Assembly (NCBI GenBank): GCA_903827245.1
Contig: CAIKHO010000046.1
Coordinates: forward strand, 1-35,596
Origin: an uncultured Opitutia bacterium
GTDB taxonomy: Bacteria > Verrucomicrobiota > Verrucomicrobiia > Opitutales > Opitutaceae
Reading direction: 5' to 3'
Length of the DNA stretch: 35,596 nt
In this document: positions 1 to 35,596 of the stretch, piece after piece
Numbering within the stretch: the first letter of the stretch is position 1
How the letters are laid out: the number at the start of each line of letters is the position of its first letter
Position numbers and translations under genes: made by a program
Notes under the pieces: model-generated
Told to the model about the DNA's origin: nothing
Database searches by the model: none
Seen by the model: only the letters and a program-made list of their open reading frames with translations

Positions 1-288
1 CAGGGTGGTGGCGATGGCGCCGCCCAAGTAGCCGGTCAGCAGAATCGCGCCGAGGATCGATGTGACCGGAATCAAATAGGCGACGGTGCAGGCGAGCTCG
101 AGGAGGCCGAGCCCGATAACGGAGCCCTCCGGCCACCCTAGGTGCGTGAAACCCTCGAGGACCGCCGGGGGCTTGGCGAATTTCATGACGACGCTGGCGA
201 GGAGCAGCAGTACCGGCAGAATGCTCATGACGTATCCGGTCCAGAGGGCTTTTTTAGAAATGGCGATGGTGGGCATGTTGTTTTCCAT
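1..288 (-). CDS. DoxX-like small membrane protein, partial (C-terminus beyond window)
   Basis: Reading the minus strand from the ATG at 288 gives an open frame of 96 codons that runs off the left edge. The product starts MENNMPTIAISKKALWTGYV and shows hydrophobic helices (for example around SILPVLLLLASVVMKF, and later GLGLLELACTVAYLIP). The pattern of a first helix, a VMKF-type segment, an EG..HLGWP loop and an LLELACTVAYLIP helix matches the DoxX-like family of four-helix membrane proteins. It is the last gene of a minus-strand set after the SRPBCC and ArsR genes, with a 55-nt gap from the ArsR stop. ArsR, SRPBCC and DoxX-like genes often occur together in bacteria, and their joint function is not established. 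No Shine-Dalgarno site is evident. I am fairly sure of the family and cannot assign a substrate. Confidence 0.8.
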   Translation of the reverse strand, partial: MENNMPTIAISKKALWTGYVMSILPVLLLLASVVMKFAKPPAVLEGFTHLGWPEGSVIGLGLLELACTVAYLIPVTSILGAILLTGYLGGAIATTL

Positions 289-343
289 GGGTTCGAAGGT
301 TGGGGCTGGCTGAAGATTCGGCGCAGGAGATGAGGGGGCTGAT

Positions 344-721
344 TCAGCGGGCCGGCCGTTTTCTTGGGCGGCGGCCCTGGTCTTTTGCTGGAGCGGGAGG
401 CCTGGCCTGCAATTCCCGCAGGTAATCGTCGAGCCGGTCCAGGCTCTCCTCCCAGAAACGACGGTAGCCTTCGAGCCAGTCGACGGCTTCCTTCAGCGGC
501 TGGGCCCGTAGCCGGCAGGGCCGCCATTGGGCGTCGCGCCCGCGCACAATCAGCCCGCTGCGCTCCAGGACCCCGAGGTGCTTGGAGATGGCCGGCAGGC
601 TCATGTCATGCGGCTCCGCCAGATCAGTCACCGAGCGCGCACCCGAGCTGAGCCGCGCGAGGATCGCGCGCCGGGTCGGATCGGCGAGGGCGGAAAAGGT
701 TGAACTGAGGCGATCGGCCAT
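344..721 (-). CDS. ArsR-family winged-helix transcriptional regulator
   Basis: The 125-residue product has the compact ArsR/SmtB winged-helix layout. An N-terminal ALADPTRRAIL helix lies at residues 11-21, a recognition helix MSLPAISKHLGVLERSGLI at about 40-58, then a wing and a C-terminal dimerisation helix (WLEGYRRFWEESLDRLDDYL). There is no obvious Cys metal-binding ELCVCDL-type motif, so it is probably not a metal sensor. It resembles the ArsR subgroup encoded beside SRPBCC (AHSA1/polyketide-cyclase-like) proteins. The tail from about residue 106 is Pro/Arg/Lys-rich and likely disordered. It lies 13 nt downstream of the SRPBCC stop and is probably co-transcribed with it. The palindrome at 1309-1324 upstream of the cluster is a candidate autoregulatory site (inference). 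Confidence 0.92.
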   Translation of the reverse strand: MADRLSSTFSALADPTRRAILARLSSGARSVTDLAEPHDMSLPAISKHLGVLERSGLIVRGRDAQWRPCRLRAQPLKEAVDWLEGYRRFWEESLDRLDDYLRELQARPPAPAKDQGRRPRKRPAR

Positions 722-734
722 GAGGGACGAACCG

Positions 735-1286
735 TTAATGGCGTGATTGCTGGCCGGCGGAGGTTTCGGCCACGGCCTTCAGTTGTGCCAGCCCTTTTTC
801 GAAGTCGCGGCCGACCAGCTGGTCCATGTTCACGATCAGGCCGAAGAGCTTGAACATGAAATTACTCCGGCCCGACATGCTCCAGGTCACGCTGGTTTGA
901 TTCCCTTCGGGCTGGAAGGTGAATTCCGCGGTGTTGGTCGCGGTGAACGGACGCTGGAATTCGAGCCGGAGCCGGATCAACTCCGGTGCGTGGCTGTCCG
1001 TGATCGTCATGCGCCCGGTCCCGACCTTTTTATTGCCGGACCACGCATAGCCGGCGCCGGGGCCCGCGAGTGGGCCGTCGAATGTCTGCTTCATGTCGGG
1101 ATCCAGCTTGGCCCAGGGCGACCAGTCATTCCATCGGTGGAGATCGTTGACCTGGGTGAAGACAATCGCGGCGGGGGCGACGACACTGGTGCCCCGGGAG
1201 ATAAGAAAGGTGGAGGGCCGGCGCGCGACCAGGACGAGCAGCGCACAGACGATCACGATAACGGCGGCGACGATGATGGGAAGCAT
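735..1286 (-). CDS. SRPBCC-family protein with N-terminal membrane anchor
   Basis: The product has 183 residues. Residues 1-21 (MLPIIVAAVIVIVCALLVLV) form one strong membrane helix. Residues from about 30 to 175 fit the SRPBCC/polyketide-cyclase fold: a strand opening SVVAPAAIVFTQVNDLHRWNDWSPWAKLDP, a central GPGAGYAWSGN segment and a C-terminal helix with FEKGLAQLK. The W.DWSPW..LDP signature is typical of membrane-anchored SRPBCC proteins. This fold binds hydrophobic ligands, and the ligand here is unknown. It is the first gene of the minus-strand SRPBCC, ArsR, DoxX-like set. The start at 1286 has no purine-rich ribosome-binding site (the preceding bases are C/T-rich), as for many genes in this window. 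Confidence 0.88.
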   Translation of the reverse strand: MLPIIVAAVIVIVCALLVLVARRPSTFLISRGTSVVAPAAIVFTQVNDLHRWNDWSPWAKLDPDMKQTFDGPLAGPGAGYAWSGNKKVGTGRMTITDSHAPELIRLRLEFQRPFTATNTAEFTFQPEGNQTSVTWSMSGRSNFMFKLFGLIVNMDQLVGRDFEKGLAQLKAVAETSAGQQSRH

Positions 1287-1308
1287 GGGGAGCGGGAGTA
1301 ATTATTAA

Positions 1309-1324
1309 TTAACCGAAAGGTTAA
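1309..1324. promoter_or_regulatory. Palindrome upstream of the SRPBCC-ArsR-DoxX cluster (candidate operator)
   Basis: TTAACC, a GAAA spacer and GGTTAA form a perfect 6-bp inverted repeat, in an AT-rich pocket (1300-1326) that stands out from the GC-rich surroundings. It lies about 23 nt upstream of the first start codon, where a repressor could occlude a promoter. Binding by the ArsR protein encoded in the cluster is an inference from position and symmetry. Confidence 0.5.
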
Positions 1325-1410
1325 ATGAGATCGGCTGCATGGGTGTCAAGTCAGGGAAGGAAGATAATGCGCAAGCGTGCCGACTGGCGGTTCTTGGTAC
1401 CGGTGACCAA

Positions 1411-1430
1411 TGGCCGCTCCTACAGTTGCA
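1411..1430 (-). repeat. Solitary REP half-element
   Basis: The reverse complement of this 20-base stretch contains an AACTGTAGGAGCGGCC core, which matches one arm of the REPIN-like copies at 16115-16192 and 6881-6954 with only one or two differences. No partner arm is visible nearby. It lies in the gap between the SRPBCC start and the 3' end of the GH28 gene. The match is short, so chance similarity is possible. Confidence 0.45.
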
Positions 1431-1457
1431 GGGGACCACGGCCGCTTCGCCTGCGGG

Positions 1458-2768
1458 TCAGTTCTCGCGCGTCAGGAGCTCGACGGATTTATCGGCGATC
1501 ACATCCGCGCCCGCAGTGGCAGTAATGTGCACGTCGCGGAGTGTGATTCCCCGGGTCTGGGCGATGCGCAGGCCGGCCGGGGCCTCGATGCTCACATGCT
1601 CGAGTGTGATGTTTTCCGCCGGCATCTCGGGCAGGCCGGCGATGAGGCCTGCACTTTTCTGCCCGGCGGTGGCCGTGAGATTGCGCACGGTGATGTTGCG
1701 CCAATGCGGCGTCGTGGCGTTCACGGGCTCCGCCTTGTTCTCCGCGAGGGTGGCATCGATCGTCGAGTTCTCGTAATAGCTGCTGATGCTCACGGCGACG
1801 CCGACATTCTTCATCGTCAGGTCCTCATAGGTCACATCCTCCACCAGGCCGCCTCGTCCGCGGGCCGACTTGAAACGCACGCCCGTGTCGGTGCCGTCAA
1901 AGGTGCAGCGCTGCACGAGCATGTGGCGCACGCCGCTACCGGTGCCGCTCCCGATCGAGCACCCATGGCCGTGGAAGAAGGTGCAGTCCGTGACGAGGAT
2001 GTCCTCCTCGCGCGTACCGCCGCTGCCGCCGAGTGCGATGCAGTCGTCGCCCGTGTCGATCCGGCAGTGGGCGATCCGCACGCGCTGGCAGTCCTTGGGG
2101 TCGACGCCGTCGGTGTTCGGAGAGTTGGACGGATTGAGGATGGTGATCCCTTCGACCGTGACGTCGGAGCAATTGTTCTGCACGAGGTTGAACTCGGGCG
2201 AGTTGGTCATGGTGATTCCCTCGACGCGGATGCGCTCGCAGCGGTTGAACGCGAGCATCGTGGGCCGCGGGCTCGTATTACTCCGCGCATGCTGTGCGTT
2301 GGCCTCGGCCTTGAACCGGCGCGCCTCGGGCCACCAGGCTTCCCCGTTGCCATTGATCGTGCCGCGGCCGGAAACGAGCACATCGTGGGCGTCGTTGACC
2401 TGGAGGAGCGGACGGAAGCCTTTCGCGGTGCGGTAGTCGTCAAACCGCGGTGAAAACAGAATCGTGGCGCCGGCCTCCAGGTGGAGGTCGAGATTGCTGC
2501 AGAGATCGAACGGCCCGGTGAAATAGGTACCGGCGGGGACCACGAGGGTCCCGCCGCCGGCGGCCTTCACGGCCGCGACGGCCCGGCTGAAAGCCGCGGT
2601 GTTGAGTGTCGCGCCGGCATCCCCGACCGCGCCAAAATCCTTCAGGTCGAAGCGGCGGTCCGGAATGACCGGCTGTGCAGGGGAAAGGTCGGCCAGACTG
2701 GTCGCGCCGGGCAGTGTACCTCCCAGCAGCAACGTCGCGAGCAGGGCGCATAAGAGGCGGGGATTCAT
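1458..2768 (-). CDS. Exported GH28 polygalacturonase-family glycoside hydrolase
   Basis: The 436-residue product begins with a signal peptide (hydrophobic about 4-20, likely cleavage after LPGATS). It continues with the pectin-lyase-like entry FDLKDFGAVGDAGATLNTAAF and a right-handed beta-helix. The GH28 active-site motifs are all present: SPNTDG with D220, TGDDC with D241 and D242, GHG with H268, and RFK at 298-300 (in the position of the usual RIK). It should hydrolyse alpha-1,4-galacturonosyl bonds in pectin or rhamnogalacturonan by inversion, outside the cytoplasm. The family also includes rhamnogalacturonan hydrolases and xylogalacturonases, and the exact substrate cannot be read from sequence. 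It is monocistronic, and its leader contains overlapping short inverted repeats (2771-2796). Confidence 0.93.
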   Translation of the reverse strand: MNPRLLCALLATLLLGGTLPGATSLADLSPAQPVIPDRRFDLKDFGAVGDAGATLNTAAFSRAVAAVKAAGGGTLVVPAGTYFTGPFDLCSNLDLHLEAGATILFSPRFDDYRTAKGFRPLLQVNDAHDVLVSGRGTINGNGEAWWPEARRFKAEANAQHARSNTSPRPTMLAFNRCERIRVEGITMTNSPEFNLVQNNCSDVTVEGITILNPSNSPNTDGVDPKDCQRVRIAHCRIDTGDDCIALGGSGGTREEDILVTDCTFFHGHGCSIGSGTGSGVRHMLVQRCTFDGTDTGVRFKSARGRGGLVEDVTYEDLTMKNVGVAVSISSYYENSTIDATLAENKAEPVNATTPHWRNITVRNLTATAGQKSAGLIAGLPEMPAENITLEHVSIEAPAGLRIAQTRGITLRDVHITATAGADVIADKSVELLTREN

Positions 2769-2770
2769 GG

Positions 2771-2796
2771 GTCCCGATAAACTGGGACAGGTGTCC
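2771..2796. promoter_or_regulatory. Overlapping short inverted repeats in the GH28 leader
   Basis: GTCCC at 2771-2775 pairs with GGGAC at 2784-2788. The overlapping GGACA at 2785-2789 pairs with TGTCC two bases later. Both lie within 30 nt upstream of the GH28 start. The arms are only 5 bp, so this could be an operator half-site set or chance. Confidence 0.25.
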
Positions 2797-2952
2797 TTAT
2801 AGGCAAGTTTTCACCGACGTTTACGGCAAGGCAGCAGTCCGGAGGCAGAAACACGCGCAGGCCATTTTGCACCGGTGCACCGTAAAATGAGAAGCGGTGC
2901 AATCTCGCCGGCCGTACTTGCGCCGCCCCGGGAAACGCATCCTTTGGGCGGG

Positions 2953-3423
2953 ATGATTCAGCGACTGTATCGCGCGCAATTCCTCGGGGGCGATCCCGCG
3001 GCCATCTGGGAATTTTTCGCCACGCCGCGCAACCTCGACGTGCTGACGCCGCCGCAAATCTCGTTCGCGATCGTCGGTGAGCTCGCGGGGCGGATGCATC
3101 CGGGGCAGATGATCGAATACCGCATCGGCCTCCTGCCGGGCCTGAAGACCCGCTGGCTGACCGAGGTCACGCATGTCCGCGAGGGGGAATTCTTCGTGGA
3201 TGAGCAGCGGATCGGCCCCTACAAGCTCTGGCACCACGAGCATCTTTTTGCGCCGGCTCCCGATGGCAGCGGCGTCCGGATGGTGGACCGGGTCACCTAC
3301 GAGGTCGGGTGGGGGCCCCTCGGCGACCTGTTGCACGCGCTCTGGATCCGGCGCCAGCTGGCGAAAATTTTCGATTACCGCGCACGCAAGATCGCCGAGC
3401 TGTTTCCCGCAGCTGCGGGCTGA
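2953..3423 (+). CDS. Ligand-binding SRPBCC domain protein
   Basis: I chose the ATG at 2953 (product starts MIQRLYRAQFLGGDPAAIWE). The upstream in-frame ATG at 2875 adds 26 residues without family resemblance, and GGGCGGG precedes 2953. The 156-residue cytoplasmic product matches the SRPBCC subgroup of about 150-160 residues: FFATPRNLDVLTPPQISF, then W.TEVTHV, FVDEQRIGPYKLWHHEHLF, MVDRVTYEVGWGPLGDLLH and a terminal IFDYRARKIAELF. The ligand is unknown. The gene is divergent from GH28 and convergent with the secreted-protein gene that follows. A strong hairpin lies just after its stop. Confidence 0.85.
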   Translation: MIQRLYRAQFLGGDPAAIWEFFATPRNLDVLTPPQISFAIVGELAGRMHPGQMIEYRIGLLPGLKTRWLTEVTHVREGEFFVDEQRIGPYKLWHHEHLFAPAPDGSGVRMVDRVTYEVGWGPLGDLLHALWIRRQLAKIFDYRARKIAELFPAAAG

Positions 3424-3445
3424 CGGACGCAGGCGTTGAGGGTGG

Positions 3446-3467
3446 AACGCGTTGACCCCAACGTGTT
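3446..3467. terminator. Strong hairpin between convergent genes
   Basis: AACGCGTTG (3446-3454) and CAACGTGTT (3459-3467) form a 9-bp stem with one G-U pair and an ACCC loop, 22 nt after the SRPBCC stop. No U-tract follows on either strand, so intrinsic termination is not certain. Its place between convergent genes suits a bidirectional transcript end. Confidence 0.45.
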
Positions 3468-3651
3468 GTGGCGAAGCCGCCTCAAGCCAGCGGATTGATG
3501 CGCCAGTGGCGCACAGGGCTTGCTCGTTCCGGCGAGTCACATCGCTCGACCTGTCAGTTAGCTGGCCGCTCTCCGCTGCCGGAGTCCAACCCGGTCTTGG
3601 GAAACTACCACCGTTCGTGGCGTAGTCCGGCCGGTGGACCCGAGTGGCCGC

Positions 3652-4062
3652 TTACTTGCCGTCTGCCGCCTTGGCCGCGGGCGCCTTCTGGCGCTTGGCG
3701 ACGAGCTGCTCGGTACCAAAATCGCCGACGTTGCGGGTGAGCTTGATTTCATCGCCCGCGATCTTGCCGGTGTAACTGATCGTGACCTCGGCATCGTTGA
3801 TCTTCATCGGCTCCACGAACGAAAGCGTGTCCCCGCTGAGCTTGATGTCCTTGAGCACGGTTTCGCCCTTGCCCATCGAGTGATCGAAGGTGGCCTTGCC
3901 GGTGATCTTGTCGCCGTCGACCTTGAACTCATAGGTATATTTCTGCGTGCCGATCTGGGAGTCGAACTCCGCGGTCCAGATGCCGCCCAGGTCCGCAGCG
4001 CGGGCAAAGTTCAGGCCGGAGAGCACCAGTGCGGTCACGAGGATCAATTTGCAGAGCTTCAT
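3652..4062 (-). CDS. Small secreted beta-rich protein of unknown function
   Basis: The product has 136 residues. The signal peptide is residues 1-22 (MKLCKLILVTALVLSGLNFA, then RAADL). The mature part has alternating strands: GGIWTAEFDSQIGTQKYTYE, then KITGKATF, KLSGDTLSFVEPM, VTISYTGKIAGDEIKLTR. This lipocalin-like pattern occurs as stand-alone proteins and as fused domains of secreted hydrolases in Verrucomicrobiota and Acidobacteria (from general knowledge, not a search). The C-terminus (KRQKAPAAKAADGK) is a short charged tail. It is divergent from the metalloprotease gene across a 195-bp gap. No catalytic residues can be proposed. Confidence 0.8.
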   Translation of the reverse strand: MKLCKLILVTALVLSGLNFARAADLGGIWTAEFDSQIGTQKYTYEFKVDGDKITGKATFDHSMGKGETVLKDIKLSGDTLSFVEPMKINDAEVTISYTGKIAGDEIKLTRNVGDFGTEQLVAKRQKAPAAKAADGK

Positions 4063-4102
4063 GGGGGGGCGTTTTGAGGTTGCGGCTGGAATGGGCGGTG
4101 GG

Positions 4103-4129
4103 GGTTGGCCGGCCTTTTTCCAACCGGCC
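4103..4129. promoter_or_regulatory. Nested inverted repeats in a divergent intergenic region
   Basis: GGTTGG (4103-4108) pairs with CCAACC (4120-4125). The overlapping GGCCGG (4107-4112) pairs with CCGGCC (4124-4129). The two pairings exclude each other. They lie between divergent genes for a secreted protein (minus) and a metalloprotease (plus), so they could be an operator or a 5' leader structure. Function is an inference from position. Confidence 0.3.
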
Positions 4130-4257
4130 CTTATTAGGGGCGCGGATTATGGCGCTCAAGAACGAACCGCCGGGGCCGATGTGCAGCATGCAGTCCCAAC
4201 ATAAGGAGCCGCCCAACCGACCGATCCCGCCAATCCCGCCATTCCACGGAAGGAACC

Positions 4258-5949
4258 ATGTCCGCATTATCTGCCGCCATCGCCGGCCGCGCGCCGGTGC
4301 CCTTGAGCCTGCCGCCTCGTTTGACGAAGGCCAGACCGGCTGGCCTGCCGCCCGTCCCCCAGACCGGCAGCCTGACCTTCGGGAGCTCGAACACCAATGG
4401 TGTCGATCAATCGGTGAACGTCGGGGATGTCGGTCTTTCGGCCGCGACGACCAGCCTCACGCTGAACCTGGACCTCCAGGCCGGTCGAAAATACACCTTC
4501 TCCTTCTGGTTCAGGACGGGTGGCCCGACGGTGACGCTGACCGATGCCAAGGGGAAAAAGACCACGGTCAGCATGGCCAACGGCTTTACGGTCGCGAAAG
4601 GGGGCACCTATCAACTTACCTTTTCGGCCGGATACTCGCTCAAGAACTCGGCTAATTTCGATAACCTGGTCATCAACGCCAAGTCCGTGCTGCCGACGAC
4701 CAGCGGCGACACTAAGATCGACGCCCTCCTGACGGGGGGCACGGGCCAGTGGTGGCATGCAGCCGACGCCGCGGCCACCAAGGGCGCGACCAAGGTCTCC
4801 GCCACCGCCAATGGCCTGGCGGCCGGGAGCTCCGCAACGGCGCTGACCTACAGCTTCATGTCCTCGGCGCCTTCCGGACAGGATGGCAGCGGCTTCCAAG
4901 CAATGACGGCGGCGCAAAAGGACGCGGTGCGGCAGGCGTTCGCCTATTACGGCAAGCTGATCAACGTCACGTTCACGGAGGTCCAGGGAGGCGGTGCCGG
5001 CGACATCAATTTCGGGACCAACACCCAGGCCAGCAGCGCCGGCTACGCGTATCTGCCGAATTCGAGCGGGACCAAGGGCCAGACCTACCTTTATCTCGCA
5101 AACAACGTTGCGACCAACGGTGACCAGGGCATGCAGCCGGGCGGTTACGGCTGGGAAACCATCCTGCACGAGATCGGCCACACCCTCGGGCTGAAACATC
5201 CCGGGAACTACAACGCCGGCGGCGGCGGCACCCCGGGTCCTTATCTGCCGGCGAGCCTGGATAACCACCAGTACTCGATCATGTCCTACAAGGACGACAA
5301 TGCGACCCGGGGCGTAAATGCGACGACGCCGATGCTCTACGACGTGGCGGCCCTGCAATATCTGTACGGGGCGAACACCGGGTCGTCGACCGCAGTCAAT
5401 GGCGCCTTTGCCTTCGCGCCCGGCACGTCGCCGCTGGAGACGCTGTGGTCCGCCAACGGAACGGACACGATTGATCTCAGCCAGCTGACTAACTCCAGCA
5501 AGGTCGACCTCAACGCCGGCGACTATTCCAGCATCAACATCACCGGATCGTCCACGAGCACCATCTATTCCGGCAACAACGACGTGGCGATCGCCTATGG
5601 CAGCGCGATCAACCACGTTAGGCTCTCGTCGGCCTCCGGCGTGGCAGAAGGCGTCGTGTTGAACAAGGCCTACGCGGCCGGCGGATTCGACACCGTCGAT
5701 TCGGTTGATGCGTCGGACGACACGATCGACCTTAAGAAGTCACTGTTCGGTGCCCTTACCGCGAAGAACATCGAGTTCGGGACGGCCGCCACCAAGTCCA
5801 CCTCTCGGATCATTGTGAACAATGCCACCGGTGAAATCTTCTACGATCCGGATGGCACAGGCAAACAAGCGGCGAAAAAGATCGCCCAGTACACGACCCT
5901 GCAGGGAAGCGGCGCACTCTCGGCCACAAATTTTGCCTTCGTGGCCTGA
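4258..5949 (+). CDS. Serralysin-like (M10) zinc metalloprotease with novel N-terminal domain
   Basis: The product has 563 residues. The catalytic motif HEIGHTLGLKH lies at 304-314, and the Met-turn SIMSY has its Met at 342. Together they define a metzincin of the M10 serralysin type. No Sec signal peptide is visible. The C-terminus (IIVNNATGEIFYDPDGTG, then a hydrophobic FAFVA end) looks like a type I secretion signal. Canonical GGxGxDxxx calcium-binding nonapeptides are nearly absent; only degenerate forms such as STIYSGNNDVAIAYG remain. Residues about 37-145 form an extra beta-rich domain (NLDLQAGRKYTFSFWFRTGG) that resembles a carbohydrate- or surface-binding module and is followed by the protease domain. 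GGAAGGA precedes the ATG closely. No ABC transporter or TolC gene lies nearby, so the export route is unknown. Confidence 0.88.
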   Translation: MSALSAAIAGRAPVPLSLPPRLTKARPAGLPPVPQTGSLTFGSSNTNGVDQSVNVGDVGLSAATTSLTLNLDLQAGRKYTFSFWFRTGGPTVTLTDAKGKKTTVSMANGFTVAKGGTYQLTFSAGYSLKNSANFDNLVINAKSVLPTTSGDTKIDALLTGGTGQWWHAADAAATKGATKVSATANGLAAGSSATALTYSFMSSAPSGQDGSGFQAMTAAQKDAVRQAFAYYGKLINVTFTEVQGGGAGDINFGTNTQASSAGYAYLPNSSGTKGQTYLYLANNVATNGDQGMQPGGYGWETILHEIGHTLGLKHPGNYNAGGGGTPGPYLPASLDNHQYSIMSYKDDNATRGVNATTPMLYDVAALQYLYGANTGSSTAVNGAFAFAPGTSPLETLWSANGTDTIDLSQLTNSSKVDLNAGDYSSINITGSSTSTIYSGNNDVAIAYGSAINHVRLSSASGVAEGVVLNKAYAAGGFDTVDSVDASDDTIDLKKSLFGALTAKNIEFGTAATKSTSRIIVNNATGEIFYDPDGTGKQAAKKIAQYTTLQGSGALSATNFAFVA

Positions 5950-5961
5950 CCGTCCGCTTGC

Positions 5962-6531
5962 ATGCGGTGGCGCAGATTCCCGTTGCCTTGGGGACGGCGG
6001 AAAAGTCTATCCTTCGGCATCAAGCCCCCTGATTCGAATCCATTGCCGCCGACCTTGGCCAAGCCTGTCCCCGACGCCTTCAAGTTCCGCTGGGATGTCC
6101 TGCTCTTCCTGGTTTTCTTCCTCACCACCGTGCCGAACGCCACTGGCGTTCCGCTGCATGAGTGGACGGGCCTGGCCATCATCCCGGTCCTGTTGGTCCA
6201 CCTTTTGCTCAACTGGACCTGGATCATCCGGTTTTCGCGGCAATTCTTTGGCCGACTCCCGGGCGAGATCCGCTTCAACCATCTTCTGGACACCCTGCTG
6301 TTTGTCGGCATCGCGCTGGTGATGTTCTCCGGCCTTCTGGCCTCGCAGAGCGCACTGCGGACACTGGGCATTCCCTTGGTGCCTGATCCGTTCTGGCGGC
6401 ATCTGCACGAAATCTGGTCCAACGTCCTCATCGTCATGATCGGGGTGCATGTCGCGATGCACGCGCGCTGGATCATCGCGCGGTTGCGCCGCCTGCCGGC
6501 CTCCAACTCGTCAGGGAAGGAGCCATCGTGA
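5962..6531 (+). CDS. Four-helix DUF4405/cytochrome-b-like membrane protein
   Basis: The 189-residue product has a basic N-terminus of about 40 residues and four membrane helices (about 45-60, 68-90, 108-128, 150-172). Two His pairs, H66/H80 and H149/H163, each 14 residues apart, fit bis-His b-haem ligation as in small cytochrome b561-like proteins and the DUF4405 family. A role in membrane electron transfer is an inference. It starts 12 nt after the metalloprotease stop. Its stop overlaps the next start (GTGA), which indicates translational coupling with the following small membrane protein. The exact start is uncertain because the N-terminal stretch is unusually basic and Pro-rich. Confidence 0.75.
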   Translation: MRWRRFPLPWGRRKSLSFGIKPPDSNPLPPTLAKPVPDAFKFRWDVLLFLVFFLTTVPNATGVPLHEWTGLAIIPVLLVHLLLNWTWIIRFSRQFFGRLPGEIRFNHLLDTLLFVGIALVMFSGLLASQSALRTLGIPLVPDPFWRHLHEIWSNVLIVMIGVHVAMHARWIIARLRRLPASNSSGKEPS

Positions 6532-6836
6532 TCCAGCTCCGGCGCGTGCTCCTGATTTTGTTCACGGCCACGGTTATTGCCTTCACGGTGATGCCGCTGG
6601 GATGGACGGTCTGGGCGGATCAGTTCCGGACCCGCGCGCAACGCGGCGCTGGGCGTCCGGTGCCGGTCGATCGCGCGCCGCGGACACCCGCGAACGAGGA
6701 AAATCAGGTGCGCCGCCGCTCCGCATGGAATCGCCCGCTTCGGCCCTTCATCGGCAGCTTCGTGCAAATGGGTGCGCCGGCCGGCCTGACCCTGATTGTG
6801 CTGGCCGTGGCCAGACGCCGGCGCCGGGCGGGTTAA
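6528..6836 (+). CDS. Small two-helix membrane protein, coupled to the upstream gene
   Basis: The 102-residue product starts at GTG 6528, which overlaps the previous stop as GTGA. AAGGAG at 6517-6522 with 5-nt spacing is one of the clearest ribosome-binding sites in the window. The N-terminal helix (VLLILFTATVIAFTVMPLGW) is followed by a basic, Pro/Arg-rich linker of about 45 residues. A C-terminal helix (PAGLTLIVLAVA) ends in an Arg-rich tail. No family is recognised. The overlap suggests it acts with, or assembles beside, the DUF4405-like protein. Confidence 0.65.
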   Translation: MIQLRRVLLILFTATVIAFTVMPLGWTVWADQFRTRAQRGAGRPVPVDRAPRTPANEENQVRRRSAWNRPLRPFIGSFVQMGAPAGLTLIVLAVARRRRRAG

Positions 6837-6880
6837 CGGCCTGCGACCGCCCCGTAGTGGATCGATTTGCCGATGATTGG

Positions 6881-6954
6881 ATGCAGGAGCGGCGTTATGC
6901 CGCGATGGGTCGTTCGGCAGGCCCAACCCTCGCGGCATAAAGCCGCTCCTGCAT
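6881..6954. repeat. REPIN-like inverted repeat, copy 1
   Basis: Two 25-base arms (6881-6905 and 6930-6954) are reverse complements at 24 of 25 positions, separated by 24 bases. Each arm is itself a small hairpin (CGGC, five bases, GCCG). The arm core GCAGGAGCGGC followed by TTATGCCGCGA closely resembles the REP consensus of Pseudomonas and Xanthomonas. The element lies between convergent genes. No RAYT transposase is encoded in the window. Confidence 0.85.
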
Positions 6955-7045
6955 TTTCATACTGATACGCCAATGCCGACCACGGTTTGCTCAGCCGGGC
7001 TCATGCAGTTGGAGGTCTGCTTCACGGGAAAACTGCCGAACCGAA

Positions 7046-7172
7046 AGGTGGCCGCCGACCTCCGGGCGGCGGATGAAACTGCCCGCGGGCCAACCGTGCC
7101 CGGCCACCTTCGCCAAGGTTACGGTGCCCTCGCGAAGCCATTGCAGCCCGCCATAGCATCAGCGACGGCGGG
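7046..7172. other. Hairpin-rich non-coding stretch
   Basis: No gene is seen in 6955-7216. Instead, perfect inverted repeats are tiled here: AGGTGGCCG (7046-7054) with CGGCCACCT (7101-7109), GCCGCC (7051-7056) with GGCGGC (7065-7070), the palindrome GCCCGCGGGC (7081-7090), CTTCGC (7108-7113) with GCGAAG (7132-7137), and CCCGCC (7147-7152) with GGCGGG (7167-7172). Some pairings exclude each other. It could be a structured RNA, a mobile-repeat remnant or GC-driven chance. Confidence 0.4.
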
Positions 7173-7216
7173 ACGTCACGGTCCACCTCATTCCAAATGC
7201 ATGAGCTCGACTCAGG

Positions 7217-7417
7217 TCAGGGCGCCAGTACGGGCACGGGCCGTTGCGAGGCGCGGCCGGGCCGGAGTGCCAGGTTGTCCGTCATCACGTAAATTGTCAT
7301 GGCGGCCAGGATGAAAAAGGCCGCCACCCAGAAAAACGGGCTGTGATGCAGCCGCTTCCACGCGGGCCGGTGCGTGGGATGAGGGCCGCCGTGCTGCTGG
7401 AAGTGTGGATCATTCAT
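7217..7417 (-). CDS. Small His-rich membrane protein
   Basis: The 66-residue product has a His/Pro-rich N-terminus (MNDPHFQQHGGPHPTH), then KRLHHSPFFWVAAFFILAA and one membrane helix ending in TIYVMTDNLALRP. The layout of an HHSPFFWV entry, one helix and a TDNLALRP exit resembles small conserved proteins I associate with Opitutaceae; this is recall, not a search. Function is unknown. It is flanked by the two REPIN-like copies, one on each side, and is convergent with the plus-strand membrane gene pair. Confidence 0.65.
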   Translation of the reverse strand: MNDPHFQQHGGPHPTHRPAWKRLHHSPFFWVAAFFILAAMTIYVMTDNLALRPGRASQRPVPVLAP

Positions 7418-7524
7418 GATGCGATCGGAGTGGGTTGATCAATCTGCCCCACATGGACCCACGCGGCCGGCTTAAGTCTCCGAATGTTTTCCGGCTTCAG
7501 GTGGTGTATCCGTATGAAAACGTT

Positions 7525-7590
7525 GGGGCGGCTTTATGCCGCGAGGGTTGGGGCTGCAGAGTAACCCATCTCAGCATAAAGCCGCTCCTA
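7525..7590. repeat. REPIN-like inverted repeat, copy 2
   Basis: Arms at 7525-7544 and 7571-7590 are reverse complements with a few mismatches and share the GGCTTTATGCCGCGA and CATAAAGCCGCTCCT cores of copy 1. The spacer is 26 bases. It lies upstream of the small His-rich membrane protein gene and downstream of the GH106 gene. The rest of 7418-7762 contains no supportable gene. Confidence 0.8.
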
Positions 7591-7690
7591 CCTCCAATCA
7601 CCGGCCCATTGATGCACTTCCAAAAAGAGCAGGGGAAACGTCGACGATCCGGCCCAGTCTGCACCGTGCACGATCGATCTCTCCGGTGAA

Positions 7691-7709
7691 GGACAGGCGC
7701 GCCGTGTCC
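7691..7709 (-). terminator. Possible hairpin downstream of the GH106 gene
   Basis: GGACA (7691-7695) pairs with TGTCC (7705-7709) around a GGCGCGCC palindrome, about 55 nt past the GH106 stop on the minus strand. The outer stem is short and only a weak T-run follows, so this is tentative. Confidence 0.25.
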
Positions 7710-7762
7710 GCCGAAAAGAGCAGGTATCGAATCCGATGCCTGCCCCATGGCCGGCCGTGTCG

Positions 7763-10630
7763 TCAGGGCAGGGGCGCAGCCCGGAGCGAAATAGGGCCGA
7801 GCAGTCCGGCCGGCATCGCTTGGATGAGTCCCGTCTCCTGAAACAGGAAGCGCTCGCCGTACCGGGCATTGAGCGCCTGGTAGTCGGGCGGCGGCTGGGC
7901 GGCCATGGCGTTGAGGGCGAGGTTCGCGACCTCGATGCGGATGGCGTTGTCGCCGCTCTTCAGGAGTCCGGTGACGTCGAGTACGTAAGGCGGATGCCAG
8001 ACGGAACCGGCCCGCCGGCCATTCACATAAACGACCGCGGCCTCGCGCACGGGCGCCTCAAAGAGCTCCACTGAGCCGCCGGCTCCGCCGCGGCCGCCGC
8101 GCCCTCCGCGTCCGACCGGGACCGCCGCTGCGCCCGCCGGCCCGTCGCTGGCCGTGGCGGCGGACTGGCGCCGCCCGGTCCGGGCCCCGCCGGCCGCCGG
8201 CCGGCTTTCGCCGAAATTCAATTCCAGACCCAGGCCGGACTGCAGCAGGTTGTCGGGCACGGTGATGTTTTTTTCATAAGAGGCCACGCCGGAGAAATTG
8301 CGGCTCGCCGGGATCTCCGTCCATGATTGCAGCCGATCGAGCGACACGGGCTTCGCCCCGGCGCCGAACGTCACCGTCCAGCCCTGACTCAGGTCGAGCG
8401 CGGCTGGAACCGCGCCGGTGTAGACCGCTGCTGTCGTCCCTGGGGACGGGCGCGAGGAAAACACCAGGGCGCGTGAACCAAAGGCCGGGAGATCGACCTC
8501 GACCGTGGTGGCTTGCGCAGTCTGCTGCGCCACGACTGCCCGCTCCACCCGGCCGTCCATGAGGTTCCACCATTCCGGCTGGAGTCCGGCGATCCGGAAT
8601 GCGGCCTGGGTGCGCACGGGTTCGCTGCTGGTGTTGGCGAGAAAATAGATTTCCGCGTCGGCGGTGTGGCGGTGCACGATGCCGACATCCGGCGCCGCCG
8701 TGGCAAAACCCACGTCGGGTGCAAGCCGCTGGTTCAGCGCGGCGGCAAAGCCGTCCTCGTCCGGCAGGAAGATTCCCGGTGCCCCCGGCTCGACGAACAG
8801 CCGGTGGACGATGCGGTGCAGTTCGGCCTGCTCGGCCTCGGTGGAAGTGAAGCCGGGGACGACGGCGGGCAGCCGGCGGGTGGCGATCAGGATGCCGCCG
8901 CCGCGCGCGAAGGCGTCGAGTGACCGCAGCGTGGCCAGCGGCATCCGCTCCACGCCGGCCAGCACGACCGCGTGGTAGCGGACATCGCCAAAGGCGAGGC
9001 TGGCTCCGTCCACCTTGCCGCGGAGGGCGAGGAGCTGGTCGTCGAAGCCGTCGAAATTGTGGCCGGAATCCAGGATGCCCCGGACGATGTCCTGCCCGAT
9101 GCACGCGGAGATCGTCGCATTCATGGCGACGTGCCCCGGGGTGAACCTGGCCCAGGCGTCGTCGTTTGGCAGGTACAGTGCGACATCGTTTGCCGGCGTG
9201 CCCTGCCGCAGGAGGAAGCTGGTGCGCTGCAGGTACGAGGCGACGTCCGGCATCACGATCCACCAGGGATTTTTCTCGTCGAAGACGGCCGAGGCGTAAA
9301 ATCGCCAGCCCGGATCCGGCACGCCCTCGGCAGTGTAGGGCCAGCCATGGCCGATCAATTGATTGCTGCCCTGCAGGAAATACGTGTCGGCCACGGCCTT
9401 CATGTCGAGCGGCGTCGCGCGGAAGACCGGCCGGTGCAGCCACGTCCAGGTTTCGCTCGAGGTCACCGGCTGCCCCAGCAGATGGCTGGCGGACGAGGCC
9501 CACCGCAACGAGCCGAAGCCTTTCCACCCGGCGCCTTCACCCTCCGGCAGGGCCGCGGCGGCATAGCTGAAGAGCGCCGCCGGCGGTGTGCCGTAGCCTT
9601 GGATCCGGAACTGGGTGCCGTGGCTGGCGGCCCAGCTCTGGATGGGGGCGACGAAATTATCGGTGTAGACCTCAGTCAGTGTCCGGCCCCAGTCGTTGCG
9701 AATATCCGCGGTCTTGGCGCCGACATCCGTCACGAGTGCGGGCAGATTGGGAGTGAGATCGTAGCCGCGCCGGCGCTTGAATTCGTCGAGCAGGTTCGGG
9801 GTCCAGTCGGTATTGAATACCTCCAGGCTGTCGCAGAAGACCGCCGTCGGCGGATTTGGCCCGAAGGCCGCCAGTTCCGGCCCGGCGAGTTCCTTGATGA
9901 ACTTCTGCATCGCGGCGGCATCGTAGTGGTCGACGACGTAGCCCTCGGCGCCGACGGCCGGCCGTTTCACCTTCATGCCCGTGTGGCTGGAGATGAAAAA
10001 GAGGACCGGCGCGGGGCCCTTGACCGGTTTGACCAGCCAGGCCGCGTTGTCCCTGATCTCCATTGGCTGGTGGAAATTGCGGTAGGTGTCCGTGAGCGAG
10101 TCCGACCCCGGTGCCGGGCCCATGAACGCGGCCAGCAGTTTTTCTCCCGGTGCGAGCGCGGGCAGGGGGACGCTCGGTTCACCGTCGCCCGCGACGGTCG
10201 AGTACGTGCGCAGAGCGCCGGGGCTTTCGCCGGCCGAAAACATCGGGCCGCCGAACGGCCAGCCGCTGCCCAGCGTGAGATCGATCCGCATGCCCTGCGC
10301 CTTGGCCTCGGCGGCCGTGAACCGGAGCATCTCAAGGAACTCCGGCGAGAGGAACGGGAGGTTCTTCAATCCGGGAATGTCGCCGTCGAGCGCGAGGGGA
10401 TAGACTGGTTGCACCTCGAAGCCGCCGATGCCGCCGGCCTTCATCGTCCGGATCTCGCGCGCCAGCTCCGTCTTCGTGACGGCCGGGCCGAACCACCACC
10501 ACCGCATCATGATCCTGGCATCGTCGGGCGGCGTCCGGAATGAAGCCGTGAGGGAGGCGACATCGGCCAGGGCGGGGAGGACGAGGCCCAGCAGTCCGAG
10601 CGGGAGAAGATAACGGAATGGGGTTTTCAT
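7763..10630 (-). CDS. Exported GH106-type alpha-L-rhamnosidase
   Basis: The 955-residue product has a signal peptide (MKTPFRYLLPLGLLGLVLPA, cleavage near ALADV). The catalytic module opens with FRTPPDDARIMMRWWWFGPA and GGIGGFEVQPVYP, and continues with FCDSLEVFNTDWTP and SETWTWLHRPVFRATP, then LIGHGWPYT. These are hallmarks of GH106 and related very large rhamnosidases of rhamnogalacturonan breakdown. A C-terminal jelly-roll domain (VVYVNGRRAGSVWHPPYVLD) resembles the sugar-binding domains of GH2-type proteins. Within it, residues about 809-852 are a Gly/Arg/Ala-rich insertion (VGRGGRGGRGGAGG) that is not expected in the fold. The enzyme should release terminal alpha-L-rhamnose outside the cytoplasm. 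It is downstream of the TPR gene on the same strand but separated by a repeat-containing gap, so probably a separate unit. Confidence 0.88.
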   Translation of the reverse strand: MKTPFRYLLPLGLLGLVLPALADVASLTASFRTPPDDARIMMRWWWFGPAVTKTELAREIRTMKAGGIGGFEVQPVYPLALDGDIPGLKNLPFLSPEFLEMLRFTAAEAKAQGMRIDLTLGSGWPFGGPMFSAGESPGALRTYSTVAGDGEPSVPLPALAPGEKLLAAFMGPAPGSDSLTDTYRNFHQPMEIRDNAAWLVKPVKGPAPVLFFISSHTGMKVKRPAVGAEGYVVDHYDAAAMQKFIKELAGPELAAFGPNPPTAVFCDSLEVFNTDWTPNLLDEFKRRRGYDLTPNLPALVTDVGAKTADIRNDWGRTLTEVYTDNFVAPIQSWAASHGTQFRIQGYGTPPAALFSYAAAALPEGEGAGWKGFGSLRWASSASHLLGQPVTSSETWTWLHRPVFRATPLDMKAVADTYFLQGSNQLIGHGWPYTAEGVPDPGWRFYASAVFDEKNPWWIVMPDVASYLQRTSFLLRQGTPANDVALYLPNDDAWARFTPGHVAMNATISACIGQDIVRGILDSGHNFDGFDDQLLALRGKVDGASLAFGDVRYHAVVLAGVERMPLATLRSLDAFARGGGILIATRRLPAVVPGFTSTEAEQAELHRIVHRLFVEPGAPGIFLPDEDGFAAALNQRLAPDVGFATAAPDVGIVHRHTADAEIYFLANTSSEPVRTQAAFRIAGLQPEWWNLMDGRVERAVVAQQTAQATTVEVDLPAFGSRALVFSSRPSPGTTAAVYTGAVPAALDLSQGWTVTFGAGAKPVSLDRLQSWTEIPASRNFSGVASYEKNITVPDNLLQSGLGLELNFGESRPAAGGARTGRRQSAATASDGPAGAAAVPVGRGGRGGRGGAGGSVELFEAPVREAAVVYVNGRRAGSVWHPPYVLDVTGLLKSGDNAIRIEVANLALNAMAAQPPPDYQALNARYGERFLFQETGLIQAMPAGLLGPISLRAAPLP

Positions 10631-10677
10631 GAAGGGGTGATGCGAGCCTGACGTGCCGGGGTCGGTGACGTTGTGGA

Positions 10678-10766
10678 TTTATCGCGAAAGCGCGAAAGAG
10701 CGAAAATGCCGGGAATTTAATCGATCGTTTTTTCGCGCTTCTGTTCTTCCGCGCTTCCTCGATAAA
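10678..10766. repeat. Imperfect inverted repeat with GCGAAAG/CTTTCGC-type units
   Basis: TTTATCG (10678-10684) is the reverse complement of CGATAAA (10760-10766). The adjoining 20 bases on each side also pair with several mismatches. The left arm has three GCGAAA units (GCGAAAGCGCGAAAGAGCGA). The element fills most of the gap between the TPR gene stop and the GH106 start on the minus strand. It resembles the short-period GCGAAAG/GCAAAG intergenic repeats seen in many bacteria and may also act as a transcript end. Confidence 0.55.
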
Positions 10767-10784
10767 GAAAAAGTATTTTTTCGA

Positions 10785-13166
10785 TCATCGCTGGGCCGCC
10801 CGGACGCGGGCCAGCATTTCGCGGGCAGCGTCGTTCCCGGGCTGCAGGCGCAGGGAAGCCTCGAGGTGGAGCCGGGCCTCGCCGAGGCGGCCGGGAAGAT
10901 TGAGGAGCGCGACGGCTAGGTTGAAATGCGTGTCGGCGCTGTCGGGCCTCAGCCGGAGCGTCTCGCCGAACTGTGTTACGGCCTCCGGGATCCGGCCCGC
11001 GACGTACAGCGCGTTCCCGAGGTTCATGTGCGCCTCGACGTAGTCGGGCTTGGCCCGCACGGCCTCCTGGTATTGCGCGATCACGTCCTTCATCCGGCCG
11101 GGCACGTTGACCAACGCGTTGCCCAGGTTGTAGTGCGCCTCGGCGTAATCCGGATTCAGGCGGAGCGCCTCCTGGTATTCGGCGATCGCGTCGTTCAACC
11201 GACCGGGCAGGTTCGCCCACGCGTTGGCGAGATTGAAATGGGCTGTGGCGAAATCTGGCTTGAGGCGCAGGGCCTCCTGGTACTCGGCGATGGCGTTGTT
11301 TAATTTTCCCGGGAGAGTCGACCATGCGCTGCCGAGGTTGTTGTGCGCCTCGGCCAGAGCAGGCTTGAGGCGCAGGGCCTCCTGGTACTCGGCGATGGCT
11401 TCGTTCATCCGGCCTGGTGTGTCCAGCCACAGATTGCCGAGACCGTAATGCACCTCGGCATAGTCTGGCTTGAGCCGGAGTGCGGTCTGATATTCGGCGA
11501 TCGCGTCATTCTGCCGCCCCGGTGTCCTGGCCCAGGCATTGCCCAGGCTCCAATGCGCCTCGGCATAGTCCGGCTTCATCTGGAGCGCCGCCTGGAACTG
11601 GGCCACCGCGTCGTTCACGTGTCCCGGTACCTTCAGCCAGGCGTTGCCGAGGTTGTAGCGCACCTCGGGGTAGTCCGGTTTCAGGCGGAGCGACTCCTGG
11701 TACTGCGCGATGGCGTCGCCCAGGCGGCCGGGGATTTCGAGCAATGCGCTGCCGAGGTTGTTGTGCGCGTCGATGTACTTGGGATCGAGGGCCAGCGCCT
11801 TTTCGTATTGGGCGATCGCCTCGCGGGTCCGTCCGGCGACGTACAGGTGATGGCCGAGATTGTTGTGGGCGCGGGCATTCGACGGCCTTTGCGCGACGGT
11901 GTCGCCCCAGAGTGCGATCTCGGTGCGATAATCCGCGTTGCGCTCGGCCGTGAGCCAGCCGGCCAGCCCCGCCAGCACGAAAAATACGGGCAGGATTCCA
12001 CGTCCCGCCGCGAGATAGGCTCCGGTCACGACGAGGGTGAGGATGGCCGCCAGCGGCAGGTACATCCGGTGCTCGACAATGATCTGCAACGTGGCCGGCA
12101 GCGCACTGGTCGGGGCGAGGATGACAAACACCCAGGCACCAAGAAAACCCGCCGCCGGCCAGCGCCGCAGCGCCACCAGTGTCGCGCCGATCAGGGCGAC
12201 CACCGGCGTGGCCCACAACACGGCCCAGCCCAGCCCGGGCGGCGGGATCTCGCCGTAGTCGAAAATCAGCGGGTAGGGGCAGAACGTCAGCCAGACATAC
12301 CGCGTCACCGCCTCGAACTGCGTGAGGGCGTGTCCGACCCAAATTGCCGGTTCGGAAAAATGAAACGTGCCGCCGCGATTGCCGCCCGTCCCCGCCAGCA
12401 GCAACAGCAATGGCAGCCACGTCGCGAGCAATGACACATGCTGCCAGCGATGCCGCCGCCAGGCTTCGCGAAAGCTGCCGCTCACGAATGTCCGATCGAA
12501 GAGGATGACCATGAACGGCGCCAGCGCCGCGATTTCCTTGGTCGCGACGCCCAAAAGGCAGGCGACGATGGAGAAAACCTGCCACCGCCCCGGCCGCGGC
12601 GAATCGAGCGACCGGACAAAGCCATACAGCGTCATGAGAAAAAACAGCCCCATCAGGGACTCGGCCCGCTGGATTACGTAAGTCACGGCCTCGGTCTGCA
12701 ACGGGTGCAGCGTCCACAGCACCGAGATCACCAGCGCGAGGGCCCAGGATGCTTCGCCGAATTTCCCGGATAATCCGGGCCGGAGGAAGGTACGGCGCAG
12801 GATCCCGAAGAGCGTCAGCCCTGCAAGAATGTGGATCGCGAGGTTGAAGGCGTGGTAGCTCCACACGTCATAGCCACTGATCGCATAGTTCAGTCCCAGC
12901 GTGAAATTCAGCACCGGCCGGCCGGCGACCGAGAGCCCGCCCGCCGCCGCGCCGTGCGGGGGCCGCCAGGCCTGCGCGAGGCTGCGGAGGGTGGGATTGT
13001 CGGGGATCGACGTCAGATCGTCGAAAACAAAGGGCCCGTGGAAGCTGTTCGCGTAGGCCGCGAGCGCGGTGCAGGCAATGACCGCACCGCCAACGAGTGT
13101 CCGCCACCGGGTGGAGCCGGCCGCCGGCTGACCGGCCGGCGGGAGGGATGAATCATCCGGAATCAT
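10785..13166 (-). CDS. GT-C-like (TMTC-type) membrane protein with about ten TPR repeats
   Basis: I chose the ATG at 13166 (MIPDDSSLPPAGQP). An upstream extension to 13418 is Arg-rich, unlike the family, and would cover a likely gene on the other strand. The 793-residue product has about ten membrane helices in residues 20-425. A first-loop FDDLTSIPDNP motif has acidic D49 and D50, as in TMTC and other GT-C glycosyltransferase-like proteins. Further motifs are LHPLQTEAVTYVIQRAESL and EHRMYLPLAA. From about residue 428 there are ten TPR units. Most are 35 rather than 34 residues because of a PGR insertion between helices. A role in protein O-glycosylation is a reasonable inference, with glycosyl transfer unproven. 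It could also be a non-catalytic TPR scaffold. Confidence 0.85.
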   Translation of the reverse strand: MIPDDSSLPPAGQPAAGSTRWRTLVGGAVIACTALAAYANSFHGPFVFDDLTSIPDNPTLRSLAQAWRPPHGAAAGGLSVAGRPVLNFTLGLNYAISGYDVWSYHAFNLAIHILAGLTLFGILRRTFLRPGLSGKFGEASWALALVISVLWTLHPLQTEAVTYVIQRAESLMGLFFLMTLYGFVRSLDSPRPGRWQVFSIVACLLGVATKEIAALAPFMVILFDRTFVSGSFREAWRRHRWQHVSLLATWLPLLLLLAGTGGNRGGTFHFSEPAIWVGHALTQFEAVTRYVWLTFCPYPLIFDYGEIPPPGLGWAVLWATPVVALIGATLVALRRWPAAGFLGAWVFVILAPTSALPATLQIIVEHRMYLPLAAILTLVVTGAYLAAGRGILPVFFVLAGLAGWLTAERNADYRTEIALWGDTVAQRPSNARAHNNLGHHLYVAGRTREAIAQYEKALALDPKYIDAHNNLGSALLEIPGRLGDAIAQYQESLRLKPDYPEVRYNLGNAWLKVPGHVNDAVAQFQAALQMKPDYAEAHWSLGNAWARTPGRQNDAIAEYQTALRLKPDYAEVHYGLGNLWLDTPGRMNEAIAEYQEALRLKPALAEAHNNLGSAWSTLPGKLNNAIAEYQEALRLKPDFATAHFNLANAWANLPGRLNDAIAEYQEALRLNPDYAEAHYNLGNALVNVPGRMKDVIAQYQEAVRAKPDYVEAHMNLGNALYVAGRIPEAVTQFGETLRLRPDSADTHFNLAVALLNLPGRLGEARLHLEASLRLQPGNDAAREMLARVRAAQR
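11257..11399 (-). repeat. Tandem 105-bp TPR-coding repeats
   Basis: Within the TPR gene, a 38-base segment at 11257-11294 recurs identically at 11362-11399, exactly 105 bp (35 codons) apart. Neighbouring units are closely similar too. Identity at synonymous positions suggests recent unit duplication or gene conversion. The array may vary in copy number between strains. Confidence 0.8.
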
Positions 13167-13332
13167 GGGGCGTGTAGAAAGGACGGCGTCATGGCGTTCG
13201 CTGCAGGAATGGGGGCGGGCTTCCTGCTCCGAATGTTCCGGCTCGCGCCCGCGCAGGCGAGCGGATTGTGCGGCGGTCGCTTCCCTGAAATTCTGATTGC
13301 CTGCCCGCCATAAAATCGCCCGCCTTGCCGTC

Positions 13333-13464
13333 ATGGGCGCCAAGTACCTTCCGACGATCAAAGACCTGAAAGCCATCCAGCGCTTCCAGCAAAAGCAGAA
13401 CCCGCTGCACAAGTTCAAGAAGTCGCCCGGCGGCTCATCCCCGAAAAAGGGGCGGAAGAAATAG
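13333..13464 (+). CDS. Small basic protein, 43 residues, unknown function
   Basis: The ATG at 13333 opens a 43-residue frame (MGAKYLPTIKDLKAIQRFQQ, then KQNPLHKFKK and a Gly/Ser/Lys tail ending PKKGRKK). The codons have the strong G/C third-position preference of real genes in this window. The peptide is amphipathic in the middle and very basic at the end. TAAAAT at 13312-13317 could be a -10 element, leaving a very short leader. It lies between the divergent TPR gene and the glutathione peroxidase gene. The composition suits nucleic-acid or ribosome association, but I recognise no family. Confidence 0.5.
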   Translation: MGAKYLPTIKDLKAIQRFQQKQNPLHKFKKSPGGSSPKKGRKK

Positions 13465-13503
13465 GGAGTCCCTACGGGGCAGGTTGGCGGCCGGGCGAAA
13501 CAT

Positions 13504-13532
13504 TTGACAGCGGTCGAGGCTGGGTGAAAATT
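13504..13532 (+). promoter_or_regulatory. Possible sigma-70-type promoter for the glutathione peroxidase gene
   Basis: A consensus -35 TTGACA (13504-13509) is followed after 17 bases by AAAATT (13527-13532), a weak -10. The start codon is only 5 nt further, so transcription from here would give a leaderless or very short-leader mRNA. Confidence 0.3.
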
Positions 13533-13537
13533 GGCTT

Positions 13538-14083
<546 letters not shown>

Positions 14084-14137
14084 GCATCTGCGAGTGCAGG
14101 GAGGGTTCAGGTACCAAGCCGCAGCCAGGAGTTGAAC

Positions 14138-14240
14138 GTAGCAGCCGACGTAAGGAGGCTGGTTTGAGGTGAGTCACCAAACCCAGCCTCGTTACCTCGA
14201 CTGCTGCATTGATCGCTGCGTTTCAATTGCACCGTTCCGG
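14138..14240. repeat. Long palindromic dispersed element, complete copy
   Basis: Left arm 14138-14166 and right arm 14178-14207 pair with about four mismatches and one bulge. The apex GGTGAGTCACC is itself palindromic. The right arm, apex and about 33 bases beyond (14161-14240) align with the reverse complement of 29901-29980 at roughly 78% identity over 80 bases by hand count. It lies between the glutathione peroxidase and PhnB-like genes. It is unrelated in sequence to the REPIN-like family. Confidence 0.8.
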
Positions 14241-14340
14241 CTAAAGGGAAATCGGACCTGTCGCTATCGCGATTATTCGGGAATTGAACCTCGAAGGGGT
14301 TTCCCGGTCTACCCGCTTTCACGCCCAACGCTGAAAACCC

Positions 14341-14835
14341 ATGCAAAAAATCACGCCCTTCCTCTGGTTCACCCAGGATGCCGAAAAGGCCGCCAAGTTT
14401 TACGTTTCCGTCTTCAAGGGCGGGAAGATCCTCAAGGTCCTTCGCTGCGGCGAGGCCGGCCCGGGACGGCCGGGCACGGTGATGACCGTGAAATTCCGTA
14501 TTCTCGGGCAGGAGTTCACCGCCTTGAATGGCGGTCCGGTCTTCAAGTTCACGCCAGCCATCTCGTTCGTCGTGCATTGCTCGACGCAGCGCGAGGTGGA
14601 TTATTACTGGCGGAAACTCACCGCCGGCGGGAAGGCGGTCCGGTGCGGCTGGCTGGAGGATAGGTTCGGCGTGTCCTGGCAGATCGTGCCCGATGCCTTG
14701 ATCGACCTGCTCGGATGCAAGGACTCTGCCAAGGCGGCCCGCGTGACGCAGGCGATGATGAAAATGATCAAGCTCGATATCAGTAAGCTGCAAGCGGCGG
14801 CCCACGCACCCCGGGCGCGCGCCACGCGTCGTTGA
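14341..14835 (+). CDS. PhnB-like/VOC superfamily protein (3-dmu-9_3-mt type)
   Basis: The 164-residue product starts MQKITPFLWFTQDAEKAAKF and contains YVSVFKGGKI, VMTVKFRILGQEFTALNGGP, FKFTPAISFVVHC, YYWRKLTAGGKAVRCGWLED and FGVSWQIVPDALIDLL. This is the full motif set of the PhnB-like branch of the vicinal oxygen chelate fold, often misnamed 3-demethylubiquinone methyltransferase. The real activity of this group is mostly unknown. A C-terminal extension of about 25 residues is Ala/Arg-rich. The gene is preceded by the palindromic element and has no evident Shine-Dalgarno site. Confidence 0.9.
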   Translation: MQKITPFLWFTQDAEKAAKFYVSVFKGGKILKVLRCGEAGPGRPGTVMTVKFRILGQEFTALNGGPVFKFTPAISFVVHCSTQREVDYYWRKLTAGGKAVRCGWLEDRFGVSWQIVPDALIDLLGCKDSAKAARVTQAMMKMIKLDISKLQAAAHAPRARATRR

Positions 14836-14899
14836 TCGCCGTCTGGTGCCGGAATTATTTTGTCTCCGCCGGACGCCGGATTCCGTCGGGCCTTGAAAT

Positions 14900-15655
14900 A
14901 TGAAAAAGATCCTATGCTACGTGAGTTTTTTCGCGGTGGTGGCACTGGTCCGGGGCGGGCCGCCGTTCGTGACCGATGATCCCGAGCCGGTGGACTACCA
15001 GCACTGGGAGGTCTACCTGGCCTCGCAGTACCAGCATGGTTCGGACGGCGCGTCGGGCACCTCGCCCCACGTCGAGGTGAATTATGGCGTGCTGCCGAAT
15101 CTCCAGCTGCACCTGATCGTGCCCGAGGCCTTTGACGCCCGGTCCGGCGGACCGAGGCACTTTGGGCTGGGTGACACGGAGGTCGGAGCGAAGTACCGGT
15201 TTTTCGAGGAGGCCGGGGACCGGCCCGAGTTGGCCGTGTTTCCATTGGTCGAGCTGCCGACGGGCGACGATGCGCGTGGACTCGGCAGCGGTCATACCCA
15301 GGTTTTTCTTCCGGTCTGGCTTCAAAAAAAATTCGGATCGTGGACCACCTATGGCGGTACCGGTTACTGGATCAATCCCGGCGCGGGCAATCGCAACTGG
15401 TGGCTCACCGGCTGGCTGGTCCAGCGGCAGTTGCGGGATGACCTCGCGGTCGGCGTGGAGGTGTTTCATGAAACCGCTCAGACCGATGGCGGGAGATCGG
15501 ATACCCGGATGAATCTGGGAGTTACCTGGGACCTGAGCGACACCTACCACATTCTGGCCTCGGCCGGCCCGACCCTTCAGGGCCCCAGCCGCTACCAAGC
15601 CTACCTTGCTTTTCAGCTTACCTTCGGCCCGGCGGGCAGCAGCGGTGGCAAATAG
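14900..15655 (+). CDS. Predicted outer-membrane beta-barrel protein (phenol-degradation MetA-like)
   Basis: The 251-residue product has a signal peptide (MKKILCYVSFFAVVALVRGG), then GPPFVTDDPEPVDYQHWEVY, a typical opening of the transporter-like family named after phenol-degradation meta-pathway outer-membrane proteins (PF13557). Amphipathic strands alternate with short turns: HVEVNYGVLPNLQLHLIVPE, GLGDTEVGAKYRFF, VFPLVELPTGDD, TYGGTGYWINPG, and a last strand YQAYLAFQLTF. The family name is historical and no phenol genes are nearby, so the substrate is unknown. It lies 62 nt upstream of the VOC gene, possibly in one transcript. Confidence 0.82.
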   Translation: MKKILCYVSFFAVVALVRGGPPFVTDDPEPVDYQHWEVYLASQYQHGSDGASGTSPHVEVNYGVLPNLQLHLIVPEAFDARSGGPRHFGLGDTEVGAKYRFFEEAGDRPELAVFPLVELPTGDDARGLGSGHTQVFLPVWLQKKFGSWTTYGGTGYWINPGAGNRNWWLTGWLVQRQLRDDLAVGVEVFHETAQTDGGRSDTRMNLGVTWDLSDTYHILASAGPTLQGPSRYQAYLAFQLTFGPAGSSGGK

Positions 15656-15717
15656 CCGCCCTGGTGCGGGCGTTCCAATCCGGATCACCCACGATCTCAA
15701 TCCTAGGAGAAGCCATC

Positions 15718-16086
15718 ATGCCCAATTCATTCATTCACGTGGAACTCGCGACCACCAGCGTCCCCAAGGCGAAGGCCTTTTATGCGAAACTCTTCGACTG
15801 GAAGCTGGCCGACATGCCGCTGCCGGACGGAACCTACACGCTGGTCGAGGCGGGGAAGGGCGCCGGCGGTGGGATGATGCAGCAGCGCATCCCCGGCGCG
15901 GGTTCCGCCTGGATGCCCCACATCCTCGTGAAGGACATTGAGGCGGCGACCAGGAAGGCGAAAAAACTGCGCGGCAAAATCATGAAGGATGTCACCGAGG
16001 TGACGGGCATGGGCTGGCTCAGCATCATCGTCGATCCCACTGGCGCCGTTTTCGGCCTGTGGGAGCCGAAGGCGAAGCGGAAGTGA
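15718..16086 (+). CDS. VOC-family (glyoxalase/bleomycin-resistance-like) protein
   Basis: I chose the ATG at 15718 because AGGAG (15705-15709) precedes it by 8 nt. An upstream in-frame ATG at 15664 adds 18 unrelated residues. The 122-residue product (MPNSFIHVELATTSVPKAKA) has a single VOC module: FYAKLFDWKL, YTLVEAGKGAGGGMM, WMPHILVKDIEAATRKAKKL, and GWLSIIVDPTGAVFGLWEP. Metal-ligand positions His8 and a late Glu in the LWEP segment are plausible. Substrate unknown. A REPIN-like copy follows the stop. Confidence 0.9.
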   Translation: MPNSFIHVELATTSVPKAKAFYAKLFDWKLADMPLPDGTYTLVEAGKGAGGGMMQQRIPGAGSAWMPHILVKDIEAATRKAKKLRGKIMKDVTEVTGMGWLSIIVDPTGAVFGLWEPKAKRK

Positions 16087-16114
16087 CCGGACGGGCGTCG
16101 CGGCCTGGATCGGC

Positions 16115-16192
16115 AACTGCAGGAGCGGCTTTACGCCGCGATGATCCGGCTGTCGGGCCAAGCCATCGCGGCGTGAAGTCGCTCCTACAGTT
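16115..16192. repeat. REPIN-like inverted repeat, copy 3
   Basis: Arms at 16115-16143 and 16164-16192 match as reverse complements at 26 of 29 positions, with a 20-base spacer. The core GCAGGAGCGGCTTTACGCCG agrees with copies 1 and 2. It lies between the convergent VOC and CE12 genes. Confidence 0.85.
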
Positions 16193-16254
16193 ACGCGTAA
16201 AAGCCCCGAGAGAGCTGCGGAGAAATCGCTGCAGCCCCTGCGACCGGGGCTTAG

Positions 16255-17619
16255 TCAGTTGCCGTAGGGCTTGGAGGGATCGTCGACGGGCTTGGCGGCG
16301 GCCGGTGCGCCACCGCGCTGGCCGGCACGCGGTCCACCCGGGCCACCGGGACCACCCGGCGGCGGCCCGCGACGGGGAGAAGCCGGCACGGTAAAGGAAG
16401 CAATGGGATCGGGTTTGGCCGGATCGAAGGGAGCGAAGTCGTCGACGATCCACTTGGTCGGTTCAACTTTCGCGTCCTTGATGCCTTGCACGATGCATTT
16501 TGCCAGCTCCCATGCGCCATACGGATCGTGGTGCGTGGCATCCTGGCCGCGCGAGAAGAGCAGCCATGAATCCTTCTCGCCCAGCGTGGTCATCATTTTG
16601 TCGCTCATCAGCGTCAGGTCGATCAGCGGCACATCGAGTTCCTTGGCGACGGCCCGGACGGCGTCGGGGTAGTCGTCGTGCGTGTTCTTCACCTTGCCGT
16701 CGGCGAATTCATGCCGCTGCATCGGAGTGACGAGGATGATGTGCGCACCCTTTTCCCGGAATTCCCGGGTGTAGTTGCGCATCTCGGTCGCGTAGTTCTT
16801 GAAGGCGCCGAATTCCGGGCCGCGCTCGCGCTCCTTTTCGTCGTTGTGGCCGAACTGGGAGATGACCCAGTCGCCGGGCTTGATCACGCTGAGCACCTTG
16901 GCGAGGCGGAGCTCGCCGCGGAAGGCACTGTAGGCCTCGCCGGATTCGCCGTGGTTGGCGATCGCGACGACATTATTCTTGAAGAAAATCGGCAGAAAAT
17001 TCCCCCAGCTGGTCGTCGGCATGCCCGGCTGGTCCGTCATGGTGGAGTCGCCCAGCAGGTAGACCGTCGGGACGTTGTCCGCGCGCTCGGCCGTAATCGA
17101 GCCGATCGCCGGGTGGGCATCGTTGAACTCGAGCTGGATCTTGTCGTCCCACGCCATGGCCTCGCCCTGCGTCTCGCGCGGCTTGAGGCGGACGACCCGG
17201 CCGTCGGGCAGCTTCGGCGTGCGGGTGTTGACGAGGAAGGAAACGGTCTTGGTCTCGCCCGGCTTGGTCGCCGCGTGCAGGACCATCAGGCGGCGGATCT
17301 CGGCGCTGATCGTCGTCAACGACGGGCCGTCCGGATCGCCGCCAAGGGTGACGGTGACGCGCCAGTTGCCCTCCGCGGGAACCTTGAAGGTGAAGAAAAA
17401 CGGGGCGGTGGCCTTCACGCCGCCGGCGTACGCGGTCGGCAGGACACCCGGCGCGCCCTCGAAGCCAAAGCCAGCGGCATCGGAGTAGGCGGCGTCGGGC
17501 GCTACCTTGGTCCAGCCAGCCTTGGCCGGACCGGAGCTGAAATCATACTTGATGGCCTGGGCGGATGCGGTGACGGCAGTCCAGATCAGGGCGGTGAGAA
17601 AGAAGAGACGACGATGCAT
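16255..17619 (-). CDS. Exported CE12-type rhamnogalacturonan acetylesterase (SGNH hydrolase)
   Basis: I chose the ATG at 17619 (MHRRLFFLTALIWTAVTASA), which begins a clear signal peptide. The 454-residue product has an N-terminal beta-sandwich domain (about 23-180; IKYDFSSGPAKAGWTKVAPD) typical of CE12 proteins. The SGNH domain follows: YLLGDSTMTD with Ser192, QFGHNDEKE with Asn259, and DATHHDPYGAW with Asp360 and His363. It should remove acetyl groups from rhamnogalacturonan outside the cytoplasm. The last 45 residues are Gly/Pro/Arg-rich (PRRGPPPGGPGGPGG) and ambiguous in function, recalling the insertion in the GH106 protein. The gene is divergent from the Old Yellow Enzyme gene across a gap of about 200 bp. 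Confidence 0.92.
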   Translation of the reverse strand: MHRRLFFLTALIWTAVTASAQAIKYDFSSGPAKAGWTKVAPDAAYSDAAGFGFEGAPGVLPTAYAGGVKATAPFFFTFKVPAEGNWRVTVTLGGDPDGPSLTTISAEIRRLMVLHAATKPGETKTVSFLVNTRTPKLPDGRVVRLKPRETQGEAMAWDDKIQLEFNDAHPAIGSITAERADNVPTVYLLGDSTMTDQPGMPTTSWGNFLPIFFKNNVVAIANHGESGEAYSAFRGELRLAKVLSVIKPGDWVISQFGHNDEKERERGPEFGAFKNYATEMRNYTREFREKGAHIILVTPMQRHEFADGKVKNTHDDYPDAVRAVAKELDVPLIDLTLMSDKMMTTLGEKDSWLLFSRGQDATHHDPYGAWELAKCIVQGIKDAKVEPTKWIVDDFAPFDPAKPDPIASFTVPASPRRGPPPGGPGGPGGPRAGQRGGAPAAAKPVDDPSKPYGN

Positions 17620-17815
17620 GAGGAGTTTCTCCGGCGGCGGGGTTAGGGTGGCGAACCGATCCAAGGACAGCGGGTCGGGGAAAGAAATGGAAACGGTTGG
17701 GTGCGCAAGGTCAACCCGAACGCAGGGAAAAGGAGTGTCGGCCGCGTCGTCTTCCGGACAGACGGTTTGCTTTTGGCCGGATCTGTTTTTCCTTTGCGAC
17801 TCCTCTTAAACTCTC

Positions 17816-18898
17816 ATGCAACACCCATCCTTGTTCACCCCCGTAACCCTGGGCTCGATCGCCCTGCCGAACCGCATCCTCATGGCTCCGCTCACGCGGT
17901 GCCGGGCTGACGCGGACCATATTCCGACGGCGATCATGGCCGAATATTACGCCCAGCGCGCCAGCGCGGGCCTGATCATCGCCGAGGCCACGATGGCGAT
18001 CGAGGGCAACTCGGCATTTGGCGGTCGCGAGCCGGGCATCTACTCCGCGGCGCAGGTGGCCGCTTGGAAAAAGGTCACCGACGCTGTCCACGCCAAGGGC
18101 GGCCGGATCGCGCTGCAGATCTGGCACGGCGGCCGGGCCTGCCACTCGCTGCTGAACAATGGAGCGCAACCCGTCGCCCCCAGTCCACTACGGATCACCA
18201 ACGACGAGACGCATACGCCGCAGGGCAAGAAGCCCTACGAGATTCCGCGCGAACTGCGGGATGATGAACTGCCCGGCATCGTCGCCGGCTTCCGCCGCGC
18301 GGCGCAGAACGCCCTGGCGGCGGGCTTCGATGGCGTGGAGGTCCACGGCGCCAACGGCTACCTGTTGGACGAGTTTTTGCGCGATGGCAGCAACCAGCGC
18401 CGCGGCCCCTATGGCGGTCCGATCGCAAACCGGGCCCGCCTGCTCCTCGAGGTGGTCGATGCGGTGACCGGTGTCTGGGGCGCCTCCCGCGTGGGCGTGC
18501 GCCTCTCGCCGCTGAACAGCTACAACGACATGAAGGACAGCGATCCGGTCGGCCTGACCCGTTATGTCGCCGCCCAGCTCAACGCTCGGGGCATCGCCTA
18601 TCTTCATCTGATGCGGGGCGATTTTTTCGGGCTGCAAAAGGCCGACGTCGTCAGTGCGGCCCGGGCGGAGTTCAAGGGCGCGCTGGTCGGCAATATGGGC
18701 TACACGCCCACCGAGGCGGCGCAGGCTGTCACGGATGGTACGCTCGCCGCCGTCGCCTTCGGCCATCACTACGTGAGCAATCCCGATCTGGTCGAACGCG
18801 TTGCAGTGGGTGCTGCACTCGTCGAGCCCGATGCGAATACGTTCTATAGCCCGAGTCCCAGGGGCTACACGGACTATCCTCGGCTCACCGCGGGTTGA
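17816..18898 (+). CDS. nemA: Old Yellow Enzyme-family alkene reductase (NemA-like)
   Basis: The 360-residue product spans the whole family: LFTPVTLGSIALPNRILMAPLTR, the GLIIAEAT flavin region, QIWHGGRACH, HGANGYL with His177, Asn180 and Tyr182, FLRDGSNQRRGPYGG and VGVRLSPLNSYNDM. His177/Asn180 bind the carbonyl or nitro oxygen and Tyr182 is the usual proton donor. The enzyme is an FMN-dependent, NAD(P)H-using reductase of activated alkenes, quinones or nitro compounds in the cytoplasm. No TetR-type regulator is adjacent, unlike the common nemR-nemA layout. Only 9 nt separate it from the convergent gene that follows. The symbol reflects family likeness only. Confidence 0.92.
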   Translation: MQHPSLFTPVTLGSIALPNRILMAPLTRCRADADHIPTAIMAEYYAQRASAGLIIAEATMAIEGNSAFGGREPGIYSAAQVAAWKKVTDAVHAKGGRIALQIWHGGRACHSLLNNGAQPVAPSPLRITNDETHTPQGKKPYEIPRELRDDELPGIVAGFRRAAQNALAAGFDGVEVHGANGYLLDEFLRDGSNQRRGPYGGPIANRARLLLEVVDAVTGVWGASRVGVRLSPLNSYNDMKDSDPVGLTRYVAAQLNARGIAYLHLMRGDFFGLQKADVVSAARAEFKGALVGNMGYTPTEAAQAVTDGTLAAVAFGHHYVSNPDLVERVAVGAALVEPDANTFYSPSPRGYTDYPRLTAG

Positions 18899-18907
18899 GT
18901 ACCGTTT

Positions 18908-19510
18908 CTATTTGTCGGCCGGTTTGGAGGCGGGTGCCGGACCATCCGCCTTCCGACCGAGGGAGGTGAGCCCGCTCAATTCCTCCATTTCCTCCCGGAG
19001 CTTGGCCTCCTTGTACAGACGCAAGCCGCGCTCCTCGTTGGTCTCGAAGCCTTCGAGTTTGTAGCGGCCGAGAATCGGCAGGTGATGCCAAAGGTCGGCC
19101 ACGGTGAAGAGATTGAGGAAGCCCCGGTCGATCCCGTTTTCCGGACCGATGTAGGTGTCCATTCCCTGCCGCGTCATTTCCTGCCGGGTCAGCAGCTCGG
19201 ATTTGTCCGGCAGCCTCCGGTCATGCACGATCATTGCCGGCAGGCGAATGATCGTGGCACTGGAGGTTTCCGGCGCCTTCGGTGGCATCAGGCTCTCGCC
19301 GGTTGCCGCATCGGATGTCTTGGCCGTGTCGAATTTCGGCAGGCCGGCGGAGATCATTGACGATATGAGAGGCGAAGCCACCTGCCGATCCGGAGTTAAG
19401 CCGGGTTCCTTGAGCGGCTTGTCATTGATGGGTGCATCATCCGCGTGCAGCGACGCGGCGAAGGCGACACTCGCGGCAAGGATAGACGGCAGATAAAACC
19501 GGGGGGGCAT
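18908..19510 (-). CDS. Secreted protein of unknown function
   Basis: I chose the ATG at 19510 because it starts a signal peptide (MPPRFYLPSILAASVAFAAS, then LHADD). An upstream extension to 19717 is Arg/Ser-rich and unsupported. The 200-residue product has a Pro/Lys-rich middle, then IIRLPAMIVHDRRLPDKSEL, a DRGFLNLFTVADLWHHLPIL segment and a charged C-terminal helix (LRLYKEAKLREEMEELSGL). No conserved catalytic motif is evident. I do not recognise the family. It is convergent with the Old Yellow Enzyme gene. Confidence 0.7.
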   Translation of the reverse strand: MPPRFYLPSILAASVAFAASLHADDAPINDKPLKEPGLTPDRQVASPLISSMISAGLPKFDTAKTSDAATGESLMPPKAPETSSATIIRLPAMIVHDRRLPDKSELLTRQEMTRQGMDTYIGPENGIDRGFLNLFTVADLWHHLPILGRYKLEGFETNEERGLRLYKEAKLREEMEELSGLTSLGRKADGPAPASKPADK

Positions 19511-19810
19511 GGCTTGCTCGACACGGAATCGATCAGATGGTGCGTTCGAGGGCAACGAAACAGGCGGCATCGGGCGGATCAAATTCCCGCGGCTTGCCGT
19601 CGGTGGCCGGGCTCTGCGACCTCGGCTACAACAACGTGTACCACAAACGACGATTGCCTTGGCTTGACCGGAAGGGCTCGAAAACTTGCCGTTGTCAAAA
19701 AAGCCGCGCACGACCACCCGAGGGCCAGAAATGCCCAGGTGTAAATTCCGCCCCGGACCATCAACACCAGACGGGCATCACGGTTTGAACTCAATGCCTG
19801 CCACGGGGCA
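19511..19810. other. Intergenic stretch with no supportable gene
   Basis: Open frames exist on both strands, but their translations lack family resemblance and codon bias. A minus-strand frame at 19579-19917 contains one hydrophobic segment (YTWAFLALGWSCAAFLT) but would overlap the plus-strand membrane gene, so it is not called. The region must hold divergent promoters for the flanking genes. I see no clear motif. Confidence 0.4.
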
Positions 19811-20254
19811 ATGACCCCGTTCTTACCGGCCGCCGGTGAGCAGCCTTGCACGAATAAAACGTTGAGCGCGCTCGGCGCCGGAGGCACCTTCGGCCGCTTG
19901 ACCCGGAAGAGAATCAATCAAGTCACCCTGCTGCTCCTGCTGATCGGCCTCGGTTCGGCGCTCGCGGTTTATTTCACGGCACAGGACGATCCAGACGACC
20001 CGTTGATGCGTCAATTGATGGCCTCGAAGCGCTATTCGCGTGAAATGCGGATGATCGGCGGTCAGGCGAACATGGACGCAGCCGCGATGGCGAACTGGAT
20101 CGGCAGCCTCTGGCATGGCCGGAATCTGGGCGTGACCATCGCCGGCCTTTCTGTCGCTGGCGTCCTGTTGTTTCGCTTCATCGCGTTGCATCCGCATCAT
20201 GTGCTGCCCGATGAGCCCGACGACAAAAAGGCTCGGCCTGCCGATCCGACCTGA
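19811..20254 (+). CDS. Two-helix membrane protein of unknown function
   Basis: The product has up to 147 residues. Residues about 38-55 (VTLLLLLIGLGSALAVYFTA) and about 104-125 (NLGVTIAGLSVAGVLLFRFI) are membrane helices. Between them lies a soluble loop (DDPDDPLMRQLMASKRYSRE) with a conserved-looking IGGQANMDAAAM region. The first 29 residues look non-coding in character. A TTG at 19898 just before TRKRINQV is an alternative start. No family is recognised. A small perfect hairpin follows the stop. Confidence 0.6.
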   Translation: MTPFLPAAGEQPCTNKTLSALGAGGTFGRLTRKRINQVTLLLLLIGLGSALAVYFTAQDDPDDPLMRQLMASKRYSREMRMIGGQANMDAAAMANWIGSLWHGRNLGVTIAGLSVAGVLLFRFIALHPHHVLPDEPDDKKARPADPT

Positions 20255-20275
20255 GTGGGGCTCATCCCATTGTCG

Positions 20276-20293
20276 GAGACTGCCTCGAGTCTC
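20276..20293. terminator. Hairpin between convergent genes
   Basis: GAGACT and AGTCTC form a perfect 6-bp stem with a six-base loop, 21 nt after the plus-strand stop. AAAA follows on the plus strand instead of a U-run, so the hairpin is a weak terminator candidate. Confidence 0.3.
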
Positions 20294-20335
20294 AAAACTG
20301 GACCCGGGAGCCGCGATGCAGCTGCCGCTCTCGGC

Positions 20336-20716
20336 CTAAGTCCGCCACTTTTTGTCCTGCTGGACGCTCTCCCTGACGCGGAAGACCACGATGCGGCGGA
20401 TCAGCGTCACGGGAAGCGGTTCATCTAGCGGGAACTGCACCGAGCCCTTGGCAAACGTGAATTTCGCGAGCTCCTTGCGGAAGGCCTGGATCGCGGATGA
20501 GGTGGGATAAAAGCCGATGTGATGCTTGAACGCCCCGAAGATGACCAAAATCCTTCGCAGCGAATACGCCGGCATGCCCCACTTGAGGCTCTCCGAGGCC
20601 GACGGCGCCGCGGAGCGAATGCACGCCCGCATTTTACGCAGCTTCTGGCGGGCAGGCCGGGGGGCGAAGGCGATGTACCCGGCAACGGTTTTCGGACGTG
20701 GGTTTTTCGTGACCAT
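20336..20716 (-). CDS. DUF1801/YdhG-like domain protein
   Basis: The 126-residue product contains TVAGYIAFAPRPARQKLRKM, then RACIRSAAPSASESLKWGMPAY, LVIFGAFKHHIGFYPTSSAI, FRKELAKFTFAKGSVQFPLD and PLPVTLIRRIVVFRV. This is the full motif order of the DUF1801 (YdhG-like) family, a compact fold related to iron-binding frataxin-like proteins but of unproven function. It is cytoplasmic. It lies 41 nt after the preceding minus-strand gene and could share a transcript with it. Confidence 0.88.
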   Translation of the reverse strand: MVTKNPRPKTVAGYIAFAPRPARQKLRKMRACIRSAAPSASESLKWGMPAYSLRRILVIFGAFKHHIGFYPTSSAIQAFRKELAKFTFAKGSVQFPLDEPLPVTLIRRIVVFRVRESVQQDKKWRT

Positions 20717-20757
20717 GGTGAATGAAGAAGGGCACTACCCGCCGAGACAGCGAATGC

Positions 20758-21705
20758 TCAAGGCACGATCATCACCGGGCCGCCGCCGTTGGTGTACTCG
20801 TGCATGATGGTCGTATTCAGACGGTTTTCGACCAGATCGGTCCGGGCAATCTGCAGCTGGGCTGGATTCAAGACATGCGATACGGCCTCGAGAATCCGGC
20901 TCTCGTGGGGAGTCAATCCGGTTGCCGGATCCGGATCGTTGTATCCCGCCGGTCGCGTGGAGAGGTCCCGGCCGGTGTAGTTGGCATCCGAGAGTGCCTG
21001 GACGACGGCGTTGGATTGCTCGGGCGAGAGGGGGACGCCTGCATCCACGAAATCGGACTTGTAGTTGGTTTCCACTTGGGACTGGAACGAGCCGCGGGCC
21101 TGAAGGATGTCCAGGGTGGAGTTGGCATTGGGGCCCAGAAGGGCGCCGATCTGCTGCTCGGTGTCCTGCGCTGCAGCCTTCATCGCGTCCTGCCACGCGG
21201 GTGTGCCCCGTGCCAAACCTGCGGCCTCCGCGGCGCCTTGGGCGTCGATGTTGTTCATCTGGCGCTCGGCGAGCAGGCCCTTCAGTTGCAACAACTGGGC
21301 GGGGGCGAGATTCAGGGTGTTGAGCCCGTCGCCGTACATGCGGTCGATGTTCCGGCGGGCCTGCTTGGCGTACAGCGCAACATACTCCGGATGGTCCTTC
21401 ATGATGTCGGTAAGGTGAACGACCTTTGGCGCCGAGCTTGACGGTGCGGCCGGCGAGGTCGCACGCGGGGCTCCGTCGGCAGCCGTCGCAGGCCGGGTGA
21501 CGGCCTTCGCTGCGGTGGCGACGGCCGCCTTGGCGGCGTCGAGCTGGGATTGCAGCTCGACGATGCGATCCCGGGCTTCCTTGCCGGCGGTCGCCTCGCG
21601 AACGGTAGTCGCGACGATCCGGTTATTCTGCTGAAATAAAAGGTAACCCAGCGCGAGGCATCCCAGAAACAGGATAGCCGTCAGCCAGTTGAGCGATGTT
21701 TTCAT
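20758..21705 (-). CDS. Membrane-anchored coiled-coil protein of unknown function
   Basis: I chose the ATG at 21705 (MKTSLNWLTAILFLGCLALG), which starts directly with an N-terminal membrane helix. The 315-residue product continues with a short coiled coil (REATAGKEARDRIVELQSQL), an Ala/Pro/Ser-rich linker and a helical C-terminal domain from about residue 95 (VVHLTDIMKDHPEYVALYAK). Within this domain, LNTLNLAPAQLLQLKGLLAE and LTPHESRILEAVSHVLNPAQ look like repeated helical segments that often occur in periplasmic sensor-like proteins. I recognise no named family. It may form a unit with the DUF1801 gene downstream. Confidence 0.7.
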   Translation of the reverse strand: MKTSLNWLTAILFLGCLALGYLLFQQNNRIVATTVREATAGKEARDRIVELQSQLDAAKAAVATAAKAVTRPATAADGAPRATSPAAPSSSAPKVVHLTDIMKDHPEYVALYAKQARRNIDRMYGDGLNTLNLAPAQLLQLKGLLAERQMNNIDAQGAAEAAGLARGTPAWQDAMKAAAQDTEQQIGALLGPNANSTLDILQARGSFQSQVETNYKSDFVDAGVPLSPEQSNAVVQALSDANYTGRDLSTRPAGYNDPDPATGLTPHESRILEAVSHVLNPAQLQIARTDLVENRLNTTIMHEYTNGGGPVMIVP

Positions 21706-21899
21706 GGCGGATTGGTGGGTTGGAAGCAAAGGTCGCGGCCCCACTTGGCGCCATCCAACGTTACGAATCGCCCTTCCTCTGACGATTTCGAAATCGCAGC
21801 GCCACTCGGCGGGTTTTCCGCGGCGAATCGGGCCAGCGGCAAGATTTGATCAAGAATCCGGCGTGCTTGGCGCAGTTTCCGCTGCATGGAGGCATACCC

Positions 21900-22130
21900 A
21901 TGAACCCGAAAATTTCGAAGAACGAGAATCATCCCGGCAAGCCGATCTCCGTTGGGTTGACTTGCTGGCTCTGGCAGCGCCGCGCGGCGAAAATCGCCCG
22001 GCTGGCGCAGCAACTTGGCGTGAAGCTGCAGATCACCGAGCACGTCCACGGCCTGCGCCGGGAGATCCAGTGCAAGGTCTGGGGGGAGAACGTCGACCGG
22101 TTTATCGGCGAGTTTGTGCGGCACTGCTAG
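21900..22130 (+). CDS. Small cytoplasmic protein of unknown function, 76 residues
   Basis: I chose the ATG at 21900 because GGAGG (21888-21892) lies 7 nt upstream. An upstream ATG at 21846 adds 18 unrelated residues. The product (MNPKISKNENHPGKPISVGL) continues with WLWQRRAAKIARLAQQLGVK and LQITEHVHGLRREIQCKVWG, then a short helix ending EFVRHC. The layout of a basic helix followed by beta strands suggests a small alpha/beta fold. No family is recognised. It is divergent from the coiled-coil protein gene. Confidence 0.65.
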   Translation: MNPKISKNENHPGKPISVGLTCWLWQRRAAKIARLAQQLGVKLQITEHVHGLRREIQCKVWGENVDRFIGEFVRHC

Positions 22131-22132
22131 CC

Positions 22133-22170
22133 AGGGCGGATCTAACGGCCGCTTCCTGCTCTTCCGCCCT
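22133..22170. terminator. Hairpin between convergent genes
   Basis: AGGGCGGA (22133-22140) and TCCGCCCT (22163-22170) are perfect reverse complements with a 22-base loop. The element starts 2 nt after the small-protein stop and lies 31 nt from the convergent beta-propeller stop. No U-run follows. Confidence 0.4.
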
Positions 22171-22200
22171 CCGGCGCGGTGGCATCCCGTCGGAGCCGGA

Positions 22201-23145
22201 TTATTTCAGCGGCACCATCACGCCCTCGCGCTCGTCGTGGAGCACGGACGTATCGAGTTCGTCCAGCACCAGCACGCCCTGCAACGACGAGATCATCTTG
22301 GCCTCGCTCCATTGCCACGCGATGGCTCCGGCCGCGTCGAACTCCAGCAGTTGGACGCCCGATGCGCCGTGGCCGGGGCCGTGGGCCTGCCAGTTGGCGA
22401 CGACAATGTGCCCGTTGGCTAGGAGCTGGAAGGTCGCGTAGAAATTCGAGTTTACGGCGGCGGGGGTGTTTTCCTTGCCGCCGATGCGACGCACCACGGC
22501 GCCGGCGGCATCGAGCTCGACGAGGAACCCGCCGTAGCCGGCGGATGCCAACAGGTGGCCGTTGGGCAGCCGCAGGGCTTTCCAGGCGTGGCGGAATCCA
22601 GGCACCGTGAATTCGTGCAGGATCTGGCCGCTGCGATCGCCCTCCCGGATCATCGTGTCGTTCATCAGGAGGAACGTGCCCTGGGCGGTCTCGCGCATCA
22701 GGCGGACGTAGTTGCCGGGGTAAACGATCTTCTGCTGCACCACGTCCGCGGCATCGAGCTCGAGCACGACCACGCCCTTGGCGCCGCCTAGATCCACGCC
22801 GGTGACCAGCGTGTGGCCGTTGGGCAGCCGACGCGCGGAGGTCACGTTTTTGTAGGCGGTGAGTTCCCGGAGCGTCTTGCCCGTGGCGAGGTCGAACTCC
22901 GTGTAGCCCCGGTCATGCGCTACCAGGAGCCGCCCGCCGCCGACCAGTTGCATGTCCCGGGCGGTCGGCTGCCCGACTGGACGCAGCCAGTTCTTCGACG
23001 GATCGGCCTCGTTGACGCGGAAAATCTGGGCCAGTCCCTCGTCGATCGCGACGAAGTCATGCTGGATGGGCGCGGCCTTGGCGAGGGCGGCAAGGCTCAG
23101 GGCGAAAGCGACACAGAAACGAAAACAGGGGCGGGTGAGGGGCAT
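22201..23145 (-). CDS. Exported beta-propeller protein (PQQ/NHL-like repeats)
   Basis: I chose the ATG at 23145 (MPLTRPCFRFCVAFALSLAA), which begins a signal peptide ending near AKAAP. The 314-residue product has about six propeller blades with recurring phrases: MQLVGGGRLLVAHDRGYTEF, ARRLPNGHTLVTGVDLGG, ALRLPNGHLLASAGYGGFLV, and LLANGHIVVANWQAHG. The LPNGH(T/L)L unit is typical of six-bladed NHL/arylsulfotransferase-like propellers. No Cys or His cluster for a catalytic metal is obvious. It may bind a carbohydrate or act as a scaffold. It is a single gene with no informative neighbours. Confidence 0.8.
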   Translation of the reverse strand: MPLTRPCFRFCVAFALSLAALAKAAPIQHDFVAIDEGLAQIFRVNEADPSKNWLRPVGQPTARDMQLVGGGRLLVAHDRGYTEFDLATGKTLRELTAYKNVTSARRLPNGHTLVTGVDLGGAKGVVVLELDAADVVQQKIVYPGNYVRLMRETAQGTFLLMNDTMIREGDRSGQILHEFTVPGFRHAWKALRLPNGHLLASAGYGGFLVELDAAGAVVRRIGGKENTPAAVNSNFYATFQLLANGHIVVANWQAHGPGHGASGVQLLEFDAAGAIAWQWSEAKMISSLQGVLVLDELDTSVLHDEREGVMVPLK

Positions 23146-23232
23146 GCCAATCACGTAGGGCGGGGCGGTAGGGCAGACAAGCCAGATGAGCCATGCTCTA
23201 CGGAAGAATGTGCCTCCGGTGGACGTCGTCTT

Positions 23233-23262
23233 GGTTAAACGCAAAGACGCTAAGGGGCGAAG
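23233..23262. repeat. Short-period intergenic repeat (GCAAAGACGC type)
   Basis: The stretch contains GGTTAAACGCAAAGACGCTA followed by AGGGGCGAAG. This 10-11-base periodic pattern of CGCAAAG/GCGAAG words occurs between genes in many bacteria. It lies upstream of the beta-propeller gene and is similar in style to 10678-10766. Confidence 0.5.
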
Positions 23263-23336
23263 TTGCGGAGAAGGATTCGATCCGTAACCGGTGCACGTTT
23301 ACGCCGATCGGCCGTACTTAAAAGGCGTGGCCTGAT

Positions 23337-23368
23337 GATAAAACCCGCGAAGGCCTTTGGCCGCGGGT
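23337..23368 (-). terminator. Intrinsic terminator of the esterase gene
   Basis: On the minus strand, ACCCGCGGCC, an AAA loop, and GGCC plus GCGGGT form a stem with a 3-nt bulge, followed directly by TTTTATC. It lies 13 nt after the esterase stop. This is the clearest intrinsic terminator in the window. Confidence 0.75.
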
Positions 23369-23380
23369 ATGTGGCGGATA

Positions 23381-24490
23381 TTATTTGGGCGCCGTGTAGC
23401 CCTGCCACAGCCATTCCAAGGCTTGGGGAAGGGTCTGGGTGACGACCTTGCCGTCGACGTGGCCCGCGCCTTCCGCGAAGACGAACTGGTAGTGATAGCC
23501 CTTGGCCTTCAGCACGACGGCCATGCGCTCATTGGCGATGACCCAGTTGTGGAAGTCGGCGGCGGTGTTGACGGAGCCGTTGTCGTTCTCGCCGACTTCC
23601 ATCCAGATGCGCAGGGGCTTGGCCGCGCTCCGGGGAACGAGGTGCTCGTGATATTCCCAGGCGCCGTGCAGCGACGCGGGATCAACCACCGACTGGTTGT
23701 TGGTGTAGGTGCCTGAATAGGTGAGCACGCGGTGATAAAGTTCGGGATGAAACCACGCCATCGAGAATGCCGCGGCGCCGCCGGAGCTTCCGCCCATAGT
23801 CGCGCGTCCGTCGGGATCCTTGGTGAACGTGACATTGTAGTCCTTGGCCACCTTCGTGAGCACCTCCGCCTCGATGAATTCAGCAAACCTGCCGGACACG
23901 GTGTCGTACTCGAGCCCGCGTTCGCTATCGCGGGCGTCACCGCCCCCATGGGCCACCATCACCGCCACGATCGCAGGCAGCCGATGGGCGGCGATCAGGT
24001 TGTCGAGGATCGTGGGCAGCTGGTTGTTGCGCGCGCCCATTGCGTCCTGCGTCACCAGCAGCGGCGCCGGAGTGCCCGGCACATATTGGCTCGGGATGTA
24101 GACCGTGACGTTGCGGGCCGGCAGGGTTCCACGGAGGCCGGTGTCGGGATAAAATTTGCTGTCGGCGGCCTTCAGGGTGAATTGCACCACCTTTCCCTTC
24201 GGGACCTCGGGTCGCGGCGTCAGCTCCGGCGCGGGAGCATAGGGTGGCTTCACCAGGTAGTCGCCGTCGCCGGCTCCGGGAGAAAAGGCGGGAAGTTCGT
24301 GGAGTTTGGCCATTTCCGCCACGTCCACCGGTGTCGCCGGAGCGCCGCGGGGGAAATGCAGCACGCCGGCAGCGGCACCGCCAACGGCAGCCGGCGTGGC
24401 GGGAGCGTCAGCGCCGACCATTGCACACGGCGCCGAGACGAAGCAAAGCGAAGCGACGGAGAAGAGAAGGGATCGTTGGATCGATATCAC
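23381..24490 (-). CDS. Exported alpha/beta-hydrolase esterase (esterase D/CE1-like), paralog A
   Basis: The 369-residue product starts at GTG 24490 with a signal peptide (MISIQRSLLFSVASLCFVSA). A linker of about 70 residues is followed by an esterase-D-type fold: GTLPARNVTVYIPSQYVPGT, a LLVTQDAMGARNN segment, ERGLEYDTVSGRFAEFIEAE, the nucleophile elbow MGGSSGG with Ser236, and a terminal EGAGH with the likely catalytic His. Relatives include enterochelin-esterase-like and feruloyl or acetyl xylan esterases. In this setting a carbohydrate-ester substrate is plausible but unproven. A close paralog lies at 32744-33865. It is divergent from the SGNH hydrolase gene and ends in a clear intrinsic terminator. 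Confidence 0.88.
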   Translation of the reverse strand: MISIQRSLLFSVASLCFVSAPCAMVGADAPATPAAVGGAAAGVLHFPRGAPATPVDVAEMAKLHELPAFSPGAGDGDYLVKPPYAPAPELTPRPEVPKGKVVQFTLKAADSKFYPDTGLRGTLPARNVTVYIPSQYVPGTPAPLLVTQDAMGARNNQLPTILDNLIAAHRLPAIVAVMVAHGGGDARDSERGLEYDTVSGRFAEFIEAEVLTKVAKDYNVTFTKDPDGRATMGGSSGGAAAFSMAWFHPELYHRVLTYSGTYTNNQSVVDPASLHGAWEYHEHLVPRSAAKPLRIWMEVGENDNGSVNTAADFHNWVIANERMAVVLKAKGYHYQFVFAEGAGHVDGKVVTQTLPQALEWLWQGYTAPK

Positions 24491-24702
24491 GGGGCAGGGG
24501 TATTTGAGGGTTGGGGTAGGATGGTTGTGCGCAAGGGGCGGAATGAGGTCAAGTGGCCGAAGGCGTCGTGAAATAGCCTGTCATCGATAGATTTCCCGTC
24601 CGTCCGTTCTGCGATCGAATTTTTGGGATCGCGCCTTTTGGCCGGGTTCTCCGTGCTTGGAGTGGCGGCCGCCGGAAGTAGATTCCGTCTCCGCTTTACC
24701 CC

Positions 24703-25986
24703 ATGACGAAGACTCTCCGTCCGAACCAATCCTTCGCGCGCAGACCACGGATCGGTGTCCTTGCGCTGATCGCCGGCCTCTCGGTCCTGATGGCATCCGG
24801 GCCGGTGCTCACAGCCCAGACCGCGCCTGCCAAGGGTGCCGCGCCCGCGGCTAATGCGCCACGGTGGATCGATGCGTGGGCCTTGAGCTACCTGCCCACG
24901 TTGCTCAATGGCACACTGGCGGATGTGCCCGCTTTCAATAACCAGACGGTGCGCCTCAGCCTTTTCACTCGGCTGGGCGGTTCGCAGGCGCGGGTGAAGT
25001 TCACCAATAAATTCCAAACCGTGCCGCTCGTCATCGGCGGGGCGCATCTCGCCTTGGGCGCGGGGGCCGGGGCCATCAATCCCGGAACGGATCGGGCGCT
25101 GGCCTTTGGCGGCGCGCCGTCGGTGACGATCCCGCCGGGAGAGGAGCGGTGGAGCGATGCAGTGAACCTCGCGGTGGCGCAGCACACCGAGATGGTGGTG
25201 AGCGTTTTCCTCCCGGAATCGCTCAAGCCGACCGCGTTTCACCTGACCGGGTTGAAGACCGGCTATTTTTCCGCTCCAGGAAACCACGCGGCGGATCCGA
25301 CCATGCCGCCCGCCGAGGAGAAAAACACGACCACGTCGGTGTTTTTTGTCTCCGGTCTGCAGGTGATGGCCCCGGCCCGCACGAAAGTGATCGTGGCCTT
25401 CGGTGACTCGATCACGGACGGCGCCAATTCCGACCTCAACAGCAATACCGGCTGGCCGGAGCAGTTGTCGAAGCGCCTCTCCGCGCTGCCGGATGGGACG
25501 CCGGTGTCGGTCATCAACATGGGCATCGGCTCAAATCGCATTGTCTCGGCCGATGCCGCCGGACCCTCGGGCCTGCACCGCTTCGCCGACGACGTGTTGG
25601 CCCGCCCCAACGTCACGCACGTCATCGTCTTCGAGGGCATCAACGACATCAGCTACGAGCAGGCGACGCCGGAACAGCTCATCAAGGGCTACCAGGATGT
25701 CATCGCGCGGGCGCACGCGCAGGGCCTCAAGGTCTACGGGGTCACGCTGCTGCCGATCCAGAATTCCCGGAAGGACACGCCCGCGAACGAAGCGACCCGC
25801 CAGGCGGTGAACCGATGGATCCGCACCGCGAAAGCCTACGATGCCGTGCTGGACTTCGAGAAGATCGTGCAGGATCCGGAAAACCCGCTGCGCATCCGCC
25901 AGGACCTCACCCGTGATTACGTCCACCCCAACACCGCCGGCTACAAGCTCATGGCCGATTCGATCGACCTGAAGCTCTTTGAATAA
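24703..25986 (+). CDS. Exported SGNH/GDSL hydrolase with N-terminal beta-domain
   Basis: The 427-residue product has a basic N-terminus, a signal helix (IGVLALIAGLSVLMASGPVL, then TAQT) and a beta-rich domain of about 175 residues (WALSYLPTLLNGTLADVPAF through FHLTGLKTGYFS). The SGNH catalytic domain follows: VAFGDSITDGANS with Ser236, FEGINDIS with Asn314, and DYVHPNTAGY with Asp405 and His408. This two-domain layout is common for secreted carbohydrate deacetylases and lysophospholipase-like enzymes. A pectin or xylan ester substrate is an inference. It is divergent from esterase A across about 210 bp. Confidence 0.9.
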   Translation: MTKTLRPNQSFARRPRIGVLALIAGLSVLMASGPVLTAQTAPAKGAAPAANAPRWIDAWALSYLPTLLNGTLADVPAFNNQTVRLSLFTRLGGSQARVKFTNKFQTVPLVIGGAHLALGAGAGAINPGTDRALAFGGAPSVTIPPGEERWSDAVNLAVAQHTEMVVSVFLPESLKPTAFHLTGLKTGYFSAPGNHAADPTMPPAEEKNTTTSVFFVSGLQVMAPARTKVIVAFGDSITDGANSDLNSNTGWPEQLSKRLSALPDGTPVSVINMGIGSNRIVSADAAGPSGLHRFADDVLARPNVTHVIVFEGINDISYEQATPEQLIKGYQDVIARAHAQGLKVYGVTLLPIQNSRKDTPANEATRQAVNRWIRTAKAYDAVLDFEKIVQDPENPLRIRQDLTRDYVHPNTAGYKLMADSIDLKLFE

Positions 25987-26049
25987 ATCCGGGCTCCGGT
26001 TCGGTTCGGCGAAGAATGTCTATTAACCTAGCTTGGCTTCGATCCCGGT

Positions 26050-26082
26050 GGCCTTGGGCTTAACCTGTCCCTTTCAAATTCC
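26050..26082. repeat. 33-bp dispersed repeat, copy A
   Basis: GGCCTTGGGCT, one variable base, then AACCTGTCCCTTTCAAATTCC. Thirty-two of 33 bases are identical to copy B at 27200-27232. Copy A lies in the leader of the lipoprotein gene, about 22 nt before its start. No terminal inverted repeats or target duplications are obvious at either copy. Confidence 0.8.
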
Positions 26083-26104
26083 ATTTCATGTTGATCGTCA
26101 CCCA

Positions 26105-26968
26105 ATGAAAATCCGATTACGGATGGTATTCTTCTCCTTGATCGCGGCTTTGGGGTGCATCGGAGGAGGATGTGCGTCGGTTGGCCGGCGCTTGGTCTTG
26201 CCGGCTTCGCTGCAAGGCCAGCCGCAGTCCGTCCTGCCGCCTGATCCCAGCTATGATATTATCCCGCTGCGAACCAGTGACGGCACGAAGATCGTCGGTC
26301 AGTTTGGCCCGGCTTTGATCCCGGCGGGCGCGCCCGAGGTCGATCCTGCGCATGTCCCCACGGTGATCTTCTTCTACGGTTCCAAGCAGAACCTGGCGGC
26401 GCCGCACGATCAGATCGTCTTCCGGGGCCTCCGGGCGATGGGGGTGAATGTGTTCATCCCGGAGTATCCCGGCAACGGCATGAGCGAAGGTTCGGCGAGC
26501 GAGCGCGCGTGCTACGCCACGGCCGACGCCGCCCTCGACTATCTGCTGGGCCGGCCTGACATCGACCACGCGCGGATCATCGCCGCAGGCCAGTCGATGG
26601 GATCGGGCCCGGCGATCGATCTCGCGAGCCGTCGCAAGCTGGCGGGGGTCATTACCGTCGGTGGGTTCACCCGCTTGGCGGAGGCGGCGACAAGCGAACT
26701 TGGCTGGATGCCGGGATGGCTGGCCAACTCCCTGGCCGCGGACTGCCGCTTTGATAACCTGGCGAAGATCAAATCCGTCTCCTGTCCAATCCTGCTGGTT
26801 TATGGAACGGAGGACACGCTCGTGCCACCGTGGATGGCCGATCGCCTCGCCAGCGCCGCGGTCGCGCCGGTCACCAAACTCCCGGTGCCCAGCTCTCACG
26901 ACAGCCTCTGGAAATCGCCCTACTTCGGACTCAACACCGCGGTGCGCGACTGGATGCAGGCCCGCTAG
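26105..26968 (+). CDS. Alpha/beta-hydrolase lipoprotein
   Basis: I chose the ATG at 26105 (MKIRLRMVFFSLIAALGCIG). The upstream in-frame ATG at 26033 would read through the 33-bp repeat. The signal ends in a lipobox-like region with Cys18 or Cys23, so it is probably a lipoprotein. The 287-residue product has an alpha/beta-hydrolase core: TVIFFYGSKQN, VNVFIPEYPGNGMSEG, AAGQSMGSG with nucleophile Ser164, LLVYGTEDTLVPPW with the acid Asp, and a late SSHDSLW with His. It resembles BEM46/YqkD-type serine hydrolases. Substrate unknown. Confidence 0.85.
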   Translation: MKIRLRMVFFSLIAALGCIGGGCASVGRRLVLPASLQGQPQSVLPPDPSYDIIPLRTSDGTKIVGQFGPALIPAGAPEVDPAHVPTVIFFYGSKQNLAAPHDQIVFRGLRAMGVNVFIPEYPGNGMSEGSASERACYATADAALDYLLGRPDIDHARIIAAGQSMGSGPAIDLASRRKLAGVITVGGFTRLAEAATSELGWMPGWLANSLAADCRFDNLAKIKSVSCPILLVYGTEDTLVPPWMADRLASAAVAPVTKLPVPSSHDSLWKSPYFGLNTAVRDWMQAR

Positions 26969-27018
26969 GCGGGCTCCTCCAACCTTGCAGTCGCCGGCCT
27001 GTCAATTGGGCTCGCGGG

Positions 27019-27384
27019 ATGAGCACGCTGCTTCTGCTGCCAGTCGAACCGCGACAAGGACTCTACCGTCACTACAAGGGCAACGAGTACCGCGTGGTCG
27101 GCTTAGCGCGCCATTCGGAAACCCTCGAGGTCGTGGCGGTGTACGACGCCCTCTATGGCGAACGTCGCCGCTGGGTCCGGCCGGTGGCTATGTTTATGGG
27201 GCCTTGGGCTGAACCTGTCCCTTTCAAATTCCTGAAGAGCAGTACGACCCGGGAATGGACTTCTTATCGAAAGTCGGGCCCCCTCATCTTTGGCCCGGTC
27301 TCCGATGTGAACGCTCCCTTTCAAGCTGATGAATTTGCTGTCTCATTGGTATTGATCGGCTGTAAAGCTGAACCAAAAAAATGA
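27019..27384 (+). CDS. DUF1653 protein with repeat-derived C-terminal tail (chimeric)
   Basis: I chose the ATG at 27019 (MSTLLLLPVEPRQGLYRHYK), because the upstream extension to 26830 lies in an alternative frame of the preceding gene. Residues about 14-61 are an almost complete DUF1653 domain: GLYRHYKGNEYRVVGLARHS, ETLEVVAVYDALYG and WVRPVAMF. The domain normally ends with a G-x-x-x-P-R-F segment. Here, right after MFM, the frame enters the 33-bp repeat (27200-27232) and continues for about 50 unrelated residues to a stop that overlaps the next start (ATGA). DUF1653 proteins are small and of unknown function. This one is probably altered or non-functional, unless the new tail has been co-opted. 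Confidence 0.7.
   Translation: MSTLLLLPVEPRQGLYRHYKGNEYRVVGLARHSETLEVVAVYDALYGERRRWVRPVAMFMGPWAEPVPFKFLKSSTTREWTSYRKSGPLIFGPVSDVNAPFQADEFAVSLVLIGCKAEPKK
27200..27232. repeat. 33-bp dispersed repeat, copy B, inside a coding frame
   Basis: It is identical to copy A (26050-26082) at 32 of 33 bases. It begins directly after the last recognisable DUF1653 codons and is translated as part of that frame. A weaker partial match sharing TGAAC and TCCCTTTCAA lies at 27308-27324. Confidence 0.8.
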
Positions 27385-28430
27385 CGCCCCGGATTTTAGA
27401 AAAGGACAAGAAAACCGGCGTCGCCTATGTGTTCACCGAGGACGGTGTCGAATTGCCCGTGATCAATGTCGCGCATCCTGCCTTTGCGCTGGAGCTCGGC
27501 GAGTCGGATATCGCGGAGCTCTTGCAACGCTTTCTGCACGAGGAAGAGAAACGCATGAAGATTCCGGCCTTCCTGCGCCGACAGTTTTTCAAGATGGGCG
27601 CCCTTCAGTCGGTGATCCTGCGGGGACTGGCGGATGCCTCCGGCACTTTTCTGAGCGGAATGAACACCTATGTGTTCAAATTGGGTCCGGACAATCTGGG
27701 CCGCGCTTACGCCAGCGACCTCGACCGCAAGATCGCCGCGTCGTTGTCGGGTGTCGCGGTCCGGCTGCGCTTGCAGGACATGGCCTGGCTGCTGGCGGAC
27801 GGCCTGGCGGATACGCTGAGGGCCCGGCCGGAAGCCGCGCTGCACCTGCTTAACATCGGCGGCGGGCCGGCCATCGACAGCGTCAACGCACTGATTGTCC
27901 TGCAACAGCGTGAACCGCGGTTGCTGGCGGGGCGGAAAGTCTTCGTCCACGTGCTGGACTTGCATCACGAGGCCCCGAGGTTTGGCGCCCGGGCGCTGGC
28001 AGCGCTCCGCGGCGCGGGGGCGCCCCTCGAGGGCTTGGACGTGAGCCTTGACCATGTCATGTACAACTGGCGCGCCACGGAAACGTTGCGGGACCTGCTG
28101 GTTCGCCTGGACCGCGTCGGAGGCGTGACGGCGGTTTCGTCGGAGGGCGGCCTTTTTGAATATGGCTCCGACGAAGAGATCTTATCCAACCTCTCCGTGC
28201 TGTCCTGCGGCCTAGCCGAAGGAACGGTGTTTGCCGGCAGCGTCACCCGTGCCGACAGCCCCGGCCGTCATTTGCACGCCTCGATCGGAATTCCCCTGCA
28301 GCCCCGCATGCTGGAAGATTTCAAGTCACTCGCAGCGCAAGGGGGCTGGGCTGTGACTGAGGCACGGGTCCGTCCATTCAGCTACAATGTCCTGATGAAA
28401 CTGGGCAAAGCCGCCGTTCCGAAGCAGTAG
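27381..28430 (+). CDS. Predicted SAM-methyltransferase-like protein, function unknown
   Basis: The 349-residue product starts at an ATG that overlaps the previous stop (ATGA), so translation is probably coupled to the chimeric DUF1653 gene. No signal peptide or membrane helix is seen. The segment LLNIGGGPAIDSVNALIVLQ (residues 157-176) resembles motif I of class I SAM-dependent methyltransferases, followed by VFVHVLDLHHEAPRF, where an acidic residue could bind the SAM ribose. The N-terminal 150 residues are helical (FLHEEEKRMKIPAFLRRQFF). The C-terminus (VTEARVRPFSYNVLMKLGKA) fits a final beta strand. No specific family is recognised. A hairpin follows its stop. Confidence 0.6.
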   Translation: MTPRILEKDKKTGVAYVFTEDGVELPVINVAHPAFALELGESDIAELLQRFLHEEEKRMKIPAFLRRQFFKMGALQSVILRGLADASGTFLSGMNTYVFKLGPDNLGRAYASDLDRKIAASLSGVAVRLRLQDMAWLLADGLADTLRARPEAALHLLNIGGGPAIDSVNALIVLQQREPRLLAGRKVFVHVLDLHHEAPRFGARALAALRGAGAPLEGLDVSLDHVMYNWRATETLRDLLVRLDRVGGVTAVSSEGGLFEYGSDEEILSNLSVLSCGLAEGTVFAGSVTRADSPGRHLHASIGIPLQPRMLEDFKSLAAQGGWAVTEARVRPFSYNVLMKLGKAAVPKQ

Positions 28431-28439
28431 GGCGGTTAA

Positions 28440-28455
28440 ATCGCACAGCTGCGAT
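28440..28455 (+). terminator. Hairpin after the methyltransferase-like gene
   Basis: ATCGCA, a CAGC loop and TGCGAT form a perfect 6-bp stem 9 nt after the stop. No U-run follows, so it is a tentative terminator. Confidence 0.35.
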
Positions 28456-28558
28456 GGTGCCAGTATCCGAAGGCTGACAGCCGTTCGCGTGAAATAGCCG
28501 GTTCCTTTCGCAAATTGACTGGTGAGCGTCTGCCATCGCGCCCAATTTGATCGGGTCC

Positions 28559-28576
28559 TTGGCGCACGGGCGCCAA
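28559..28576. promoter_or_regulatory. Perfect palindrome in the PL22 leader
   Basis: TTGGCGC, ACGG and GCGCCAA form a perfect 7-bp inverted repeat that ends 27 nt upstream of the PL22 start codon. A short symmetric site at this distance suits a repressor operator overlapping the promoter or a leader hairpin. Control by a pectin-responsive regulator is speculation, as none is encoded nearby. Confidence 0.5.
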
Positions 28577-28603
28577 AGCGATAAATTCCCACCCCTGATT
28601 GCC

Positions 28604-29899
28604 ATGAAATTTCGCTTACCCTTTGGTGCTTTGGCTGGCGCCGCGTCGTTCTCCGCTGCAGTCGCCCTCTTGCTCCTCCTCCAACCGCAGGTGCGGGCGG
28701 CGGCTGCGACCGAATCGTCCGGCCTGCCGAAGTCCTGGATCGATCCCGACACGGGCCACCGCGTCATCCGGCTGACGGACATGCCCGGCTCTGCCACGTT
28801 GTACTTCAACGACGGCTGCGACACGCCCGACGGCAATGAGGTGGTGTTTACCGTCACGGCCGACCGCAGCGCCTGGATCCTCGACTTGCGGACCGGGCAG
28901 ACCAGGAAGGTCGTTCCGGGACCAGTGAAGACGATCTGCATGGGCCGGAAGACTCCGTCGGTCTTCTATGTGAAGATCGAGGGCGAGACGCAGGTGCTCT
29001 ATTCCACCAACGTCGACAACGGCGTGACCCGGCGGCTGGCTGCACTCCCGGGCAAGGGCGCCCTCTACACCGTCAATGCCGACGAAACCTTGGCGGCCGG
29101 CACCTACGTTCCCGGCGATCCGCCGACGTTTGGCGGCCGGGCCGGATTTGGTTTTCCGGACAGCCCGCAGGTGGACCCGCTCGAACAGGACCCGAAGAAA
29201 GGCACGCTGATGGCGGACCGGTTTGCGGCCCATCTGCCCATCGTCATGTACACGGTCGATCTCGCCACCGGGCAGAACAAGACGCTGCTCAACAGCACCG
29301 ACTGGCTGAATCACCTGCAGTTCTCGCCCACGGATCCGTCGCTCCTCATGTACTGCCACGAAGGCCCGTGGCAATTGGTCGACCGCATCTGGAGCATCCG
29401 GACCGATGGGACGCAGAATCATCTCGTCCACCAGCGGACCATGGAGATGGAGATCGCCGGGCACGAGTGGTGGAGTTCGGGCGGCGACGCGATTTGGTAC
29501 CAGCTGCATTATCCGACGGGGCTCGGCGTGAATTTCATGGCCTCCGAGAACGTGCACACCGGGGCGCGCGTGCAGTACCTCTACGGACCCGAGGCCGCGT
29601 CGATTCATCACAACATTTCACCCGACGGCTCGTTCTTCTGCGGTGACGGCGACAAGTCCAACCCGTGGATGGTGCTGTGCCGGCCGGTCCTCACGGCCGA
29701 TCACACCACGCTCGGCACCAATCTGGTGAAGACCGGCACCGTCAAGGTCGAGCGGTTGGTCAACATGTCCAAGCACAACTACCAGCTCGAACCGAATCCC
29801 ATTTTCACGCGGGACAAAAAGCTCGTCATCTTCCGCTCCAACATGCTTGGCGCGACCTATGTCTTCGGCGTCGAGCTCGCGAAGGCCGTCGTACCCTGA
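28604..29899 (+). CDS. ogl: Oligogalacturonate lyase, PL22 family (exported)
   Basis: I chose the ATG at 28604 (MKFRLPFGALAGAASFSAAV), which begins a signal peptide ending near VRAAAAT. The upstream extension to 28547 would include the leader palindrome region. The 431-residue product is a seven-bladed propeller with the PL22 signature: HLQFSPTDPSLLMYCHEGPW, QLVDRIWSIRTDG, MEIAGHEWWSSGGDAIWY and SIHHNISPDGSFFCGDG. The His residues in these segments are the expected Mn-binding and catalytic ligands. The family cleaves unsaturated and saturated oligogalacturonides by beta-elimination to give 5-keto-4-deoxyuronate. Many PL22 enzymes are cytoplasmic, so the signal peptide is notable. It is followed within 10 nt by the PQQ dehydrogenase frame. 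Confidence 0.93.
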   Translation: MKFRLPFGALAGAASFSAAVALLLLLQPQVRAAAATESSGLPKSWIDPDTGHRVIRLTDMPGSATLYFNDGCDTPDGNEVVFTVTADRSAWILDLRTGQTRKVVPGPVKTICMGRKTPSVFYVKIEGETQVLYSTNVDNGVTRRLAALPGKGALYTVNADETLAAGTYVPGDPPTFGGRAGFGFPDSPQVDPLEQDPKKGTLMADRFAAHLPIVMYTVDLATGQNKTLLNSTDWLNHLQFSPTDPSLLMYCHEGPWQLVDRIWSIRTDGTQNHLVHQRTMEMEIAGHEWWSSGGDAIWYQLHYPTGLGVNFMASENVHTGARVQYLYGPEAASIHHNISPDGSFFCGDGDKSNPWMVLCRPVLTADHTTLGTNLVKTGTVKVERLVNMSKHNYQLEPNPIFTRDKKLVIFRSNMLGATYVFGVELAKAVVP

Positions 29900-29900
29900 G

Positions 29901-29980
29901 CCGTATCGATGCAATCGAAGTGTCACGATCGGCGCAGCAGCCGAGGCAACGGGGCTGGGCTTGATGACTCACCTCAAACC
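29901..29980 (-). repeat. Palindromic dispersed element, truncated copy at the PQQ dehydrogenase start
   Basis: The reverse complement aligns with 14161-14240 at roughly 78% over 80 bases by hand count. It holds the right arm, the apex (GGTTTGAGGTGAGTCATCAA) and distal flank, but the left arm is missing. Where the left arm should follow, the PQQ dehydrogenase signal-peptide codons begin. The first ATG of that gene (29909) lies inside this element. Confidence 0.75.
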
Positions 29981-32116
29981 TTTTTCGTTCTGGTGGTGGT
30001 GGCCTGGATGCTGGCGATGCCTTGCGAGTTTGCCCGCGCGCAGCCATCGGAGTCGCGCGACTGGCCGGTCTGGAACGGCAATGCGAACGGCGACCATTAT
30101 TCACCACTCGCGCAAATCGATCGTGAGAGCGTGACCAAGCTGCGGGTCGCATGGACGTTCGACACGGGCGAGGAGGGCGGGCTGGAAACCAACCCGCTCG
30201 TCATTGCCGGCGTGGTTTATGCCAACACGCCCAGTCGGAAGGTGGTCGCGCTCGACGCGGTCACGGGCCGGCTGCTCTGGAAATTCGATTCAGGCGTCCC
30301 CGGCGTGGGACCGGTGCGATCCGTGGCGTACTGGACGGACGGCCGCCAGCACCTGATTTTCGCGAGCGTAAACAATTTCCTTTACGCCCTCGATGCGGCC
30401 GACGGAAAACCCGTCCAGCAATTTGGCGAAGGCGGCCGGATCGATCTGCGCAAGGACCTGGGTCGCGACTACCGGCAGCAATCGATCACGATGACCAGCC
30501 CGGGCGTCATCTACAAGGACCTCATCATTGTCGGTGGCCGCGAGCCGGAAGATCATCCCGCGCCCCCGGGCGACATCCGGGCCTACGACGTCCGCACGGG
30601 GGCGCTGCGCTGGATCTTCCACACGATCCCGCATCCCGGCGAATTCGGCTATGACACCTGGCCGAAGGATGCATGGGTCAACGCCGGCTCGGCCAACAAT
30701 TGGGCGGGCATGGTCCTCGATCCCGACCGCGGTATCGTTTACGTGCCGACCGGCTCGGCGGTGGCCGACTGGTATGGCGGGGACCGCGCCGGCGACGACC
30801 TGTTTTCCGACACCTTGCTGGCCCTGGACGCGGCGACCGGAAAACGTCTCTGGCATTTTCAGGGAGTGCACCACGACCTGTGGGATCTCGATTTTCCCGC
30901 GCCGCCCGTTCTGCTTACCGTCAACAGCGGTGGCCGGCGGGTCGACGCGGTCGCGCAGACAACCAAGTCGGGCTATGTATTCCTCTTCGACCGGGTGACC
31001 GGCCAGCCCCTTTTTCCCATCAAGGAATCGAGTTATCCCGCGAGCACGGTGCCGGGCGAGGTGGCGTCACCGACCCAGCCGCTGCCGACGCTGCCGCTGC
31101 CTTTCACGCGACAAGGCGTAACCGAGGATATTTTGACCACCCGGACACCCGAGGCCCATGCGTGGGCGGTGCAGAAGTTCAGGACATTGGCCGGCGGGGG
31201 CGGAGGACAATTCGCGCCTCCGCGCCTGGACAAGCTACTGGCCGCACTCCCGGGCTCCAATGGCGGGGGAGAGTGGGGCGGCCCGGCGGTCGATCCCACC
31301 AGTGGGATCCTGTATGTGAACGCCAATGAAACCCCGCGTCTCATCGGGCTCGTCCTTCCGCGGGCGCCCGTCAGTGCCGGTGAGCGCATCTATCAACAAC
31401 GGTGCAGCGCCTGTCACGGTCTCACCGGCGCCGGGGCTCCGCCGGATATCCCCGGCTTGGTGCCGGTCAATCCCCTGCTCACCGATCAGAAGATAGAAGA
31501 CCTCATTCATCAGGGGAAGGGCCGCATGCCTCCGGTGACCGACATGAATGGGGACCAACTCAAGTCCCTGGTCCGCTATCTGAAGATTTTGCCGGCGCAG
31601 GGTAGCGCGACGGCCAGCGTGCAAAAGGCTGCGGCGCCGGCCGACGCCGACGATGACGGGGCCGGCTCGGGCGAGGGCTCGCGCTATAAATCGTCGAAGG
31701 GGTTTTTCGCCGATCCCGAGGGATATCCGGCCATCGTGCCGCCCTGGGGCACGCTCAGCGCGATCGACATGAATACGGGGAAATATCTGTGGAAGATTCC
31801 CCTGGGCTATTATCCGGAGCTGGCCGCGAAAGGCCTGGCCGACACCGGGACCCTGAATTACGGCGGACCATTGGTGACCGGCGGCGGTCTCGTGCTGATT
31901 GCCGCCACGGCCTACGATCGGAAATTCCGGGCCTTCGACAGCCAGACCGGACAGCGGCTCTGGGAAACCGACCTGCCGCTCCCCGGCCTGGCGACACCGG
32001 CCACCTACATGGTGAACGGGAAGCAGTACGTTCTCATCGCGACGGGCGGTGAGGGCGGTGGCAGCCAGTTCCGGGGCAGCACCGGCGGGGTTTATGTGGC
32101 CTTCGCGTTGCCCTGA
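29909..32116 (+). CDS. Exported PQQ-dependent dehydrogenase with inserted cytochrome c domain
   Basis: From the ATG at 29909 the product has 735 residues. GTG codons from 29993 are plausible alternatives, since residues 1-24 are repeat-derived. The hydrophobic core FFVLVVVAWMLAMPCEFARA is a signal peptide. The quinoprotein beta-propeller begins WPVWNGNANGDHYSPLAQID and shows tryptophan-docking phrases (VTGRLLWKFDSGVPG, GYVFLFDRVTGQPLFPI, GKYLWKIPLGYYPELAAKG). Near the last blades, a cytochrome c module is inserted (RCSACHGLTGAGAPPDIPGL, Cys499, Cys502, His503) with a distal KGRMPPVTDMNG Met ligand. It should oxidise an alcohol or sugar in the periplasm and pass electrons to its own haem. It follows PL22 closely, which hints at pectin-derived substrates. 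Confidence 0.88.
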   Translation: MQSKCHDRRSSRGNGAGLDDSPQTFFVLVVVAWMLAMPCEFARAQPSESRDWPVWNGNANGDHYSPLAQIDRESVTKLRVAWTFDTGEEGGLETNPLVIAGVVYANTPSRKVVALDAVTGRLLWKFDSGVPGVGPVRSVAYWTDGRQHLIFASVNNFLYALDAADGKPVQQFGEGGRIDLRKDLGRDYRQQSITMTSPGVIYKDLIIVGGREPEDHPAPPGDIRAYDVRTGALRWIFHTIPHPGEFGYDTWPKDAWVNAGSANNWAGMVLDPDRGIVYVPTGSAVADWYGGDRAGDDLFSDTLLALDAATGKRLWHFQGVHHDLWDLDFPAPPVLLTVNSGGRRVDAVAQTTKSGYVFLFDRVTGQPLFPIKESSYPASTVPGEVASPTQPLPTLPLPFTRQGVTEDILTTRTPEAHAWAVQKFRTLAGGGGGQFAPPRLDKLLAALPGSNGGGEWGGPAVDPTSGILYVNANETPRLIGLVLPRAPVSAGERIYQQRCSACHGLTGAGAPPDIPGLVPVNPLLTDQKIEDLIHQGKGRMPPVTDMNGDQLKSLVRYLKILPAQGSATASVQKAAAPADADDDGAGSGEGSRYKSSKGFFADPEGYPAIVPPWGTLSAIDMNTGKYLWKIPLGYYPELAAKGLADTGTLNYGGPLVTGGGLVLIAATAYDRKFRAFDSQTGQRLWETDLPLPGLATPATYMVNGKQYVLIATGGEGGGSQFRGSTGGVYVAFALP

Positions 32117-32144
32117 CGCATCCCGGGCGCCTCGCAACCGGCGG

Positions 32145-32657
32145 TCACCTTCGGCCGAGGACCGGAAGCACAAACTTCACGAGCACGACGCCGGTGAAGA
32201 TGGCCCCGTCGCTGAACGCGGCCGAGAGCAGCAGCCAGCGGTGGCGGAACTTGGGCGCGAAGAGCGCGCAGGTCACGAGCATCAGTGCGTTCAGGGGCAT
32301 GAGGCCGACTCGTGCCTCTGCCAGGAAAATCCAGCCGCTCGTGTCATCGTGCAACCACATGTTGGCTGCAAGCGCCAGGACTCCACTCAACGCCGAGAGC
32401 ACCGCCGCGCCGGCGAGGACGGACCAAAAGCGTGTGACCGGGCGCAGCCAGTAGAGCGCCAGGCCGATGGGGACCAGGGCGAGCAACCCGAACACCGCGA
32501 GGCCAAACAACAGATCTCCGAACGCATACATCCCTGACGCCGCCTGCACATCCGGCCCTTGCATCGCCAGCTCCCGCAGGAAAGCCGCGAGGCACGCAAG
32601 GAAGAAGGCAGCCGCCAGTCCCAGGCAGACTATGCCAACCTTGGCCCACGGACGCAT
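32145..32657 (-). CDS. Four-helix membrane protein of unknown function
   Basis: I chose the ATG at 32657 (MRPWAKVGIVCLGLAAAFFL), since an upstream extension to 32777 overlaps the end of the next gene and lacks structure. The 170-residue product has four membrane helices (about 6-25, 44-68, 77-98, 118-160) with short loops (MQGPDVQAASGMYAFGDLLF, WLHDDTSGWIFLAEARVGLM). No conserved charged or His pairs suggest a transporter or haem role. Family not recognised. It is convergent with the PQQ dehydrogenase gene with only 28 nt between stops. Confidence 0.65.
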   Translation of the reverse strand: MRPWAKVGIVCLGLAAAFFLACLAAFLRELAMQGPDVQAASGMYAFGDLLFGLAVFGLLALVPIGLALYWLRPVTRFWSVLAGAAVLSALSGVLALAANMWLHDDTSGWIFLAEARVGLMPLNALMLVTCALFAPKFRHRWLLLSAAFSDGAIFTGVVLVKFVLPVLGRR

Positions 32658-32743
32658 CGGATTCACGGCGGAAGATTGCTCGGGCCCGCGGCACGGGCCA
32701 AGTCTGGAAGCGAGGGCCTGGCAAGATTCCTCAAGCTGATCCA

Positions 32744-33865
32744 CTATCTGGCCGGCCGGTAATCCTGCCACAGCCACTCGAGGGCGCGCGGCAGGGTTTG
32801 CGCGATGACGTTCGCATCATCGTGACCCTGGCCCGCCGCATAAAAGCGGCCCGCGCCCACCGCGTAGACAAACTGGTAGTGATAGCCCTTCGCCTTCAGG
32901 GCGCCGGCCATGCGCTGGTTTGCAATCACGAGGTTGTGCATGTCGGCAGCCGACGTGTTCGAACCGGTGTCGCTCTCGTTCACCTCGAGCCAGACCCGCA
33001 GCGGTTTCGCGGCGCCCTGCGGAATGAGGTGCTCGTGATAGTCCCATGCGCCATGCGGGGTGGCGGGATTTTCGGGCGACTGGTTATTGGTGTACGTGGC
33101 CGTGTAGGTGAGCACGCGGCGATAAAGTTCCGGATGAAACCACGCCATCGTGAACGCCGCAGTGCCGCCCGAGCTGCCGCCGATCGTGGCGCGGGCGTCG
33201 GGATCCTTGGTGAAGGTCACGTTGCACTCCCGCGTCACGCGCGGCAGCACTTCCGCCTCGATGAACTCGGCGTACTTGCCGGACAGGGTGTCGTACTCCA
33301 GTCCGCGCTCGCTGCCGCGGTCGTCGCCGCCGCCCGACCTGATCATAACAGCGACCATCGCGGGTAGGCGGTGGTCCGCGATCATGTTATCGAGGATTGT
33401 GACGAGCTGGCTGCTGTTATGTCCGCCCATTGCATCCTGCGAGACAAGGAGCGGAGCCGGGGTGCCCGGCACATATCCGCTCGGGATGTAAATCGTCACA
33501 TCACGCGTGGCGGTGGAGCCGCGCAGACCGGTGTCGGGATAGAATTTGCTCTCGGCCGCGGCCATCGTGAAATGAACAAGCTTGCCCTTGGGCACGTCCG
33601 GCCGCGGCGTCTGCTCCGGCGCGGGAGTGTGCGGCGCCCGCAAGAGGTAATCCCCGTCGCCCGCTCCCGGGGTGAGCTCGGGAAGTTGTCCGAGCCGTGC
33701 GATTTCCACCAGGTCTGCCGGAGTCGCCGGACCTCCGCGGATATGCTCGACCACAGCGGCGGGTGCATCCGCAGAGGGAGCATCCGCACCAAACATCGGG
33801 CAAACGGCCGCCGTCGAGCAAGACGCGAGGATGGACAGGGTGAAGGAGCGGATATTCGCCGTCAT
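32744..33865 (-). CDS. Exported alpha/beta-hydrolase esterase (esterase D/CE1-like), paralog B
   Basis: I chose the ATG at 33865 (MTANIRSFTLSILASCSTAA), which starts a signal peptide. A longer frame reaches 34612 but runs antisense through the tandem-SGNH gene. The 373-residue product closely matches paralog A (23381-24490) along its length: the same GAGDGDYL linker, VTIYIPSGYVPGTPAPLLVS, ERGLEYDTLSGKYAEFIEAE and GGSSGG with Ser232. Paralog B has a short insertion (RFYAAGQ) before the likely catalytic His (GHDD) and a Ser/Asp/Thr-rich NESDTGSNTSAAD loop. Function as for paralog A: a carbohydrate-ester hydrolase by context. It is divergent from the tandem-SGNH gene. Confidence 0.87.
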   Translation of the reverse strand: MTANIRSFTLSILASCSTAAVCPMFGADAPSADAPAAVVEHIRGGPATPADLVEIARLGQLPELTPGAGDGDYLLRAPHTPAPEQTPRPDVPKGKLVHFTMAAAESKFYPDTGLRGSTATRDVTIYIPSGYVPGTPAPLLVSQDAMGGHNSSQLVTILDNMIADHRLPAMVAVMIRSGGGDDRGSERGLEYDTLSGKYAEFIEAEVLPRVTRECNVTFTKDPDARATIGGSSGGTAAFTMAWFHPELYRRVLTYTATYTNNQSPENPATPHGAWDYHEHLIPQGAAKPLRVWLEVNESDTGSNTSAADMHNLVIANQRMAGALKAKGYHYQFVYAVGAGRFYAAGQGHDDANVIAQTLPRALEWLWQDYRPAR

Positions 33866-34009
33866 GGGGTGGAGACGAGCCGGGGCCATGCCGCCAGCAG
33901 GAATGCAATCATTGGATATTTTTAAAACCCGACGAGGATATATTCTGAAAAAACTGGCCAAGGTGATGGATTCGCCAGAAAAGAGTTTCGTTCGCCCCCT
34001 GCCACCCCA
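33866..34009. promoter_or_regulatory. AT-rich divergent promoter region
   Basis: This gap between the esterase B gene (minus) and the tandem-SGNH gene (plus) is clearly richer in A/T than its surroundings (33908-33955). A TATATT at 33939-33944 is a -10-like hexamer on the plus strand. A well-spaced -35 is not obvious. The same AT-rich tract could serve both genes. Confidence 0.3.
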
Positions 34010-35596
34010 ATGAAAGTTACGACAGGACTCGTCCTTGTTGCGCTCGGATTGCCGTACCAGGCGATGGCACAGCCGTCCGCTCTTCGATCGGATCCACCTC
34101 GAGTTCTCGAGCAGGGCGCGATCAAGACCACTGGGGTTGATGGGAAATTTCAAATTGAAGGCGGTGCCCCGGCCATCGCTGCTGGCAAATCGGGCGGCGC
34201 CAATGCCGTCAGCGCTCCGCGCCTGCCAATCCTGTTCATTGTTGGAGACTCGAGTGCTGCCAATTTTGAAGACTGGGGCGTTGGATGGGGCAACCTGCTG
34301 CCAACCTACTTCGATCCTTCCCGGATCCACGTGGAAAATGCCGCGGAGCCCGGCGCCAGCAGTCGAACGTATCTGGGCCAGGGTCATTGGGACAAAGTCC
34401 TGAAGCAACTGAGCCCCGGGGACTTTGTCGTCATTCAATTCAGCGAGAACGAAGCTCAATCGGCGGATTCGCCCGGAACGTCGGGTACCTTGCCGGGCAC
34501 CGGTGAAACCATCGCCGAACTGGCCGGTCCCGATGGCAGGATGGAGCTCGTCCATACTTACGGATGGTACCTGCAAACCTACATCCGCGATGCCGTGGCC
34601 AAGGGAGCCCATCCGATCCTAATGACGGGATGCGTCCGGAACCTCTGGAGCGAGCCGGTCAACCTCAATCACACGGGCCGCTACATCGATGTTCCCGCTC
34701 TCGATAGTGGTTCTTGTTACGAGACCCTGAGGCTTGTCGCTACGAAACAGCATGTGCCGGTCATCGACTTGAACCGCCTGTCTTACATGACCTTTGCGAT
34801 TCTGGGGAAGGAGGAGATCGGAAAAATGTTTACGAAGGACGAAGGGCATACGAACCGATATGGAGCCGATTTGAACGCCTACCTGATGATCTCGGCGATG
34901 AAAGGATTGGGTGACAGTCCCTTGTTGGCGTTCTTATCGCCGAAGGGCCGGATCGTGATCTCATCGGCGGCAAGCGTCGATTATGAGGCGAAGGAGGTCA
35001 TCGGTCGCAGCGCGTGGACCGTTTTTGTTACCGAATCGATCTACAAGTATTCGACTCGACCCATTGAACCGCGGGATGCGCGGTTGCCCTGCCTGTGGGT
35101 AGTGGGCGATCGCGCCGCGGGATCGGGTCGCGGCATTGGGGCGGGCGGACAGTGGGGTTGGGGCGATTTGCTGACGGAATATTTGCAAGGAAAGTCGATC
35201 GGCCTGGTCGTCCAGGGCGGCGGGGAGGCTAGTACCCGCAATTTTATCAATCATAACGCCTGGGGCCGGATCGCGGAGCGGATCCTGCCCGGTGACTTTG
35301 TCCTGATCCAGTTTGGCCACCTTGATTCGGACGACGCTACCGATGGCAAGACCGGCCGCGGCACGCTGCCCGGCATTTCCGGCGACGTGATTGAGGTCCC
35401 GGCAACAATTGAAGGCACGGAGATGCGGAAACTGTGGGACAAGCGGAATTTTAAAAACGGGCGCGAATCGGTGCACACCTATGGGGCTTATCTGAAAATG
35501 TATATCGCGGACGTCAGGAAGAACCGGGGCCTCCCGATTCTCCTGTCACCCACGCCACGCAACGTTTGGAAGGACGGCAAGATCGTGCGGGACCAG
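34010..35596 (+). CDS. Tandem SGNH-domain protein, partial (C-terminus beyond window)
   Basis: The frame from ATG 34010 stays open for 529 codons to the window edge. The product has a signal peptide (MKVTTGLVLVALGLPYQAMA). The first SGNH domain (about 73-300) has VGDSSAANFEDWGVGWGNLL with Ser81, QFSENEAQ in the GxND block (Gly replaced by Ser, Asn147 kept) and DEGHTNRYGA with Asp277 and His280. A second SGNH domain (about 360 onward) repeats the same layout: VVGDRAAGSGRGIGAG has Arg368 where the catalytic Ser should be, and QFGHLDSDD has Leu438 where the oxyanion Asn should be. The CE12-like character (DWGVGWGNLL; HTYG..L..YI) suggests rhamnogalacturonan or a related polymer as ligand. The second domain is probably non-catalytic, perhaps binding. 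Confidence 0.8.
   Translation, partial: MKVTTGLVLVALGLPYQAMAQPSALRSDPPRVLEQGAIKTTGVDGKFQIEGGAPAIAAGKSGGANAVSAPRLPILFIVGDSSAANFEDWGVGWGNLLPTYFDPSRIHVENAAEPGASSRTYLGQGHWDKVLKQLSPGDFVVIQFSENEAQSADSPGTSGTLPGTGETIAELAGPDGRMELVHTYGWYLQTYIRDAVAKGAHPILMTGCVRNLWSEPVNLNHTGRYIDVPALDSGSCYETLRLVATKQHVPVIDLNRLSYMTFAILGKEEIGKMFTKDEGHTNRYGADLNAYLMISAMKGLGDSPLLAFLSPKGRIVISSAASVDYEAKEVIGRSAWTVFVTESIYKYSTRPIEPRDARLPCLWVVGDRAAGSGRGIGAGGQWGWGDLLTEYLQGKSIGLVVQGGGEASTRNFINHNAWGRIAERILPGDFVLIQFGHLDSDDATDGKTGRGTLPGISGDVIEVPATIEGTEMRKLWDKRNFKNGRESVHTYGAYLKMYIADVRKNRGLPILLSPTPRNVWKDGKIVRDQ

Follow-up and report, generated by a model that had tools for sequence, protein, structure and literature searches.

The gene at the end of the window (the whole stretch of DNA analysed here, 35,596 nucleotides, which represents the entire contig C46) raises the question of whether a single exported protein combines two SGNH domains of which the second has lost its catalytic residues, and what such a protein might do. 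The open reading frame (34010–35596, + strand) encodes 529 aa within the window and is open at the contig end. The final 141 bases of C46 (35456–35596) are identical to the opening 141 bases of contig C47, and the full 141-base stretch is present at only two places in the assembly (G000; 3.55 Mb, 91 contigs, 97% complete), i.e., the end of C46 and the start of C47, as expected for an assembly-graph overlap. Reading on through this overlap yields a joined frame of 606 aa with a stop codon at C47:373–375. The joined protein is probably secreted; a putative Sec signal peptide, identified by eye from the sequence, covers residues 1–20 (MKVTTGLVLVALGLPYQAMA; 34010–34069, + strand). Domain 1 (residues 67–320; 34208–34969, + strand) was assigned to the CE12-type SGNH proteins by HMM, residue alignment, and a match to the rhamnogalacturonan acetylesterase structure 1DEO; it is followed by an interdomain linker (residues 321–353; 34970–35068, + strand) with a pLDDT <50 at residues 321–349. 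Domain 2, delimited by HMM, alignment, and the contig join, has residues 354–529 in the window (35069–35596, + strand) and its remainder (residues 530–606) in the joined frame on C47 (L009:142–372).

Both halves were matched by a single HMM built here (domain 1, E = 7.3e-80; domain 2, E = 1.4e-76), although the seed contained the window's own domains and their kin and these E values are thus not independent. Matches to public families were modest, with Pfam Lipase_GDSL presenting an E of 6.1e-6 for the entire ORF and of 0.17 with the second half alone, and with NCBIfam PaeY matched in both halves far under its cut-off; the PDB sequence of 1DEO was matched across domain 1 (3.4e-14). Structure models were obtained for the window protein (mean pLDDT 75.1; without the final 77 residues of the 606-aa protein) and for the orthologous pair of the congener G002 (mean pLDDT 79.8). 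The best Foldseek match was 3C1U, a mutant of the rhamnogalacturonan acetylesterase, for the window model (E = 3.5e-15) and 1DEO for the G002 pair (E = 4.9e-17); domain 1 of the latter superposed on 1DEO over 228 residues (VIA Z = 29.0, rmsd 2.1), and domain 2 (about residues 317–557) presented Z scores of about 15 to 18 against SGNH enzymes. Because most of the relatives in the underlying alignments (40 companion rows) are intact, the models indicate that the fold fits and do not represent proof. Taken with the sequence, which continues as an SGNH domain past the contig end, they place domain 2 in the CE12-type SGNH fold and sequence family, as the sequence-only reading had proposed. The predicted fold is held in common with the CE12 rhamnogalacturonan acetylesterase of Aspergillus aculeatus (1DEO, 3C1U) and with YxiM (2O14); compared with these proteins, domain 2 lacks Ser, Gly, Asn, and His, and block III of domain 1 is altered.

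All four SGNH letters of domain 2 are replaced (S368R, G406E, N438L, and H575A), as established by alignment and codon reading. The substitutions of the catalytic Ser by Arg368 (CGC; 35111–35113, + strand) and of the oxyanion-hole Asn by Leu438 (CTT; 35321–35323, + strand) had already been recognized from the window sequence alone and were confirmed; the loss of the block II oxyanion-hole Gly (Glu406, GAG; 35225–35227, + strand) had not been described in that reading. The expected Asp-His block of domain 2 could be read on C47 as FADPDFATNYAGAR, where an intact relative has FADPHTHTSRAGAE; the block is thus present, but its His position holds Ala575 (GCC). Turning an Asn codon into CTT, or a His codon into GCC, takes no fewer than two base changes, so single sequencing errors cannot yield the full set. 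A sequencing error at the Arg codon was accordingly rejected, given the loss of all four letters, these two multi-base replacements included, and the absence of Ser from the G002 ortholog as well.

Relatives were gathered from the window's genus, its family, and elsewhere (with record titles naming Verrucomicrobiota, Acidobacteria, Gemmatimonadetes, Bacteroidota, and gammaproteobacteria), resulting in 180 aligned domain rows, 176 of them distinct and many closely related. The Ser column contained 175 S, three gaps, one R, and one E, and the His column 176 H, two gaps, one A, and one V; in both columns the replacements are those of the window and G002 domain 2s alone. Gly was found in 178 rows (one gap) and Asn in 177, and all non-gap exceptions at the S, G, N, and H positions are from the window or G002 domain 2, save one T at the Asn position. 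This sole other Asn-loss row among the 180 is domain 2 of L056:1393–3087 (G092), which presents GTTD for GHND with Ser and His intact. Ser was kept in all 49 other second domains compared, the G002 ortholog being the exception. Two further searches revealed no additional pseudo-domain relatives among the best-matching loci, which were the ones read: one covered an order sample (3 of 372 genomes matched at E ≤ 1e-45, own genome included) and the other a class sample (21 of 384 genomes at E ≤ 1e-42, own genome included). Five of the 47 domain rows from these searches are those of the window and G002, and 41 of the 42 others show S, G, N, and H, the remaining one being cut off. Because these are sampled genomes, with G002 in neither listing and so probably undrawn, and because reading covered the best matches only, the absence of more pseudo-domains represents weak evidence.

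Tandem CE12-like proteins are common among the relatives; 58 ORF records contained two matches of >120 profile positions each, a number that includes copies of one gene and seven records that are the window's or G002's own. The window genome itself encodes an intact tandem on contig C82 (SDST/GHND/DRTH in the first half and GDST/GHND/DEHTH in the second half). The earlier impression that the architecture is undescribed therefore does not hold, and Clo1313_0693 of Clostridium thermocellum likewise combines two CE12 modules, together with a CBM35 and a dockerin, in one protein (PMC4711584). Clo1313_0693, likened here by description and not by sequence, differs from the window protein in that the account in PMC4711584 mentions no catalytic loss. 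Judged by these sequences, the window pair goes back to a tandem in which both domains were active, consistent with the proposal that domain 2 is a pseudo-esterase derived from a duplicated catalytic domain, here the second of the two domains in the ancestral tandem. Larger arrangements were also observed. Three proteins, L050 and L054 (G190, G194) and L132 (G289), contain a CE12 tandem and an ESGE-type third domain, with S, G, N, and H throughout, and in L041:1381–4446 a CE12 tandem is followed by about 480 aa resembling a glycoside hydrolase, presumably of the GH35 type.

Three genomes of the window's genus were examined, including G002 (72% complete, 740 contigs), which contains the nearest relative of the window pair (44.8% identity in domain 1 and 47.6% in domain 2, as compared to no more than 42.8% between the window domains and any intact domain at the same position). 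In a quick tree, in which long branches make placement unsure, the domain 1s paired with each other (SH-aLRT 99), as did the domain 2s (SH-aLRT 100), with either pair falling on its proper side of the split between first and second domains. In domain 2 of G002, the Ser position is taken by Glu, the Asn position by Tyr, and the His position by Val, with Gly retained at its own, so the catalytic loss is shared, but Arg368 and Leu438 are not conserved. These letters also bear on whether domain 2 might have gained a new activity at its old site through the new Arg and Glu; the charged Arg368 and Glu406 do occupy two catalytic positions, but no new reactive set is common to the two orthologs, and we regard this explanation as highly improbable. 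Among 57 columns conserved at ≥90% in 49 intact second domains, nine are lost in both orthologs. The four catalytic blocks hold seven of these nine columns versus 16 of the 48 others (Fisher p = 0.017, with block limits drawn after the losses had been seen), and S, N, and H are all within the nine (chance 0.003). Two members of the degenerate pair were found, and a single loss of domain 2 catalysis, in a common ancestor of the window species and G002, is the most likely history.

The pair evolves rapidly; the window and G002 copies share 45–48% identity, versus 66% for LigA between the same two genomes. The intact C82 tandem, by comparison, is 81–84% identical in G000 and G001, and constraint on the degenerate pair may thus have been relaxed. 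An intact tandem in G002 (L018) shares 54–56% identity with the C82 tandem and is probably not its ortholog. This fast divergence, together with losses in domain 1 as well, would be compatible with decay, in which domain 2, and perhaps the entire gene, is turning into a pseudogene without function. However, the frames are open across 606 and 1077 codons in the window and G002, respectively, domain 2 is no less conserved than domain 1 between the two copies (p = 0.59), 36 family-conserved domain 2 columns (51 reference rows) are retained in both, and the G002 copy adjoins a regulator gene; decay thus appears improbable to us.

Retained residues of domain 2 include W384, R450, Y494, R517, and W520, which are present in 100% of intact second domains, and R410, W418, and R527, which are present in 93–97%; all eight are found in both the window and G002 domain 2s. 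The cleft of CE12 enzymes is lined by Arg residues that, according to a review, may hold uronate carboxylates (PMC9487903). The picture of a kept cleft in domain 2 is partial, because R448 is lost from both orthologs and R371, R402, R496, and W534 are each changed in one of them. The best reading of these sequences is that domain 2 is a pseudo-esterase, in which the fold and a number of basic and aromatic residues invariant in the family appear to be preserved, while the residues for SGNH chemistry are gone; a binding or regulatory role would fit this pattern.

Domain 1 retains Ser81 (TCG; 34250–34252, + strand) at the nucleophile position, Gly115, Asn147, and the Asp277-x-x-His280 block (34838–34849, + strand), as indicated by sequence and alignment. 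Its block III reads QFSENE instead of QFGHND (F-S-E-N-E for F-G-H-N-D at 34439–34453, + strand), so the GxND form is absent, in agreement with the sequence-only reading. Domain 1 is altered further than that reading had noted. The counterpart of GHND is SENE in the window domain 1 and NENE in that of G002, and a Glu at the block III His position was found in only two of the 180 domain rows, both from the window/G002 clade. S, G, N, and H of domain 1 are retained in both orthologs and Asp in the window protein only. R158, which is invariant among intact first domains with a letter there and aligns with R450 of domain 2, is Ser or Ala in the window and G002 domain 1s, and 14 of 62 conserved domain 1 columns are lost in both (a loop Arg at column 227 was left out, as its position is alignment-dependent). 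With these 14 losses and a G002 domain 1 without Asp, domain 1 may also be dead; a catalytic centre in changed surroundings is a plausible description of the window copy. The two domains thus seem partly complementary, with domain 1 keeping the catalytic letters and losing an invariant Arg, and domain 2 showing the reverse. A purely structural role, in which domain 2 merely props up or dimerises domain 1 as the working esterase, would agree with the five catalytic residues kept in the window domain 1; the changes to block III and R158, the missing Asp in G002, and the existence of single-domain relatives with the same catalytic letters argue against it, and we consider it unlikely.

In G002, the pair makes up the C-terminal half of a 1077-aa frame that is still open where the contig ends; the N-terminal part of this frame is a BlaR1-type M56 domain (PF05569, E = 1.4e-58) with HELAH as its HExxH motif at residue 256. 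A BlaI-family gene (L114:3229–3636, − strand; PF03965, E = 1.7e-34) is located directly upstream on the same strand. Upstream of this blaI gene we found the palindrome GACTACAcaTGTAGTC (+ strand of L114), which was given by none of 200 shuffles and which we take to resemble a BlaI-type operator. Pfam matches up to E = 1 in the G002 fusion included no penicillin-binding family, the outer part being the SGNH pair. Contig L114 also carries VanZ and ligA, which are found in the same order in G001 (L174), with LigA 80% identical; the G002 contig therefore shows no obvious sign of a binning error. The 13 kb around VanZ-ligA in G001 contained no match to the G002 blaI or M56-SGNH fusion gene.

The window protein has no Pfam match to M56, and G000 and G001 presented no M56 match at E ≤ 1e-5 and no match to the G002 BlaI at E ≤ 0.001; neither the window nor the opening 12 kb of C47 contained a BlaI operator-like site. 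The window copy would therefore act as a free secreted protein, and the sensor reading is not directly transferable to the window species. One explanation for this difference is that the BlaR1-like fusion is ancestral and that the window lineage lost M56 and BlaI, the outer part persisting as a secreted leftover or decoy binder. The fused form in G002, with its blaI gene and palindrome, the unusual residues that fused and free forms share in both domains, and the lack of M56 and BlaI matches in G000 are all consistent with such a loss. On the other hand, the direction of change cannot be polarised from two sequences, the syntenic G001 site, with no match to either gene, fits a local gain equally well, and the window copy itself starts with a probable signal peptide; we therefore rate an orphaned sensor as rather unlikely, if still the strongest of the competing explanations.

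In the wider family, M56 was matched in 61 of 200 genomes. None of 29 other M56 loci read, a subset of these matches, contained another M56-SGNH fusion, and re-reading seven of them at greater length (five that had been truncated and two others) gave the same result. A BlaI-like ORF was found alongside M56 in all seven of these 29 loci that are nearest to that of G002. These seven pairs are L176–L182 (G024, G012, G103, G020, G021, G183, and G220), with frames of up to 1700 aa. Outer domains could be named in four of the seven, i.e., FGE-sulfatase with HEAT repeats, NHL repeats, CarboxypepD_reg with redoxin, and PD40 repeats; in the other three, Pfam names nothing but the peptidase. Such exchangeable outer parts fit a function in sensing, and pairs of this type possibly represent a broad class of BlaR1-like sensors for non-beta-lactam signals. 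A precedent for another signal is PetR/PetP, a BlaI/BlaR1-type pair that, according to a commentary, acts in the copper-dependent plastocyanin swap in cyanobacteria (PMC7896320).

Overall, we consider it probable that the window gene encodes a secreted tandem CE12-type SGNH protein with a pseudo-esterase as domain 2, most likely for carbohydrate recognition, and that the G002 pair represents a BlaR1-type sensor. This reading builds on the sequence, the residue losses, the close kinship of both domains, the fusion, and the BlaI neighbour; from these we infer that the protein is exported and binds a ligand, which ligand this is, that signalling follows, and what the unfused protein does in the window species. 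Domain 2 would bind but not hydrolyse a glycan, the simplest candidates being acetylated pectin and rhamnogalacturonan; the setting in the window is pectin- and rhamnose-related, with a GH106 rhamnosidase, two single GDSL proteins, and an oligogalacturonate-lyase-like protein. In the window species, domain 2 would serve to keep the secreted protein attached to its substrate, and in G002, glycan binding to the outer pair would activate the M56 protease, and the activated protease would cleave BlaI, resulting in derepression.

Other genes in and near the window include a PQQ-type dehydrogenase (29909–32116) whose polypeptide also contains a cytochrome c domain; PF01011 matches the protein in two stretches, and PF13442 (residues 487–558) apparently lies between two propeller parts. 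Two PF00756 esterases, alike by eye, flank the tandem gene, one in the window from 32744 (− strand), just upstream, and one at L009:4267–5352 (− strand), about 4 kb downstream.

To our knowledge, catalytically dead SGNH domains have been little described in bacteria, and a literature search of limited scope (titles and abstract openings) retrieved no paper on an M56-SGNH fusion and none on a dead CE12 domain. The OSK domain, which belongs to animal Oskar, is catalytically dead. It is treated as an RNA-binding SGNH family in a review (PMC9487903) and thus resembles the proposed domain 2 in using an SGNH fold for binding, with RNA as a different ligand. CtCE2, a carbohydrate esterase whose active site is reported to bind cellulose as well (PMC2661963), resembles it in having an esterase site that serves carbohydrate binding and differs in retaining its Ser-His dyad and activity. 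Reuse of an enzyme-derived outer domain to sense plant polysaccharides, as proposed here, has a parallel in RsgI6 of C. thermocellum, an anti-sigma factor with a GH10 outer domain described as having very low activity and still binding its carbohydrates (PMC4711584); that system uses an anti-sigma factor and a glycosidase fold, unlike the M56/BlaI and SGNH combination found here. BlaR1/MecR1 with BlaI/MecI (PMC7593790) resemble the G002 system in combining an M56 protease and a BlaI-type repressor with an outer sensor derived from an enzyme; their outer part is a class D beta-lactamase-like domain and that of G002 an SGNH pair, and the window protein is without M56.

For BlaR1, the signal is the acyl-Ser formed with a beta-lactam. 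By analogy, a worn-out pectin-acetylesterase tandem could have become a BlaR1/BlaI-type sensor in which domain 2 grips polyuronate and the Ser of domain 1, with oxyanion hole and His kept and GHND changed to (S/N)ENE, takes up an acetyl group and releases it slowly, the acetyl-Ser being the signal; the window species would then have this device as a free secreted protein. We view this more specific version as doubtful.

Inside one genus, the degenerate secreted tandem can be compared with an intact tandem of its own genome and with a degenerate tandem fused to M56, so the step from enzyme to sensor is testable there. More generally, the BlaI/M56 pairs of this bacterial family suggest sensing beyond beta-lactams via exchangeable outer domains.
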